From contig NZ_JAALJI010000002.1 in assembly GCF_011064595.1 (NCBI RefSeq), forward strand, positions 248,001 through 312,000: 64,000 nucleotides of DNA, read 5' to 3'. Shown here piece after piece: positions 1-64,000 of this stretch (within the stretch, counting starts at the first letter, position 1; every line of letters starts with the position of its first letter). The notes beneath the pieces were generated by a model, which was given only the letters and a program-made list of their open reading frames with translations, did not search any database and was not told the DNA's origin. Origin of the DNA: Paludisphaera soli (GTDB lineage Bacteria; Planctomycetota; Planctomycetia; Isosphaerales; Isosphaeraceae). Made by a program: the position numbers and the translations under genes.

Positions 1-444
1 CATCGCGGCGCGGGTCGCCCAGAGTTCCCGGCCGGCGACGTCCCTCAGGACCGACCGCGCCCGGCCCCGGATCGCGGCGGCCTGCTCGGCCGTGCAGCCC
101 CCCGAGGCGACCCGGCGCGCCAGCAGGGGCTCCAGGTCGGTGCGCTCGGGCTGGTGGTACCCCAGGACCACGACCACCGCCGCCGCGCGGCCGACCTCCG
201 GGTCGTTCCGGGCGCAGCCCTGGAGCCGTCGGCGATCGGCCGCGTCCCGGACGACCAGGAACCGCCAGGGTTGCAGCTCGTAGGGCGACGGCGCGTGGGC
301 GGCCGTCTCCAGGAGGCGTTCCAGGAGCGCGGGGGCGAGCGGCCGGGAAGGGTCGAAACGGGGCCTCGGGCGGCGGCGGCGGGCGGCCTCCTCGACGGTG
401 AGCGGTCGGATGCCCTGGTCTCGGGCGTCGGTCGGGTCGGGCAT
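1..444 (-). CDS. Nitroreductase family protein (partial, C-terminus beyond window)
   Basis: The minus strand is open from an ATG at 444-442 to the window edge (148 codons, no stop). The translation opens with a charged leader, then a segment containing APSPYELQPWRFLVVRD at about residues 52-68. That is the FMN-binding pattern of the nitroreductase fold, in which a serine/proline-rich turn and a QPW motif contact the flavin. Such proteins are FMN-dependent NAD(P)H oxidoreductases; the substrate cannot be read from this fragment. It diverges from the DUF1080 gene across about 140 bp. The gene call is firm; the family is inferred from one motif and the C-terminal half is missing. Confidence 0.75.
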   Translation of the reverse strand, partial: MPDPTDARDQGIRPLTVEEAARRRRPRPRFDPSRPLAPALLERLLETAAHAPSPYELQPWRFLVVRDAADRRRLQGCARNDPEVGRAAAVVVVLGYHQPERTDLEPLLARRVASGGCTAEQAAAIRGRARSVLRDVAGRELWATRAAM

Positions 445-479
445 GCGAGGCGAGGCTCCCGGGAGGGGGGGGGCGGCCC

Positions 480-507
480 CTGGCACGCCCCATCCCCCCG
501 TTATAGA
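480..507 (+). promoter_or_regulatory. Possible sigma70-type promoter for the DUF1080 gene
   Basis: CTGGCA (480-485) and TATAGA (502-507) are separated by 16 bp, about 75 bp upstream of the ATG at 583. Each box matches the consensus at four of six positions, in one of the few less GC-rich patches nearby. Tentative. Confidence 0.35.
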
Positions 508-582
508 CTTGCAAACGCGAACTCGGGAGCGGCCCCCGGCCGATCCGAGCCCATCCGATCGACTACCAGGAGAACGACAGCA

Positions 583-1206
583 ATGAACTCGCACAAGTGG
601 ACGCGCGGGGCGCTCTGCGCGCTGGCGATGACGTTCGGGACGGCCGCGTGCGCCAACGCCGAGGAGTGGACCTCCCTGTTCGACGGCAAGACCCTCAGCG
701 GCTGGACCGTCGGCGGCGGCGGCGACAAGACCAAGTGGGAGGTCAAGGACGGCGCGATCGTCGGCTCGGGCGGGGCGTCGATGCTCTACAGCCCCAAGAA
801 GTACAAGAACTTCAAGTACCGGGCCGAGGTCAAGATCAACGACAAGGGGAACTCGGGCCTCTACTTCCGCTCGCCGACGAACGGCGGCAGCTTCTCCGAC
901 GGCTACGAGGCCCAGATCGACAGCACCCACACCGACCCGATCCGCACCGGCTCGCTCTACGGCTTCGTCCACGTCTACAAGCGGCTGGTCGAGCCCGACC
1001 AGTGGTTCACCTACGAGATCGAGGTCGTGGAGAAGGAGTGGCGGGGCAGGAAGGCGCCGCACATCAGCATCCGGGTCAACGGCGAAGAGTTGTACATGTT
1101 CATGGATTTCGCGAACACCTTCAAGGAGGGCCACTTCGCGTTCCAGCAGCACGACCCGGGCAGCCGCATCGAGATCCGCAAGATCGAGGTCGTCGAACTG
1201 CCGTGA
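583..1206 (+). CDS. Secreted DUF1080 (3-keto-disaccharide hydrolase-like) protein
   Basis: This 207-residue protein has an N-terminal signal peptide (hydrophobic stretch about residues 9-24, Ala-x-Ala-type cleavage near residue 26). The mature part starts with EEWTSLFDGKTLSGWT, the typical opening of DUF1080 domains, which adopt a concanavalin/laminarin-like jelly-roll fold. Other family features are WEVKDGAIV, GNSGLYFRS and the C-terminal HDPGSRIEIRKIEV. Members are abundant in planctomycetes and some hydrolyse 3-keto-glycosides. The ATG at 583 is chosen because it begins the signal peptide and follows a purine-rich stretch (AGGAGAA); upstream in-frame codons encode no sensible protein. The substrate is unknown. 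Confidence 0.88.
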   Translation: MNSHKWTRGALCALAMTFGTAACANAEEWTSLFDGKTLSGWTVGGGGDKTKWEVKDGAIVGSGGASMLYSPKKYKNFKYRAEVKINDKGNSGLYFRSPTNGGSFSDGYEAQIDSTHTDPIRTGSLYGFVHVYKRLVEPDQWFTYEIEVVEKEWRGRKAPHISIRVNGEELYMFMDFANTFKEGHFAFQQHDPGSRIEIRKIEVVELP

Positions 1207-1389
1207 CGGCGCGACGGTGAATGTTGTATGATCTTCGCGGGACGCGGCCGACCCGGGCGAACGCCGCCCCTCCTCTCTCGCCGGGTCCCCCCGGCGGGCC
1301 GCGTCCCCCTCGCCCGTCGCCCCGAACCGGCGACGGCGCCCCCGATCCAGAGCCCCCCTGCATCCAACGGAAACCTGTGAGAGGACACG

Positions 1390-2976
1390 ATGGCGAATCT
1401 GTGGGTCCGTAAATCCATCGCCGCGCTGAAGGCCGAGGCGGCCGCCAGCGAAGAGCACGGCCTGAAACGCACCCTGACGGGCGTGAACCTGATCATGCTC
1501 GGGATCGGGGCCGTCATCGGCGCCGGCTTCTTCGGCCTGACCGGCGAGGCGTCGGCCCGGTACGCCGGCCCGGCGATCTCGCTCTCGTTCGTGCTGGGGG
1601 GGATCGTCTGCACCTTCGCCGGCCTCTGCTACGCCGAGATGGCCTCGACCGTCCCGGTCGCCGGCTCCGCCTACACCTACGCCTACGCCACCATGGGCGA
1701 GTTCATCGCCTGGCTGATCGGCTGGGACCTGATCCTCGAATACATGGTGGGCGCGACCACCGTGGCCATCAACTGGTCGGGATACGTCGCCAGCTTCCTC
1801 CACGACCGCGGCCTCGACCTGCCCCCGCGGTTCCTCGCCTCGCCGGGCACCAAGATGATCGAGGTCCCCGACGACGTCGCCGGACGCCTCCACCTCCGCC
1901 ACGGCTGGTCGATGCTCGACTCCGTGAAGGACCGCCTGGCCGAGGCCGGCGTCGACTTCGCGAGCTTCCCCCAGGTCGAGGCCCTGTTCAACGCCCCGGC
2001 CATGCTGATCGTCGCCCTGGTCACCGCCCTGCTCGTCGTCGGCGTCCAGGAGTCGGCCCGGGTCAACAACGTCATCGTCTTCATCAAGGTCTCGATCCTG
2101 GTCCTCCTGATCGTCCTGGGCCTCCCCATGGTCGACAGCAAGAACTGGGGCGGCTCCTACATCCAGCCCTCCGTCGGGCCCTGGTACAACTTCGAGTACG
2201 GCTGGAGCGGCGTGCTCCGGGCCGCCGGCCTCGTCTTCTTCGCCTACATCGGCTTCGACGCGGTCTCCACCACCGCCCAGGAGGCCAAGAACCCCCAGCG
2301 CGACATGCCCATCGGCATCATCGGCTCGCTGGTCATCTGCACGGCCCTCTACTTCCTCGGCTCGATCGTCCTCACCGGCGTGGTCAACTACAAGCAGCTC
2401 CACGTCCCCGACCCGGTCGCGGTCGCCACCGACGCCATGAAGATGCCCTGGCTCTCGTTCTACGTGAAGATCGGCGCGATCATGGGCCTCAGCTCCGTGA
2501 TCCTCGTCATGCTCATGAGCCAGCCCCGGATCTTTTACGCGATGTCCAAGGACGGCCTCCTGCCGGCCTTCGCCGCCAAGGTCCATCCGCGGTTCCACAC
2601 GCCCTACATCACCACGATCATCACCGGCCTGATCGTCATGACGGCCGCCGCGATCCTCCCGCTGAGCGTCGCCGGCGAGCTGACCTCGATCGGAACCCTC
2701 TTCGCCTTCGCCGTCGTCTCGGCCGGCACGCTCTACCTGCGGATCACCCAGCCCGACGTCGAGCGCCCCTTCCGCGCCCCCGCCATCTGGTTCACCGCCC
2801 CGATGGGCGTCCTGACCGCCGTGGCGCTCATGCTTCCCCTCCCCGTCGACACCTGGATCCGGCTCATCGTCTGGATGCTCCTGGGCCTGGTGATCTACTT
2901 CCTCTACGGCAAGAACCACAGCGTCCTGGGCAACCGCGCCCCCGAGGACTCCCTCGTCGGCGCCGGCGAAGCCTGA
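1390..2976 (+). CDS. APC-superfamily amino acid permease
   Basis: A 528-residue integral membrane protein with about 12 predicted helices. The first helix carries GIGAVIGAGFFGLTG (about residues 36-50), the glycine-rich substrate-binding turn of amino acid/polyamine/organocation permeases, and FFAYIGFDAVSTTAQEAKNPQRDMP is the conserved TM6 region, as in cationic amino acid transporters and YfnA-like proteins. A hydrophilic loop of about 65 residues (roughly 133-200, containing HLRHGWSMLD) is longer than usual. It probably exchanges or imports amino acids across the inner membrane; specificity cannot be assigned. An ATG preceded by a purine-rich GAGAGGAC sets the start. It is monocistronic and followed by a strong hairpin. 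Confidence 0.9.
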   Translation: MANLWVRKSIAALKAEAAASEEHGLKRTLTGVNLIMLGIGAVIGAGFFGLTGEASARYAGPAISLSFVLGGIVCTFAGLCYAEMASTVPVAGSAYTYAYATMGEFIAWLIGWDLILEYMVGATTVAINWSGYVASFLHDRGLDLPPRFLASPGTKMIEVPDDVAGRLHLRHGWSMLDSVKDRLAEAGVDFASFPQVEALFNAPAMLIVALVTALLVVGVQESARVNNVIVFIKVSILVLLIVLGLPMVDSKNWGGSYIQPSVGPWYNFEYGWSGVLRAAGLVFFAYIGFDAVSTTAQEAKNPQRDMPIGIIGSLVICTALYFLGSIVLTGVVNYKQLHVPDPVAVATDAMKMPWLSFYVKIGAIMGLSSVILVMLMSQPRIFYAMSKDGLLPAFAAKVHPRFHTPYITTIITGLIVMTAAAILPLSVAGELTSIGTLFAFAVVSAGTLYLRITQPDVERPFRAPAIWFTAPMGVLTAVALMLPLPVDTWIRLIVWMLLGLVIYFLYGKNHSVLGNRAPEDSLVGAGEA

Positions 2977-2992
2977 GCCCCGGCACTCCCGC

Positions 2993-3018
2993 CCTCCCCC
3001 GGCCCGCGCCGGGGGAGG
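2993..3018 (+). terminator. Terminator-like hairpin after the permease gene
   Basis: An 11-bp perfect stem (CCTCCCCCGGC at 2993-3003 with its complement at 3008-3018) and a 4-nt loop start 17 bp after the permease stop codon. There is no long T-run, only a short pyrimidine tract (CCCTTCCCC), so termination is plausible but not certain. Confidence 0.5.
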
Positions 3019-3033
3019 CGGCCCTTCCCCGCG

Positions 3034-3149
3034 ATCGGCTTCGTTCGCGCCCGCCGAGAAACGAAGCCAATCGACCGAAACCCCGGTCTAGCCTAGCTTT
3101 AAAACCGAAATCGACGCCCCGGGATTGGGTTCGTTCGGCGCACTTTTCG
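3034..3149. repeat. Intergenic repeat element, copy A
   Basis: The unit begins with ATCGGCTTCGTTCG (3034) and has a variant of the same 14-mer, ATTGGGTTCGTTCG, 90 bp later (3124). The first 14-mer pairs with an inverted copy at 3060-3073, forming a 14-position stem from 3032 to 3073 with one mismatch and a 14-nt loop. The middle of the unit is much less conserved relative to copy B than the two ends. Function unknown. Confidence 0.7.
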
Positions 3150-3301
3150 AGACTCCTCGGTCAACCCCGCCGCCTCGGAGCCGTCGCAGGGCGTCGATCC
3201 GGGCACCACGACTCGGCGGTATCGAGTGCGGAGCGTCCCCCTTTCGAGGATCGGCCTGTAAACGGCACCGTCGGTCCCCGCTCGGGCCCGCTCCGCGGGG
3301 A

Positions 3302-3417
3302 ATCGGCTTCGTTCGTCCCGCCCCGAAAACGAACCCATCGGACGCAAGCCCCATACTACAAGGCTTTTGCGACGAGAGTTCGGCCCGCGAAATTGGGTTC
3401 GTTCGACGCATTTCCCG
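3302..3417. repeat. Intergenic repeat element, copy B
   Basis: Same organisation as copy A: the identical 14-mer ATCGGCTTCGTTCG at 3302 and ATTGGGTTCGTTCG at 3392, again exactly 90 bp apart, with an inverted partner (AACGAACCCATCG, 3328-3340). The internal sequence differs widely from copy A, but the overall length is the same (116 bp). The two copies lie 268 bp apart, start to start. Confidence 0.7.
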
Positions 3418-3575
3418 CCCCCCTCGCTCCAGCCCCACGGTCCGGCCGGGCGTCACAGCCTCGGCGCGCGCAAGCCCGCCAGTTGGACTATGGTCCGGAT
3501 CCTCGAATGGGATCCGAAGGTCGCACGAGAATCGTGGACCGGCGGGGGTCGTTGGGCTTCCGGGGCGCGGTCGGC

Positions 3576-5747
<2,172 letters not shown>

Positions 5748-5848
5748 GGACCCGTTCCCCTGGGCGCGGCTGTCACCGAAGCTCGGCGGATCGTCCCGCC
5801 GAGCCAGGCGATGATACCAGAGCCGGGCCCCGCGCAGCAGGCGGGGGT

Positions 5849-6403
5849 TCAGGCGAAGATCCGCTCCACGGCCAGGCGCCAGCCGGGGACTGCGGGCTCG
5901 GCGTCGGCCTCCTGATCCGGCACGAACTCGATCGGCCGGGCCGCATCGTCCGTGCGGTACTTGCGGACCATCCCGCCGATGGGGTCCACGTCCCAGACGA
6001 CGAGGGTCCCGGCCTCGAAGTAGTCGGCGCGCTTCGCGGCCATCCCCGCCTCGGCGGGGCCGAAGTCGTTCTCGCTGCGGACCTCGACCGCGAATGTGGG
6101 CGGCCCCTGGAGGAAGCGCATCGGATTCGACGGCAAGGGGCCGAGATAATACGCCGCGTCGGGGGAGAACGATTCGCGACCGGAACTCAGCTCGGGGACC
6201 GCGAACCCGACGTTGTCCGGCAGGGCCACGCCACGGCCGGTCGCCTCGGCGAAGTCGTCAAGGCTCCGGAAAATGCGGGCCGCGACCCGGCCGGGGCGGA
6301 AGCCCGTGGGCAGGGCGTGGACGATCCTCCCAGAGACCAGTTCGGCCTTGCCTTCCACGCGAGCGAGGTCGTCGAGCGTGGCGGCCGTACGGGCGAGCGG
6401 CAT
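5849..6403 (-). CDS. Uma2-family (DUF820) PD-(D/E)xK nuclease-like protein
   Basis: This 184-residue protein (from the ATG at 6403; an in-frame TTG six codons upstream is possible) follows the Uma2 plan. An N-terminal ELVSGRIVHALPTG precedes the aspartate in SFSPDAAYYLG (about D82), the glutamate in FAVEVRSEND (about E107), and a lysine and tyrosine in KRADYFEAG. It ends with a small C-terminal sheet. The fold belongs to restriction-endonuclease-like nucleases, and the family is hugely expanded in planctomycetes and cyanobacteria with unclear biological role. The gene is monocistronic, upstream of cstA on the same strand. A second, distant paralogue lies at 27773-28375. Confidence 0.85.
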   Translation of the reverse strand: MPLARTAATLDDLARVEGKAELVSGRIVHALPTGFRPGRVAARIFRSLDDFAEATGRGVALPDNVGFAVPELSSGRESFSPDAAYYLGPLPSNPMRFLQGPPTFAVEVRSENDFGPAEAGMAAKRADYFEAGTLVVWDVDPIGGMVRKYRTDDAARPIEFVPDQEADAEPAVPGWRLAVERIFA

Positions 6404-6525
6404 GGGGGACCTCGATTGCAAAAAGAGCCCGCGTCGAGCAACCTACGAGTCCGCCACCCCGATTTTATCGACGTCCCGAAGATCGGGCAATCGCGGCGGG
6501 CGCGACGGCGTGGACGCGCCCCGGA

Positions 6526-6554
6526 TTGTCCGCGCCCCGAGGTCCTCGTAAAAT
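6526..6554 (+). promoter_or_regulatory. Sigma70-type promoter upstream of the RHH remnant
   Basis: TTGTCC (6526-6531) and TAAAAT (6549-6554) are separated by exactly 17 bp. They sit 36 bp upstream of the ATG at 6591, which also has an upstream GGGAG. This implies the locus could still be transcribed although its first reading frame is interrupted. Confidence 0.5.
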
Positions 6555-6590
6555 GTCTGAGGCATCAACCAACCAGGGAGCGTGACCATC

Positions 6591-6786
6591 ATGGATCGAA
6601 CCAGCTTCCGAATCGAATCCGACCTCTAGCGGCGACTGAAAGCCGAGGCGGAGATCAGCCTTTCCGGGCTCGCCCGCGATACCATCCGCGAGCACCTGTG
6701 AGCGGCGCCGTCAACCCGTCGAGTTCGCCTACGACATGGACAAGCAGCTGGGCTTCATCGACAGCGTCAGGGTCACGACGCCATGA
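6591..6786 (+). pseudogene. Decayed ribbon-helix-helix (antitoxin-like) gene
   Basis: From the ATG at 6591 the frame reads MDRTSFRIESDL, an in-frame TAG (6627-6629), then RRLKAEAEISLSGLARDTIREHL and a TGA at 6699. This is the size and pattern of an Arc/CopG ribbon-helix-helix domain: a short strand, then two amphipathic helices with SLSGLARDTI. After the second stop another frame (from about 6709) continues RRQPVEFAYDMDKQ and onward to the TGA at 6784-6786. The picture fits one original short gene broken by a CAG-to-TAG change and a frameshift. A sequencing error or stop readthrough cannot be excluded. The last stop overlaps the next ORF by 4 nt. Confidence 0.5.
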
Positions 6787-7097
6787 ACAATCCCGATCCA
6801 CCTGCGCCGAGGATTTGCGTATCGGTTTCCGAGTTGCTGATCGCAACCACATTCCTGACGGTCTTTTTAGCGTTTCTTCTCGTGGCGCTCGAGGGCGCAA
6901 GGGAGCATCAGTCCGCGCCGCCTCTCATACCTATTCTCAACTCCTTGCATAAAAATCACCCTTGGATCTTCATCTTCGGCAGTCCGATCTCCGCCACGGC
7001 GACCGTCGCTTCCATCGCGGTCGTCGCTCGCCTCCTTCTCCCAGACGCCGTCCGTGCCCATTTCTGCTGGAAGAATACGGCACGCCATAAAGAGTGA
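6783..7097 (+). CDS. Small two-helix membrane protein, unknown function
   Basis: A 104-residue ORF whose ATG overlaps the stop of the preceding remnant (ATGA), as in translationally coupled pairs. Two hydrophobic segments are visible: about residues 17-36 (LLIATTFLTVFLAFLLVALE) and about 60-86 (WIFIFGSPISATATVASIAVV). No family is recognised. Codon use is less GC-biased than neighbouring genes, which suggests either transfer or relaxed selection. It could be part of the same decayed cassette; expression is unproven. Confidence 0.45.
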   Translation: MNNPDPPAPRICVSVSELLIATTFLTVFLAFLLVALEGAREHQSAPPLIPILNSLHKNHPWIFIFGSPISATATVASIAVVARLLLPDAVRAHFCWKNTARHKE

Positions 7098-7340
7098 TTT
7101 ACCCTGCATTCGTTAGATGTGGCGGCGTCGAGCGCGACGGTGCTGAAGGCGACGAGTGCAGCCCTTGCACTTCGGGGCCGGCGATAGGCGCCGCAGCAAG
7201 CGCGCCGTGCCGCCGGCCTCGCCTGGTCGTCGAGGAAGGATAGCCCCCAGCGACCTCGGCAAGGATCGAAGCACAGGAAAGGCTTCCGGCCCGATTCAGC
7301 CGGCGAGCTTCCCTGAGCCTCAAGGATCCACCCCGCGTCC

Positions 7341-7694
7341 TCAGCGGCGTTTCGTCTTGTAGCCGATCTTCTGCAGGGCCTTCTCGGCGGCCGGGCGGTG
7401 GTCGCCCTGGAGTTCGATGCGGCCTTCCTTGAGGGTGCCGCCGGTGCCGCAGGAGGCTTTCAGGCGGGCGGCCAGCTCGTCGAGGTCGTTCCCCTCGGGG
7501 TCGAGGCCGGAGACGACGGTGACGACCTTCCCCTTGGGTCGCTTCTCCAGGGTCAGGACGGCCGTCTGGGTCTCGGGCGGGATGCGGACGGGCTCCTTCG
7601 CCTTCGGGGGGCACGCACATTCCGATTCCAGGCGTCCGCAGGCCTCGCAGACGGGGGGGCGGTCCCAGGGGGTGCCGGCGAACAGGCGGGTCAC
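7341..7694 (-). CDS. SUI1/YciH (eIF1-like) translation factor
   Basis: A 117-residue protein with a GTG start. The N-terminus has a small cysteine cluster (VCEACGRLESECACPP), possibly metal-binding. The C-terminal 80 residues are the SUI1 domain: KRPKGKVVTVVSGLDPEGNDLDELAARLKASCGTGGT, then the basic GRIELQGDHR. Bacterial SUI1 proteins such as YciH act at the 30S subunit and affect start-codon discrimination. It lies 11 bp downstream of the DinB gene on the same strand and may be co-transcribed with it. Confidence 0.88.
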   Translation of the reverse strand: MTRLFAGTPWDRPPVCEACGRLESECACPPKAKEPVRIPPETQTAVLTLEKRPKGKVVTVVSGLDPEGNDLDELAARLKASCGTGGTLKEGRIELQGDHRPAAEKALQKIGYKTKRR

Positions 7695-7705
7695 GCGTGG
7701 GGTCC

Positions 7706-8209
7706 TCAGACGATGGGGTAGGAGTACCGGGGCTGGATCGCCACGCCGAGGTTCGCCCGCTTGCCGTAGAGGAATTTCAGGTGATAGTCGAGGTGGTTCA
7801 CGTAGGTGACCACCAGGTCGGCCAGCGTCACCTTCCCCTTCTCGGTGTGCATGCCGTAGCGCGCGAAGTCGGCCTCCGTGGCGTGGCGGAGGATCCGCTC
7901 GGTCCAGCGTCGATTGGCGGCGAAGAGGGCGACAGCCTGCTCGATCGGGGCCTGCTGCATGTCCAGGCGGTCGTTCCAGGCCGACTCGTCGTAGGCGAGG
8001 AGCGTGGGCTCGGGCTCGGCGATCACGCGCTTCATGCGGTCGCTGGCGACGACGTCGCTGTCGGCCAGGTGGGCGACCAGCTCGGCGATGCTCCAGGCCC
8101 CCGGGCCGGGGCGGGCCAGGACGAGCTGGTCGGACAGGCCGTACACCGCGTATTCGAGGATCGCGGGGCCGAGGGCGTAGCGGTCGATCAGGAAGGAGAT
8201 GGCGCTCAT
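7706..8209 (-). CDS. DinB-family (DinB/YfiT-like) metal-dependent protein
   Basis: This 167-residue four-helix-bundle protein has the DinB superfamily layout. A first metal-site histidine is in WSIAELVAHLADSD (about residue 45) and the paired histidines are in VNHLDYHLKFLYG near the C-terminus. DinB/YfiT proteins bind a divalent metal and include thiol transferases; the substrate here is unknown. The ATG at 8209 overlaps the stop of the upstream gene by 4 nt (ATGA), so the pair is translationally coupled. The open frame extends further upstream but without matching family sequence. Confidence 0.83.
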   Translation of the reverse strand: MSAISFLIDRYALGPAILEYAVYGLSDQLVLARPGPGAWSIAELVAHLADSDVVASDRMKRVIAEPEPTLLAYDESAWNDRLDMQQAPIEQAVALFAANRRWTERILRHATEADFARYGMHTEKGKVTLADLVVTYVNHLDYHLKFLYGKRANLGVAIQPRYSYPIV

Positions 8210-8736
8210 GGCTTCTTGCCTCGATTCGGGGCCTCGCCCGCCACGGGGTCGGTCGACGACCGCCGCCAGATGGAGAGCTGGGGATGGCTGTATTCGACGA
8301 ACCAGATCTCCTCCTCCACGCCCAGCTCCTGCGCGAATCGGCGGGCGACGAGGTGGTTGACGACCTCGAGCGAGACGCTCAGAAAGTCCGTGCCGTCGTC
8401 GCGACCGTCGGCCGCGGGATTGTGGAAGAGGAACCGGATGACGATCACGCGCTCGTCGACCGGCCCGTCCGCCGAGAGGAATCGGCCGTCCATCTCGTAG
8501 ATGGAATAGCCTCGGCTGGCCTTGCAGAGGGCCTTGACCCAGCGATCCTCGTCGAACCCTTTCTGCTTCCGGTTCCGGGCGATCGACTGCCGGACGAACG
8601 GGATCTTGCGGATCGCCGCCTCGTCGAAGAGGTCCTCCAGGACCTCCTGGATCTTGCCGAAGTAGCCGATCTTCTTGGGCAGGATGACCTCGTACATGCG
8701 GGCCGGCTTCGGCCCTTCGAGGCGGTATTCGGCCAT
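8206..8736 (-). CDS. Conserved-looking protein of unknown function
   Basis: A 176-residue soluble protein that I do not recognise. It starts MAEYRLEGPKPARMYEVILPK, has a basic helical middle (RQSIARNRKQKGFDEDRWVKALCKASRGYSI is the region around residues 50-80) and a beta-rich half with VIVIRFLFHNP and SLEVVNHLVARRFAQELG. The C-terminal 20 residues look disordered. It is coupled to the DinB gene through ATGA and precedes it in the operon. No signal peptide or membrane segment is visible. The function may be linked to DinB, but only by position. Confidence 0.7.
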   Translation of the reverse strand: MAEYRLEGPKPARMYEVILPKKIGYFGKIQEVLEDLFDEAAIRKIPFVRQSIARNRKQKGFDEDRWVKALCKASRGYSIYEMDGRFLSADGPVDERVIVIRFLFHNPAADGRDDGTDFLSVSLEVVNHLVARRFAQELGVEEEIWFVEYSHPQLSIWRRSSTDPVAGEAPNRGKKP

Positions 8737-8781
8737 GCCCTGCTCCTCGCGCGAACGGACGGTAGGGATGCGACGGGGAGG

Positions 8782-9465
8782 TCAGCCCACGTCGACCGGG
8801 CCGCCGTCGGGTAAGACGATTCGGAGCGGGCAAGGTTCGCAGCGCGGGCCGGAAGGCTTGCAGAAGCGTCGGCCGAGGTCGGCGAACCCGTCCGAGATCC
8901 TCGCCAGGATCGCCGGGTCGGATTCCGCCGCGGACGTCAGCAGGTGCGAGGCCTCGTCGTAATCCACGGTCGGGTCGATCCACCCGTGGCGGACGAGGAT
9001 GCGATAGGACGCGCGGTCGACCGGGTAGGTCGCGGCCCCGAAGACGTGCAGGGCCACGGCGTCGGCGGTGCTCCGCCCGACGCCGTTGACGGCGGCCAGC
9101 TCGTCGCGGCGAGCGGCCTCGGGCCCGGATCCGGCGGGGATCTCGGCCTCCAGGTCGTCGCGGTGCGCGCGATACCAGGCGGCGATCCGCTGGAGCAGCC
9201 GGACGGCCTTCGGGTTGGCCTCGATGCGCGCGTCGCGGAGGGCGTCGACGACCTCTTCGAGGGGGGCGTCGGCCAGGGCGTCGGGTTCGAGCAGGCCGGC
9301 CCCGTCGAGGGCGGCGGCGATCCGGTCGCCCCGCCCGGAGGCGAGGCCGCCGGAGGCCGCGAAGGCGATCGCCGCCTCGAACCGCGAGTCGCGCTCGGGG
9401 GGGGCGGCGGGCCGTCCGCCGAGGGCGCGGACGATCGCCGGGATCGCTTCGTTCAGGGGGGGCAT
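8782..9465 (-). CDS. HhH-GPD superfamily DNA glycosylase (endonuclease III-like)
   Basis: A 227-residue protein with the helix-hairpin-helix VNGVGRSTADAVALHVFG followed by the aspartate-bearing VDRASYRIL, matching the endonuclease III/MutY core. The usual catalytic lysine of endonuclease III is replaced by serine (GVGRST, as in MutY), which predicts a monofunctional glycosylase. The C-terminus CKPSGPRCEPCPL gives C-x6-C-x2-C but the fourth cysteine of the usual 4Fe-4S motif is missing. It therefore probably excises a damaged base without AP-lyase activity. The ATG at 9465 is chosen because the family region begins soon after; the frame stays open upstream through rpsT. Confidence 0.82.
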   Translation of the reverse strand: MPPLNEAIPAIVRALGGRPAAPPERDSRFEAAIAFAASGGLASGRGDRIAAALDGAGLLEPDALADAPLEEVVDALRDARIEANPKAVRLLQRIAAWYRAHRDDLEAEIPAGSGPEAARRDELAAVNGVGRSTADAVALHVFGAATYPVDRASYRILVRHGWIDPTVDYDEASHLLTSAAESDPAILARISDGFADLGRRFCKPSGPRCEPCPLRIVLPDGGPVDVG

Positions 9466-9515
9466 CGCGGGACCTCCGCGACGGGCGCCGATCGGTCGGC
9501 CCGGGTTCGGTCGGG

Positions 9516-9800
9516 TCAGGAGGCCGACTTGGCCTTCTCGAGGGCCGCCTTGTAATTGCGGGCGAGCTTGCTCTTGCGGCGGGCGGCGGTGTTCTTGTGG
9601 AGGACGCCGCGGGCGCCGGCCTTGTCGATCTTGGCGACGGCCGCGCGGAACTGGGTCTCGGCCGCGTCGAAGTCCTTCTCCGCCACGGTCTCGAGCGCCT
9701 TGCGCGCCGAGGTCTTCACGATCTTCTTGACGATCCGGTTGTGGAGGCGCTTCTTGGCGCTCTGGCGCAGCCGCTTGGCGGCCGAATCGGTCGTTGGCAT
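9516..9800 (-). CDS. rpsT: 30S ribosomal protein S20
   Basis: A 94-residue, strongly basic, helical protein with MPTTDSAAKRLRQSAKKRLHNR at the N-terminus and GVLHKNTAARRKSKLARNY near the C-terminus, diagnostic for bS20. It binds 16S rRNA in the body of the 30S subunit. Length is normal (usual 85-95). The start is an ATG. It is followed after about 50 bp by the glycosylase gene on the same strand. Confidence 0.97.
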   Translation of the reverse strand: MPTTDSAAKRLRQSAKKRLHNRIVKKIVKTSARKALETVAEKDFDAAETQFRAAVAKIDKAGARGVLHKNTAARRKSKLARNYKAALEKAKSAS

Positions 9801-9990
9801 AGGTCCGTCGATCTTCCCACGAGGATAACGAAACGAAAAACAGGCCCGCCCGCGCCCGGGTGACGGTCCGGAATCGCACGGCGCCGGCCTTCCGCTGCCG
9901 CGCGATCGGGCGCGACGGGGGCCGGCGACGAGGGGGGCCTCCTGTCAGGTCGGCCTGCTCAAGGCGAAGACTGTACCATGAACCGAGTTT

Positions 9991-11373
9991 TCAGTTCAAG
10001 TTGCGAAGTCGCTGGGCCACGTCGCGGTAGGTGTAGTCGTTGGAAGCGACCTCGTTGTAGTGCTCCTCGGCCGCCTCCATGTTGCCCAGGCTCTCGTTCA
10101 CGCGGCCGAGCTGGTAATGGATGGCGTTGAAGTTCTCGACGTCCTCGGGCTCGATCGCCTTGAGGGCCTCCTGGTACGTCCGCTCGGCGAGCTTGCCGCG
10201 GCCGTCGGCCTCGAAGCTGAGGCCGGCCTGGAGCAGCGCCGGGACCTTCAGGTTGGGGCTCCCCTTGGCGACCTGGAACTCGCCGATGGCCTCGGCGTGC
10301 TTGCCGTCGCGGGCCAGGCAGCGTCCCAGCTCGTAGTGGAGCTTGTGGTCTTCCGGGCTGAGGGCGATCCGGCGGCGGTACTCCTTGATCTCGTAGTCCA
10401 GGAGCATCCGGGCGATCTGTTCGAGCTTGGACTTGGAGGTGACGTCGGTCGGGTCGTCCTCGACGCGCTTGGCCAGCGCGTCGTGCGCCCGCTTGAGCCG
10501 GATCATCTGGACCTCGGCGTAGTTCTGCATCAGCATCGAGTCGCGCGGGACGGCCTTGATGCCGGCGCCGAGGATCTTCTCGGCGTGCTCGAATTGGCTC
10601 CGCTTGCGGAAGATCTCGGCCAGCTCGATGTACGGCCAGACCTGCTTGGGGTCCTTCTGGATCTCCTTGTGGAGCCGCTCCTCGGGGGTGAGCTTCTCGG
10701 CCTTCATCTGCTCCAGGCGGGTGCGGACGTCCTCGGCGGTCTCGGACGGCTCGACCTTCTTGTCCTCGATCGCGTCCTCGTACTTGGCCCGCTTGATCGT
10801 GGCGCTGGCGGAGAGGCCGTTGATCTTGCGGTTGGCCTCGTCGTCGTGGGGGTCGAGCTTCTTGACGGTCTCCCAGGCGGCGATGGCCTTGGGCCAGGAC
10901 TCGCACAGCTCGTGGACGTGGGCGGCGTGGCGGTGGAACTCGGCGTCCTTGGCGGCCTCGCTCTGGACCGACTCCAGGTACCACTGGGCGAGCGTATACT
11001 GCTCCATCATCTCGGCCGCCTCGGCCCCCTCGCGGGCCGCGGTCACGTCCCAGGGGTTGTTCGTGAACGCGTCCTCGAGGATCTCCAGGCAGGTCGTGTA
11101 GTTCTGCTTGCCGCGGGCCGAGCGGGCTTTCATGTGGAGCGGCTTGTTGGTCATCCCGACGAGCCGGCCGACCTTGGAGGGCTCGTTGCCGAACTTGCGA
11201 CGCTGCACGCTCCGCAAGGCCTGCCGGAACGGGATGTTGTCCGGGGCCAGTTTGCAGGCCTGCTTGTACATGTCGATCGCGTAGGCGAAGTTGGACTTCG
11301 TCGCGGCGTCGTTGCCGTACTGGAAGAAGGTGCGGGCCTTCGAGAGATCCTGGGAATCCAGCTCCGGTGGCAT
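9991..11373 (-). CDS. Tetratricopeptide-repeat protein
   Basis: A 460-residue soluble protein built from TPR-like helix pairs. The N-terminal repeat reads ARTFFQYGNDAATKSNFAYAIDMYKQACKLAP (about 13-44), and more repeats follow around residues 95-130, 140-175 and 340-445 (HYELGRCLARDGKHAEAIGEFQ, HYQLGRVNESLGNMEAAEEHYNE). The middle (about 195-260) is charged and probably coiled-coil or disordered. TPR arrays are protein-protein interaction scaffolds; there is no catalytic domain, signal peptide or membrane helix, so it is probably cytoplasmic. Its partner is unknown. Confidence 0.85.
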   Translation of the reverse strand: MPPELDSQDLSKARTFFQYGNDAATKSNFAYAIDMYKQACKLAPDNIPFRQALRSVQRRKFGNEPSKVGRLVGMTNKPLHMKARSARGKQNYTTCLEILEDAFTNNPWDVTAAREGAEAAEMMEQYTLAQWYLESVQSEAAKDAEFHRHAAHVHELCESWPKAIAAWETVKKLDPHDDEANRKINGLSASATIKRAKYEDAIEDKKVEPSETAEDVRTRLEQMKAEKLTPEERLHKEIQKDPKQVWPYIELAEIFRKRSQFEHAEKILGAGIKAVPRDSMLMQNYAEVQMIRLKRAHDALAKRVEDDPTDVTSKSKLEQIARMLLDYEIKEYRRRIALSPEDHKLHYELGRCLARDGKHAEAIGEFQVAKGSPNLKVPALLQAGLSFEADGRGKLAERTYQEALKAIEPEDVENFNAIHYQLGRVNESLGNMEAAEEHYNEVASNDYTYRDVAQRLRNLN

Positions 11374-11532
11374 CGGGCGTGCTCCTCACCAAGCCGGGAT
11401 ACGCGGCGGCGGTGGACTTGGGGACGACTTGAAGGTCGGAAGATTCAGGACCATTCTATCGGATCGCGCACCGCCCCACCACTGGCTGACGCCCCGACGA
11501 CCCGGCCGGGACCTATCGCAGAGGACGACGAC

Positions 11533-12429
11533 ATGGAGATCCTGAGGGACGCCGGCCTGTCCGGCCTGATCGCGGGCGACCGCCTGGAGACGCTGGCCTC
11601 GGGATTCGAGTTCACCGAGGGGCCCCTCTGGCTTCCGGACGGCTCGATCCTGGTGCAGGACATCAAGGCCGAGAAGACCCACCGCATCCACCCCGACCGC
11701 TCGGTCACGCTGTTCCGCGACCGCAACGGCGCGGCCAACGGCCAGACCTTCGCGATCGACGGCGGGATCGTCTTCTGCGAGCAGACCGGCCGCCGGTTCT
11801 CGCGGATGGCCCTCGACGGGTCCGGCTACGGGACCGTCGTGGAGACGTGGGAGGGGAAGCGGCTGAACAGCCCCAACGACGTCGTCTGCCGGTCCGACGG
11901 CCTGGTCTACTTCACCGACCCGCCCTACGGCGTGAAGCCCGAGGACAAGGAGATCTCCTTCCAGGGCGTCTTCCGCTGGGATCCCTCGGCCCACCCCGGC
12001 TCGCGGCTGACGAAGCTGCTGGACGACTTCGAGAAGCCCAACGGCCTGGCCCTCTCGCCCGACGAGAAGACCCTCTACGTCTGCGACACCGCCCGCTACC
12101 ACGTCCGAGCCTTCCGCGTTTTGGCCGACGGCGGGCTCGAAGAAGGATCCGGCCGGACCTTCGCCGAGCTGGACCCCGGCGAGAACGGCGGGCCGGACGG
12201 AATCAAGGTCGACCTCGCCGGCCGCGTCTATGTGGCCGTCGCGCTCGGCATCTGGGCCTTCGAGCCCGACGGCCGCCTGCTTGGCATCGTGCCGACCCCC
12301 AAGCGGCCCTCGAACCTCAACTGGGGCGACGCCGACGGCCGGGGCCTGATCATCACGGCCGTCGACGCCGTGCATCACGTCCGGTTCCGCGAGCCCGGCC
12401 TGACGCCGGTCTTCGCCCCCAAAGGATGA
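11533..12429 (+). CDS. SMP-30/gluconolactonase/LRE family protein
   Basis: A 298-residue six-bladed beta-propeller of the SMP-30/regucalcin family. Marker stretches are the first-blade FTEGPLWLPDGSILVQDI (with the metal-binding glutamate), NSPNDVVCRSDGLVYFTDPPYG (asparagine and aspartate of the metal site), KPNGLALSPDEKTLYVCDT and GGPDGIKVDLAGRVYVAV. Members hydrolyse sugar lactones such as gluconolactone using a bound divalent cation. The ATG at 11533 follows a GAGGACGACG stretch and gives the normal length. No signal peptide, so cytoplasmic. Divergent from the TPR gene. Confidence 0.88.
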   Translation: MEILRDAGLSGLIAGDRLETLASGFEFTEGPLWLPDGSILVQDIKAEKTHRIHPDRSVTLFRDRNGAANGQTFAIDGGIVFCEQTGRRFSRMALDGSGYGTVVETWEGKRLNSPNDVVCRSDGLVYFTDPPYGVKPEDKEISFQGVFRWDPSAHPGSRLTKLLDDFEKPNGLALSPDEKTLYVCDTARYHVRAFRVLADGGLEEGSGRTFAELDPGENGGPDGIKVDLAGRVYVAVALGIWAFEPDGRLLGIVPTPKRPSNLNWGDADGRGLIITAVDAVHHVRFREPGLTPVFAPKG

Positions 12430-12503
12430 AAGGTCACGACGAGCGTTCATGTAGGGGATGATCTGTTCGGCGGGCGTCGCATCGACTACAATGGTCGTTG
12501 CGA

Positions 12504-12526
12504 CGTTCCGCGCCCCTCGCGGAACG
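12504..12526 (+). promoter_or_regulatory. Perfect 9-bp hairpin in the infA leader
   Basis: CGTTCCGCG (12504-12512) and CGCGGAACG (12518-12526) form a perfect stem with a 5-nt loop, 119 bp upstream of the infA start and 14 bp after a possible -10 box (TACAAT, 12486-12491). It could be a 5' leader structure of infA; without a T-run it is not a convincing terminator for the preceding gene. Confidence 0.4.
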
Positions 12527-12644
12527 AGGCGACCCAGGCCGGCCATCCCCGCGAGTCGCCTCACCCCGCCCGTCGCGACGAGACCGAAGGCTAGACACGA
12601 CCCCCGCCTCGCATGGCCGGCGCGGGTCGTCGCAGGAGACCCGC

Positions 12645-12863
12645 GTGCCTAAAGAAGAACCGATCCGCACCGAAGGGCGCATCGTCGAAGCGCTCCCGAA
12701 TACGCAGTTCATGGTCGAGCTGGAGAACGGCCACAAGGTGCTCGCGCACATCGCGGGCAAGATGCGGAAGAACTTCATCCGCATCGTCCCGGGCGACCGG
12801 GTGACCGTCGAGATCTCGCCCTACGACTTCCTCAAGGGCCGCATCGTCTACCGCGAGCGCTGA
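12645..12863 (+). CDS. infA: Translation initiation factor IF-1
   Basis: A 72-residue S1-like OB-fold protein containing [33 protein letters not shown], which is essentially diagnostic for IF-1, and ending [11 protein letters not shown]-1 binds the A site of the 30S subunit during initiation. The GTG at 12645 is the only start giving the canonical length and has AGGAG at 12634-12638, six nucleotides upstream. It is outside any ribosomal-protein operon here. Confidence 0.96.
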
Positions 12864-12941
12864 GAGCGGGGCCCGACCCGGCCCCGTCGCACGCCCCCAG
12901 CGGCTCCCCGCCGTCCCCTCCCCTTCGGCTCCCGGCCGCGG

Positions 12942-13943
12942 TCAACGCTCCCGCCACCAGAGCCGAGGCCCGATCCCCAGGGCCACCGCCGTCGGCTCGA
13001 CGTCTCGCCGGAACCGCGAGGCGTCGATCGGATACCCGGCCGACGGCCTGAGGCCCGGGACCCGGCGCGCCCAGAACGCGTTGAACACGTCCATCCAGCA
13101 CTCCCGGACGGCCTTGCCCACGATCGACGCCAGCGCCACCAGCGCGTCGTCGGCGTCGGCTCGGGGCGTCAGGCGGAGGTTCAGCGACCGCCCCGGCTCG
13201 CGGATCGTATATTCGCTCAGCTCGGGACCTTCCGCCCCCCTGTCGATCCAGGTCCCGGGGAACGCGCCGCTCAGCAGGTCCAGGTAAAAGTGACGGCCGC
13301 CGTGCTTGTCCCCCCGGACGCGCGTGGGCCGGCCGTCCTCCGCGTGCTCCCAGACCGCGCGCATCAGGCGTTCGAAGGCCTCGAAGTGCACGGCGGCCTT
13401 CGAGGCGTGCCGCGACAGCCCCGCGTTGAACCGCTCCGGGCCGACGATCTCCACGAGGACCTCGGCCACGCGCCATGTGCCGCAAGGCGGCGCGAACGGC
13501 CGGGCGGCGAAGCGGTCGGGCAGGCGGGCGAACCAGTCCCCCGGCGGCCAGGGAAGCTCCGGCTCGCCGGGATCCAGCCAGCGCACGATCTCGGCCTCGG
13601 CCGGGTTGCGGTCGGCCAGGGTCGCGACCAGCTCGGCCGGGCATCCGGCGAGGGGGCGGCCGACGGCGTCGAGGAGCGCGAGGCAGCTCCCGAACAGCCG
13701 ATCGCGCCCCTTCCCCCCCTTGAGGATCGCCTTGGAGTCGTCGACGAGGAAGCGGGCGTCGAGCCTCCCCCCGGCCGCGCGACGGATGGTGGCGGCCAGG
13801 TCGTCCCAGAGCCGCGCGGGGGGGTCGAGTTCGAACGGGTCGCGGCGGTCGCCGGCCTCGCACGACTCGACGACGACCGCGGTCATCACCAGGGGGCCGA
13901 GGTTCGGCCCGTAGCCCGCCTCGTCGATCCCCACCCATCGCAT
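12942..13943 (-). CDS. Divergent RNase HII-like nuclease
   Basis: A 333-residue protein beginning MRWVGIDEAGYGPNLGPLV, very close to the active-site opening of RNase HII (DEAGRGPxxGP). The remaining signature elements come in order: VDDSKAILKGG (about 67-77, compare the DSK of RNase HII), RGDKHGGRHFY (about 211-220) and DADDALVALASIVGKAVRE (about 263-281, compare ASIxAKV). Four acidic residues (D7, E8, D212 and one of D263-D266) could form the two-metal site. It is about 120 residues longer than RNase HII, with an insertion between 80 and 200. Cleavage of RNA in RNA/DNA hybrids is inferred only from motif order. Confidence 0.75.
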   Translation of the reverse strand: MRWVGIDEAGYGPNLGPLVMTAVVVESCEAGDRRDPFELDPPARLWDDLAATIRRAAGGRLDARFLVDDSKAILKGGKGRDRLFGSCLALLDAVGRPLAGCPAELVATLADRNPAEAEIVRWLDPGEPELPWPPGDWFARLPDRFAARPFAPPCGTWRVAEVLVEIVGPERFNAGLSRHASKAAVHFEAFERLMRAVWEHAEDGRPTRVRGDKHGGRHFYLDLLSGAFPGTWIDRGAEGPELSEYTIREPGRSLNLRLTPRADADDALVALASIVGKAVRECWMDVFNAFWARRVPGLRPSAGYPIDASRFRRDVEPTAVALGIGPRLWWRER

Positions 13944-13988
13944 GACGGAAGGCCCTCGGCCGGATGGATGGGGTTTAAGCCCGCACGG

Positions 13989-14846
13989 TCAGGCGGCCGT
14001 CGCGTCGGCCGCCGGTGCCTCGTCGGAATCGGCGTCGGTATCGGCCCAGAGCGAGGCCGGCGCGCCGCCGAGGACCTCGGAGGCGAGCGACGCGTAGTCC
14101 TCGGCGCCCCGGCTTGTGGGGGCGTACTGGAAGATCGACTGGCCGAAGCTCGGGCACTCCGCCAGCCGGATGTTGCGCCGGATGCGGGTCTTGTAGAGTT
14201 TGGCGTCGGACCAGGGGGAGACCCCCTTCTTCTTGGCGTCGAAGAACGCCTGCAGGTCCTCGACGACCTCGCCGCCGTGGCGGGTGCCGGCGTCGTACAG
14301 GCAGAGGACGACCCCGCCGACCTTCAGGTCGCGGTTGACCCGCTTCGACACCAGGTTCACCGTCTCCAGCAGCTTCGAGAGCCCGTGCAGGGCCAGGAAG
14401 TGCGCCTGGAGCGGGATCATCACCTCGTTCGCGGCGCAGAGCGCGTTGAGGGTGAGGACGCTGAGCGACGGCGGGCAGTCCATCAGGACGAAGTCGTAGT
14501 CCTCCTCGTCGGCGGCGAGCTGGTCGCGGAGGATGACCTCGCGGCCGACGGTCCCCAGCAGTTCCAGCTCGGCGCCGGCCAGGTCGATGTGGCTGCCGAC
14601 GATCGACAGGTTGTCGGCGACCTGCCGGCGCACCTCCTGGATGCTCTTGTTCTGGGTGAGCACCTCGTACAGCGACGGCCCGGACCGGCCCGGCAGGAGG
14701 CCGAGATGGAGGGTGGCGTGGGCCTGGGGGTCCAGGTCGATCACCAGGACCTTGTGGCCTTCCGCGGCCAGCGCGGCGGCGAGATTGACCGTGGACGTGG
14801 TCTTGCCGACACCGCCCTTTTGGTTGAGCACCGCGATCCGCCGCAT
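13989..14846 (-). CDS. ParA/Soj-family ATPase
   Basis: A 285-residue deviant Walker-A ATPase. KGGVGKTT at residues 10-17 with the signature lysine, DLDPQ at 37-41 and [14 protein letters not shown] are all present; AYPT-like [18 protein letters not shown] closes the domain. The C-terminal 25 residues are Ala/Asp-rich and disordered. ParA/Soj proteins position chromosomes, plasmids or large complexes using ATP-dependent DNA or surface binding. No parB-like gene is next to it in this window, so it may be an orphan ParA serving another cargo, or its ParB may be encoded elsewhere. Confidence 0.93.
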
Positions 14847-15019
14847 CGTATCTCCCTCCGTGGTTCAAACTTGGGCGCGTCGGCCCGGCCGTGGTCCCCA
14901 TCCTCCGTGCCGCGGCGACGATCGCCGACCGCGCGGGACCCGGCCCGAGCCTCGGGACGGGAGTCTATCCCTTCGCAACCGAGGCGCTAAGCTGAATCGG
15001 CCGGCCCGGCCTCCCCCCT

Positions 15020-15970
15020 TCAGTCCTTCGGGTCGAGCCGGCCCCGGTTCTTGGCCTTGTCGAGCTTCGGCCGGATTTCGAGGAACGCGTCGCGCGAGGC
15101 GTCGGCGGCGGCGCGGAGCCGCTCCAGCAGGCCCACGGCGGCCCAGCGGAATTCCTCGTCGTGCGGGCCCTGGGCCAGGAAGGCGTCCACTTCCCCGCTC
15201 GCGACCACGGCGTCCTGATGCTCCCCGAGGAGGTCCTGGATCTTGCGGGCCAGGCGCATAACCCGCTGGGACCGCTTCTCGACCTTCGGGCCCAACGCCG
15301 AGGCGATCAGCTCGGTCGTGTAGCGGGCGCGCTTGGCGCGCTTGCGGACCTCGTGGAAGACCGGATCGGGGGTGTGGGCGTCGAGCCCCTCGGCGTCCTT
15401 CCGCAGGCGCTTCCAGGCCGCGGCGACCAGGGGCGGCAGCACCTTGCGGCAGGGCTTCTTCGCCTTCGCGACGAGCGGCGGGTCGGCGACGCCGGCGCGA
15501 AGCTCGTCCATAAGGGCCCGGAAGCGATCGCCGTCGAGGGTCTCTTCGATGATCCGACCGGCCTCGGCCCGGCGCGCGGAGAGCCAGTCGAAGAGGGGCG
15601 CGAGGGCCCGCCGATCCTCGTCCGACTCCCCTTTCGCGAACCGTTCGCGGAGGACGTCCAGGTCGCGGACCTCGCCGATCGCCGAGCCCAGCCAGCGCAA
15701 CTCGCCCTGGAGCCGCGTGCCCCACTCGGGGTCGACCAGTTCGCGGAACGCCTGCAGCTCGCTGCGGAGCCGACGCGCCGAGGTGCGGAGCCGATGCACC
15801 CCCTCGACCTCGCCGCCGCGGGCCAGGGCCTCGGCCGCCTGGATCCGCTCGATGGCCGTCCGCAAGGACGAGGCGATCGCCGTCGAGGCGGGGTCGTCCG
15901 GCCCCGGCCGATCGGTCGGCTGCTCGGATTCGGGCAGGATCTCGCGAATCGGGTCGACTGAAGAAGCCAT
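15020..15970 (-). CDS. CHAD domain protein
   Basis: A 316-residue all-helical protein rich in Arg, Lys and His. It has the CHAD signature: GVHRLRTSARRLRSELQAF (about 65-83), GEVRDLDVLRERF and, in the second half, FHEVRKRAKRARYTTELI and LARKIQDLLGEHQDAVVA. CHAD domains bind inorganic polyphosphate through conserved histidines and basic residues and target proteins to polyphosphate granules. The ATG at 15970 (MASSVDPIRE) is preferred; in-frame starts up to 16045 exist but add an unlikely Cys/Arg leader. No CYTH domain is fused or adjacent. Confidence 0.85.
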   Translation of the reverse strand: MASSVDPIREILPESEQPTDRPGPDDPASTAIASSLRTAIERIQAAEALARGGEVEGVHRLRTSARRLRSELQAFRELVDPEWGTRLQGELRWLGSAIGEVRDLDVLRERFAKGESDEDRRALAPLFDWLSARRAEAGRIIEETLDGDRFRALMDELRAGVADPPLVAKAKKPCRKVLPPLVAAAWKRLRKDAEGLDAHTPDPVFHEVRKRAKRARYTTELIASALGPKVEKRSQRVMRLARKIQDLLGEHQDAVVASGEVDAFLAQGPHDEEFRWAAVGLLERLRAAADASRDAFLEIRPKLDKAKNRGRLDPKD

Positions 15971-16060
15971 AGAAATCCAACAGTATGGGGGGTTTGCGCC
16001 GTCGGTGGCTCCCCTCACCATACGTCCGTCCGGCGATCGACACAAGGCCGAGACGGGCGG

Positions 16061-16561
16061 TCAGCGCAGCGGATGCAGGCCTCGCGCGGAGCGTCGGGCG
16101 TTGACCTGTCCGAGGGCGCGGGGCTCGGCGGCGAGCAGCTTGACGAGCTGGGTCGCGGAGCAGCCGAGGGCCGTCGCGGCGGCCTTCACGTCGTCGTCGC
16201 TCGCGGCGAGCCGGTCGAGCGCCTCGGCCACGAGCGCGGGGAAGTCGTCGTGCTCGGGGCTGACGACGATCCGGCCGCCTCGCAGGCGGGACGCCCAGAG
16301 GGCGCTGGGCGCGGCATCGGCGGGGGTCCGGATTTCGAGGGCCAGCTTGAGGCGGAGCCGGAACAAGGCCTCGCGGCGGTTCTCGCCCTGGGAACGGCGC
16401 TCGGAGGCCTCGGCGACGATCCCGGTCGGCCGGTGGGTGAGGATTACGGCCGTCTCGACCTTGTTGCGGTTCTGGCCGCCGGGGCCCGACCGCCGAGTCG
16501 TCTTGAAGTCGCACTCGGCGGCGAGCCGGTCGGGATCGATCGCGGCGGGGTGGCCGCTCAC
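16061..16561 (-). CDS. GGQ peptide-chain-release-factor-like protein
   Basis: A 166-residue protein with [19 protein letters not shown] (GGQ at residues 28-30), the peptidyl-tRNA hydrolysis domain of class I release factors, followed by the basic [19 protein letters not shown]. It lacks the codon-recognition domains of RF1/RF2 and so resembles ribosome-rescue factors (ArfB/ICT1 or the C12orf65-like group), although the long C-terminal half (about 95-166) is not a standard basic ArfB tail. Its GTG start overlaps the stop of the PfkB kinase gene (GTGA), making it the last gene of the sugar operon. Confidence 0.82.
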
Positions 16562-17589
16562 GACGCGGGGATCCGATCCAGCAGGGTCGCCAGGTCGTCG
16601 ACCGTCGCGACGCCCGTGGTGCCGACCTGGTGTACGACGACCGACGAGGCGACGGCCGCCAGCTCGACCGCCTCGCGCAGCGTCGCCCCGGCCGCGAGCG
16701 CCGCGGCCAGGTTGGCGGTCACCGAATCCCCCGCCCCGACGACGTCGATCGGCCCGCGGACGGGCAGGGCAGCGACGTGCACCACCTGCCCCTCGGGCTC
16801 GGCCGCGACGATCCCGCGCTCCGCCAGGGTGACGAACACCGGCCGCCCCGATCCCCGGGCCAGCTGGAGCGTGGCCCCCTTCACCTCGTCGATCGACTCG
16901 ACGCGAGGGCGGTCGAGCATGGCCGCCAGCTCGGCCGCGTTCATCTTCAGGCCGACGCCCGGCCAGCCGCGAAGCCCCCGGCGCGAGTCGGCCAGGAAGA
17001 GGAGCCGGGGGTGCTCGTCGGTCAGGGCGTCGATCGCCTCCAGGAGCCCGCGCGTCACCACGCCGGTCTCGGCCGCATCGACCTGCTCCAGCACGATGAT
17101 CGCGTGGCAGCGGGCCGCGACGGCCCGCAGGCTCTCGATCAGGCGAAGCTCCAGCAGCTTCGGCGTGGGCGTCCAGTTCTTCGTATCCAGCCGGTTCAAC
17201 TCGACGGGGACCTCGCCGGGGCGGACGATCAGGGGCTTGCAGTAGGTGAAGGTGCGTCGGTCCTGGGCCGTCAGGAAGTGCTCGGTCGAGACGCTCGGCG
17301 ACGATTCGAGCCCTCGCTGGAGTTCGTAGCCCTCGCCGTCGGCCCCGCGGAAGCCGACGACCTCGATCCGGCCGACGCCCAGCGCGACCAGGTTGTTGAG
17401 GACCGTGCCGGCCCCCCCCGGCTGCGCCCGGACGTTGGCGACGTTGTAGACCGGCAGGCCGGTCTCGATGGAGGTCTCGGCGCGGGCGGGGTCGATCTCC
17501 AGGTAGCGGTCGAGGCAGAAGTCGCCGACGACGGCGATGCGGAGGCCGTGGTAGAGGGAGGCGATCTCCCCGAACCGTTCCGGGGTCAT
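16558..17589 (-). CDS. PfkB-family carbohydrate kinase (RfaE/HldE N-terminal-like)
   Basis: A 343-residue ribokinase-fold protein. The N-terminal [31 protein letters not shown] and [18 protein letters not shown] match heptose-phosphate kinase domains (RfaE1/HldE), and the C-terminal [21 protein letters not shown] carries the catalytic GAGD. It probably phosphorylates a sugar or sugar phosphate with ATP. There is no fused nucleotidyltransferase, unlike HldE, and none is seen nearby. Its ATG overlaps the upstream gene's stop by 4 nt and its own stop overlaps the GGQ gene, so the operon is tightly coupled. Confidence 0.87.
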
Positions 17590-18689
17590 GAAATCACCTG
17601 GCGATAGAGGTTGTGGATGAAGGCCGCGTTGTCGCACTGGAGGTAGTGCATCTCGCCCCCCATGCGGGCGTAGCTCTTGCAGAACCTCAGGTAATAGGCC
17701 GGGTTCGACTTCGGGGGCTCCCCCGTCGTCCAGTCCCAGCCGCCGCCGTCCTGCAGGTCGACGACGTAGATGGAATGGTCGGCGACGATCGGCCGGCCGT
17801 CCTGGAGCCGGAGGTTGTTCACGCAGCTCAGGCTCTTCTCGAAGACCTGGGGCCCCATGATCGCCGAGCCGACCGAGAGGACGACGCCGTGGTCGAGCGT
17901 CTCCACCGAGCCGCCGAACAGACGGAAGTCGTGCTCCGCGGCGCGACCGATCGCGGCCCCGTTGAACATGGGGTGGTTGGCGATGATGTCGTAGCCGATG
18001 CCGGGGTGGACGGTCATCGGGATCTTGTGCCGGAACGCCTGCGCCAGGATCGACGCGTGTTTCCAACGGTGCTCGACGGCGATCCGGCCGCCGGGGAGGC
18101 CGTGCGCCTTCATGGCGCGTAGGGCGTCGGCCCTGGCGGGGGCGAGCGGGTGGGCGGGCTCGTCGCGGAGGGCCCGCTCCAGCTCGGCGGGCGACGGCAG
18201 GTCGACGCCGTCCTCGACGATGAGGCGGCCGAGGCCGACGCCGTAGCCCTCGCCGCGGAGGCCGGCGGCGAGGAGCGCCAGGTGGATGTTGCGGCCGGTC
18301 TCGTCCCAGGAGCCGAACGCGCCGAGGGGGACGTTCTCGCGAACGCTCTCGGTGGAGCGGCCGAGCCAGGCGTACTCCCAGTCGTGGATCGTGCCGGCGC
18401 CGTTGGTCGCCAGGTGGGTGATCCACTCCTTCTCCATCATCCGGCCCAGGATCGACGCGGCCCCGTTCCGGAGCAGGTGCGCGCCGTAGATCAGCATCAC
18501 GCCGCCGCCCAGCTCGCGGGCGCGTCGGATGCGCCGGGCGCACTCGGCGATCTGGAGGGCGGAGGCGCCGGAGACGGGCTTCGGCTCGGCGTCGGGGTCG
18601 AGGAGGACGTCCTCGACGGTCGTCAGGCTGCGGCGCTGTTCGAGCGGGTAGACGCGGAGGCGTTCCAGGTCGAGCGGTCGGGTGTTCAT
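17586..18689 (-). CDS. Uncharacterised protein, possible deoxyhypusine-synthase-like fold
   Basis: A 367-residue soluble protein that I cannot assign firmly. Conserved-looking blocks are [18 protein letters not shown] (about 62-79), [17 protein letters not shown] (about 91-107), [36 protein letters not shown] and [18 protein letters not shown]. The order TNGAG-acidic, IP-x4-G-x-G-D, GSAxM and DGG-x-D resembles the TTAGG, IP...GD, GGG and DGSDSGA landmarks of deoxyhypusine synthase, an NAD-dependent enzyme. This is my inference from spacing, not a demonstrated homology. It lies between the HAD and PfkB genes with 4-nt overlaps on both sides, so it very likely acts in the same sugar pathway. 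Confidence 0.75.
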
Positions 18690-19525
18690 GATCCCAGGAT
18701 CCGCTCCAGCAGGGGCTTCGCGTCGCGATAGTCGGGGATGACGACGTCGGCGCCGACGCCCGTGAGTCGCTCGCGCTTCCAGGCGTCCATCCGGCCCGAG
18801 CCGTTGGCGGCCTCGTCGCTGGCGACGGCGACGGCCAGGCCGCCGGCCTCCTTGGTATTCTGGATCTCGACGTAGCCGTCGCCGAACGAGAGCAGCTCCT
18901 CGCCCCGGATCGCGTTCTCGCGGAGGATCCGCTCGATCACCATCTTCTTCGAGAACGTCTTGTAGTCGTCCTGCGCGCCGTAGATGTGGGGGCCGAAGTA
19001 GCGGGTCACGTCGAGCAGCTCGGCCTCGCGGCGGACGAACGGCTCGTCGGTGCCGCTGGCCAGGTAGAGGGTCAGGCCGCGGCGGGTCAGGTCCTCCAGC
19101 AGCTCGCGCGAGCCGTGGACGAGCAGGTCGTCGGGCTTGATGGAGCCGTCCTTGAGCCCTTCGAGCCGGTGGGAGATCCGGTCGTCGAGGCGTCGGAGAT
19201 ACTCGTGCTTGTACCAGAGCGGGTCGTGGGGATGGCCGCCGCGTTCGCGGATCCGTTCGGCGAGCTGGATCATCTGGTAGATGGTCTGCTTGCCGTTGAG
19301 GTGCATGATGTCCTCGAACGCCAGCCGGCGGCGGTCCTCGTCGGACTCGCCGTCGAGCGCGGGGAGCATCTCGACGAACATCGGGACCATGACCTCGGGC
19401 CAGCCCTGGCGGACCAGCGACAGCGTGCCGTCGAAGTCGAACAGGACGCGGCTGATCGCCGGTCGGGGGGCGAACGACGGCAGCAGGATGACTTCGCCTT
19501 CGAAGGTCGGGCTCGCGGGCGTCAC
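18686..19525 (-). CDS. HAD-superfamily hydrolase (sugar phosphatase-like)
   Basis: A 279-residue protein with the HAD nucleophile motif VLFDFDGTLS (about 26-35), motif II LASGTDEPF and the late LSFGDGYVEIQNTKEAGG carrying the acidic metal ligands. The large cap between them (about residues 40-140) is helical. It would dephosphorylate a small phosphorylated metabolite, plausibly the bisphosphate or monophosphate made by the neighbouring kinase. A GTG start is chosen: it overlaps the SIS gene stop as GTGA and has AAAGGAG at the right distance. Confidence 0.87.
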   Translation of the reverse strand: MTPASPTFEGEVILLPSFAPRPAISRVLFDFDGTLSLVRQGWPEVMVPMFVEMLPALDGESDEDRRRLAFEDIMHLNGKQTIYQMIQLAERIRERGGHPHDPLWYKHEYLRRLDDRISHRLEGLKDGSIKPDDLLVHGSRELLEDLTRRGLTLYLASGTDEPFVRREAELLDVTRYFGPHIYGAQDDYKTFSKKMVIERILRENAIRGEELLSFGDGYVEIQNTKEAGGLAVAVASDEAANGSGRMDAWKRERLTGVGADVVIPDYRDAKPLLERILGS

Positions 19526-20088
19526 GCCGTCTCCTTTATTTCCATGAACGCGTAGCAGATCAGGTGGTACAGGGTCATCTGGACGTCCTCGACCCGGCCG
19601 TAGTGGCCGTCGGCCACGACGATCGTCTCCTCGGCGAGCGGGGCCATGCCCCCCTTCTTCTCGCCGACGAAGGCGATGGTCCGCAGGTCGCGGTCGCGGG
19701 CCCACGCGAACGCCTTGACGAGGTTCGGCGAGTTGCCGCTGACGCTGGAGCCGATCAGCACGTCGCCGGGGCGGGCGTAGTTCTCCAGGGGCCGGACGAA
19801 GACGTCCTCGTAGCAGTAGTCGTTGCCGATCGCGGTGAGCCAGGCGACGTTGTCGGCCAGGGTGATGACGCGGAACCGGCGGCCGAGGGCGTCGCTGGCC
19901 CCCTTCCCCAGGTCGGTCGCGAAGTGCGACGCGCTGGCGGCGTTGCCGCCGTTGCCGATCACGAAGATCTGGCGATCCTCCTCCCAGGCGCGACGGACCG
20001 TCGCGACGACGCGCTCGACGGCGTCCAGGGGGATCGAATCCAGGGCCCGGTGCTGGGCCTCGATGTACCGCGCCAGCCACGCCTGCAT
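19522..20088 (-). CDS. SIS-domain phosphosugar isomerase (GmhA-like)
   Basis: A 188-residue protein with IFVIGNGGNAASASHFATDLGKG (about 40-62), the sugar-phosphate loop of sedoheptulose-7-phosphate isomerases (GmhA: GNGGSAADAQHFAAEL). SSVSGNSPNLVKAFAWARDRDL follows, and a C-terminal helical segment ends QMTLYHLICYAFME. It should interconvert a ketose and aldose phosphate. As the first gene of the isomerase-phosphatase-unknown-kinase operon it suggests synthesis of a heptose or related activated sugar. The ATG at 20088 gives the family length; a GAGGCTCCCCG stretch precedes it. Confidence 0.88.
   Translation of the reverse strand: MQAWLARYIEAQHRALDSIPLDAVERVVATVRRAWEEDRQIFVIGNGGNAASASHFATDLGKGASDALGRRFRVITLADNVAWLTAIGNDYCYEDVFVRPLENYARPGDVLIGSSVSGNSPNLVKAFAWARDRDLRTIAFVGEKKGGMAPLAEETIVVADGHYGRVEDVQMTLYHLICYAFMEIKETA
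19531..19537 (-). promoter_or_regulatory. Ribosome binding site fixing the GTG start of the HAD gene
   Basis: AAAGGAG on the minus strand lies five nucleotides before the GTG at 19525-19523, inside the 3' end of the SIS gene. It supports this start over the many upstream in-frame codons. Confidence 0.7.
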
Positions 20089-20264
20089 CGGGGAGCCTCG
20101 CTTTCTCAGGAAAGGGGTCGTTCGTCGACCCCCACGATCATAGCCCGCCGCCGGCGCGCGGGCGAGGGGCGCTCGGCGAATCCCCGGGGGCGCCGCGAGG
20201 GCCCCTCCGGGGTTGCCCGGTTCCGGGGGCGCCGGTACCTTGATAGCCGACCGCGACGCCGCGT

Positions 20265-21389
20265 GTGCGGCCCGCGCCCCCCTCCGCGTGCCGAGTCCCC
20301 CTCGTGAACCCCACCCCCCCACCGAGCCCGGCCGGCTGGCGCAAGCCGGCGATCCGCGCCTTGAAGGCGGCGGTGGCGGTCCTCGTGTTCTGGGGCGTCG
20401 GCCGGCACGTCGCCCGGACCTGGGACGAACTCTCGCGCGACGGCGCGACGCCGCGGATCGAGCCGTGGTGGCTGGCCCTCTCGGGGCTAGCCTACCTCAT
20501 CGGCCTCGTCCTCTGCGGGGCCTTCTATCGCGACGTCCTGACGGCGAGCCCGACGCCGATCGGCCTCTTCCCGGCCGTCCGGGCGTACCTGATCAGCCAC
20601 CTGGGGAAATACGTGCCGGGCAAGGCCGTCGTCGTGGTGATGCGGGCCGCGCTGTCGACGCCCTACGGGGCCCGCGCCTCCACCTCGGCGGTGGCGACGT
20701 TCTACGAGACGCTGGTGATGATGGCGTCGGGCGCCCTGATCGCGGCCCTGATCTTCGCGTCCGGCGGGGACTCGCCGGTGATCGCGCTCGACCGCGAGGT
20801 TCTGGGCTTCCGCGAGGTCCGCGCGTTCGTCCTCTTCGCCCTCATCGCCGGCGGCCTGTCGGCGGCCTTCCTGACGGTGGTCGCCCCTCCGGTGTTCCGG
20901 CGGCTCGCGGGCGTGTTCGCGAGGAAGGTCCCGGGGATGGGGGTCGACGCGCTGTCGGACTTCACCTGGGGCCTGATGGCGCGGGGGCTGGCGCTCACGG
21001 GGATCTCGTGGCTGTTCCTGGGCCTGAGCCAGGTGGCCGCCGCGAAGGGGCTGTCGGGGATGGGTTCGCCGGAGCTGGACCTGACGGTCATCCCGGTGGC
21101 CGTGGCGAGCGTGGCCCTGGCGACGGTGGCTGGGTTCGTGGTGGCCGTCGCGCCGGGCGGCCTGGGCGTGCGGGAGAGCGTCCTCATGTACGCCCTGGGG
21201 CCGGCATTCGGACCGGGGCGCGCCGTGGCCGCCGCCCTGATGCTGCGGCTGGTCTGGGTCGCCGTCGAGGCGCTGGCGGCCCTGGTCCTGGGGCCGCTGG
21301 GGCGGCCCGCGAAGCCGAACGAACCCGAATCCGAGGCCGTCGCCGCCGAGGTCTTGCAGGAGTCCGTGCCGATGTCGGAGGCGCCATGA
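20265..21389 (+). CDS. YbhN/AglD-like (LPG synthase TM-region) membrane protein
   Basis: A 374-residue integral membrane protein with about eight helices. The conserved YLISHLGKYVPGKAVVVVMRAAL (about 105-127) and the later APGGLGVRESVLMYALGP are hallmarks of the UPF0104/lysylphosphatidylglycerol-synthase transmembrane family (YbhN, AglD). Members lack the soluble synthase domain and are often linked to lipid or polyprenyl-glycan handling. GTG starts at 20265 and 20304 are both possible; neither has a clear Shine-Dalgarno sequence. The stop overlaps the following glycosyltransferase start (ATGA). Confidence 0.85.
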   Translation: MRPAPPSACRVPLVNPTPPPSPAGWRKPAIRALKAAVAVLVFWGVGRHVARTWDELSRDGATPRIEPWWLALSGLAYLIGLVLCGAFYRDVLTASPTPIGLFPAVRAYLISHLGKYVPGKAVVVVMRAALSTPYGARASTSAVATFYETLVMMASGALIAALIFASGGDSPVIALDREVLGFREVRAFVLFALIAGGLSAAFLTVVAPPVFRRLAGVFARKVPGMGVDALSDFTWGLMARGLALTGISWLFLGLSQVAAAKGLSGMGSPELDLTVIPVAVASVALATVAGFVVAVAPGGLGVRESVLMYALGPAFGPGRAVAAALMLRLVWVAVEALAALVLGPLGRPAKPNEPESEAVAAEVLQESVPMSEAP

Positions 21390-22393
21390 TCAGCGTCGTG
21401 GTCCCGGTCTACAACGAGGAGGAGAGCCTCGCCCCCCTGCACCGCGAGCTGGACGCCGCGTTCGCGAAGCTGGGGGCGGAGGTCGAGTTCCTGTTCGTGG
21501 ACGACGGCAGTCGCGACGGCTCGTGGCGGGCCGTCGCGGAACTCGCGGCGCGCGACCCCCGGGTCCGGGCGATCCGCTTCCGCCGCAACTTCGGCAAGGC
21601 GTCGGCCCTGACGGCCGGCTTCCAGGCCGCGCTCGGCGATCGCGTCTTCACGCTCGACGCCGACCTGCAGGACGACCCGGCGGAGATCCCCCGGTTCCTC
21701 GAACGGATCGACTCCGGGCTGGACGTGGTCAGCGGCTGGAAGCGGACCCGGCACGACCCCTGGCACAAGGTGTACCCCAGTCGGGTCTTCAACGCCCTGG
21801 TCAGCCACCTGACCGGCTGCCGGCTGCACGACCACAACTGCGGCTTCAAGGCGTATCGGGCCGAGGTGCTCCGCGAGGTCGGCATCTACGGCGAGCTGCA
21901 CCGCTTCGTCCCGGCGCTGGCGTTCGCCAAGGGGTTCCGCGTCGGCGAGATCGAGGTGAACCATCGGCCTCGCGAGTTCGGGAAGTCGAAGTACGGCTTC
22001 ACCCGGTTCCTCAAGGGGCTGCTGGACCTGTTCACGGTCGTCTTCCTGACGCGGTTCCGCCAGCGCCCGCTGCACGTCATCGGGGCCTCGGGGCTGATCC
22101 TGTCGACCGTGGGCGTGGCCGGGATGCTCTACCTGGCCTTCGTCTGGTTCGCCAACTTCTGGCAGGCCGACCCCCATCCGATCGGCACCCGCCCCCTGCT
22201 CTTCTACTCGATGGCCCTGCTCCTGGTGGGGGCGCAGCTGTTCAGCCTGGGGTTCCTGGCCGAGTTGGTGACCTCCTACGGCATCCGCGCCGACGACACC
22301 TACAGCATCGCCGAGACCATCCGTCCCGTCGGCCCGAGCCCGGCGGACCGCGTCGCGGCGGTCCCCACGGCCCCCTCGCAACCGGAAGCCTGA
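21386..22393 (+). CDS. Polyprenyl-phosphate-type GT2 glycosyltransferase with C-terminal membrane helices
   Basis: A 335-residue protein. The GT-A domain opens with ISVVVPVYNEEESLAPL and has FLFVDDGSRDGSW, RFRRNFGKASALTAGFQ and the metal-binding LDADLQDDP. About residues 230-300 form two membrane helices, the dolichol-phosphate-mannose-synthase/ArnC/GtrB architecture that transfers a sugar from a nucleotide to a polyprenyl phosphate at the cytoplasmic face. The ATG overlaps the previous stop by 4 nt. The donor sugar is unknown; products of the divergent isomerase/kinase operon are an attractive possibility but unproven. Confidence 0.92.
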   Translation: MISVVVPVYNEEESLAPLHRELDAAFAKLGAEVEFLFVDDGSRDGSWRAVAELAARDPRVRAIRFRRNFGKASALTAGFQAALGDRVFTLDADLQDDPAEIPRFLERIDSGLDVVSGWKRTRHDPWHKVYPSRVFNALVSHLTGCRLHDHNCGFKAYRAEVLREVGIYGELHRFVPALAFAKGFRVGEIEVNHRPREFGKSKYGFTRFLKGLLDLFTVVFLTRFRQRPLHVIGASGLILSTVGVAGMLYLAFVWFANFWQADPHPIGTRPLLFYSMALLLVGAQLFSLGFLAELVTSYGIRADDTYSIAETIRPVGPSPADRVAAVPTAPSQPEA

Positions 22394-22399
22394 CGAACC

Positions 22400-23941
22400 A
22401 TGAGCACCGCCGACCCCCTCGCCCCCGGGCCCGAGCCCCTCGCCGAAGCCCCGGCCCCGGCCCCCCGCACCGAAGCCCGGCGCGTCCTGGGGACGCTCCT
22501 GATCGCGACGGCCACGGCGCTGGCGCTGGGGTCGTTGCTCCGCCAGCCGACGATGATGGGCGCCAACGACATCTCGCGCTGGTGCACGGTCTGGAGCCTG
22601 CTGGAACGCGGGACCTACGTCATCGACGAATGCCCCTGGCACCACGAGACCCAGGACAAGGTCCAGATCCCGGCCGACCCGCCCCGGGTCGGCGAGGACG
22701 GCGAGCCGGTCAAGCACTACTACTCCAGCAAGCCGGCGCTCCTGCCGACCCTGATCGCCGGGCTGCTCTACCCGGCTCGGATGATCTCGGGCGTGCCGCT
22801 CGACCGGGTGGCGCTCCAGCAGCGCGAGCCGCGCTGGAGCCAGGTCCCGGACCCGGACCGCCCCGGCCGCGTGATGGGCGTCCTGACCACCCCCGACCAG
22901 CCGGTGAAGTGGCCGGTGTACATTTTCTACTTCAAACCGGTGTTGATCCTGCTGAACATCGTGCCGTTCTGGGGCTTCCTCGTCCTCTTCGGCCGGATCC
23001 TCGACCGCCGCGCGAAAACCGACTGGGCGTGGGCCTACTGCCTGTTCGCGGCGGCCTTCGGCACCTACCTGCTGCCGTACACCCAGACGCTCAACAACCA
23101 CACGATCGCGGCGTTCGCGGCGTTCTTCGCGCTCGACCAGTTCCTGAAGATCTGGGACGGGGGGTCCGTCGGCGCGGGGCGGTTCGCCCTGCTCGGCCTG
23201 CTCGCCGGCTTCACGGCGACGAACGAGCTGCCGGCGCTGGCGTTCGCGGGGCTGCTGGGGCTCGCGCTCCTGTCGCGGTTCCCGGCGAAGGCGCTGGCGT
23301 GGTACGCGCCGTTTGCGGCGGCGCCGCTCCTGGCCCTGGTCGCCTGCCAGTACGCGGCGTTCGGGGAGTTCAAGCTGGCGTACGAGGAGTTCGGGACCGA
23401 CGCCTACAAGTTCGAGGGGAGCCTCTGGAAGACCCCCCTGGAGCTGGACTCGCTGAACCTCCCGTGGACCGACCCCGAGGAGGCGGCCCGGCGGGGGATC
23501 GCGGGCGAGACGTACGCCAAGTACCTGTTCCACATGACGCTGGGCCACCACGGGTTCTGGTCGAGCACGCCGATCTTCCTGGTGGCCGCCTTCGGGCTGT
23601 TCGGGCTCCTGCGAAGGCGGGGGCCGACGACGGCGGCGGCCTGGCTGACCCTGGCGCTGACCATCGTCCTGCTGGCCTTCTACACGTGGAATCCGAAGGC
23701 GCGGAACTACGGCGGCTCGGCCCAGGGGCTGCGCTGGCTCTTCTGGATGATCCCGTTCTGGCTCCTGATGCTGCCGACGGCCCTCGACGCGATCGCGGCC
23801 CGTCCGTGGGCGCGGCGGCTCGCCGTGCTGGCGCTCTTCGTCTCGGTCGCGTCGGTCGGCTACGCGATGCGAGGGCCCTGGAGCAACCCCTGGATCCAGG
23901 ACATGCTGGAGCACCTGGGCCTGTACACGCTGCCGCGCTGA
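22400..23941 (+). CDS. GT-C-like polytopic membrane protein
   Basis: A 513-residue membrane protein with a Pro/Ala-rich cytoplasmic N-terminus, a first helix near residues 30-46 and then an extracytoplasmic loop starting MMGANDISRWCTVWSLLERGTY, with acidic residues placed as in GT-C polyprenyl-dependent glycosyltransferases. About nine further helices follow. It begins 6 bp after the GT2 gene, which by family would supply its polyprenyl-phosphate sugar donor. Assignment as a transferase is inferred from topology and context; no short motif proves it. Confidence 0.75.
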   Translation: MSTADPLAPGPEPLAEAPAPAPRTEARRVLGTLLIATATALALGSLLRQPTMMGANDISRWCTVWSLLERGTYVIDECPWHHETQDKVQIPADPPRVGEDGEPVKHYYSSKPALLPTLIAGLLYPARMISGVPLDRVALQQREPRWSQVPDPDRPGRVMGVLTTPDQPVKWPVYIFYFKPVLILLNIVPFWGFLVLFGRILDRRAKTDWAWAYCLFAAAFGTYLLPYTQTLNNHTIAAFAAFFALDQFLKIWDGGSVGAGRFALLGLLAGFTATNELPALAFAGLLGLALLSRFPAKALAWYAPFAAAPLLALVACQYAAFGEFKLAYEEFGTDAYKFEGSLWKTPLELDSLNLPWTDPEEAARRGIAGETYAKYLFHMTLGHHGFWSSTPIFLVAAFGLFGLLRRRGPTTAAAWLTLALTIVLLAFYTWNPKARNYGGSAQGLRWLFWMIPFWLLMLPTALDAIAARPWARRLAVLALFVSVASVGYAMRGPWSNPWIQDMLEHLGLYTLPR

Positions 23942-23953
23942 GCGGCGGGGCGA

Positions 23954-25390
23954 TCAGCGGTCGCGGGCGACGGCCGGCTCGGGCGCGTCCCGGCCGCCGG
24001 GCTCGAAAGCCCGGGCGGGGAGCGTGAAGGTGACCCGGGTGCCGACCCCGGGCTCGCTCCGGACGTCGATCTCGCCGTGGTGCGCCTTGGCCACGGCGAG
24101 GCAGATCGACAGCCCGAGCCCGGTGGCGCTCGACTTCCGGGGGCGGGCCGAGTCGATGCGGTAGAACCGCTTGAAGATGTGGGGCCGGTGCTCCGGGGCG
24201 ATGCCGATCCCGTCGTCCTCGACGTAGAGCGTGGCGTGCTCGTGGCGGAACTCCAGGCCCACGCGGATCACGCCGGCGGCCGGCGTGTACTTCACCGCGT
24301 TGTCGATCAGGTTGAAGAGCAGGCGACGGAGCTGGTCGCGGTCCCCCTGGGCGACGCAGGCGGGCGTCGGCTCGACCAGGACGAGGTCCTGGTCGGCCTC
24401 GGCGGCCACGGCCCGCATGTGGTCGGTCACGTCGCGCACGAGGAGGTCGAGCCGGACGTCCTCGAACGAGGGCTTGACCAGGGCGTCCTCCCGGCAGAGG
24501 AACAGGAGGTTCTCGGTCAGCCGGGTGAGGTGTTCGATCTCTTCCAGCATGCTCTCCAAGGTCCGCCGATACTCGGCCGGATCGCGCTCGGTGCGGAGGG
24601 TCACCTCGGCCTCGTTGCGGAGGGCGGCGAGCGGGGTGCGCAGCTCGTGGGCGGCGTCGGCGGTGAACCGCTGGATCTCGCCGAACGAGCGTTCGAGCCG
24701 CGCGATCATGCCGTTGAGCGTCCGGGCCAGGCGGCCCAGCTCGTCGTCGGGGTTGGGGGCGGCGAGCCGTCGATCGAGCCGGGTGGCCGTAATCTGGTCG
24801 GTCTCGACGGCCAGCCGATCCACCGGGGCGAGCGCCTTGCGGGCCAGCAGATAGCCGCAGCCGAGCGCGGCGAAGAGCAGGGCCGGGCCCGTATACAGGA
24901 AGACGTCGCGGAGCTGCCGCAGGTGCTTCGCGTTCATCTCCGTGTCGAGGGCGACCTGCACCAGGAGCGCGGCGTAGGGGGTGTGGATCGCCTTGCTGAG
25001 CATCCGACAGTGGCCCAGGCCGGGGATCAGCACGTCCTCGTAGACCACCTCGCCGTCCGGGCCCGGGGGCGTCTCCGGCGCGGGGAGGCCGGCCTCCACG
25101 ATCCGCTCGGATCGCAGCCAGGCGTCGTTGCCGTCCTCCGTGACCTGCATCTCGAAGACGGGGTGGATCGCAAACTGCCAGACCAGCTGCTCGCGGAGCA
25201 CCTCCGGGTTCTCGGCCCGGCCGATCTGGCCCTCGATGACCGCCATCTGGACGTCGAGGTTGCGGTCGGTCCGCGACTGGAGCAGGCGGATCATCAGCAG
25301 GTCGACGGTCGCGGCGAAGATGACCAGGACGGCGGCCAGGACGGCCCCGTACCAGAGGGTCAGCCGCCATCGGATGTTCAGGCGGGTCAT
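23954..25390 (-). CDS. Two-component sensor histidine kinase (OmpR-partner type)
   Basis: A 478-residue membrane kinase. TM1 is at about residues 12-35, an extracytoplasmic sensor of about 130 residues follows, TM2 lies at about 165-183, then HAMP (KALAPVDRLAVETDQITA) and the H-box FTADAAHELRTPLAAL with the phospho-acceptor H248. NLIDNAVKYT, DDGIGIAPEHRPHIFKRF and TGLGLSICLAVAKAHHG are the N, G1/F and G2 boxes. It phosphorylates the response regulator whose stop overlaps its start (ATGA). The sensed signal is unknown; heavy-metal-sensor-like architecture is possible. Confidence 0.95.
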   Translation of the reverse strand: MTRLNIRWRLTLWYGAVLAAVLVIFAATVDLLMIRLLQSRTDRNLDVQMAVIEGQIGRAENPEVLREQLVWQFAIHPVFEMQVTEDGNDAWLRSERIVEAGLPAPETPPGPDGEVVYEDVLIPGLGHCRMLSKAIHTPYAALLVQVALDTEMNAKHLRQLRDVFLYTGPALLFAALGCGYLLARKALAPVDRLAVETDQITATRLDRRLAAPNPDDELGRLARTLNGMIARLERSFGEIQRFTADAAHELRTPLAALRNEAEVTLRTERDPAEYRRTLESMLEEIEHLTRLTENLLFLCREDALVKPSFEDVRLDLLVRDVTDHMRAVAAEADQDLVLVEPTPACVAQGDRDQLRRLLFNLIDNAVKYTPAAGVIRVGLEFRHEHATLYVEDDGIGIAPEHRPHIFKRFYRIDSARPRKSSATGLGLSICLAVAKAHHGEIDVRSEPGVGTRVTFTLPARAFEPGGRDAPEPAVARDR

Positions 25391-26064
25391 CCCGCGTCCT
25401 TCAGGACGTAGCCGACCCCGCGCACGGTGTGGATCAAGGTGGGCCGGTCGGGCTTCTCGATCTTCTTGCGGAGCAGGGTGATGTAGACGTCGATGGTGTT
25501 GGTCAGGGTCCCGGTCCCCTCCTTCCACACCTCGCGGGCGATCATCTCGCGGGTGACCGGGGAGTTCTTGTTGCGCAGCAGGAACTCCAGGAGTTCGAAC
25601 TCGCGGCGGGTGAGGTCGATCTCGACGCCCCCGCGGACCACGCTGCGGCCGACGAGGTTCATCTCCAGGTCGTCGGCCTGGAAGCAGAGGTCGCGGCTCA
25701 GGACGTCGCGGCGGATCAGGGCCCGGACCCGCGCCAGCAGCTCCACGAACGCGAACGGCTTGACGAGGTAGTCGTCGGCGCCCGAGTCCAGGCCCTCCAC
25801 CCGCGCCTCGACCTCGTCCCGCGCGGTGAGGATCAAAACGGGCTTGGAGAAGCCCTCGGACCGGAGGCCCCGGAGGACGTCCATGCCGTCACGCTTGGGG
25901 AGCATCAGGTCCAGGATGACGGCGTCGACCACGTTGGTGCTGGCCTGCTCGTAGGCGTCGTGGCCGTCGGACGACGTGAGGACCTCGAAACCTTCCTCGC
26001 GAAGCCCGCGTTCGAGGCTCTGGAGCAACTTCGGCTGATCTTCGACGACAAGCAGGCGCGGCAT
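25387..26064 (-). CDS. OmpR/PhoB-family response regulator
   Basis: A 225-residue protein with an N-terminal receiver domain (acidic pocket VVEDQPKL, phospho-acceptor D52 in VILDLMLPKRDGMDVL, conserved K in DDYLVKPFAF). The C-terminal winged helix has DLTRREFELLEFLLRNKNSPVTREMIAREVW and DVYITLLRKKIEKPDRPTLIHTVRGVGYVL. It binds DNA as a phosphorylated dimer. It is translationally coupled to the downstream kinase. Upstream lies a 370-bp gap shared with the divergent lipoprotein, which it may regulate. Confidence 0.96.
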   Translation of the reverse strand: MPRLLVVEDQPKLLQSLERGLREEGFEVLTSSDGHDAYEQASTNVVDAVILDLMLPKRDGMDVLRGLRSEGFSKPVLILTARDEVEARVEGLDSGADDYLVKPFAFVELLARVRALIRRDVLSRDLCFQADDLEMNLVGRSVVRGGVEIDLTRREFELLEFLLRNKNSPVTREMIAREVWKEGTGTLTNTIDVYITLLRKKIEKPDRPTLIHTVRGVGYVLKDAG

Positions 26065-26435
26065 GGAGATACCTCGAAGGTTCCGGGGACGTTCGACCCA
26101 ACCGACCCCTCACCCGGCGACCAGGCCCGGGGAGATCCGCGGGGGGCCGGCTCGACGGATCGGTGCGTCGACACGTCCGGGTCGTCCCGGGCCTCGTTCC
26201 GTCTCGAACGCCCCGGAAGGGCTCCGACAAGGACTCCAGACTACTCCACCCGGGCGTGCGAGGACACGCCGCGCCGCCCATTAAAAATCATTATAGGACG
26301 ATCCCCGACCGACCGGGACGCGCCGACCTTGCGGATTTCATCGTGTTTTCGCGATCGACGGACGATAACGACCGTGCGGGATTCGCCGTGCGGATCGCCG
26401 ACTTCGTCGCCTCGCGCATCGGGGGTTTGTCGTCC
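26065..26435. other. Divergent intergenic region, response regulator / lipoprotein
   Basis: This 370-bp stretch has no supported gene. The only AT-rich island is 26280-26296, which contains a perfect TATAAT on the minus strand (26295-26290) but without a good -35 at 16-18 bp. It probably holds the promoters of the two-component operon and the lipoprotein gene; I cannot assign them confidently. Confidence 0.4.
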
Positions 26436-27695
26436 ATGGCCTTCCGGTCCCCCATGGTCCGGCCTCGCCGCCGGCCGTCGCACGTCTTGCTCGCGGCCGT
26501 GTTGCTCGCCTCGGCGAGCGGCTGCCTGGGCCCGAACGCGCTGCGATCGACCCGGATGAAGTACAACGAGGCGATCCGGGCCACGAACGACGAGCAGCTG
26601 CTGATGAACATCGTGCGGCTCCGGTACGCGGACTCGCCGGTGCTGATCGACCTGCCGAGCATCACCAGCCAGTTCGAGATGGCCGGCACGGCGAGCTTCC
26701 TGGGGGGGCGGGGGAACCAGTACCCGGGCGTCGCCAACATCGGGACCGGAGAGCTGGTCGCCCGCGACAGCCCCACGCTCAGCTTTCGACCCCGCGAGGG
26801 CAAGGAGGTGGCGCGGAGCCTGCTGACTCCGCTCTCGGCCGAGCTGTTCAGCGTGGTCAACGCCGGCGCCAACTTCGAGCAGCTCATGCTCACGACGATC
26901 GACGACATCAATGACGTCCCCAATGCCCCCCAGGCCGCGCTGATGGTCTCCAAGGTGCCGGACGACAACGCCGAATACCTCCGCGGGATCCGCCTCCTGG
27001 CGGACCTCTATCATCGGAAGGCCATCGAGCTGCGGATCGGCGAGCAGGAAGACGAGACGAACGCTTCCGACCCGATCACGCCGGAGGGCCTGGGGGGCGA
27101 CGACCTCCTCAACGCCGCCGAGAAGGGCTACGTCTACCGCCACAAGGGCCAGGGTCAGTACTCCCTCTTGAAGCGCGACAAGGGCCTGGTCCTGAAGGTG
27201 CGCCCGGAGTACATCCAATCGCCCGAGATGCTCGAAGCCGCGCGGATTTTCAAGCTCCGGCCGGGCCTGTCCGGCTACCGGGTGAAGTCCGACCTGGCCG
27301 AGAACGCGCTCGAGGCCTCGCGGACGCTCGACGAGGGGGAGGAGACGATCTATCTCCACATGCGATCGATCCTCCAGATCATGATCTTCCTCTCCAAGGG
27401 GGTCTGCGTCCCCGAGGTGCACGTCGAGGGGGAGGTCGCTCCCAACACCCCGGGGCCCGAGGGCCGGCCCTTCGACTGGACGCGGGTCACCGCCGGCAAC
27501 TTCTTCGTCCGGTCGTCCAAGCACCGCCCCCGTCACGCCGAGGTCGCCGTCCACTACCGAGACCACTGGTTCTTCATCCCCGAGAACGACGTCAACAGCC
27601 GCTCCATCCTGGCCATCCTGGAGATCCTGGTCTCCCTCGAAGACGCCGAGGCCAGGACCGGCGGCCCGCTGCTGACGATCCCCGTGGGCGGCTGA
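26436..27695 (+). CDS. Secreted lipoprotein of unknown function
   Basis: A 419-residue protein with a basic N-terminus, a hydrophobic core (HVLLAAVLLASASGC) and a lipobox cysteine at residue 30, so it is expected to be lipid-anchored. The mature part begins with RSTRMKYNEAIRATNDEQLLMNIVRLRYADSP and later has PREGKEVARSLLTPLSAELF. The same style of sequence occurs in unannotated planctomycete and proteobacterial lipoproteins, to my recollection. No catalytic motif is evident. The ATG at 26436 is chosen because it begins the lipoprotein signal; the open frame extends 91 codons upstream without meaningful sequence. Confidence 0.75.
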   Translation: MAFRSPMVRPRRRPSHVLLAAVLLASASGCLGPNALRSTRMKYNEAIRATNDEQLLMNIVRLRYADSPVLIDLPSITSQFEMAGTASFLGGRGNQYPGVANIGTGELVARDSPTLSFRPREGKEVARSLLTPLSAELFSVVNAGANFEQLMLTTIDDINDVPNAPQAALMVSKVPDDNAEYLRGIRLLADLYHRKAIELRIGEQEDETNASDPITPEGLGGDDLLNAAEKGYVYRHKGQGQYSLLKRDKGLVLKVRPEYIQSPEMLEAARIFKLRPGLSGYRVKSDLAENALEASRTLDEGEETIYLHMRSILQIMIFLSKGVCVPEVHVEGEVAPNTPGPEGRPFDWTRVTAGNFFVRSSKHRPRHAEVAVHYRDHWFFIPENDVNSRSILAILEILVSLEDAEARTGGPLLTIPVGG

Positions 27696-27772
27696 CGAGC
27701 GGCCGCCCGATCCGGTTGCCTCGGGGCCTCTCGACAGCGGATACTGGAGCATCCACCCTGGAGGCCCTCACG

Positions 27773-28375
27773 ATGTCGACCGTCAGCCCCACGGCGCATT
27801 CCTCTCAGTTGCCCTCGGCCGAAGAGATCTTCCGCATCCCGATCGACCTTTACGAGAAGATGGTCGAACTCGGCGGCCTCGACGGCGACGATCGGATCGA
27901 ACTGCTGAATGGAGTGCTCGTCAGGAAGATGACGAAGAGCCCGCCCCACCACACCTGCACCGAGCTGTGCCGCGACGAGCTCGAGAAGCTTGCGCCGAAG
28001 GGCTTCAAGATCCGCAGCGAAGGCCCGATCCGCCTGCCGAAATACAGCGAGCCGGAGCCCGACCTGGCGATCGTGAGGGGCGGGATCCGGGACTACACGG
28101 GCCGCCACCCTCAACCCTCGGACGTCGTCCTCATCGTCGAGGTCGCGGATTCGAGCCTGGCGAGGGATCGCGGCGAGAAGCGGGACCTCTACGCCGGGGC
28201 GGGGATCCCGGCCTACTGGGTCGTCGACCTGGCCGGGCGTCGCGTCGAGGTCTATGGGGAGCCCCGCGACGGCCGCTACACGGCGACGAGCGTCGTCGCC
28301 GACGACGGCGCGATCGACCTGATCGTCGACGGCGCCGCCTGGGGACGCCTGGACGTCGCCGCGATCCTCCCCTGA
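27773..28375 (+). CDS. Uma2-family (DUF820) nuclease-like protein
   Basis: A 200-residue protein with the Uma2 fold elements: MVELGGLDGDDRIELLNGVLVRKMTKSPPH, then EPEPDLAIVRG (catalytic-type Asp), VVLIVEVADSSLARDR (Glu) and KRDLYAGAGIPAYWVVDLAG (Lys and Tyr). It has the DxE-x-K arrangement in better order than the paralogue at 5849-6403. GGAGG at 27760-27764 lies eight nucleotides upstream of the ATG. Families like this are present in dozens of copies in such genomes and no partner gene is visible. Confidence 0.88.
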   Translation: MSTVSPTAHSSQLPSAEEIFRIPIDLYEKMVELGGLDGDDRIELLNGVLVRKMTKSPPHHTCTELCRDELEKLAPKGFKIRSEGPIRLPKYSEPEPDLAIVRGGIRDYTGRHPQPSDVVLIVEVADSSLARDRGEKRDLYAGAGIPAYWVVDLAGRRVEVYGEPRDGRYTATSVVADDGAIDLIVDGAAWGRLDVAAILP

Positions 28376-28390
28376 ACCGAAGCCCCGTCG

Positions 28391-29893
28391 TCAGGCGAGG
28401 ACTTCGGGGATGACCTCGGCCTCGGCGACGAGCGGCAGGGGGCGGCCGAGGCGATCCTGGATCATCGTGTTCGGGTCGATGCCCAGCAGGTGGTACATCG
28501 TGGCGAGCACGTCCTTCGGCGAGACGCGGCGGTCGACCACGTCGCCGCCGATCTTGTCGGACTTGCCGACGACCTGGCCCCGGGCGATGCCGCCGCCGGC
28601 CATGACGATCGAGTAGCAGCGCGACCAGTGGTCGCGGCCCCCGCCCTGGACGTTGCCGATCTGCGGGGTGCGGCCGTGCTCGCTCAGGAGGACGACGAGC
28701 GTCTCGTCGAGCATCCCCCGGCGGTCGAGGTCCAGGATCAGGCCCGAGAGGGTCCGATCGAGGCCCGGCAGCAGCTCGTCCTTCATGCGCGGGAAGTGGT
28801 CCCAGTGGGTATCCCAGCCGGTGCCGGCCAGGCCGTACTCGTCCCAGAAGACCGAGACGAACCGGCCGCCGGCCTCGACGAGCCGACGGGCGGTGAGCGT
28901 CGCCTGGCCGAACAGGTTCATGCCGTAGAGGGCCCGGGTGTCCCAGGACTCCAGGTCGAGGTCGAACGCCTGGCGGAACGTGGGCGACTGGATCATCCGG
29001 TAGGCCGTCTCGCGATGGCGGTCGGCCCCGGGCGATCCGGGGGTGGCGGCCCGGCGCGCGTCCTCGAGCTGCTGGAGCAGCGAGCGGCGGCGGTCGAGCT
29101 GGTCCAGGGTCACGCCCTCGTTCGCCCCGCTGACGCCGTTGATCTGGAATCGGCTCTCGGGGGTGACGCCCCGATACAGCTCGTAATCGTCCCAGGCGAG
29201 CTTGGCGAGCGTCTTCTGGGCCTTCTTCGTGCCGGCGCCGAGGAACTCGGTGCAGATCGGGTCGTAAGCCTGGCCGAGGAAGCCGCCGTACGGACCGGCG
29301 CGGGCGACCTCGCCGATCCGCTGGCTGCTGAAGGCGAACGGCAGTTGCAGGTTGCGCGGGACCTCGGGCTTGTCGCCGACGGCCCGGGCGCGCTCGCCGT
29401 CGATGTAGTCGACGACCGAGCCGATGTAGGGCCAGTGGGACGGGTCGCGCGGGCTCAGCTCCATCGCCAGCGGGACGACCGGGTTGCCGGTCGTGGCGTA
29501 GGCGACGCCGTGGACCGGGTACAGGTGCGAGACCGACCGCACGACCGTGACCTTGTCCATCACCTGGGCCAGGTTGGGCAGGCCCTCGCAGATGTCGAGG
29601 CCCGGGACGCTGGTGGGGATGTGCCCGAACTCGCCCCGGATCTGCGAGGGGGCGTCGGGCTTGGGGTCGAACGTCTCGATCTGGCTGTGCGACCCGTAGA
29701 GGAAGAGCAGGATGCAGGACTTCGCCCGGCCGAAGCCCGGCAGCCCGGCCGTCGACGAGGCCGCCGTCGCCGCCAGCCCGCCCCGCCCCGCGCCGAGGCC
29801 CGCCCCGAGGAGGCCGAGCGACCCCACCTGGAGCAGGTCGCGCCGGGTCAGGCCGTCGCACAAACGCTTGGGACCGCCGAGGACACGGATCAT
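28391..29893 (-). CDS. DUF1501 protein (Tat-exported, sulfatase-like)
   Basis: A 500-residue protein with a Tat-type leader (LTRRDLLQVGSLGLLGAG) and the DUF1501 core: CILLFLYGSHSQIETFDPKPDAP, RSVSHLYPVHGVAYATTGNP, FVSVFWDEYG...DTHWDHFPRMKDELLPGLDRTLSGLI and LLSEHGRTPQI followed by GRDHWSRCYS. DUF1501 belongs to the alkaline-phosphatase/sulfatase superfamily and is very abundant in planctomycetes, usually beside DUF1549/DUF1553 cytochrome proteins; no such partner is present here. Divergent from another DUF1501 gene across 204 bp. Confidence 0.92.
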   Translation of the reverse strand: MIRVLGGPKRLCDGLTRRDLLQVGSLGLLGAGLGAGRGGLAATAASSTAGLPGFGRAKSCILLFLYGSHSQIETFDPKPDAPSQIRGEFGHIPTSVPGLDICEGLPNLAQVMDKVTVVRSVSHLYPVHGVAYATTGNPVVPLAMELSPRDPSHWPYIGSVVDYIDGERARAVGDKPEVPRNLQLPFAFSSQRIGEVARAGPYGGFLGQAYDPICTEFLGAGTKKAQKTLAKLAWDDYELYRGVTPESRFQINGVSGANEGVTLDQLDRRRSLLQQLEDARRAATPGSPGADRHRETAYRMIQSPTFRQAFDLDLESWDTRALYGMNLFGQATLTARRLVEAGGRFVSVFWDEYGLAGTGWDTHWDHFPRMKDELLPGLDRTLSGLILDLDRRGMLDETLVVLLSEHGRTPQIGNVQGGGRDHWSRCYSIVMAGGGIARGQVVGKSDKIGGDVVDRRVSPKDVLATMYHLLGIDPNTMIQDRLGRPLPLVAEAEVIPEVLA

Positions 29894-29953
29894 CGCTCAC
29901 CTCGCCCGACTTGCTGGAGGAGACGCCTGCGCCCGGAGCCCCGGCACAACCGC

Positions 29954-29982
29954 AACATACCCGCCTTTCAAGGATTATTCAA
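29954..29982 (-). promoter_or_regulatory. Promoter for the minus-strand DUF1501 gene
   Basis: Read on the minus strand, TTGAAT (29982-29977) and TATGTT (29959-29954) are separated by 17 bp, 61 bp upstream of the ATG at 29893. It sits back to back with the plus-strand promoter at 30021-30049. Confidence 0.5.
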
Positions 29983-30020
29983 CAATCGTCTCGCGAAGCC
30001 GCGCGGGCCCGGCTCCCCTC

Positions 30021-30049
30021 TTGGCATCGTCGCCATCAAATGTTAAACT
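30021..30049 (+). promoter_or_regulatory. Promoter for the plus-strand DUF1501 gene
   Basis: TTGGCA (30021-30026) and TAAACT (30044-30049) are separated by 17 bp, 49 bp before the ATG at 30098. This AT-rich island contrasts with its surroundings. Confidence 0.5.
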
Positions 30050-30097
30050 TTACGACGCTTCGCGATTGGGGCCGGGCCCGCCCGAGCCCCGCTCGCG

Positions 30098-31513
30098 ATG
30101 GGGATTCCTTCTCTGACGAGGGCGACGGCGATGGGCCAGCGACGGGAACGGGAATCGGTCGGCTCGCGGATGACCCGGCGCGGGTTCGTCCAGGTGGGGG
30201 GCTCGGGCCTTCTGGGGATGTCTCTGCCGGGCCTGCTCGCGGCTCGCAAGGCCTCGGCCGCGGCGGGGGCGACCGGACGCGCCAAGTCCGTGATCGTGAT
30301 CCTGCTCAGCGGCGGGCTCGGCCAGCACGACTCGTTCGACATGAAACCCGACTCGCCCGACGGCATCCGGGGCGAGTTCAACCCGATCCAGACGGCCGTC
30401 CCCGGCGTCCACTTCTGCGAGCACCTGCCCCGCCTCGCGGCGCGGGCCCAGGACCTGGCGGTCGTGAGGTCGATGTCGCATCCGGAGGGGAATCACCTGG
30501 TCGCCGTCCACCACGTCCTGACTGGGAAGCCCTCATTCCCGCGCGGGGCGAGCGACCTGGACCGGGTGGCCTCGCGCGACGACTTCCCCTGCTACGCGGC
30601 GGTCGTCGACCACCTGCGCTCCCGGCAAGAGGGGATCCCGAACGGCGTCGCCCTCCCCCTCAAGCTGATCGAGGGTCCGCTGACCTGGCCCGGCCAGGAC
30701 GCCGGGTTCCTCGGCCCCCGCAACGACCCCTGGCAACTCCGCCTGGACCCGAACAAGCCCGAAGCCCGCGACGACAGCCTGACCCTGCCCGAAGGGCTCG
30801 ACCCGGAGCGGCTGCACCGCCGCCGCCACCTGCTGACGCAGACCTCGGCGGCTCCCGTCGCCGGCGACGCCTTCGTGGACCAGCAGGACGCCGCGCTGGC
30901 GATGCTCTGCAACAGCACGGTCGGCCGGGCGCTGGACCCGGGCCAGGAAGACCCCAGGCTGGTGGATCGCTATGGAAGCCACGTCTTCGGCCGCTCGCTC
31001 CTGATCGCGCGGCGGCTCGTCGAGATCGGTGTGCCGGTGGTCCAGGCGACGATGGGGATCGTGCAGACCTGGGACACCCACGTCGGCAACTTCCCGAGGC
31101 TTAAGGACGAACTGCTCCCCGCCCTCGACCGCGCGGTGTCGACCCTGCTCGACGACCTCAAGGCCCGGGGGCTGCTGGACGAGACCCTGGTGGTCATGCT
31201 CGGCGAATTCGGCCGCACGCCGAGGATCTCGCAGCTCACGCCGGGCGCCGTCCCGGGCCGCGACCACTGGCCGGCGGTCTTCCCGGCGGTCTTCGCCGGC
31301 GCGGGGGTCGTCGGCGGCCAGGTGATCGGCAAGTCGGACAAGCTCGGGGCCTACTCGGTCACCAAGACCTTCGGCCCCCCCGACCTCGCCGCCACCGTCT
31401 ACAAGGCCCTCGGCATCGACCCGGCCGTGGAACTCCGCGACCGCCTCGGCCGCCCGCTCCAGCTCTGCTCCGGCGAGGTCATCGACCCGCTGTATACGGC
31501 CGTCGAGGTCTGA
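30098..31513 (+). CDS. DUF1501 protein (Tat-exported, sulfatase-like)
   Basis: A 471-residue DUF1501 protein. The Tat motif MTRRGFVQVGGSGLLGMSLPG starts at residue 25, so a start at about 30170 is also possible. Core motifs are VIVILLSGGLGQHDSFDMKPDSP, RSMSHPEGNHLVAVHHVLTG, DTHVGNFPRLKDELLPALDRAVSTLL, MLGEFGRTPRI and GRDHWPAVFPAVFAGAGVVGGQVIG. It is only distantly similar to the divergent neighbour, so the pair is not a recent duplication. The catalytic role is unknown. Confidence 0.92.
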   Translation: MGIPSLTRATAMGQRRERESVGSRMTRRGFVQVGGSGLLGMSLPGLLAARKASAAAGATGRAKSVIVILLSGGLGQHDSFDMKPDSPDGIRGEFNPIQTAVPGVHFCEHLPRLAARAQDLAVVRSMSHPEGNHLVAVHHVLTGKPSFPRGASDLDRVASRDDFPCYAAVVDHLRSRQEGIPNGVALPLKLIEGPLTWPGQDAGFLGPRNDPWQLRLDPNKPEARDDSLTLPEGLDPERLHRRRHLLTQTSAAPVAGDAFVDQQDAALAMLCNSTVGRALDPGQEDPRLVDRYGSHVFGRSLLIARRLVEIGVPVVQATMGIVQTWDTHVGNFPRLKDELLPALDRAVSTLLDDLKARGLLDETLVVMLGEFGRTPRISQLTPGAVPGRDHWPAVFPAVFAGAGVVGGQVIGKSDKLGAYSVTKTFGPPDLAATVYKALGIDPAVELRDRLGRPLQLCSGEVIDPLYTAVEV

Positions 31514-31563
31514 TCCGTCGACGATTCCGCCCCGATCCCCCCCTCCCCGCCGTCGAGGATCGT

Positions 31564-32130
31564 ATGCCCATCGCCCGCCTGCGCCCGCTCGCGTTTTGCG
31601 CCCTCGCCTCGCTGTTCGCCGTCCCGATCGCCCGGGCCCAGGAGGCGAAGCCGGCCGAGCCGCCGCTCGTCACGCGGGGCCGGATCGAGCTGAACCTCGC
31701 CGGGGCCGAGTCGATCCTGAAGGCCGCCCAGGCCAAGGCGAAGTCGCTCGGCCTGGCGATGAACCTGGCGGTCGTGGACTCCGGCGGGCACCTGCTGGCG
31801 TTCGCGCGGATGGACGGGGCGCGGCCGGCCAGCGGCCAGACGGCGCTGACGAAGGCCGTCGCCGCGGCGACCTTCCGCCAGGAGTCCGGCCCGCTCCCCC
31901 CCAAGGGCGAGCCCGACCTGCTCCTCAGCCTGAGCGTGCCCGCCGCGGCCGCCGCCTCGGGGGGCAAGCTGACGGCGCTCAAGGGGGGCGTGCCGGTCGT
32001 CTTCGAGGGCCAGATCATCGGCGCGGTCGGCGTCGGCGGCGGCTCCGGCGACCAGGACGCCGAGGTGGCCAAGGCCGGCATCCAGGCCCTGCTCGAGCTG
32101 CTGGCGGGGGCGAAGCCGGCCGCTCCCTGA
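31564..32130 (+). CDS. Secreted GlcG/HbpS (DUF336) family protein
   Basis: A 188-residue protein with a signal peptide (MPIARLRPLAFCALASLFAV, cleavage near ARA-Q). The domain ISL-like AESILKAAQAKAKSLGLAMNLAVVDSGGHLLAFARMDGA, then QTALTKAVAAATFR and the late VVFEGQIIGAVGVGGGSGDQDAEVAKAGIQALL, are typical of GlcG/HbpS proteins, some of which bind haem or related tetrapyrroles. It follows the DUF1501 gene by 50 bp and may be co-transcribed. The ligand is not predictable from sequence. Confidence 0.85.
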   Translation: MPIARLRPLAFCALASLFAVPIARAQEAKPAEPPLVTRGRIELNLAGAESILKAAQAKAKSLGLAMNLAVVDSGGHLLAFARMDGARPASGQTALTKAVAAATFRQESGPLPPKGEPDLLLSLSVPAAAAASGGKLTALKGGVPVVFEGQIIGAVGVGGGSGDQDAEVAKAGIQALLELLAGAKPAAP

Positions 32131-32140
32131 TCTCCGGCGC

Positions 32141-33748
32141 TCAGAAGTCGGTGAGCCACTGGAGCTGGAACAAGGTTCCCGTCTCGCCGGCGCGGTAGCC
32201 GGTGATGAAGTTCTGCGCGGGGGAGCCGCTGACCCGAAGCACCTCGAAGGTCGTCCTCCAGGTCCGGGTCCATCGCGGATACCAGTTGAGCCCGCCGCCA
32301 TACTCCGTGCCGCCGCCGAACCGGCCGGTGACGTATGAGGTCCGCGCGAAGGCTTCGAGCTTGCGCGGCTTCAGAAAGTAGCCGGCCTGCAGCAGGCCGC
32401 CGTGGTCGAAGAAGTCGTCGTAGGGGGATCGCCCGCCCACAACGCGGAAGCCGTTGAGCCAGCGGAAGAAGTATTCACCCGAGATCCCCAGCCCGCGATA
32501 CTTCATCGCCGCGTCGATCGTCCAGAGCTGGACGTCGGTCGAGGCCAGCTCAACCCCGGGTGCGAGGACGCCGGGGCGGAACAGCGGCGTTCCGTCGGAG
32601 AGGCGGATCAGCGTGTCCTCCGGATTCCGGATCGAGGCCAGGGTGAAGCCCTGGTTCGACTCGTGGGCGAGGTTGATGTTGGTCCCGAAACGATAGCTGC
32701 GGTGCTCGTGGCCGTCGAAGTCCGACACGCCGAAGCCGAAGTCGTCGGTCGGCTCCCACCAGACCGTCCCGCCGAAGGCCAGCGACGAGCCGACGCGGGT
32801 CCCCAGCCCCTGCGAGAATCGGCTCAGCGAGTTCGCCAGCATGGCGACGTAATTGAAGCCGTCGACCGGCTCGCCCTGGGCCCAGATCCCCGGGCTGATG
32901 TTGGGCCGGAAGAAGGTGGTCGCCATGAGCCGGTCGGAGCCCAGCGTGTAGCGGAAGGGCTCGTACCACTCGCGCGTGCCCGGGAGGAGCCAGTTGCCGA
33001 CGCGGAGGTCGAACGCCTTGCTGAAGCGGTAGTTGATCCAGCCCAGGTACACCGTGTCGTTGATCGAGGTCGACGAGAACATGATGGCCGTGAACTGGAG
33101 CTTCGGGTCGATGGCGAATCCCGAGAACATCAGGAAGTTGCGGGCCACCTCGAACGAGTCGAAGTTGCGAATCTCCTGACGCTCGCCCGCGGCGTCGAAC
33201 CAGGCCTCGCGGCTCCGCGCGAAGTTCATGTAGCGGGCCTGCGTGATGACGTCGAACCGCAGCTCGAACGGCGTGCGCTGAGCGTCCGACGCGCGGACCA
33301 GGACGAACGCGCCGAGTTCCTCGTCGTACTCGCCCACCCGGAACTTCGGCCGGGGCGGGGGCTCCGCGAAGGCCGAGCCCAGGCCGGCGGAGGCCGGATT
33401 CGGGACCGGCGACGGAGGGGCGACGTGGGCCGTCGGCAGGTCGCCGAGCGGCGCGATCTCGACCACCGGGTCCGGTGCCGGCTCGACCTGCTCTAACCGT
33501 TGGTTCAGCTCGTCGACGCGCCTGTTGAGCGAGGCGTTCTGATCGGCCAATGCGGCGTTGCGCCGCTCCAACTCTTCCAGGCGGCGGGCGAGCTGATCCA
33601 CCACCTCGGCGACGCCCGGCGGCGGCGAGGGCGACTGGGCGGCGACCGGCGTGAGCGCGGCCAGCCCGAGGACGAGCCCCGCCAGCCTCGACCCGAAGGC
33701 GAGCGGCCAGCTCCGACGACTTCGGCGGATTCGGCGGGGGCGGGGCAT
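32141..33748 (-). CDS. Outer membrane porin with N-terminal coiled coil (OprO/OprP-like)
   Basis: A 535-residue protein with a basic signal peptide, a heptad-rich coiled coil (about residues 48-90, VVDQLARRLEELERRNAALADQ region), a Pro-rich linker and a C-terminal beta-barrel rich in aromatic strands. It ends with a Phe-terminated strand (FQLQWLTDF), the usual outer-membrane barrel signature. The barrel resembles phosphate-selective porins (e.g. KFRVGEYDEELGAFVLVR, FTAIMFSSTSINDTVYLGWINYRF). The substrate is unknown. It converges with the GlcG gene. Confidence 0.85.
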   Translation of the reverse strand: MPRPRRIRRSRRSWPLAFGSRLAGLVLGLAALTPVAAQSPSPPPGVAEVVDQLARRLEELERRNAALADQNASLNRRVDELNQRLEQVEPAPDPVVEIAPLGDLPTAHVAPPSPVPNPASAGLGSAFAEPPPRPKFRVGEYDEELGAFVLVRASDAQRTPFELRFDVITQARYMNFARSREAWFDAAGERQEIRNFDSFEVARNFLMFSGFAIDPKLQFTAIMFSSTSINDTVYLGWINYRFSKAFDLRVGNWLLPGTREWYEPFRYTLGSDRLMATTFFRPNISPGIWAQGEPVDGFNYVAMLANSLSRFSQGLGTRVGSSLAFGGTVWWEPTDDFGFGVSDFDGHEHRSYRFGTNINLAHESNQGFTLASIRNPEDTLIRLSDGTPLFRPGVLAPGVELASTDVQLWTIDAAMKYRGLGISGEYFFRWLNGFRVVGGRSPYDDFFDHGGLLQAGYFLKPRKLEAFARTSYVTGRFGGGTEYGGGLNWYPRWTRTWRTTFEVLRVSGSPAQNFITGYRAGETGTLFQLQWLTDF

Positions 33749-33931
33749 CCTGGATCCTCGGGGCGGGCGAGCTCGGTCGATCGGGGACCGCCGTCGCCGT
33801 CCGTCTTATCGGCACGACCGTCGCGGTCGATCCAGCAAATCGGCGGCCCCGGCGCGCGACGACGGGGGCCGCCGAAGGCCGGTGATCGGCCGAGGGGGCC
33901 CCCGTCGGGGGTAACGATCTCGTGGAGAGGA

Positions 33932-35764
33932 TCAGCGGACGACCGCCTGGAAGGAGACGTAGCCCGAGGCGCCCGGGGGGATGGTCTCGCGGAGGTCCCA
34001 GCGCAGCTCGGTGGAACCGGCCTGGTTCTCGGCGACGGAGAAGGCCGCGCCCTTGGGGCCCTTCGCGGTGCCGGCGACGTACTCCAGCCTGGGCAGGAGG
34101 CTGTCGACGATGCTGACCGAGCGGATCGGCGTGTTGCCCATGTTGCGGTAGGCGATGGCGTAGGTGACCATGTCGCCCGGCTCGGCCTCGGTGACGTCCA
34201 CCCGCTTGACCACGGCCAGGCCGGGGCGGTTGGGGGGCGTCTCCACGCCGGTCATCTCCAGCGTCGGCTGGCTGCGGATCACCTCGCCGGTCCCCTGCAC
34301 CAGGTCGGCGATCACGGGGGATTCGGCCGTCTTGATGCCCGAGAGCCTCACCTTATCGCGGGCGACGACCGGGGCCTGGCGGCGACGTTCGGTCCCGACG
34401 GCCTGGGCCTGCGAGCCGATCTTCGCCTGCTGCACGTTGCCGTAGCCCATCGCGCCCCGGACGTCGGCGGTCTCGCCGGCGTAGACCTCGCCGCGGGCGG
34501 CCTGCACGCGGCGGCGGTCGCGGGCCATCTCGGGTGCCTGGTTCTGGACCAGGCGACGGATGTCGTCGGTCTTCTCGGCCTGGGAGGGCTTCTGGGTCAG
34601 CGTGTTGAGGTTCACGCCGTGGATCTCGACGTTCTCGATGGTCCCCGTGCTCACCTTGACCTCGGCGAACCGGGGGGCGTAGATGCAGACCCGGTTGGTG
34701 GGCAGGACCTTGGGGTCGGGATAGCGGTCGATCCCCACGTCGAAGCGGACGACGGCGTCGCGGGCGTCGACCCCCTGGAGCGCGCCGCCGGCGCCGATGC
34801 CGGCCTTCACGCCGTGGTCGCCGCCGTCGCAGAGATACTCGTCGCGCGGCAGCACGGGGCGGTTCCCGGGCTCAAGCGGCGGACAGGCCGGGCCGCTGGG
34901 GAGCGTGCAGGGGACGGGCCCGCAGGAGAACGGACAGCGTCCGGCCGAGGGGGCGGCCAGGCGGTCGAGCGCCAGGTCGCCGGTCGCCCCGGCCTGGATC
35001 TCGTCGAGCGTGGGCCGACGGCCGCCGATGCGGACGATGGCGACCACGCGCCCGAGGGCGGCGGCCACGCGGACCGGGTCCTCCGCCGGGCTGACCTCGA
35101 CGAACGGGATCTGGTCCTTGGACATCTTGAGCGGCAGGGCCTGCTCGGGGTCTTCCAGATAGACCACCTTCGTCACCAGGCGGCCCCGGTCGATCGCGTC
35201 CCACAGGTCCTCTTCGCTGAAGACGACGCGGATCGGGTACTTGCCGGGGTCGATCTCGGCGGGCCGGTGCATGTGGCCGACGATCTCGACGACCGGGAAC
35301 AGCTCGGCGCCCGGCCGGTTCGGGATCTCGCCGAGGCGGAGCCGGTAGCCGACGCCGCGCTGGAGGCCGGCGGTCAGGATGCCGCCGCCGTCGCCGACGC
35401 TGACCGGGACGGTCTGCGGGGCCAGGACCTCGACGGTGAGGCCCTCGGGGCCCTGGAACCGGACGACCTGGATGTTCGGGTCGAGCTGCGGGCTGACGGG
35501 GGTGCCGTGGCCCTCGGGGGTGACGACCCCCGGCGCGTTCGCGGCCGGCGCGGGGGCGGCCGGGGCCGGGTCGAGGCCCGGGGGGGCGGGCTCCAGGGGC
35601 TGCGCGGGGGTGAGTTCGGGGGCGACGACCGCCGCCGGGGGGGCGGCGGGGCCGTCCTGGGGGGCCGCGTCCACCCCTCGCGAGGCCGGGGCGAGGCCCA
35701 GGGCGATCGCGACGAGGCCGCCTCGGATCCACCGGCGGTCGAGTGGTTGTGCGTGTCGACTCAT
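33932..35764 (-). CDS. Secreted DUF11-containing protein, large
   Basis: A 610-residue protein with a signal peptide and a Pro/Ala-rich linker (about 35-95). A domain at about 115-220 (GVGYRLRLGEIPNRPGAELFPVVEIV ... EEDLWDAIDRGRLVTKVVYLEDPEQ) is shared with the next gene. A Cys-containing middle and a C-terminal DUF11-type Ig-like repeat follow (LAVVKRVDVTEAEPGDMVTYAIAYRNMGNTPIRSVSIVDSL). DUF11 repeats occur in bacterial surface proteins. It is probably exported or cell-surface. Monocistronic or paired with the downstream-encoded paralogue on the same strand. Confidence 0.82.
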   Translation of the reverse strand: MSRHAQPLDRRWIRGGLVAIALGLAPASRGVDAAPQDGPAAPPAAVVAPELTPAQPLEPAPPGLDPAPAAPAPAANAPGVVTPEGHGTPVSPQLDPNIQVVRFQGPEGLTVEVLAPQTVPVSVGDGGGILTAGLQRGVGYRLRLGEIPNRPGAELFPVVEIVGHMHRPAEIDPGKYPIRVVFSEEDLWDAIDRGRLVTKVVYLEDPEQALPLKMSKDQIPFVEVSPAEDPVRVAAALGRVVAIVRIGGRRPTLDEIQAGATGDLALDRLAAPSAGRCPFSCGPVPCTLPSGPACPPLEPGNRPVLPRDEYLCDGGDHGVKAGIGAGGALQGVDARDAVVRFDVGIDRYPDPKVLPTNRVCIYAPRFAEVKVSTGTIENVEIHGVNLNTLTQKPSQAEKTDDIRRLVQNQAPEMARDRRRVQAARGEVYAGETADVRGAMGYGNVQQAKIGSQAQAVGTERRRQAPVVARDKVRLSGIKTAESPVIADLVQGTGEVIRSQPTLEMTGVETPPNRPGLAVVKRVDVTEAEPGDMVTYAIAYRNMGNTPIRSVSIVDSLLPRLEYVAGTAKGPKGAAFSVAENQAGSTELRWDLRETIPPGASGYVSFQAVVR

Positions 35765-35904
35765 CGACCTCGATCCTTGCTCGTGAGGGAAGGGGACGGA
35801 CGCTCGGCCCGGCTGGGTCGTCGAAGGCCCCGGCGGAAGGCGTCGCTGGTACGCTCTCGCCGGGGCCTTCGGGTTCGGGACGTCCTACGCCGCGATGGCG
35901 GCGA

Positions 35905-36888
35905 TCAGGACTGCGGGGCCTCGGGAGCCGGGACCTCGGCCGGGGCCGGGTTCGGCGCGGGGGCCTCCGGCGCGACCGGCTCCAGGCCGGGGGCGGGCGG
36001 GGCGTCGAGCGGCACGGCCTCGGAGGCCGCCGGGGCGGTCACGCCGGCCGGGAGGTCGCCCGGGGGCAGCTCGGTGACCGGCGGCACGAGGCCGGCCGGG
36101 GCGGGGGCGGGGGCCGGGGCGGGATTCACCACGCCGCCGTCGATCGGGGTGCCGACGACCGGGCCGGAGGGGACGCCGCCGACCGCGCCGGCGGAGTTCT
36201 CCAGGTCGATGGCGCCGAGGCGGACGATCAGCAGGATCGTGCCCCGCTTGTCGGCCTCGATGATCGGGTCGACGCCGGGCTCCAGGCGGGTGGAGACCAG
36301 GGTCTCGACGCCCGAGACGGCCACTTCCTGATACTTGGGATCGGGGAGGTAGATGACCTTCGTGACGAAGTTGCCGCCGTCGACGACCTGGTCGAAATCC
36401 TCGGCCGTGAACTGGACCGGGATCGCGTTGTGCGCCAGGTAGGCGTCGGTGGCGGGCGTGGTCGGGGCGACCTCGATCGTAGGATACAGGGCGACGTTCT
36501 GACGGCCCGCGATGTTCGTGAGCTTCAGGCGGTAGATGTAGCCCTGGTTGAAATTGTAGCGGCCGGGGACGACCAGCGGCGCGCCGCCGTAGGTCCGCTC
36601 GCCGGCGCCGCCGGTGCCGGTCTGCCAGCTGATGTTCATGCCGTCGGGGTCGAGGAAGTAGACCTGGCTCCGCGTGTTCACGAAGCGGCGGCCCGCGGCG
36701 GCGCCGGCGCCCGCGCCGGGGCCGGCCATCGTGGCGGCGTTGAACTGGGGGCCGCCCGGGGGCGGCGTGTGCGAGCTGGCCACGACGTGGGGCCTCAGCC
36801 ATTTCTTCAGGCCGACCCCGGCATCGCCGTAGCCGAACCCGTCGCCGGTGGCGGCCGCCGCCAGCAGCAGCATTCCGATGGTTTGCAT
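35905..36888 (-). CDS. Secreted protein sharing a domain with the DUF11 protein
   Basis: A 327-residue protein with a signal peptide ([15 protein letters not shown]) and a Gly/Ala-rich leader. A domain at about 90-200 includes [25 protein letters not shown], then [33 protein letters not shown], which aligns with the neighbouring gene's RLRLGEIPNRPGAELFPVVEIV and FSEEDLWDAIDRGRLVTKVVYLEDP. The C-terminal 90 residues are Pro/Ala/Glu-rich and disordered. The function is unknown; the pair at 33932-36888 are probably surface components. The ATG at 36888 is the first that yields a signal peptide. Confidence 0.8.
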
Positions 36889-37094
36889 GGAAATCCTCTC
36901 CAGCTCCCGCGACCGAAGCCGGCCGGCCCTGGGCCGAGCGCTTCCGACCTGCCGATCGGGGAGAATGCGTGTCGTCCTGACATCCAATGCGACCGACCCG
37001 GCCCGTTCGAGCCGTCGTGCCTCGCGACTCGCCCGGGACCGGCCCCCGCGAAGCCCCGCCGGGATGGCGAGGCGCTGCGGACCGTCCGCCGGAC

Positions 37095-37123
37095 TTGCGT
37101 CTCCAGACGCCCAGGGATATGAT
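37095..37123 (+). promoter_or_regulatory. Sigma70-type promoter for the LolA-like gene
   Basis: TTGCGT (37095-37100) and TATGAT (37118-37123) are separated by 17 bp, 45 bp upstream of the ATG at 37169. One of the better -10/-35 pairs in this window. Confidence 0.55.
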
Positions 37124-37168
37124 CGGGCATCGACCCCGTACCCTTGAGAAATTGCGTACACCCCGACC

Positions 37169-38269
37169 ATGCGCATTAATCGGATCGCCCGCCAAATCAT
37201 GCTCGCCGCGACCCTCGTCGGGGCCTGGATCGCCACCTCGGTCCTCGCCCAGACGCCGGGCGGTCCGCCGCAAACCCCGCCGGGCCAAGCGCCTGCCGCG
37301 AACCTCCCGGGCGCGCCCCCCGAGGAGCCCCCCACCGAGGCCGAGCTGATCGTCGACGAGGCGATCAAGAAGGTCGCGGCCGTCAAGGCCGTTTCCGCCG
37401 ACCTGCTGCAAGACGTCAAGATGCTGGGGCAGAAGTTCCAGATCAAGGGTCGCTACCTGAAGGCCCCCTCTTCCAAGATCTATCTCCGCCTCGACGTCTC
37501 CGGGCTCCCCGGCTCGGCGGGGACGATGCTCCAGGTCTGCGACGGCGACGTCCTCTGGGATTACCAGAAGATCCTCACGGCCGAGTCCTACCGCAAGCTC
37601 AGCGTCAAGCCGATCCTCCAGCGGCTCGACGCCCCCGAGATCGACAAGACCCTCCGCGAGCAGATCCTCTCCAGCCTCGGCTTCGCCGGGCCCGAGGCGC
37701 TGCTGGCCGGGGTGCGCAAGGCCGTCAAGTTCGACCAGAAAGAGGAAGGCGAGCTCGACGGCAAGGCCGTCTGGATCGTCAAGGGAGGCTGGCGCGACCG
37801 GACGGGCCTCGTCGTCCCCAACCAGGGCCCCGTCCCCGGCGTCGGCCTGCTCCCCCCCTATATCCCCAGCTTCGCCACCCTCTACCTCGACAAGCAGAAC
37901 GGCTGGCCTTACAAGCTGGACCTCCGGGGCCGGAACTCGACGGCCCTGATCGACACCCGCAAGACCGGGATCGACGGCAAGAAGATCGGCGCGAAGAGCA
38001 GCATCGAGCGCCAGGACCCCAGCGAACTCGTCCTCGTCTACTCGAACGTCCAGTTCGACCCCGCCCTGAGCGACGCCGAGTTCGCCTTCCAGGCCCCGCC
38101 GAACGTCCAGCCCGAGGACAACACCGAGATCATCCTCAAGTCGCTGGACCAGGCCATCGAATTCCAGGCCATGCAGAAGCGGACCGAGGCGGCGAACGCC
38201 GCCGGATCCGTCCTCCAGCAGCCCATCGAGGTCCCGGCCGCCCCCCCCGCCGCCGAGATCCCCAAGTAA
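37169..38269 (+). CDS. LolA-like periplasmic lipoprotein-carrier family protein
   Basis: A 366-residue protein with a signal peptide ([21 protein letters not shown]), a Pro-rich linker and a LolA/LppX-like core with alternating strands: [59 protein letters not shown] and [18 protein letters not shown]. Such incomplete beta-barrels carry acyl chains of lipoproteins or lipids across the periplasm. Classical LolA is about 200 residues, so this is an extended variant; I regard the LolA link as fold-level only. The C-terminal 30 residues look disordered. Confidence 0.68.
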
Positions 38270-38416
38270 CCCCCAAGCCCGACCCACCGCCGCGTGCGAT
38301 CCCTCGGATGCGAACCTCCCCCCGCGGACGCCGTCCCTTTTTCCACCTGGTCAATACACGACCAAGATCGCTAAGATGGTGATCATTCAGACGAGATCCC
38401 GCGGAGAGGTGCGATC

Positions 38417-40195
38417 ATGACGGAAGCGAACGGGGGCCCGCAGACGCCGAAGTTGAGCAAGAACGAAGGACTCAAGGCGGCCAGCGGCTACCTCAAGCAG
38501 ATCCTGGCCGAGGAAGTCCACAACGACCTGCCCGCCTTCTCCGAGGACGCCAGCCAGATCCTCAAGTTCCACGGCTCCTACATGCAGGACGACCGGGACC
38601 TGCGGACGCGGCTGAAGAAGGAGAAGAAGGACAAGGCCCACAGCGTCATGGTCCGCGTCCGCATGGTCGGCGGGCGGATGACGGCCGAGCAGTACCTGGT
38701 CTGCGACGAGCTGGCCCGGGTCGTCGGCAACGGCACCCTCCGGATCACGACCCGGCAGGAGTTCCAGTTCCACGGGATCCTCAAGCAGGACATCGCGGTG
38801 GTGATCCGCCACCTCAACGAGAACCTGCTCTGCACCCTGGCGGCCTGCGGCGACGTCGAGCGCAACGTCCTGGCCTGCCCGGCCCCGATCCGGGACGCCC
38901 TTCACGACCAGATCAACCACGACGCCCAGCTCTGGGCCTCGCACGTCGCCCCCCGGTCCAGCAGCTACTGGGACATCTGGCTCGACGGCGAGAAGATCGA
39001 GAGCCTCCCCCCCGCCGGCGCGCCCCTGGTGAAGCAGCCCGGCGACGACCCGGTCGAGCCGATCCTGGGCAAGACGTACCTTCCGCGCAAGTTCAAGACC
39101 GCCTTCGCCTTCCCCGACGACAACTGCACCGACGTCCTGGCCAACGACCTGGGCTATATCGCGGTCGTCGAGGGGGGCTCGATCGTCGGCTACAATGTGG
39201 TGGTGGGCGGCGGCCTGGGGACCACGCCGAGCGCCGACAAGACCTTCCCGGCCCTGGCCTACCCGCTCGGATACGTCGGCCGCGACGAGATCCTGGCGGT
39301 CGGCGAGGCCGTGGTCCGGGTCTTCCGCGACTTCGGCAACCGCTCCGATCGCAAGCGGGCCCGGCTCAAGTACGTGATCTACGACTGGGGCATGCCCGCG
39401 TTCCGCGCCAAGGTGGAAGAATACCTCGGCCGCCGCCTGGCGGACCAGAAGGACCTCCCGATCACCGACGTCGACGACCACATGGGCTGGAACGACCAGG
39501 GGGACGGCAAGCTCTTCCTGGGGATCCCCGTGCAGAACGGCCGGATCAAGGACGAGGGCTCGCTCCGGCTGGCCAGCGGGCTGCGGGCCTTCTTCGAGAA
39601 GTACAAGACCCCCGGCCGGCTCACCTGCCAGCAGAAGCTCCTGCTGACGGACCTCGACCCGGCCTGGAAGGGCGAGATCAACGCCTGGCTGGCGGAGTAC
39701 GGGATCGCCAGCGTCGAGGAGGTCTCGACCGTCCGTCGATGGTCGATGGCCTGCCCCGCCCTGCCCACCTGCGGCCTCGCCGTGACCGACGCCGAGCGGG
39801 CCCTCCCCTCGGTGATCGACATGCTCGAAGCCGAGCTGGCCCGCCACGGCCTGGAAGAGGAGCGGCTGACGGTCCGCATGACCGGCTGCCCGAACGGCTG
39901 CGCCCGTCCCTACAACGCCGACGTCGGACTGGTCGGCCGCTCGGCCAAGATGGGCCCGGACGGCATCCCCGGTCCGGGGACCTACACGGTCTTCCTCGGC
40001 GGCCGGACGCTGGGCGACCGGCTCAACGTCGAGTTCAAGGACTACGTCCCGCACGACCGGATCGCCGCCGAGCTGTCGCCGATCTTCGCCCGGTTCAAGG
40101 CCGAGCGTCGGCGAGGCGAGACGTTCGGCGACTACTGCCACCGGGTGGGCGTCGAGGAGCTGGCGCAGATCGTCGAGACGGCCGCCGCCGACTGA
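38417..40195 (+). CDS. cysI: Siroheme-dependent sulfite (or nitrite) reductase, CysI type
   Basis: A 592-residue enzyme. LRITTRQEFQFHG (about 108-120) carries a siroheme-binding arginine, and the 4Fe-4S/siroheme cysteines are C446 and C452 (CPALPTC) and C491 and C495 (CPNGC), the C-x5-C ... C-x3-C of assimilatory sulfite reductases. ILKQDIAVVI and YLPRKFKTAFAFPDDN fit the CysI/NirA domain repeat. It reduces sulfite to sulfide in six electrons. No flavoprotein subunit (CysJ) is next to it, so ferredoxin is a likely donor. CysI is chosen over nitrite reductase because of the CPALPTCGLA and FHGSYMQDDRD context. Confidence 0.88.
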   Translation: MTEANGGPQTPKLSKNEGLKAASGYLKQILAEEVHNDLPAFSEDASQILKFHGSYMQDDRDLRTRLKKEKKDKAHSVMVRVRMVGGRMTAEQYLVCDELARVVGNGTLRITTRQEFQFHGILKQDIAVVIRHLNENLLCTLAACGDVERNVLACPAPIRDALHDQINHDAQLWASHVAPRSSSYWDIWLDGEKIESLPPAGAPLVKQPGDDPVEPILGKTYLPRKFKTAFAFPDDNCTDVLANDLGYIAVVEGGSIVGYNVVVGGGLGTTPSADKTFPALAYPLGYVGRDEILAVGEAVVRVFRDFGNRSDRKRARLKYVIYDWGMPAFRAKVEEYLGRRLADQKDLPITDVDDHMGWNDQGDGKLFLGIPVQNGRIKDEGSLRLASGLRAFFEKYKTPGRLTCQQKLLLTDLDPAWKGEINAWLAEYGIASVEEVSTVRRWSMACPALPTCGLAVTDAERALPSVIDMLEAELARHGLEEERLTVRMTGCPNGCARPYNADVGLVGRSAKMGPDGIPGPGTYTVFLGGRTLGDRLNVEFKDYVPHDRIAAELSPIFARFKAERRRGETFGDYCHRVGVEELAQIVETAAAD

Positions 40196-40222
40196 GCCGC
40201 ACCGGACGGGAAAGGCGGGACG

Positions 40223-40633
40223 ATGCTCTCCGACGACGACCTCGCCCGCCTGCTGGAAGCCGCCCGGGGGGCCGCGGCCCGCGCCTACGCCCCCTATAGC
40301 GGCTTCCGCGTCGGCGCGGCGGTGCTGAGCGGCCGGGGCGAGGTGTTCGCCGGCTGCAACGTCGAGAACGCCTCGTACGGCCTGACGATCTGCGCCGAGC
40401 GGAACGCCGTCTTCGGCCTGGTCGCGTCGGGCGAGGCCCCGCCGACGGTCCTCGCGGTCCTCATCTACACGCCGACCCCGACGCCGACCGCCCCCTGCGG
40501 CGCCTGCCGCCAGGTCCTCAACGAGTTCGGCCCCGGCTGCGAGGTCGTCTCGGCCTGCGACGGCCCCGAGCGGCTCCGGACTACGCTCGACCGGCTCCTG
40601 CCCGACGCCTTCGGCCCCCGGAACCTGGCCTGA
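40223..40633 (+). CDS. cdd: Cytidine deaminase
   Basis: A 136-residue protein with AYAPYSGFRVGAAVLSGRG, NVENASYGLTICAERNAVF and PCGACRQVLNEFG. The zinc ligands are cysteines in CAE and PCGAC, the all-cysteine, homotetrameric class of cytidine deaminase, with the proton-shuttling glutamate in CAE. It converts cytidine and deoxycytidine to uridine forms in pyrimidine salvage. The start is an ATG 27 bp after the sulfite reductase stop, preceded by GGGAAAGGCGGGACG. Confidence 0.95.
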   Translation: MLSDDDLARLLEAARGAAARAYAPYSGFRVGAAVLSGRGEVFAGCNVENASYGLTICAERNAVFGLVASGEAPPTVLAVLIYTPTPTPTAPCGACRQVLNEFGPGCEVVSACDGPERLRTTLDRLLPDAFGPRNLA

Positions 40634-40655
40634 CCCTCGCGAGGCCCCGCCTCGC

Positions 40656-40684
40656 TTGAATCGCCCCCCCGCGCGGGCTAGAAT
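40656..40684 (+). promoter_or_regulatory. Sigma70-type promoter for the dnaJ/cbpA-rnpA-yidD operon
   Basis: TTGAAT (40656-40661) and TAGAAT (40679-40684) are separated by exactly 17 bp, starting 23 bp after the cytidine deaminase stop and ending 42 bp before the ATG at 40726. The best promoter match in the window; no CIRCE or obvious heat-shock operator is next to it. Confidence 0.6.
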
Positions 40685-40725
40685 GGGACGGGTCGATCCC
40701 CTGGATCAAAAGGTCGTAAAGCGTT

Positions 40726-41700
40726 ATGCCTGATCGCGATTACTACGACATCCTCGGGGTGGCGCGCGACGCCACGCCCGACGCCGTGAAGAAAGCCTAC
40801 CGGAAGCTGGCCAGGCAGTACCACCCGGACGTCAATCCGGGGGACAAGACCGCCGAGAAGAACTTCAAGGAAGTCCAGCAGGCTTACGACGTCCTGTCGG
40901 ACCAGGAGAAGCGGTCGATGTACGACCGCTACGGGGCCGCAGGATTCGAAGGCATGGGGGCCGCCGGGCCGCGCACCAGCGCCTCGGAATGGACCGCCCG
41001 ATTCGGCCAGCCCGGCCAGGAGACGGTGGACTTCAGCGAGTTCTTCGGCGGCTTCGGCCAGGGCGGCGGAGGCGCGGGCGGCGAGGGAGGCTCGGGGCTG
41101 TTCGAGGACCTGCTCGGGAGGATGCGCGGCGGCAAGGCGGCCGGTCGGCCCCGCGCCGGCCGCGACGTCGAGGCGAGCCTGTCGGTCCCGTTCCTGACCG
41201 CGGTCCGCGGCGGCCAGACCTCGATCGAGGTCCAGCGCGGCGACGGCCGCCGCGAGAGCCTGGTCGTCAAGATCCCGCCCGGGGTCGACGAGGGCTCCAA
41301 ACTGCGGCTCAAGGGCCAGGGAGAGCCCGGGCCCAAGGGCTCGCCGGCCGGCGACCTGACGATCGTCCTCGCCATCGAGCCCCACCCGTACTACAAGCGC
41401 GAGGGCCGCGACCTGCTGGTCGAGGTCCCCCTGACCGTCGCCGAGGCCGTCCTCGGGGCCAAGGTCGAGGTCCCCTCGCTCGACGGCATGAAGTCGCTGA
41501 CGATCCCCGGCGGGGCGTCGAGCGGCCAGAAGCTGCGGCTCAAGGGCCAGGGCGTGCCGGGCTCCGGAGGCAAGCCCGACGGCGACCTGTTCGTCCAGGT
41601 CAAGATCGTCGCCCCGAAGAACGTCGACGAGGAGAGCCGGCGGCTCATCCAGGAGTTCGCCGATCGCAACAAGCAGGATCCGCGGGCGGGGTTGTGGTGA
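40726..41700 (+). CDS. cbpA: DnaJ-family co-chaperone, CbpA type
   Basis: A 324-residue protein. An N-terminal J domain ([38 protein letters not shown] at 33-35) is followed by a Gly/Phe-rich linker (about 80-125) and two C-terminal client-binding domains ([46 protein letters not shown]). The zinc-finger region of true DnaJ is missing, so it is CbpA-like. It stimulates DnaK ATPase. The start is an ATG. It leads an operon that includes a MerR-type CbpM-like protein. Confidence 0.93.
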
Positions 41701-41745
41701 CCTCGGCCCCCCGCACGCATCCGAGACGCTTTATCCGAGCCGGCC

Positions 41746-42063
41746 ATGAACGAACGGATCATCCCCCGAGAAACCGTCGCCCGGCACCTGTCGATCTCCA
41801 CCCAGGTCCTCGTCCGCTACGAGGAGCTGGGCCTCGTCCGCCCCGCGCGCGAGGGGGACGTGCAGGGCTATGAGCCGTCCCAGGTGCGGCGGATCTGGTC
41901 CATCATGAGCTACCAGCGCGACCTCGGCGTCAACCTGGCCGGGGTCGAGGTCATCCTCCAGCTCCGCGACCGGATGTCGCACCTGCACCACCACCTGGCG
42001 GACCTCGCGTCCGAGCTGCGGAGCCTGGTCGACGAGCCCGAATCCCCCGATCGTTCCTCTTGA
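41746..42063 (+). CDS. MerR-type helix-turn-helix protein, CbpM-like
   Basis: A 105-residue protein. The N-terminal IPRETVARHLSISTQVLVRYEELGLVRPAREG and GYEPSQVRRIWSIMSYQRDLGVNLAGVEVILQLRDRM match the short MerR/CbpM modulator family, in which a winged-helix-like domain is followed by a coiled coil. In enterobacteria CbpM is encoded next to CbpA and inhibits its J-domain; the same gene order here supports that role. DNA binding cannot be excluded. Ends overlapping the next ORF by a TTGA. Confidence 0.8.
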   Translation: MNERIIPRETVARHLSISTQVLVRYEELGLVRPAREGDVQGYEPSQVRRIWSIMSYQRDLGVNLAGVEVILQLRDRMSHLHHHLADLASELRSLVDEPESPDRSS

Positions 42064-42347
42064 ACGGGGGACGGCCCGTGCCGAACGAAGGGGCCGCCCC
42101 CGCGCCGAAGACTCGACTCGGGCGGATCCTGCGCGAGCATCCCGAGGCCCGAAGCCGGCTCGGCCGGGCCGTCGGAGGTCTGCTCTCGGCCCTGCTCGCC
42201 ACGATCGCGGCGATCGGCGTCCTCTTGATCTGGCACCTGAGGCGTCGGGCCGACCTGGTGCGGTCGCGACTCGGAACCGCGCCGCCGTCGCCCCTGCCCG
42301 ACCCCGCCGACCTCCGTCCCGAACCGCAGAAGGATCGCCCCGCGTGA
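42060..42347 (+). CDS. Small single-pass membrane protein, unknown
   Basis: A 95-residue ORF with a basic N-terminal segment and one strong helix (about residues 37-60, VGGLLSALLATIAAIGVLLIWHL), then a Pro/Arg/Asp-rich tail. The start may be the TTG at 42060 or the GTG at 42078. It overlaps neighbours at both ends (TTGA; GTGA), so it is translationally coupled in the cbpA-rnpA run. No family recognised. Confidence 0.6.
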   Translation: MNGGRPVPNEGAAPAPKTRLGRILREHPEARSRLGRAVGGLLSALLATIAAIGVLLIWHLRRRADLVRSRLGTAPPSPLPDPADLRPEPQKDRPA

Positions 42348-42730
42348 CCACCCCGGACCTGAGCTTCCGCCCGCATGAACGCATCAAGGACCCCGCCGAC
42401 TTCCGCCGGGCCTTCGATCGCAAGCGCTCGGTCTCCGACGGCGTGCTCATCGTCTACGGGGTCGAGAACGGCCTGACGCACCCCCGCCTGGGGGTCTCGG
42501 TCTCGCGCAAGCGGGTGCGGAAGGCGTCGGGGCGGAACCGGATCAAGCGTCTGATCCGCGAGGCGTTCCGGCTGGCAAAGGCCGACCTGCCGCCGGGGGT
42601 CGACCTCGTCGTCCTGCCCCGGGCGCCCGGGGCCAGCTTCGCCGAGGTCCAGGCCTCGATGGCGGTCCTGGGCCGCGACGCCGCCCGTCGCCTGGGCGCG
42701 AGGCGGCGGGACCCGAAGCCCTCGCCATGA
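42344..42730 (+). CDS. rnpA: Ribonuclease P protein component
   Basis: A 128-residue basic protein. [25 protein letters not shown] and [28 protein letters not shown] contain the RNR-KR-x2-RE signature of RnpA, which binds the RNase P RNA and assists 5' maturation of tRNA. It starts with GTG (overlap with the previous stop) and ends overlapping yidD. Notably rpmH and dnaA, the usual bacterial neighbours, are absent and the gene instead sits in a chaperone operon. Confidence 0.96.
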
Positions 42731-42984
42731 CCGTCGCCGGAGCGGGACGGGCGATCCTCGCCCTCCCCGGCCGGCTGGTGGTCGGCTTCCTCGTCGCCCT
42801 GATCCGGGCCTATCAGGTCCTTGTCAGCCCGCTCCTGGGGAACGTCTGCCGGTTCCACCCGAGTTGCAGCCGTTACATGATCGAAGCCCTGCGCAAGTAC
42901 GGACTGATCGTCGGCCTGGCGAAGGGGCTCCGTCGCGTGGCGAGGTGTCACCCCTGGAACCCCGGCGGCTACGATCCGCCCTGA
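42727..42984 (+). CDS. yidD: Membrane protein insertion efficiency factor YidD
   Basis: An 85-residue protein with [32 protein letters not shown], the conserved core of the YidD family (the HPSCSRY motif), and [16 protein letters not shown] at the C-terminus. It assists membrane insertion and folding with YidC. The ATG overlaps the rnpA stop by 4 nt (ATGA), the usual rnpA-yidD arrangement. No oxaA/yidC gene follows; the next gene is on the opposite strand. Confidence 0.97.
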
Positions 42985-43013
42985 GCCGGGGCCCCGGGGG
43001 GGCGGGCCGTCGA

Positions 43014-44066
43014 TCAGAGCGAGTCGGCCGACACCACCTCGCCGCCGTTGCGGGTGGCGATCGAACGCCAGGTCGGCAGGCTCACCGAGTCCTTGACGAA
43101 CTGGACGTGGCCGTCGCAGAAGAGCATGCAGACGCCGCCGGGGTGGTTGCTGCGGGCCGTCTTGATCGCCGGGTTGTGGGGCGGGCTGGACTGCCAGCAA
43201 TCGAACGCGCGGGCGTTGGGGGTCAGGTAGTGGTTGTACAGGGTCGTGCGGTAGTCGCCGTCCCACCAGCCGAATCCCTTGTCCAGCCGCCAGGCGGTCG
43301 GCGCGGCGCAGCCGGCGTCGCTCAGGGGTGTGGAGCCGATCGCGGCGGCGCGGCGGACGTCGCCGGGCGGCGTGGCGGAGGTGACGGTCGAGGCCCCGCC
43401 CCCGGCCAGGCCGATGAGCTGCTCCGACGCCGCGACCGTCCCGCTCAATCCGTCAGAGATGCTTGAGGCCGATTGCGGCGGCCCCAGGATGAACGCCCCG
43501 TTGGGCTGGACCGTCACCCCCGCGTCGCCCGGGTTCGCACTTCCGGGGGAGCCGTCGCCGGTGCAGAACTGGTAGTTCGCAGGCCCCGAGAGCACTCCCC
43601 CCGGCAGCGTGGTCGGCGGCGGGGTGGGATCGCTCGGGCAGAGGAAGAACGCGACCTTCGCGGCCATGACCGTCGTGTTCGCGCCGAAGGGCGTCCAGGG
43701 GGGCGTCCCCAGCACGTTCGACGGCCCCGCGGCGGTCGGCCAGTCCATGTTCAGCGCGTTGTAGACCGTGGACTGCTCCAGGTACGGCGAGAGCTGCGCC
43801 AGCACCGACCATCGGTAATGCAAAGCCGGCACCCCCGGGTAGACCTGGCCCGCCCTCGGGTACAGGAAGCCGACCGGGAAAGCGTTCAACGACGAGTGGT
43901 AGTTGTGCATCGCCAGCCCGATCTGCTTCAGGTTGTTGGTGCACTGCGCCCGCCTCGCCGCCTCCCGCGCCGCCTGCACGGCCGGCAACAGGAGCGCGAT
44001 GAGCACGGCGATGATCGCGATGACCACGAGCAATTCGATCAGTGTGAAGGCCCTTCGACTCGACAT
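43014..44066 (-). CDS. DUF1559 prepilin-like protein
   Basis: A 350-residue protein. The N-terminus [28 protein letters not shown] is a type IV prepilin/pseudopilin leader, followed by [28 protein letters not shown], the DUF1559 signature. It ends with [30 protein letters not shown], the H-x-G... (GHV) C-terminal block. Members are massively expanded in planctomycetes and are processed and probably assembled at the cell surface. The ATG at 44066 is chosen as the leader start. Confidence 0.95.
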
Positions 44067-44248
44067 ATTCCAACCCTTTTGGATGGATAGACCTGGGTGC
44101 GCGCGCCGGCCCGCCCCGGCGACGCCATCCAGGCGCGCGAGCGGGCGAAGCGGGCGCGATTCCAATCACGAAGACGGGCGTGGCGCGGCCCGACGCTCCG
44201 CGGGGGAGCGACGGGTGAGGACGGCCTCGGCGGCGCGGGCCGCGAGGC

Positions 44249-44743
44249 TCAGGCGCAGACGCCCGCCTTCGGGGGTCGGACGAGTCGTTCGGCGTCGCCG
44301 GCGGAGGGCCGGTCGGAAGCCGGGAGAGGGAGGCGGCCTTGCACGAGGGCGTCGGTCCGGCCGACCGCCTCGGCGAGGGCCTCCTGGAGCGTCGGGGATG
44401 GGCCGAACTTCGTCGGCGTCGCGTCCTCGCCGCAAGGGGCCTCGGCGAGGCAAGGTCCGGAGGGATCGGGGAGTGGCTCGGGATCGGCCGCCGCCGAACG
44501 GCCCGCATCGTCGCTCGCTTCCGGCGCCGCCGGGGGGGGCGTCGGCTTCGGGGTGGACTTCGGGGCGCAGCAGCAGACCCCGCCCCGACAGCGCGGGCCG
44601 CACTTGCAGACCCGAGCGTGTTCGTCGGGAGCGGACGCCGACGCCCCGGGACCCGTCGCCGCGATCAGCGCAAGGGCTGACAGGACCGCGAGAATTCGCG
44701 GAACGGCCCAGTTTCGGGATCGTCGCCGGGTGGGGGCGGGCAT
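44249..44743 (-). CDS. Secreted cysteine-rich protein of unknown function
   Basis: A 164-residue protein with a signal peptide (ILAVLSALALIAATGPGASASA). A compact cysteine motif CKCGPRCRGGVCCCAPK (about residues 46-62) is followed by a Pro/Ala-rich linker and a second Cys pair (PCLAEAPCGE). The clustered cysteines could bind metal, or form disulfides in the periplasm. No enzyme family recognised. It diverges from the PPC-protein gene. Confidence 0.6.
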   Translation of the reverse strand: MPAPTRRRSRNWAVPRILAVLSALALIAATGPGASASAPDEHARVCKCGPRCRGGVCCCAPKSTPKPTPPPAAPEASDDAGRSAAADPEPLPDPSGPCLAEAPCGEDATPTKFGPSPTLQEALAEAVGRTDALVQGRLPLPASDRPSAGDAERLVRPPKAGVCA

Positions 44744-44814
44744 TCGGGGTCGGCCCAGGTGCTGGGTGGGGGTGGCGCAGGTGCGATGGGTCCAGCTTGC
44801 TCGGCCGGATGGTC

Positions 44815-44866
44815 GTTGTCAAGCGGCGACGCCCCCCCGCCCGCGCGACGGCCTGATCCTTGACAA
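44815..44866. promoter_or_regulatory. Divergent perfect -35 hexamers between 44743 and 44985
   Basis: TTGACA occurs on the minus strand at 44822-44817 and on the plus strand at 44860-44865. Neither is followed at 16-18 bp by a good -10 box, so promoters are only suggested. They lie in the 240-bp gap between the Cys-rich protein gene and the PPC-protein gene. Confidence 0.3.
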
Positions 44867-44984
44867 ACCGCCGACGGCGTGCGACGTTGAACGTTCGTTG
44901 AACAGCCCTCCCCACCCACCCCCCGCGGCGTCCACCCTCCACACCAGAACGGGCGCGTTTGAACAAGTGCACGGAGCTGGATCC

Positions 44985-47321
44985 ATGACTCGACCCGGGC
45001 GATGCGGCCTGCTGGTACTGGGACTTCTGGCCTCCGGGACGTCGGGGGCCTGGGCCGACCCGCCGAAGCTCGCCGACGCGTCGCCGGCCGGGGCTCGTCG
45101 GGGCGAGGCCGCGGAGGTGACGCTGAGCGGGACCGGCCTGGGGGCCAACCCCCGCCTGATCGCGGCCTTCCCCTGCCAGGTCGAGGCGCTGCCCGCCGAG
45201 CGGAGCAAGCCGGAGGCCTGGGCCTTCCGGTTGATCATCCCCGCGAGCGTGCCGATCGGCGCGTACCCCGTCCGGGTGCAGACCGACGAGGGGGTGTCGA
45301 ACCCGATGCTCTTCGCCGTGGGCCAGCTCCCGCAGGTCGCGGAGGTCGAAGACAACGGCAAGTTCGAAGCCGCCCAGGCCTTGCCGGCGACGCCGCTGGT
45401 CGTGGAGGGCCGCGCCGCGGGCAACGACGTGGACCAGTTCCGGTTCGCGGGCAAGAAGGGCCAGAAGATCGTCGTCGACGCCCAGTGCGCGCGGATCGGG
45501 TCGGTGCTCGATCCTTCGATCAAGCTCTCGCAAGCGACCCCGACCCGCCGGTTCGTCGCCGCGGCCGACGATACGCCGGGCCTGCTGACCGACGCACGAC
45601 TCACGGCCGAGCTCCCCGAGGACGGCGACTACGTCGTCGAGCTTTCCGACTCGCGCTACGCCGGCGCGGGGCGGCCCGTCTATCGCCTGCTCATCGGCGA
45701 GATCCCCATCGCCGAGGAGGTCTATCCGCTCGGCGGGCGCGAGGGCGAGACCGTCGGCTTCGAGCTGCGCGGGGGGACCTCGGCCGACCCCCGGGCCGAC
45801 GCCGGCCGATTGAGCCCGCTGCCGCACGCCTCGGTCGCCTGGCCGAAGTTCGGCGGCGAGGCGGGGGGGCTCGACGTGGAGTCGCTGAATCCGCTGGTCG
45901 TCTCGCGGCTGCCCGAGCTTCGGGAGCCGGCCGATCCGGCCGCGCCGCCGATCCGCGTCGCCGCGCCGGTCGTGCTCAACGGCCGGATGGAGGCCCCGGG
46001 CGACGAGGACCGCTTCGCGGTGGCGGTCAAGCCGGGGTCGAAGCTGCGAGTCCGGGTGGAGGCCGCATCGCTCGGCTCCTCGCTCGACGCCGTGCTCCAG
46101 GTCCTGAACGCCAAGGGCGCCCAGATCGTCCAGGGCGACGACCAGGCGACGGCCGGACCGATGCGAGCCGGAGTCGCGGTGAAGCTGATCGACCCCGACC
46201 CGGCCCTGGCGGTGGACGTCCCCGCCGACGTCGAGGAGATCACGCTCGTCGTCCGCGACCTGGAGAAGCGAGGGGGCGTCGGATTCCCGTACCGCGTCGT
46301 CGTCGAACCCGCGACGCCGGACTTCAAGCTGGCCCTGGAAGCGTCCGAGGCGAACGTGCCGCGCGGCGGGACGACGGTCGTCGGCCTGACGCTGACGCGC
46401 GAGGGTTACGACGGGCCGGTGACGCTCTCCGTCGTCGACCCGCCGGCGGGGCTGACGTTCCGCCCCGGGAGCGTCGCGGCGGGCCAGGCGGTGGGCAAGC
46501 TCTCGCTGTCGGCGACGGCCGACGCGGCGTTCGCCGTGGCCGACCTCAAGATCGTCGGCGAGGGCCAGGGTCCTGAAGGGCCGATCCGGCGCGTCGCCGC
46601 CCGGCGCGACGTCTTCGCCCAGCAGGAGTACCTGGCGACCAACGCCCTCCAACGCGAGACGCTCGCGACGGCCCCCGCCGCGCCGAGCGTCGTGACGCTC
46701 GACGTCCCCGCCGGGCCCGTCGAGGCGATCCACGGCCAGCCGGTCGCGATCCCGGTGACGATCGCCCGCACGGCCGGGGCCGACGCCGCGATGGACCTGA
46801 ACGCCCTCGCGCCCCCGGCCGGCTTCACGGCCGCCGCCGTGAAGGTCGCCGAGAAGGCCGATCGCGCGGACTTCGCGGTGGTCGTCGCGGCCGAGGCGGC
46901 CCTCGGGGCGACGACGCTCGGCCTGTCGGCCAAGGGGAAGTTCGGCGAGGTGGAACGGACCGTCGAGGCCCCCGCGTTCACGCTCAACGTCGTCCGGCCG
47001 ATCGACCTGACGCTGGAGGCCCCGGCCGTCGAGGCCGCCCCCGGCGCGACGGTCGAGATCAAGGGCAAGCTCGCCCGCAGAGGGGCGTTCAAGGACGCCG
47101 TCGTCGTCAAGCTCGACGGACTCCCCGCCGGGTTGACGGCCGAGCCCGTGACGGTCGCGCCCGAGTCGTCCGACTTCGTCGTCAAGGCTGTCGCCGCGGC
47201 CGACGCCAAGCCGGCCGAAGCGGCCGCCAAGGTCCTGGCCGCCTTCCAGGTGGACAAGAAAGACTACGCCTTCCCCCCCGCGCCGCTCGCCGTCAAGATC
47301 GTCGCCGCCCCGCCGAAGTGA
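44985..47321 (+). CDS. Secreted PPC-domain (pre-peptidase C-terminal) repeat protein
   Basis: A 778-residue exported protein with signal peptide RCGLLVLGLLASGTSGAWA. It contains an IPT/TIG-like start (SPAGARRGEAAEVTLSGTGL), then two PPC-type modules: VAEVEDNGKFEAAQALPATPLVVEGRAAGNDVDQFRFAGKKGQ (about 118-162) and VVLNGRMEAPGDEDRFAVAVKPGSKLRVRVEA (about 330-360). Ig-like repeats follow to the C-terminus. Proteins of this shape are common in planctomycetes, typically beside cytochrome/WD40 genes. The ATG at 44985 gives the signal peptide; the frame is open far upstream. Followed after 44 bp by the cytochrome gene. Confidence 0.85.
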   Translation: MTRPGRCGLLVLGLLASGTSGAWADPPKLADASPAGARRGEAAEVTLSGTGLGANPRLIAAFPCQVEALPAERSKPEAWAFRLIIPASVPIGAYPVRVQTDEGVSNPMLFAVGQLPQVAEVEDNGKFEAAQALPATPLVVEGRAAGNDVDQFRFAGKKGQKIVVDAQCARIGSVLDPSIKLSQATPTRRFVAAADDTPGLLTDARLTAELPEDGDYVVELSDSRYAGAGRPVYRLLIGEIPIAEEVYPLGGREGETVGFELRGGTSADPRADAGRLSPLPHASVAWPKFGGEAGGLDVESLNPLVVSRLPELREPADPAAPPIRVAAPVVLNGRMEAPGDEDRFAVAVKPGSKLRVRVEAASLGSSLDAVLQVLNAKGAQIVQGDDQATAGPMRAGVAVKLIDPDPALAVDVPADVEEITLVVRDLEKRGGVGFPYRVVVEPATPDFKLALEASEANVPRGGTTVVGLTLTREGYDGPVTLSVVDPPAGLTFRPGSVAAGQAVGKLSLSATADAAFAVADLKIVGEGQGPEGPIRRVAARRDVFAQQEYLATNALQRETLATAPAAPSVVTLDVPAGPVEAIHGQPVAIPVTIARTAGADAAMDLNALAPPAGFTAAAVKVAEKADRADFAVVVAAEAALGATTLGLSAKGKFGEVERTVEAPAFTLNVVRPIDLTLEAPAVEAAPGATVEIKGKLARRGAFKDAVVVKLDGLPAGLTAEPVTVAPESSDFVVKAVAAADAKPAEAAAKVLAAFQVDKKDYAFPPAPLAVKIVAAPPK

Positions 47322-47365
47322 CCTTCCCCGAAGCCGCCAGCCACTAGACCCCCGGGAGCCCGCGC

Positions 47366-48784
47366 ATGTTCCGGCCCTGCTCGTCGCGACGACGCCTGAT
47401 CGCCTCGGTCCTGCTGCTCTCCGCGCCGCTCTCCGCCCCGGCCCTCGCCGACGAGCCGCCGCCGGCCGAGAAGCCCGTCAGCTTCATGGCCGACGTCGCT
47501 CCGATCCTGGTGCGGAACTGCATCGCCTGCCACAACCCCAAGAAGCCCGAGAGCAAGTACGTCATGACGAGCTTCGCCAAGCTCGCCAAGGGGGGGAAGG
47601 TCGGCGAGGACATCACCCTGGAGCCGGGCAAGCCCGACGAGAGCTACCTCGTCGAGCTGATCCGACACGACGGCGACCCCCGGATGCCGTACAAGCAGGA
47701 CCCCCTGCCCGCAGCCGAGGTCGCCCTGATCGAGAAGTGGGTGTCCGAAGGCGGGAAGTACGACGGCGAGTCGCCCGACGAGGACTGGACGTTCCTGCTG
47801 CGACGGACCCGCAAGGTCGAGGTCCCCGAGGCCTACCCCGTCGCCGTGCCGATCACGGCCGTCGCGGTCACTCCCGACGGTTCGAAGGTGGAGGCGTCGG
47901 GCTATCACGAGGTGACGGCCTGGAATGTGGCCGACGGCGCGCTCGCCGGCCGGCTCCGGGGTCTCCCCGAGCGGACCTACGACGTCGCGTTCAGCAAGGA
48001 CGGCAAGTGGATGGCGACGGCCGGCGGCGACCCCGGGCTCTACGGCCTGGCGAAGCTCTACGCGCTGGAGCCGGGCGCCGAGCCGAAGTTCGTCCGCGAC
48101 ATGGCCGAGGCCCAGGACGCCGTCTTCGCCGTGGCGTTTTCGCCCGACGGGGCCAAGGTCGCCGCGGCCGGGGCCGACCGCGTCCTGCGCGTCTACGACA
48201 CGGCCAAGGGAGACCTCCTGCTCCAGATCGAGGACCACGCCGACTGGATCCTCGACGTGGCGTTCAGCCCCGACGGCAAGCTCCTCGCCACCGCCAGCCG
48301 CGACAAGTCGAGCAAGGTCTTCGACGTCGAGAAGAAGGAGTCGCTCGTCACCTTCCCGGGACACGCCCAGCCGGTCTACAGCGTCCTCTTCGCTCCGGAC
48401 GGCAAGGCCGTCGTCTCGGCCGGCGGCGACAATCAGGTGCGGATCTGGACGATCGACGGCGAGGCCAAGGAGGCCCGCAAGATCGGCGGCTTCGGCGGTG
48501 CGGTGTTCGCCATCGCCCTCTCGCCGGACGGCCAGGCTCTCGCCGGGGCCGGTGCCGACAAGATGGTCCGGCTGTTCAACTTCGCCGACGGCAAGGCCCT
48601 GCGGACCATCGAAGGCCACAAGGATTGGGTCTACTCCGTCGCCTTCTCCCCCGACGGCAAGCTCGTCGCCTCCGGGAGCTGGGACGGCGAGGTCCGCCTG
48701 TCGAACTTCGAGGACGCCAAGCCCCTCCAGTCGTTCCTCGCCGCCCCCGGCTACAAGCCCCCGGGCGACCAGGCGGCGCGCTGA
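47366..48784 (+). CDS. Periplasmic c-type cytochrome / WD40 fusion
   Basis: A 472-residue protein with a signal peptide, then a planctomycete cytochrome c-like (PSCyt1) domain VAPILVRNCIACHNPKKPESKYVM (C-x2-C-H haem motif, about residues 50-56) and GGKVGEDITLEPGKPDESYLVELI and RMPYKQDPLPAAEVALIEKWVSEGGKY. From about residue 150 WD40 repeats follow, e.g. VFAVAFSPDGAKVAAAGADRVLRVYDTAKG and WILDVAFSPDGKLLATASRDKSSKVFD, about seven blades. It is likely exported and anchored with the neighbouring PPC protein, but the redox partner is unknown. Confidence 0.92.
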   Translation: MFRPCSSRRRLIASVLLLSAPLSAPALADEPPPAEKPVSFMADVAPILVRNCIACHNPKKPESKYVMTSFAKLAKGGKVGEDITLEPGKPDESYLVELIRHDGDPRMPYKQDPLPAAEVALIEKWVSEGGKYDGESPDEDWTFLLRRTRKVEVPEAYPVAVPITAVAVTPDGSKVEASGYHEVTAWNVADGALAGRLRGLPERTYDVAFSKDGKWMATAGGDPGLYGLAKLYALEPGAEPKFVRDMAEAQDAVFAVAFSPDGAKVAAAGADRVLRVYDTAKGDLLLQIEDHADWILDVAFSPDGKLLATASRDKSSKVFDVEKKESLVTFPGHAQPVYSVLFAPDGKAVVSAGGDNQVRIWTIDGEAKEARKIGGFGGAVFAIALSPDGQALAGAGADKMVRLFNFADGKALRTIEGHKDWVYSVAFSPDGKLVASGSWDGEVRLSNFEDAKPLQSFLAAPGYKPPGDQAAR

Positions 48785-48940
48785 TCGAGCTTCTGGTCAC
48801 GCCTCGCGCAAGATGATGGGGCGACGAGCACCAAGGCCCGTCGCCCCATCGATTCGTCCGCCATCGAGGCGCTTCTCTCGACACCAAACCGACGCGTTGC
48901 GGCGGAACCCGCCCGGGAAGCGGGGGGCGTCACCTTCCGC

Positions 48941-50617
<1,677 letters not shown>

Positions 50618-50644
50618 GTTGAGGCTCGTTGTGGACGGGGGGGT

Positions 50645-51472
50645 TCAGCGTCCCTGGACGGAGGAGGTTTCCGAGTCGCCGGCCTTCGCGGCCGACGTCT
50701 TGGAGAGCGACGGGAGGAACAGGAAGGCGAGGACCACCAGGGCGATGGTGAGCATGGGCATGGCCACCCGGCGGACGGGCCGGCGGAGCTTGTTCCAGTG
50801 GTCGATCATGTACTTGATCGTGTAGGGCGGGAAGAGGAACAGCAGGCCGGTGACGGGCCCCTCGCGGAAGGGGACGGCCAGGATGTTCGCCAGCCCGGTG
50901 ACGATCCGGCCGATGTTGAGCAGGACTACGACCTCGGCGCCGAACAGCGCCATGCTCCGATTCCGGGCGGTGGCCCCCATGAGCATGATCATGATGAACG
51001 GGACCGAGATCAGGTAGGCGAACTCGTTCAGCCGCCGGAAGGTCTTCTGGATCGAGCCCAGGCCCCATCGCCAGGCGATCTTGACCTCGCCCGCCGCGCC
51101 GGCGCTCCGGCCTCGCTCCACGGCGGGGATCTTGTAGTTTTCGACCAGGCCGTACGGCTTGGAGTCCCCCAGGTCGTCCAGCGGGGACGGCTTGGGGGCG
51201 GGCTTGCGCAGCCCCGGCATCTTCTCGATGGTCAGGGGCGCCAGGGCCACCTGGCTGGTCATGCGCTCCAGCCACGCCGGCGCGCCGGTCGCCGCCCCGG
51301 CCGCGTCCGCCCTCGTCATCGACGCCCCGGCCGCGGCCCCGACCGCCACGGGCGTCGGCGGGGGAACGGCGATCCGCTCCCCGCAGCGTTTGCAGCGGCC
51401 GACCTTGCCGGCCGCCTGCTCGCCCACCTCGAATCGGGCCCCGCACTGCGGACAGAAAAACACGATGCTCAT
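50645..51472 (-). CDS. Zinc-ribbon membrane protein, possible kinase partner
   Basis: A 275-residue protein. The N-terminus MSIVFFCPQCGARFEVGEQAAGKVGRCKRC has four cysteines (C7, C10, C27, C30) in two C-x2-C pairs, the MJ0042-type zinc ribbon. After a long low-complexity linker, hydrophobic segments occupy about residues 150-260. No enzyme motif. It lies 27 bp upstream of the Ser/Thr kinase on the same strand, so co-expression is likely; a direct interaction is inference only. Confidence 0.75.
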   Translation of the reverse strand: MSIVFFCPQCGARFEVGEQAAGKVGRCKRCGERIAVPPPTPVAVGAAAGASMTRADAAGAATGAPAWLERMTSQVALAPLTIEKMPGLRKPAPKPSPLDDLGDSKPYGLVENYKIPAVERGRSAGAAGEVKIAWRWGLGSIQKTFRRLNEFAYLISVPFIMIMLMGATARNRSMALFGAEVVVLLNIGRIVTGLANILAVPFREGPVTGLLFLFPPYTIKYMIDHWNKLRRPVRRVAMPMLTIALVVLAFLFLPSLSKTSAAKAGDSETSSVQGR

Positions 51473-51546
51473 CTCGGACGCCCTCCACGAACCCGCGTCG
51501 GCTCGCTTTTTATCGCCACTTCACGTCGTCCGATGCATCCGATCCG

Positions 51547-52734
51547 TCAGGAGAACAGCTCATGGACCGGCCCGTCGTCGCTCGTCCCGTCGATCGACGA
51601 GGAGTCGAGTCCGAGCGCGTGTTGCATCGTCGCCACCCATTCCCGAGGTGAGACCGGCCGGTCGACGGGCGCGGCGGCGTGCCCGTCGCTGGCGCCCACG
51701 ACCCGCCCGCCCCGCACGCCCCCCCCGGCCAGGGCCGCGCTCCAGACGCCCGGCCAGTGGTCGCGGCCCCCCGAGACGTTGATCCGTGGCGTGCGGCCGA
51801 ACTCGCCGACGGCCGCCACCAACGTCGTCTCCAGCATCCCGCGCCCCTCCAGGTCGTCGAGAAGCGCGGAAATGGCCCTATCGAACGTCGGCAGCACCTC
51901 GCGCCGGTAGTCGTCGAGCGTGCTGAACGGCCGCGAGCCGTGGCAGTCCCAGGTGACGCGGTCGAACACCGCGTCGTACATGTTCACCGTCACCACCCGC
52001 GTCCCGGCCTCGACGAGCCGCCTGGCGAGCAAGCAGCTCCGGCCGAACCGGGTCGGGCCATAGGCTTCCCTGATACGGGGAAGCTCGGCGTCGAGCCTCA
52101 GCGCCCGACGCACCGCCGGGTCGACCGGGTCCAGCGGCGGACGATCGGGGTCGAGGAAGGTGGGCGAGCAGCTCGAACCCAGCCCCCCGGCGGTCTGGCC
52201 GCGAGGAAGCTCGACCCCGGTGTTGCCGATCGGCCCCGGGACCGCCGCGAAGGCCGGCGCCGCGCCCTCGACGCCGAGGAGCCGCGCCGCCGTCGCGCCG
52301 AAATGGGGGTGCTCGTCGACCCGGCTCAGGCGGCCGGTCTGCATCAGTTGCAGCCCCGTCTCGTGGATCGGCGCCTCGTCGTGGCAGAGCGAACGGATCA
52401 AGGCCAGCCGATCCATCCGGGCGGCGAGTCGGGGGAGGTGCTCGCAAATCCGCACGCCGGGGGTACGGGTCGCTATCGAATCGAACGGCCCGCGCACCCC
52501 ATCGGGAGCGTCGGGCTTGGGGTCCCAGGTCTCCAGTTGACTCGGGCCCCCCACGAGCATCAGCAGGATCACCGCGCGATCGCCAGGCGGCACCGCGCGG
52601 CCGAGTGGCAGCCCCCTCGGCCCGACGACGCCCCACGCCCCAAGGCCCGCTCCCGCTCGCAGAAACTCGCGACGGTCGATCCCCGCGCGAAGTCCCGTCG
52701 TTTCCGGTCGGTTCTGGCTCATCTGCCGCCTCAC
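51547..52734 (-). CDS. DUF1501 protein (Tat-exported, sulfatase-like)
   Basis: A 395-residue, shorter DUF1501 member. The leader contains DRREFLRAGAGLG (Tat pattern). Core motifs are VILLMLVGGPSQLETWDPKPDAPDGVRGPFDSI, LIRSLCHDEAPIHETGLQLMQTG, FGRSCLLARRLVEAGTRVVTVNMYD, AVGEFGRTPRINVSGGRDHWPGVWSAALAGGGVRGG and SPREWVATMQHALGLD. In-frame starts at MRRQM (52734) and MSQNRP (four codons in) are both possible. It stands alone, not beside a DUF1549/1553 partner. Confidence 0.92.
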   Translation of the reverse strand: MRRQMSQNRPETTGLRAGIDRREFLRAGAGLGAWGVVGPRGLPLGRAVPPGDRAVILLMLVGGPSQLETWDPKPDAPDGVRGPFDSIATRTPGVRICEHLPRLAARMDRLALIRSLCHDEAPIHETGLQLMQTGRLSRVDEHPHFGATAARLLGVEGAAPAFAAVPGPIGNTGVELPRGQTAGGLGSSCSPTFLDPDRPPLDPVDPAVRRALRLDAELPRIREAYGPTRFGRSCLLARRLVEAGTRVVTVNMYDAVFDRVTWDCHGSRPFSTLDDYRREVLPTFDRAISALLDDLEGRGMLETTLVAAVGEFGRTPRINVSGGRDHWPGVWSAALAGGGVRGGRVVGASDGHAAAPVDRPVSPREWVATMQHALGLDSSSIDGTSDDGPVHELFS

Positions 52735-52844
52735 TCCCCTGCCCGGCTCGGCCCCGCCTCGGAGGGAATCGCTCCGATCGGCTCTGGATAACGTAACCCT
52801 CCGGAAGGTCGCAAAATAGTGGCCTCCTCCGAATCTCCGGTATC

Positions 52845-52861
52845 ACGCGTGAGACACGCGT
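52845..52861. promoter_or_regulatory. Perfect operator-like palindrome
   Basis: ACGCGTG (52845-52851), a 3-nt centre AGA, and CACGCGT (52855-52861). A 17-bp perfect inverted repeat in a divergent intergenic region is the size and spacing expected for a dimeric repressor operator; it may regulate the TolC or DUF1501 gene. No regulator is adjacent. Confidence 0.4.
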
Positions 52862-53081
52862 CGGGACTTCCGCGACCAGTTGGGGCGGGGAGAGATTTCG
52901 GATTCCAGCGATTCCGCGGAAAAGACACGCTTTGCCGAATTCAGGCAAGCCCGGAGGTCTAGCTAAGATCCCTTCAACCTCCCCGGAAAGATCGACCGAT
53001 AAGCATCGCAGAGCAGGATGCTCGGAGATCCTGGGTCGATCGTTGGGTGAGGCGCGGGCCGCGCCTCCAAGGACAGACGAA

Positions 53082-53086
53082 GGAGG
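53082..53086 (+). promoter_or_regulatory. Ribosome binding site fixing the TolC GTG start
   Basis: GGAGG lies five nucleotides before the GTG at 53092. This is the strongest Shine-Dalgarno in the area and argues against the ATG 15 codons upstream. Confidence 0.75.
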
Positions 53087-53091
53087 AGCTG

Positions 53092-54726
53092 GTGACGACC
53101 CAATGCGGCGGGAGGCGGAAGAATTCGTGGATCCTGGTCCTGAGCGGCCTGGCGTTCCTGGGAATTCAGACGGCGTCGATCGGCGAGGCCCGGGCGCAAG
53201 GCGCCCCCGCCGAGGCGGCGGAATCCCTCCCGAGGTCCCTGGGCGAGGCGACGCCCGGCTCGATGGATTCGCGGCTGGGGACGGCCCCGGGGACCGACAC
53301 CGGGCCCTTCGGTATACAGCCGGGGCGCGATCAGCCGCTGATGGGGGCGGGCGGCGGCACGTCGACGCCTCGCGTGCCGACCTCGATCAGCTCCCCGGAT
53401 GACAGCCCGACGCCCCGCCCTCGCGCCCTCGGTGCGCCCGAGGCGCTGCCGATCCCCCGGGCCCCCTTGTACGGCTCGCTCTCCTTGCCCGACGAGGAGG
53501 AAGCCGCCGGCCCTCCGGGGGGCATGACGATCGAAGAGGCGATGGACCGCCTGATCCAGGAGAACCTGGACCTGCGTTCGAAATCGTTGGAGATCCCCCA
53601 GGCCCGCGCGGACGTCTTGACCGCCAGCCTCCGTGCCAACCCGATCTTCTTCGCCGACGCCCAGATGGTCCCCTACGGGCGGTACACCGAGCAGCGGCCG
53701 GGCGGCCAGACCCAGTATGACGTGAACATCTCCCACCCGGTCGACTTCTCGCGCAAGCGGCGGGCGCGGACGGTTTACGCCGATCAGGTGCTGCACATCA
53801 CCGAGGCCCAGTATCAGGACGCCGTCCGACTCGAGCTGAACAACCTTTACACGGCCTATGTGGACATTCTTTCCGCCAGGCAGATCAACCGCTACGCGGA
53901 GGCCAGCTCCGAGGGGTTCGAACGGCTCATCCGGGCGACCCAGCTCCTCTATGAGAAGGATATGGCGTCGCGGGCCGACGTGAGCCAGGTGCGATCTCAG
54001 CAGGAGATCGCCGCCGTCGGCGTGCTCGACAGCGAGGAGAACCTCAGGCGCGCCAAGCGGACGCTCGGGATGATGCTGAACATTCCGCCGGACCAGGCCG
54101 AGATGCTGGAGTTCACCGGCTCGATCGAAGATCGGGCGCCGCCGCCGCCGCCGACCGAGGAGCTGGTCCAGATGGCCCTCGCGTGCCGCCCCGACGTCGT
54201 CTCCTTCCGCCTGGGCGTCCGCGCAGCCGAGGCGGGCCTGCGGCTGGCGATGGCGAACCGTTATCAGGACGCCTACGTCCTCTATCAGCCGTACACCTTC
54301 CAGGACAACTCGCCCACCGGCACCAAGAGCGCCTACTCCTGGGCGCTCGGGCTCACCGTCCCGATGCCGATCTACAACCGCAACCAGGGGAACATCGAGC
54401 GGGCCCGCATCAACATCGAGCAGTCCAGGGTCGAGCTCGCCAACATCGAGCGCAAGGTCCAGACCGAGGTCGTGCAGGCGGCCCGCGAGTACGCCGTCAC
54501 CCGCGAGATCGTGCAGCGGATCCGGACCGAGATCATCCCCGCCTCGGAACAGTCGAAGAACGACCGGTTCACCCTGTTCCAGAGCGGCGAGGCGAACGTC
54601 GTCACCTATCTGGAGGCCCAGCGGGTCTACAATGACAACGTCAAGGCTTATCTGGACACGGCCGTCCGGCACAGGCGGAGCATGCTGAACCTGAACACGG
54701 TGGTCGGCCGCCGGCTGCTGCCATGA
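53092..54726 (+). CDS. TolC-family outer membrane efflux protein
   Basis: A 544-residue protein (from the GTG at 53092). A signal peptide (ILVLSGLAFLGIQTASIG) is followed by a Pro-rich linker (about 60-135) and the TolC fold, with two repeats: MTIEEAMDRLIQENLDLRSKSLEIPQARADVLTASL and EELVQMALACRPDVVSFRLGVRAAEAGLRLAMA. The C-terminal half is long helices with NIERARINIEQSRVELANIERKVQTEV. It would form the outer membrane duct of an efflux or export system. No inner-membrane pump or membrane-fusion protein gene is adjacent. Confidence 0.9.
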   Translation: MTTQCGGRRKNSWILVLSGLAFLGIQTASIGEARAQGAPAEAAESLPRSLGEATPGSMDSRLGTAPGTDTGPFGIQPGRDQPLMGAGGGTSTPRVPTSISSPDDSPTPRPRALGAPEALPIPRAPLYGSLSLPDEEEAAGPPGGMTIEEAMDRLIQENLDLRSKSLEIPQARADVLTASLRANPIFFADAQMVPYGRYTEQRPGGQTQYDVNISHPVDFSRKRRARTVYADQVLHITEAQYQDAVRLELNNLYTAYVDILSARQINRYAEASSEGFERLIRATQLLYEKDMASRADVSQVRSQQEIAAVGVLDSEENLRRAKRTLGMMLNIPPDQAEMLEFTGSIEDRAPPPPPTEELVQMALACRPDVVSFRLGVRAAEAGLRLAMANRYQDAYVLYQPYTFQDNSPTGTKSAYSWALGLTVPMPIYNRNQGNIERARINIEQSRVELANIERKVQTEVVQAAREYAVTREIVQRIRTEIIPASEQSKNDRFTLFQSGEANVVTYLEAQRVYNDNVKAYLDTAVRHRRSMLNLNTVVGRRLLP

Positions 54727-54755
54727 TAGGACGGGGGGGCTGTCGGGACGAACGC

Positions 54756-54792
54756 AAGAAGGCCGGGGCGAGTCGATCGCCCCGGCCTTCTT
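54756..54792. terminator. Strong 16-bp hairpin between tolC and the ArsR gene
   Basis: AAGAAGGCCGGGGCGA (54756-54771) pairs perfectly with 54777-54792 around a 5-nt loop and is followed by TGTGC. It lies 29 bp after the TolC stop and on the other side 41 bp after the ArsR stop, so it could terminate both convergent genes. There is a short T-rich tail on the plus side (CTTCTTTG). Confidence 0.7.
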
Positions 54793-54833
54793 TGTGCACT
54801 TATTAAAACAAACCCCTCACCCCCAGGTCGGCG

Positions 54834-55253
54834 TCAGCCGATGAGGTTCGTGACCACCCGGGCCAGTTCGGAGCCGGTGTCGGTGAGGCTGTAGAAGTTG
54901 TTCTTCCCCTGGCGACGGGGGGCGATGATGTTGCCGTGGCGGAGCAGCGCGAGGTGGTGGCTGACCGCCGGCTGGCTCTGGCTGAGCTGGGCGCAGAGGG
55001 CGCCGACGTGACGCTCCCCCTCGGCCAGGATCAGGATGACCTGGAGCCGGGTGGGGTCGCTGACGTGCTTGAGCAGGATCGAGGCGCGCTTGGCCTGCTG
55101 GAAACGCTGGTCGGCCGCCTTGACCGCCTTGGTTCGACCGGGGGCCGCTTTCGTCGCGGCGACCGCCTTGGGCGCGACCACCTTGGGCGCGACCGCTTTG
55201 GGCGTGGCCGCCTTCGGGGCGGCGGACTTGAGGCTTGCTTTGGCGACTGCCAT
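54834..55253 (-). CDS. ArsR-family winged-helix regulator with histone-H1-like N-terminal tail
   Basis: A 139-residue protein. Residues 1-45 are almost entirely Ala, Lys, Pro and Val in tandem units (PKAVAPK, PKVVAPK, PKAVA). From about residue 50 there is a complete ArsR winged helix: RFQQAKRASILLKHVSDPTRLQVILILAEGERHVGALCAQLSQSQPAVSHHLALLRHGNIIAPRRQGKNNFYSLTDTG. The recognition helix is SQSQPAVSHHLALLR. No clear metal-binding cysteine pair (CVC) of ArsR or SmtB is present, so it is probably not a metal sensor. The tail resembles H1-like DNA-coating sequences. Confidence 0.88.
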   Translation of the reverse strand: MAVAKASLKSAAPKAATPKAVAPKVVAPKAVAATKAAPGRTKAVKAADQRFQQAKRASILLKHVSDPTRLQVILILAEGERHVGALCAQLSQSQPAVSHHLALLRHGNIIAPRRQGKNNFYSLTDTGSELARVVTNLIG

Positions 55254-55641
55254 GACTTCGTCCTCCTAAGCTGTACGTAACTCTGGCGATGCGACGCCGG
55301 GGACGACGACCCGGGCGTCTCGGCCCCGCGAGGGCGGGGGCGGCGAGGACGATCTTCCGGGGGCGGACGTCGCCTGGGGGGCATGCGGGACGGGCCCGAG
55401 CACGGGCCGACCGACCCGGCGGCACGCACAACGAGACGTTCACAGCCTTGCGCGAACGTATCTCAACGTGGGTGCTTGTCGACATTTTATAGTTCGTTTA
55501 TCTCTTGTCAATCGGAATCTGCAAACTTTAATCACGTTGATCCGTCCATTTGTTGGCGCGTGCCGGAGGCCCTCGGCGCGCGGCGCCGCCGGGCCCGAAA
55601 ACCTTAGGGCTCCAGCGACTCGCGTCCCGCGTCGGGGCCGA
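55254..55641. other. Intergenic region upstream of the ArsR gene
   Basis: About 390 bp, with no supported gene. It contains an AT-rich island (55480-55545) that carries the ArsR promoter and otherwise GC-rich sequence with no clear signal. Confidence 0.5.
55484..55511 (-). promoter_or_regulatory. Promoter for the ArsR-like gene
   Basis: On the minus strand, a perfect TTGACA (55511-55506), a 16-bp spacer and TAAAAT (55489-55484). It would give a 5' leader of about 220 nt before the ATG at 55253, long for a bacterial gene, so another start point or a leader function is possible. Confidence 0.55.
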
Positions 55642-56634
55642 TCAGGGGGCGGCGGCGGGCAGGATCTCGGCCACCGTCTTGAGCATGTCGGACGTCGTCC
55701 AGGCGTTGGCCTTCGTCCCCACCTCGAGCCGGGCCAGGCTGCCTTCCGGCCCGATCACGGCCGTACAGAGGTTGTGCACGATCTCGCCCTTGACCGGGCC
55801 GAAGGTCAGGCCCAGGCGCGGGGCGATCCGCCCCAGGTCCTCGTGCGACGCCGTGGCGTAGGTCCAGACCGGCGGCTTCGCCCCTCGGATCCGCGCATGT
55901 TCGCGCAAGACCTCGGGCGTGTCATGGTCGGGGTCGAACGAGAGCGAGACCAGCCGCACCCGCGAAGACCGCTCCGAAGTCGCCGAAACGGATCGAAACA
56001 ATTCCGAGAACCTCCGATCCATGGCCGGGCAGAACTCGGGGAGCGGGCAGCGCGTGTAGATGAACGTAAGGACCACCACGAACCCCCGCAGTTCGGACAG
56101 CTTGCGCGACCGGCCGTCCTGGTCGATCATCGTGAAGTCCGGCACCTCGTCCCCGAGCTGGAGCCGCTCGGGGCGGGCGACGAGCTGCGGCAGCCCTTTC
56201 GTCACCTCCAGCACGAGCGGCGAGCCGATCGCCGGCTTCACGACCTCCAGGTCCACCAGGTCGTAATCGACCGTCTCGCCGCGACGCGACTGAACCCTCA
56301 ACTTTCCCTCGACCACGTCGCCGGCGCGGAAGTCTTCGAAGTCGGTGGCTTCCGGCATCTTGAAGGGCATCGTCATCGCCGGCATGAAGCCCGGGATCGG
56401 CTCGTGGCGGATCTGCAACTCCCGCCCCGCCGCGTCGACCTTGCGCACCTCGCCCCGCAAGGGATAGTCCCTGGTCTCGACGACTTCCGCTTTAACGTCC
56501 GAGGGACCGTCCTTCTTAGGCGACTCGGCCGGGTCCGACGTCCGCGAGGAGCAGGCGGCGAGCGGGAGGGCCGTCAGGATCAGGGCCAGCCGGGCCCCGG
56601 CGCCGAGGATCGTCGAGGCGGCTCGAATCGTCAT
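55642..56634 (-). CDS. CusF-like / SCO1-SenC fusion lipoprotein
   Basis: A 330-residue protein. A lipoprotein signal ends in LPLAACSS (lipobox cysteine near residue 23). Domain 1 (about 40-115) resembles the copper-binding CusF fold (YPLRGEVRKVDAAGRELQIRHEPIPGFMPAMTMPFKMPE). Domain 2 is SCO1/SenC thioredoxin-like: DFTMIDQDGRSRKLSELRGFVVVLTFIYTRCPLPEFCPAMDRRFSEL, with cysteines as C-x5-C and a late VHNLCTAV histidine. SCO proteins deliver copper to cytochrome oxidase. The start is the ATG at 56634 preceded by GGAGAT. Confidence 0.9.
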   Translation of the reverse strand: MTIRAASTILGAGARLALILTALPLAACSSRTSDPAESPKKDGPSDVKAEVVETRDYPLRGEVRKVDAAGRELQIRHEPIPGFMPAMTMPFKMPEATDFEDFRAGDVVEGKLRVQSRRGETVDYDLVDLEVVKPAIGSPLVLEVTKGLPQLVARPERLQLGDEVPDFTMIDQDGRSRKLSELRGFVVVLTFIYTRCPLPEFCPAMDRRFSELFRSVSATSERSSRVRLVSLSFDPDHDTPEVLREHARIRGAKPPVWTYATASHEDLGRIAPRLGLTFGPVKGEIVHNLCTAVIGPEGSLARLEVGTKANAWTTSDMLKTVAEILPAAAP

Positions 56635-56640
56635 GTTCCG

Positions 56641-56646
56641 ATCTCC
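56641..56646 (-). promoter_or_regulatory. Ribosome binding site fixing the SCO fusion start
   Basis: GGAGAT on the minus strand, six nucleotides upstream of the ATG at 56634-56632; supports this start over the nearby MTGDRN start. Confidence 0.65.
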
Positions 56647-56696
56647 AGTCATGAAGCCGCGAGCATCCGGGGAGGGCGGCGCGATCCGGGGGCGGC

Positions 56697-57479
56697 TCAT
56701 CCCGAGGACGGGCGGAACGGGAAGTCGTCGTCGAGCGGCGAGGCGGCGAGGTCGGCGAGGAAGGCGCCGATGCGATCGGCCACCAGGTCGGTGTAGGCCT
56801 CGCCCTTGGCGGCGGTGGCGGCGCGGGGGTCGCCGGATCCCGAGTTGGTGGTGAGCCGATGCCAGGGGCGGGTGAGCTCGACCCACCCCCTGGCGACGGC
56901 CTCGAAACGCGAGGGTCGCACGGCCCCCTCGTCGGCCTGGTCGAGCGCCACGAGTTCGGGGAAGAAGGCCAGGCCCATGCTGGTCTCCATCTCGCCGGCG
57001 TGATCGTCCTGCTTCTCGAAGATCGAGGCCGAGCGGTCTGCCCCGACCTTGAACCAGTTGCACAGAAACAAATGAACGGGCGTCGACCCGTGCAGCTCGC
57101 GGAGGACCCACTTGAGGTCGTTGCCGCCGTGGCCGTTCAGCAGCAGGAGCTTATTGACGCCGTGCTTGGCCAGCGACGCGACCAGGTCGCCGATCACCCG
57201 CGCGAGGGTGGACGGGTTGAGGTTCATCGCCAGCGGGAATTCCATCTGGTTGGTCTCGGTCCCGTAGGGGATCGCCGGGAGCTGGAGGACCCGGGCGCCC
57301 CGCGCGGCGGCCCGCTCGCAGGCGCAGGCGGCGACGACCTCGACCTGGAAGGTGTCGGTGCCGTAGGGGAGGTGGAGGTTGTGGGGCTCGGTGGCGCCCA
57401 GGGGGAGCACGGCCGCCTGGAACGGGGGGCCGGCCTTGACCTGTCCGTACGTGATCTCGGCGAGCTTCCAGGGGGACAT
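56697..57479 (-). CDS. Creatininase-family amidohydrolase
   Basis: A 260-residue protein. PLGATEPHNLHLPYGTDTFQVEVVA has the metal-ligand E-x-H...D pattern of the creatininase family, and LLLLNGHGGNDLKWVLRELHG gives the NGHGGN signature. HAGEMETSMGLAFFPELV carries the conserved glutamate. The family includes creatinine amidohydrolase and enzymes of riboflavin/F420 or mycofactocin metabolism; the true substrate is not predictable. It sits downstream of nothing on its strand; the SCO gene lies 62 bp further. Confidence 0.92.
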   Translation of the reverse strand: MSPWKLAEITYGQVKAGPPFQAAVLPLGATEPHNLHLPYGTDTFQVEVVAACACERAAARGARVLQLPAIPYGTETNQMEFPLAMNLNPSTLARVIGDLVASLAKHGVNKLLLLNGHGGNDLKWVLRELHGSTPVHLFLCNWFKVGADRSASIFEKQDDHAGEMETSMGLAFFPELVALDQADEGAVRPSRFEAVARGWVELTRPWHRLTTNSGSGDPRAATAAKGEAYTDLVADRIGAFLADLAASPLDDDFPFRPSSG

Positions 57480-57668
57480 CGCGCGGGCACCTTCCTGGGG
57501 GATTCAGCGGGTTATGGAAGCGGGGGGGCGGCGGGCCGGCCGGGGGGCGGACGGGCCCGCCATTGCCGTTGCGGGTGGGGGGGAGGTCCGGTTAGGATCG
57601 GTCCGGGTCGTCCGTCCACCCGTCCCCGCGGGACCTCACCGCTCCGTTATCCTTGGATCGGCGTCGCG

Positions 57669-58898
57669 ATGCAAGCGTTCGAGGCCACCAGCCACTATTT
57701 CGACCAGGCCGCCAAGCTCCTCGACCTGTCCGACAACATCCGGACGCTGCTCGTCACGCCCGACCGCGAGGTGCGCGTCGAGGTCGTCATCGAGATGGAC
57801 TCCGGCCGGATCGGCAACTTCATCGGCTATCGGGTGCAGCACGACAACGCCCGGGGGCCGTTCAAGGGGGGCCTTCGCTACCACCCCCAGGTCGACCAGG
57901 ACGAGGCCCGCTCCCTGGCCAGCCTGATGACCTGGAAGACGGCCCTGGTGGACCTCCCCTTCGGCGGGGCCAAGGGGGGGGTGAACTGCGACCCCACCAA
58001 GCTCTCCCGAGGCGAGATCGAGCGCCTGACCCGGCGGTTCACCGAGAAGATCCAGGACGTCATCGGCCCGGTCAAGGACATCCCCGCGCCCGACATGGGG
58101 ACCGACGCCCAGGTGATGGCCTGGATCATGAACGAGTACGGCAAGTACGCCGGCTTCAACCCGGCCGTGGTGACGGGCAAGCCGGTCGAGCTGCACGGCT
58201 CGGCCGGCCGCGAGGCCGCCACCGGCTACGGCGTCGCGATCATCGCCCGCGAGATGCTCGGCGCGATGGGCCGGACGGTCGGCGGCTCCACAGTCGCCAT
58301 CCAGGGCTTCGGGAACGTCGGCGGCTACACGGCCCGGTTCCTGGCGAAGGAGGGGGCGAGGGTCGTCGCCGTCTCCGACGCCTACGGGGCGCTCGCCAAC
58401 CCCGACGGCATCGACGTCGCCGCGCTCGACCGCCACGTCGCCGTCGCCCGCAAGGTCGTCGGCTTCGAAGGGGCGGAACCCTCGACGAACGAGGACCTGC
58501 TGCGGTCCGAGGTCGACATGCTGATCCCCGCGGCCCTGGGGGGCGTCTTCGACAAGCCGACGGCCGAGGCCGTCCGCGCCAAACTGATCGTCGAGGGGGC
58601 CAACAGCCCCACCTGGCCCGAGGCTGACGAGGTCTTCAACGCCCGTGGCATCCCGGTCGTCCCGGACATCCTCGCGAACGCCGGCGGCGTGATCGTCAGC
58701 TACTTCGAATGGGTCCAGAACCTCCAGAACTTCAAGTGGCCGCTGGAGCAGATCCAGCGCGAGGAGGAGCGCAAGCTGGTCGACGCGTTCCACGACATCC
58801 ACGACCTGGCCGCCCGCAAGAAGATCTCGATGCGGACGGCCGCCTTCTACCGGGCCATCGCCCGCGTCGGCCGGGCCCACGCCCTGGCCGGCATCTGA
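57669..58898 (+). CDS. Glu/Leu/Phe/Val dehydrogenase (glutamate dehydrogenase-like)
   Basis: A 409-residue enzyme with the full family architecture. The N-terminal domain has [42 protein letters not shown] (substrate-binding lysines), [22 protein letters not shown] and a C-terminal Rossmann domain with [33 protein letters not shown]. It deaminates or aminates an amino acid with NAD(P). The glutamate assignment is likely from the overall pattern, but leucine or phenylalanine dehydrogenase is not excluded. The ATG at 57669 is chosen because the family starts there. Confidence 0.93.
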
Positions 58899-58987
58899 TC
58901 GGATCGGACGAGGACCGCCGCGCGAGCCGCGGCGTCCGCCGGCGTCCCCATCCTCCCCCCCTTCGCCCCCCATCGATCGATCGGCCC

Positions 58988-60418
58988 ATGAAAGACTATC
59001 AGACCTACGACAATCCCCTGATCCAGCGCTACGCCAGCCGCAAGATGGCCCACCTTTGGTCGCCGCAGGTCAAGTTCTCGACCTGGCGCCGGCTCTGGGT
59101 GGCCCTCGCCGAGGCCGAGCGCGATCTCGGCCTGAACATCGCCGACGACCAGATCGAGGCCATGAAGGCGGCCGTCGAGGACGTCGACTTCCCCGCCGCC
59201 GAGGCCTACGAGCGCCGGTTCCGCCACGACGTGATGGCTCACGTCCACGCCTTCGGCGACGCCGCGCCCGCCGCCCGGCCGATCATCCACCTGGGGGCGA
59301 CCAGCTGCTACGTCACCGACAACACCGACCTTATCCTCACCCGCGAGGCCCTGACGCTGGTCCGCGACCAGCTCGTCGGCGCGATCGAGGCCCTGGCCGA
59401 TTTCGCGACGAAGTGGAAGGACCAGCCCTGCCTCGGCTACACCCACTTCCAGCCGGCCCAGCTCGTGACGGTCGGCAAGCGGGCGACCCTCTGGTGCTAT
59501 GAGCTGATCCTGGACCTGGGCGAGATCGAGCGCCGGCTGGACGACCTGCGGTTCCTGGGCGTCAAGGGGACGACCGGCACCCAGGCGAGCTTCCTCGCCC
59601 TGTTCGACGGCGACCACGGAAAGGTCCGCGAGCTGGACGCCCGGGTCGCGGCGGCGTTCGGCTTCGAGAAGACCTATCCGGTCTCGGGCCAGACGTATTC
59701 ACGAAAGGTGGACTCGCTGACGGTCGCCGCCCTGTCGTCGATCGCCGAGTCGGCCCATCGCTTCGGCATGGACCTGCGGCTGCTGGCGCACGAACAGGAA
59801 GTCGAGGAGCCGTTCGAATCCGAGCAGATCGGCTCGTCGGCGATGGCTTACAAGCGGAACCCGATGCGGGCGGAGCGGATGTGCTCGCTGGCGCGGTATG
59901 TCATGAGCCAGGTGTCGGGCATGGCCGATACGGCGGCCACCCAGTGGCTGGAGCGGACCCTGGACGACAGCGCCATCCGGCGGCTTATCCTGCCCCAGGC
60001 GTTCCTGGGGATCGACGCCGTCCTCACCCTCTATAACAATGTAGTGCCGGGGCTGGTCGTGCACCCGCCGGTCATCGCCCGGCGCCTGGCCGAGCAGTTG
60101 CCGTTCATGGCGACCGAGAACTTGCTGATGGCGGCGGTCCAGGCCGGCGGCGACCGTCAGACGCTCCACGAGCGGATCCGGGTCCACTCGCTGGAAGCCG
60201 CCGCGCGGATGAAGGCGGGGGCCGGCGCGAACGACCTGGTCGACCGGCTCCGGACCGACTCGGCCTTCCCGAGCCTGGACTTCGAGGGGGTTATGGACCC
60301 GGCCAAGTTCACCGGCCGCTCGTCCGCCCAGGTCGACGAGTTCCTGGAGGCCGAGATCGAGCCCATCCGTCGCCGCTACGCCGGCCGATCCGCGACGACC
60401 GCCGAGGTCCACGTCTGA
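58988..60418 (+). CDS. purB: Adenylosuccinate lyase
   Basis: A 476-residue fumarase/aspartase-superfamily lyase. [69 protein letters not shown] and the signature [20 protein letters not shown] (the GSSxMxxKxNP loop) identify the family; [15 protein letters not shown] in the N-terminus and no argininosuccinate lyase features favour PurB. It acts in two steps of purine synthesis (SAICAR and adenylosuccinate cleavage). The start is an ATG; the gene follows the dehydrogenase by 89 bp, probably in one operon. Confidence 0.93.
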
Positions 60419-60460
60419 GCCCCGAGGCTCGGCAGTACCGTTCGGAACAGACTTCGAAAC

Positions 60461-60509
60461 GACGCCCGACGACCCGGGGAGGCGATTCCTCCCCGGGTCG
60501 TCGGGCGTC
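60461..60509 (+). terminator. Very strong 22-bp terminator-like hairpin after purB
   Basis: A perfect 22-bp stem (60461-60482 with 60488-60509) around a 5-nt loop begins 42 bp after the purB stop. It is followed by TTACG, with no T-run, so intrinsic termination would be by the hairpin alone; it may also stop the convergent rpsU gene. Confidence 0.75.
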
Positions 60510-60602
60510 TTACGCTCCGTGTTTCAAGGCTGGGGTCGCCGCGAAAGGTCGCGGGACGCGCCCGGCCGGGCGGAATGAGGAATCAAGCCGGGGAGGCGAG
60601 AC

Positions 60603-60797
60603 TCAGACCCGGGAGCTCTGGTGCTGACGGGCCTTGCGGAGTCGCTTCAGTTCCTCGCGACGGCGCCGCTCGCTGGGCTTCTCGTAGTACGCCTTGCGGC
60701 GCATCTCTTTGCGGAGGCCGCTCCGCTCGCAAAGCTTCCGAAACCGTCGGACCGCTTCCTGAATCGACTCTCCCGCGCGAACCCGTAACTTCACCAC
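60603..60797 (-). CDS. rpsU: 30S ribosomal protein S21
   Basis: A 64-residue basic protein: [54 protein letters not shown], typical of bS21, which binds near the anti-Shine-Dalgarno region of 16S rRNA. The start is a GTG preceded by GGGAAGA. Not in an operon with dnaG or rpoD here. Confidence 0.95.
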
Positions 60798-61224
60798 GTT
60801 GATCTTCCCTCTTTTCCCTTCAGATGGATCGGACCGGTATCGCCTTCCGAACCGGCGGCCCCGAGGAACTCCAACACAAGCGAGCCCTGCGATCGACCGC
60901 GCACCGGGCGTCGACGCGGCCTCCAGGCCGAGTCGGGAACCCTCATCGGGCCAGGACCCGAGGCTCCGCTTCCCGCGTCGCGGCTCGCACGAACCGGCGA
61001 GAAACCCAAAGTATACCCAGGGCTCCCGCCCTTGGCTAGCTTCAGATCCCGCCCCGCCCCGGGAATTCGTCGGACGGTCCGGACGTCTCGCCGGCCACCC
61101 TCCGGAGGCCCCGAAGCGGGCTCATGTCCCCCGGCCCGAAGGCCGATCCTCTTACTTCCAAGAGAGAATGACGCTCGGAGCCGGCCCGCATCATTCGCCG
61201 GCCCGATCCTGCGGAGGCGAGGGC
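60798..61224. other. Intergenic region between rpsU and csrA
   Basis: About 430 bp without a supported gene. It is the upstream region of rpsU and downstream of csrA, both minus-strand. I found no clear -10/-35 pair; short GGCCGGC palindromes close to the csrA stop could form weak hairpins. Confidence 0.4.
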
Positions 61225-61419
61225 TCAGACGCCGGCCAGGACGGCTTCCTCGACGCGACCGGCGGCCCGCTTCGCGAGCAGCTCCTCGCGGTACACCTTC
61301 ACGTCGCTGGGGGCCTCGATGCCGATGCGGACCTGACCGCCTTCGATCTTGACCACGGTGATCACGATCCCGCCGTCGATGACGATCTTCTCGTTGACCT
61401 TGCGGCTGAGAACCAGCAT
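61225..61419 (-). CDS. csrA: Carbon storage regulator CsrA
   Basis: A 64-residue protein: MLVLSRKVNEKIVIDGGIVITVVKIEGGQVRIGIEAPSDVKVYREELL, which is the CsrA RNA-binding strand-swapped fold with an N-terminal LVLSRK and an IxAP motif. It represses or activates translation by binding GGA motifs near ribosome binding sites. No FliW gene is visible in the window. Single-gene, minus strand; upstream is an AT-rich 460-bp gap. Confidence 0.97.
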   Translation of the reverse strand: MLVLSRKVNEKIVIDGGIVITVVKIEGGQVRIGIEAPSDVKVYREELLAKRAAGRVEEAVLAGV

Positions 61420-61882
61420 CGCGTTCCTCCTTGCTCGGTGGCTGTAGCGTCTTGCGATTGGGTAAGCGTCCTTCGCCGGGTCCTCTACGAAGCCCAGTCG
61501 ACTTCGTGTCTCGAACCCCCAGCCGGGTCGCCCTTGACGCTAGTTACTCTAAGCAGCCGGGATGCCACGGTCACCTCGACCGAATCCGGGAATCGACGCA
61601 AATCTTGATCGAAAAGGGATTTGAAATTTTTCTCAAGTGTCACGCCAGGCCTCGAACCCTCTAGTCAAAAGTACACGACTTGAACCTTCTCTTCCCAAAA
61701 TTCCAAAGACCGGCTTCCCTTTCGTCAAAATGGGAACGGGAGCCAGTGTCGTTGCTTGGGATGGTCACCGGCCCGGGCGGTGGTTACGATTTCGTGCGCA
61801 ACCCGTCGCGCCCCGGCGGGGGCATCCGGCGGCCTCCGGGGGGCCCCGACGTCCCGTCGCCCGACAAGTGGAAAGCGGACCC
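61420..61882. other. AT-enriched divergent intergenic region, csrA / ispF
   Basis: About 460 bp with no supported gene. It contains the most AT-rich tract of the window (about 61590-61740), likely carrying the csrA and ispF promoters. Several weak TTGA-like hexamers exist, but no pair is convincing at 16-18 bp spacing. Confidence 0.45.
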
Positions 61883-62368
61883 GTGCGCGTAGGAATCGGT
61901 CACGACACGCATCGCCTGGTGGAAGGACGCCCTTTGATCCTGGGAGGGCTGCGGATCGAGCACCCACTCGGCCTGGCCGGGCATTCCGACGCCGACGTGG
62001 TCTGCCACGCCCTGGCCGACGCCCTGCTCGGCGCGGCGGCCCTGGGCGACATCGGCGAGCATTACCCGGACACCGCGCCCGAGTGGCGCGGCCTGGACAG
62101 CACGCGGCTCCTGGCCGAGGTCGTCGACAGGGTCGCCGCCGAGGGCTGGAAGCCGGTCAACTGCGACGTGATCGTCCACGCCCAGGCCCCCAAGCTCGGC
62201 CCCCACAAGGCCACCATCCGGGCCAACCTGGCCCGGCTCCTCGGGCTCCCCGAGGGCGCCGTCAACGTGAAGGCCAAGACCGGCGAGCACGTCGGGCCGG
62301 TCGGCCGGGCCGAGGCGATCGAATGCCACGCCGTCGTCCTGATCGAGCCGCTGGTCCCCGGCCGCTGA
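61883..62368 (+). CDS. ispF: 2-C-methyl-D-erythritol 2,4-cyclodiphosphate synthase
   Basis: A 161-residue protein: VRVGIGHDTHRLVEGRPLILGG carries the metal-binding D-x-H, GHSDADVVCHALADALLGAAALGDIGEHYPDT is the IspF signature, and NVKAKTGEHVGPVGRAEAIECHAVVLI completes the fold. It makes the cyclic diphosphate in the non-mevalonate isoprenoid pathway. The GTG at 61883 gives the canonical N-terminus; the frame is open upstream with no family sequence. Followed 49 bp later by cysS. Confidence 0.95.
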   Translation: MRVGIGHDTHRLVEGRPLILGGLRIEHPLGLAGHSDADVVCHALADALLGAAALGDIGEHYPDTAPEWRGLDSTRLLAEVVDRVAAEGWKPVNCDVIVHAQAPKLGPHKATIRANLARLLGLPEGAVNVKAKTGEHVGPVGRAEAIECHAVVLIEPLVPGR

Positions 62369-62417
62369 GCCGACCGCCCGCGTCCCATCCCCTTTCCCGC
62401 GAGAGAACGCGAATCCC

Positions 62418-63887
<1,470 letters not shown>

Positions 63888-63954
63888 GTCGATCCCACAC
63901 CAGCACGGGGGGCGGCACGAGGCCGCCCCGTCCCCGGACGAAGGAGTCGGCCCG

Positions 63955-64000
63955 ATGACGCCCGAATCGTGCGAATCCGAAGGCGGACTCGAAGGCGCGA
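63955..64000 (+). CDS. Start of a gene running off the window
   Basis: An ATG at 63955 with AAGGAG 9-14 nt upstream opens a frame (MTPESCESEGGLEGA) that continues to the window end without a stop. Too short to identify. Confidence 0.55.
   Translation, partial: MTPESCESEGGLEGA

Follow-up and report, generated by a model that had tools for sequence, protein, structure and literature searches.

The balance of the sequence evidence tips toward reading the 104-bp intergenic element of Paludisphaera soli as a cluster in which one double-stranded DNA site is present two or three times, with a protein of the ANR family (signature ANRxNAxKSTGP) as its partner. The core of the site is AACGAAsCCrAT, which in this genus becomes GCGC-CGAACGAAsCCrAT. 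The sites are most likely the cognate sites of a DNA-binding protein, a putative partnership similar to that of REP elements with RAYT but involving an unrelated protein. The ANR protein is the likeliest reader, since its N-terminal segment and the DNA word are both conserved and the word is carried in the tail of its own gene across phyla.

Two copies of the element, A and B, are present in the window (the whole 64,000-nucleotide stretch of DNA that was analysed), where they lie between the convergent genes 1390–2976 (+) and 3576–5747 (−). As the original prediction had it, ATCGGCTTCGTTCG is located at 3034–3047 and 3302–3315, and its companion ATTGGGTTCGTTCG at 3124–3137 and 3392–3405, an offset of exactly 90 bp in both copies. 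With up to one mismatch allowed, ATYGGSTTCGTTCG has five matches in the window, four of them exact, compared with 0.23 expected. A one-mismatch motif at 21316–21329 on the minus strand falls within a predicted gene and is probably a chance occurrence. Along the minus strand, each copy carries, in order, a GCGC box and motif m1 (CGAACGAACCCAAT); a TTAA box (CAAA in copy B) comes about 25 bp later and a CTTGCGTC-type box about 20 bp after that, followed by an inverted motif m2 and, across a short gap, by motif m3 (CGAACGAAGCCGAT). In copy A, the GCGC box (AAAAGTGCGC; consensus GAAGCGCGC) is at 3138–3147, m1, an exact 14-mer match, at 3124–3137, the TTAA box (TTTTAAA) at 3098–3104, the next box (TTTCGGT; consensus TTGCGTC) at 3074–3080, and m3 at 3034–3047, 57 bp past the stop codon of the plus-strand gene ending at 2976; all of these lie on the minus strand, the boxes being assigned from the element consensus, and m2 reads AACGAAGCCAATCG on the plus strand at 3060–3073. 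In copy B, the minus-strand features are the GCGC box (GGAAATGCGT) at 3406–3415, m1 at 3392–3405, the CTTGCGTC box at 3341–3348, and m3 at 3302–3315, with both motifs exact and both boxes again assigned from the consensus, and m2 reads AACGAACCCATCG on the plus strand at 3328–3340. The inverted partner in copy A, predicted as a 13 of 14 bp stem, was recovered with 14-nt arms at 3032–3045 and 3060–3073 that are 93% complementary, and the centres of the two copies are divergent, as had been described.

The element is widely dispersed in its own genome (G000, 7.97 Mb). The 14-mer, which reads CGAACGAAsCCrAT on the minus strand, occurs there not twice but many times: CGAACGAANCCNAT has 233 exact matches and its reversed pattern has none, and CGAACGAASCCRAT with up to two mismatches has 574 compared with 45 for the reversed pattern. 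A blastn search with a 131-bp element finds at least 79 places with E ≤ 10; the scoring covered 40 of the 155 first-look candidates, so the true number may be higher. Many copies of the 14-mer pair into a unit that measures 104 bp from first to last 14-mer and is extended by the GCGC box and a few bases on the flanks. A third, inverted copy usually lies in between; types with a spacing of about 80 bp do not have the inverted copy. The paired 14-mers of the original prediction thus stand, but the natural unit is not the proposed 116 bp; it is 104 bp with three motif copies. Alignments of 51 and then 48 copies show that the motifs, the GCGC box, TTAA, and TTGCGTC are conserved and that the spacers are near-random. 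The suggestion of a dispersed element with selection on its ends is supported, the element being amplified in the lineage and intergenic. In the 48-element consensus, the end motifs m1 and m3 are direct repeats of a non-palindromic 14-mer, about 90 bp apart. The 51 copies were drawn from 63 elements by setting aside 12 with spacings of 80–82 or 93 bp, and their scoring covered 48 of the 51; the 48-row alignment also omits L044, L014, and L020 (the inverted copy is missing from two of them and odd in the third), an omission that, if anything, favours a stem. The 14-mer was the sole query for loci L001–L030 and L061–L088, and the conservation of m2 and the boxes in them is therefore not a product of the search; L031–L060 and L089–L100 came from the whole-element blastn search, which favours copies like those in the window.

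Among the first 100 G000 sites listed, same-strand neighbours less than 130 bp apart are separated by 57–58 (2 pairs), 69–70 (5), 80–82 (8), 89–93 (24), and 99 bp (1), so that about half of these sites belong to near-90-bp pairs. These distances follow a phase of roughly one helical turn, with a best period of 10.4–11.7 in three species; in G421, a sister species, it is 11.6–11.7, longer than a B-DNA turn. This test is supportive only, as shared descent contributes to it and its higher values lie above 10.5.

The element resembles a MITE in being a short, dispersed, non-coding unit and differs from one in that its end motifs are direct rather than terminal inverted repeats and have been kept while the spacers diverged. 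A separate MITE-like unit is present in the same genome, with inverted ends matching TTGAGTGAGGAGTG (up to one mismatch) about 181–182 bp apart at G000:C154:60923/61105, C154:73359/73541, C116:73452/73633, and C13:39484/39665; some of its ends adjoin m1 of the 104-bp element. Other words over-represented in intergenic DNA of L061–L100 and the window, for example CCACGGGTTC/GAACCCGTGG, GGTTCTCCGA, and CCCCCTCATC with CCTTCCCCCC, suggest further dispersed repeat families.

The possibility of an RNA element, raised in the original prediction, was rejected. An Rfam scan of the window gives no match at gathering scores, and over 48 copies neither pairing nor covariation rises above the level of shuffles: the m2–m3 stem has 86.6% standard pairs compared with 86.1% in shuffled alignments (covariation 0.106 and 0.104), and the m1–m2 stem has 85.4% compared with 85.8% (0.066 and 0.069). 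A single G/C position varies freely, and in the two alternative stems it is left unpaired in 21 and 27 of the 48 copies. As the stems are not maintained, the element is a DNA site rather than an RNA, and the stem pairing follows from the presence of one site in three copies.

The genomic placement of the element was examined with gene calls from a codon-usage caller for which the window and the fetched regions were the training set. All 63 elements with spacings of 79–83 or 88–93 bp are intergenic, a count limited to those spacings, with the 57–71 bp pairs and the single sites outside it. Of the 33 elements whose m3 side faces the end of a gene, 22 have the stop codon within 60 bp, compared with 1 of 40 on the m1 side. 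This asymmetry, together with the stem that can be drawn between m2 and m3, speaks for a role in the 3′ untranslated region as a transcription terminator or an mRNA-stabilising hairpin behind stop codons. Such a role is nevertheless quite improbable: the stem is no better kept than in shuffles, the types with a spacing of about 80 bp do not have the inverted copy at all, and no stop codon faces m3 in the 22 of 62 elements situated between genes both running with the element or in the 7 of 62 between divergent genes (62 of the 63 elements enter these gene-context counts, one having no flanking gene).

On a larger scale, the listed clusters of G000 (47 clusters, 35 intervals) are spaced more evenly than by chance, with a mean of 55 kb and a coefficient of variation (CV) of 0.49 compared with 0.93 for random placement; none of 20,000 random-placement simulations was as low (null 0.89–0.93, with the lengths of two contigs estimated). 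The clusters of G421 (mean 84 kb, CV 0.66, P 2e-4) and of a third species, G418 (mean 124 kb, CV 0.72, P 0.006), behave similarly, all of these tests resting on the first 100 sites listed per genome. When clusters less than 10 kb apart are merged, in the null as well, the evenness is weaker, with P 0.0006 (G000), 0.012 (G421), and 0.032 (G418).

In a phylum sample of 392 genomes, all except the own genome have at most five exact matches, and in a family sample of 45 genomes the counts are 233 (own), 143, 119, 69, 50, 22, 13, 11, and then fewer. Within the genus, G000 has 233 exact sites, G421 143, G418 119, G420 13, G419 4, and G422 1, so the element is neither a matter of two copies nor absent from relatives. 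Its attribution to this lineage holds for the 104-bp element, which is genus-level, and is too narrow for the core site, which in the tails of ANR genes spans, by record title, Planctomycetota, Acidobacteria, Proteobacteria, Verrucomicrobia, and others. At the window locus, G421 keeps the element beside a gene that we take to be permease-like, G419 has an apparent decayed remnant, and G418, G420, and G422 are without the motif, with other changes present. Nine of 19 G421 clusters are found at places orthologous to sampled own elements (30 fetched loci), and in most of these nine cases one or more motifs line up amid poorly aligning spacers; both sides were chosen for exact motifs, which biases motif retention upward and the sharing of places less so. 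About 3 of 17 G418 clusters are at such places (matches to ANR genes not counted). Vertical retention is therefore shown for G421 and not for G418.

These comparisons bear on a possible though rather doubtful alternative, according to which the ANR gene and its tail form an autonomous mobile element from whose 3′ end the non-autonomous 104-bp elements derive, having spread through the action of the ANR protein or together with it. Target immunity would in that case yield the even spacing, and the range of 1 to 233 sites within the genus and the few G418 clusters sharing places with the own genome are in its favour. The shared G421 places argue against it, and no empty site or target duplication was established, the window locus in five species yielding no clean empty site.

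Outside the genus, the sites also occur in tandem arrays with periods of, for example, 24, 32, 42, 54, and 65 bp, many with a GCG box ahead of the motif. At L176:7941–8074 (G402:C1:3705940–3706073), six exact motifs follow one another in 24-bp steps with CGCGGCGGCC between them and near-copies after them. In G411 and G407 (L191, L192, L193, and L179), CTTCAY direct repeats with a step of about 11 bp come immediately after the motif and are reminiscent of Pho-box-like sites. The NEPN/TNPI-like peptides that the original prediction associated with other planctomycetes do recur there as NEPN-, ERTQ-, and TNPI-type readings; they are the DNA site in different frames, partly inside ANR genes.

Three G418 sites lie in or beside the C-terminal codons of the multicopy ANR protein family, which is found in 33 of the 45 family genomes. 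G000 has one ANR match, G000:C68:24243–25382 (40 of 44 first-look candidates scored), the tail of which contains two exact sites (25285 and 25355) read in different frames as ..APNEANLDP.. and ..ARERTQSAP... The ANR tails of several other genera likewise contain NEPN, ERTQ, or TNPI, in varying frame. Under one rule for the genus, the core at up to one mismatch, the tail core is present in G000 (two exact), in G421 (one exact and one mismatched), and in six of eight readable G418 copies, the two copies without it being interrupted. The G420 gene at a single locus is without the core, and three of five other G420 copies have one mismatched core. The tails of G419 and G422 have no core under this rule, G419 retaining a looser remnant. 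The tail core is thus present where sites are many (233, 143, and 119) and absent in G419 and G422 (4 and 1). In the G420 tail at L241, a palindromic repeat (CTTCCCCC...GGGGGAAG) precedes the motif, and a centre of the AAGTTACGTCGA type, as in the intergenic element, is also present.

Copy number and copy boundaries of the ANR gene lend some support to the mobile-element alternative. G418 has 16 ANR matches and G420 has 11, corresponding to at least ten and at least eight separate places among the matches listed, the rest being pieces. When L226 is compared with other G418 copies (86–90% identity), the alignable similarity stops at the first motif in five of seven cases (L228 and L229, with no ORF by pattern, stand outside these comparisons), and the own gene, that of G421, and two G418 copies each have two motifs 70–79 bp apart in the tail. 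In the two G418 copies, however, the second motif follows 79 bp beyond the first, so the stop at the first motif is no proof of a transposon end and may just mark a fast-diverging spacer. Two G418 copies, L233 and L235, are interrupted by similar insertions of about 1.45 kb, in each case with an ORF presumably of the IS110 transposase type. The only ANR matches of G421 and G419 are on small contigs, C2 (97,874 bp) and C3 (180,582 bp), respectively, which are possibly plasmids.

The number of ANR matches does not predict the number of sites, and it was rejected as a predictor: over the 45 family genomes, the Spearman coefficient is 0.14 (P 0.37). ANR genes are present in all eight genomes with at least 10 sites and in 25 of the 37 others (P 0.09), G392 combines 18 ANR matches with zero exact sites, and G419 and G422 keep the gene with few sites (4 and 1). 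This lack of correlation speaks for a site that belongs to a different host regulator, the copies in ANR tails being ordinary members of its regulon. That explanation is improbable given that, in one phylum after another, the core recurs in ANR tails on either strand, at 13 times its density in the DNA around them.

This recurrence was established by a related-locus search with the family alignment, which kept 80 of 183 relatives assigned by record title to planctomycetes, Acidobacteria, Proteobacteria, Verrucomicrobia, Chloroflexi, and others. In the 79 loci scanned (L319, with no ORF found, was dropped), the core AACGAASCCNAT at up to one mismatch occurs 52 times in 52.8 kb of tails and 35 times in 466 kb elsewhere, compared with 3.96 expected in the tails (Poisson 3e-39, the loci not being independent); of the control patterns, the reversed one occurs three times in the tails and twenty shuffled ones 0 to 4 times. 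A tail core is present in 36 of the 79 loci and absent from 43, and 22 of the 36 are outside Planctomycetota (record title, hand count). The tail cores are found in several frames and on both strands, those of Acidobacteria mostly on the other strand and often read as IGFV. Across 16 genomes, all of them chosen as ANR-bearing, AACGAASCCRAT occurs 406 times compared with 13 for its reversed pattern and is the more frequent of the two in all 16, with extremes of 212 compared with 0 in one planctomycete and 47 compared with 1 in an acidobacterium, and 4 to 16 in most others. By eye, the extended consensus is TTTGCGAAACGAAGCCAATTT.

The N-terminal segment of the ANR protein, ANRxNAxKSTGPxTxxGKxxSxxNAxxHG, is near-invariant over 19, 25, and 30 aligned members; the 25- and 30-member sets (alignments A2 and A3, members hand-picked) were fetched by a search that used part of this segment as its pattern. 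The ANR proteins have no convincing sequence match in Pfam, NCBIfam, PHROGs, PADLOC, or the PDB. Weak single-member matches to Borrelia_P83, YopE_N, Mor, Opi1, phrog_532, and ZorG, as well as eight NCBIfam entries in A3 and a SEC-C match in one A3 member, were set aside as chance or fused domains. An AlphaFold2 model from 25 sequences is all-helical, with no strand (pLDDT 84, pTM 0.69; short form pLDDT 77), and its confidence is low in parts of the first 45 residues. Structure searches return generic coiled coils and bundles, with a best Foldseek E of 0.076 for the long form and 1.5 for the short form and a best VIA Z of 8.0; SMC/MukB coiled coils appear at Z 6–8, inside the uninformative range of VIA, and no structural relative is claimed. 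DDE, HUH, and tyrosine and serine recombinases have alpha/beta catalytic folds, and the predicted all-helical fold would set the ANR protein apart from them, a further point against the mobile-element alternative.

For the preferred pairing of ANR protein and site, the protein would recognise the site through its near-invariant N-terminal helical segment, and its long helices may dimerise and hold neighbouring sites together. The in-phase spacings of 57, 70, 81, 90, and 99 bp would be compatible with proteins that all bind the same face of the helix.

In REP/REPIN systems, the gene of the partner RAYT (TnpA-REP) carries the repeat beside it. Similar to these systems, the present one comprises short, high-copy, extragenic repeats and a proposed partner gene with the repeat alongside. 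The differences include that the proposed partner is unrelated, with an all-helical model, and that the repeat is a cluster of direct-repeat sites rather than a tagged palindrome. That the sites are themselves REP elements mobilised by a RAYT (Y1) transposase is very improbable, even though they are high-copy, dispersed, and extragenic: Y1_Tnp matches number 2, 5, 1, 1, 0, and 5 in G000, G418, G419, G420, G421, and G422, where sites number 233, 119, 4, 13, 143, and 1, and the 48-element consensus contains no palindrome tagged GTAG or CGTC, the 20–40 bp form described for REP in the excerpted text of PMC3733652. No description of the site or of ANR proteins was found in the open-licence literature searched, including excerpts of PMC3733652 and PMC5217627. 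The occurrence of the site within the end of the ANR gene suggests that the two constitute an undescribed protein-and-site system.

The element can also be compared with systems in which no transposase takes part. MatP/matS, SlmA/SBS, Noc/NBS, and ParB/parS are chromosome site systems, and the present sites resemble theirs in being dispersed and double-stranded, with one presumed binder and placement on the scale of the chromosome. They differ in being gathered into 104-bp multi-site clusters, in varying strongly in number within a genus, and in having as candidate binder an ANR protein without a convincing family match; what was measured of a possible chromosome-organising role is the even spacing and the conservation of places. 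DNA uptake sequences are frequent inside coding genes too, unlike the 63 of 63 counted elements that are intergenic here, the ANR tail being the coding exception.

As to function, DNA bridging or chromosome organisation, suggested by the even spacing, the phasing, and the long helices, is placed ahead of the others at a little short of even; mobilisation by or for the ANR protein, suggested by the multicopy genes and the large differences in copy number, is a lesser but real possibility, and regulation or another function takes up the remainder. A range of 1 to 233 sites within one genus is odd for an essential chromosome function. More speculatively, and with rather little confidence, the whole might be an undescribed class of multi-phylum two-part element, comprising a small helical, predicted DNA-binding ANR protein and a near-invariant TTTGCGAAACGAAGCCAATTT site that is carried in the 3′ end of its gene and has been seeded through the chromosome, forming in some planctomycetes a quasi-regular lattice of about 55 kb that would organise it.

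The finding links a multi-phylum protein family that has no name to one particular DNA word, which makes the function of the family directly testable. It also explains recurrent odd peptides in predicted proteins (NEPN, ERTQ, TNPI, and IGFV) as readings of one DNA site. Within a single genus, species with many sites and species with few provide a natural experiment, and the planctomycetes may offer a case of evenly spaced chromosome sites.
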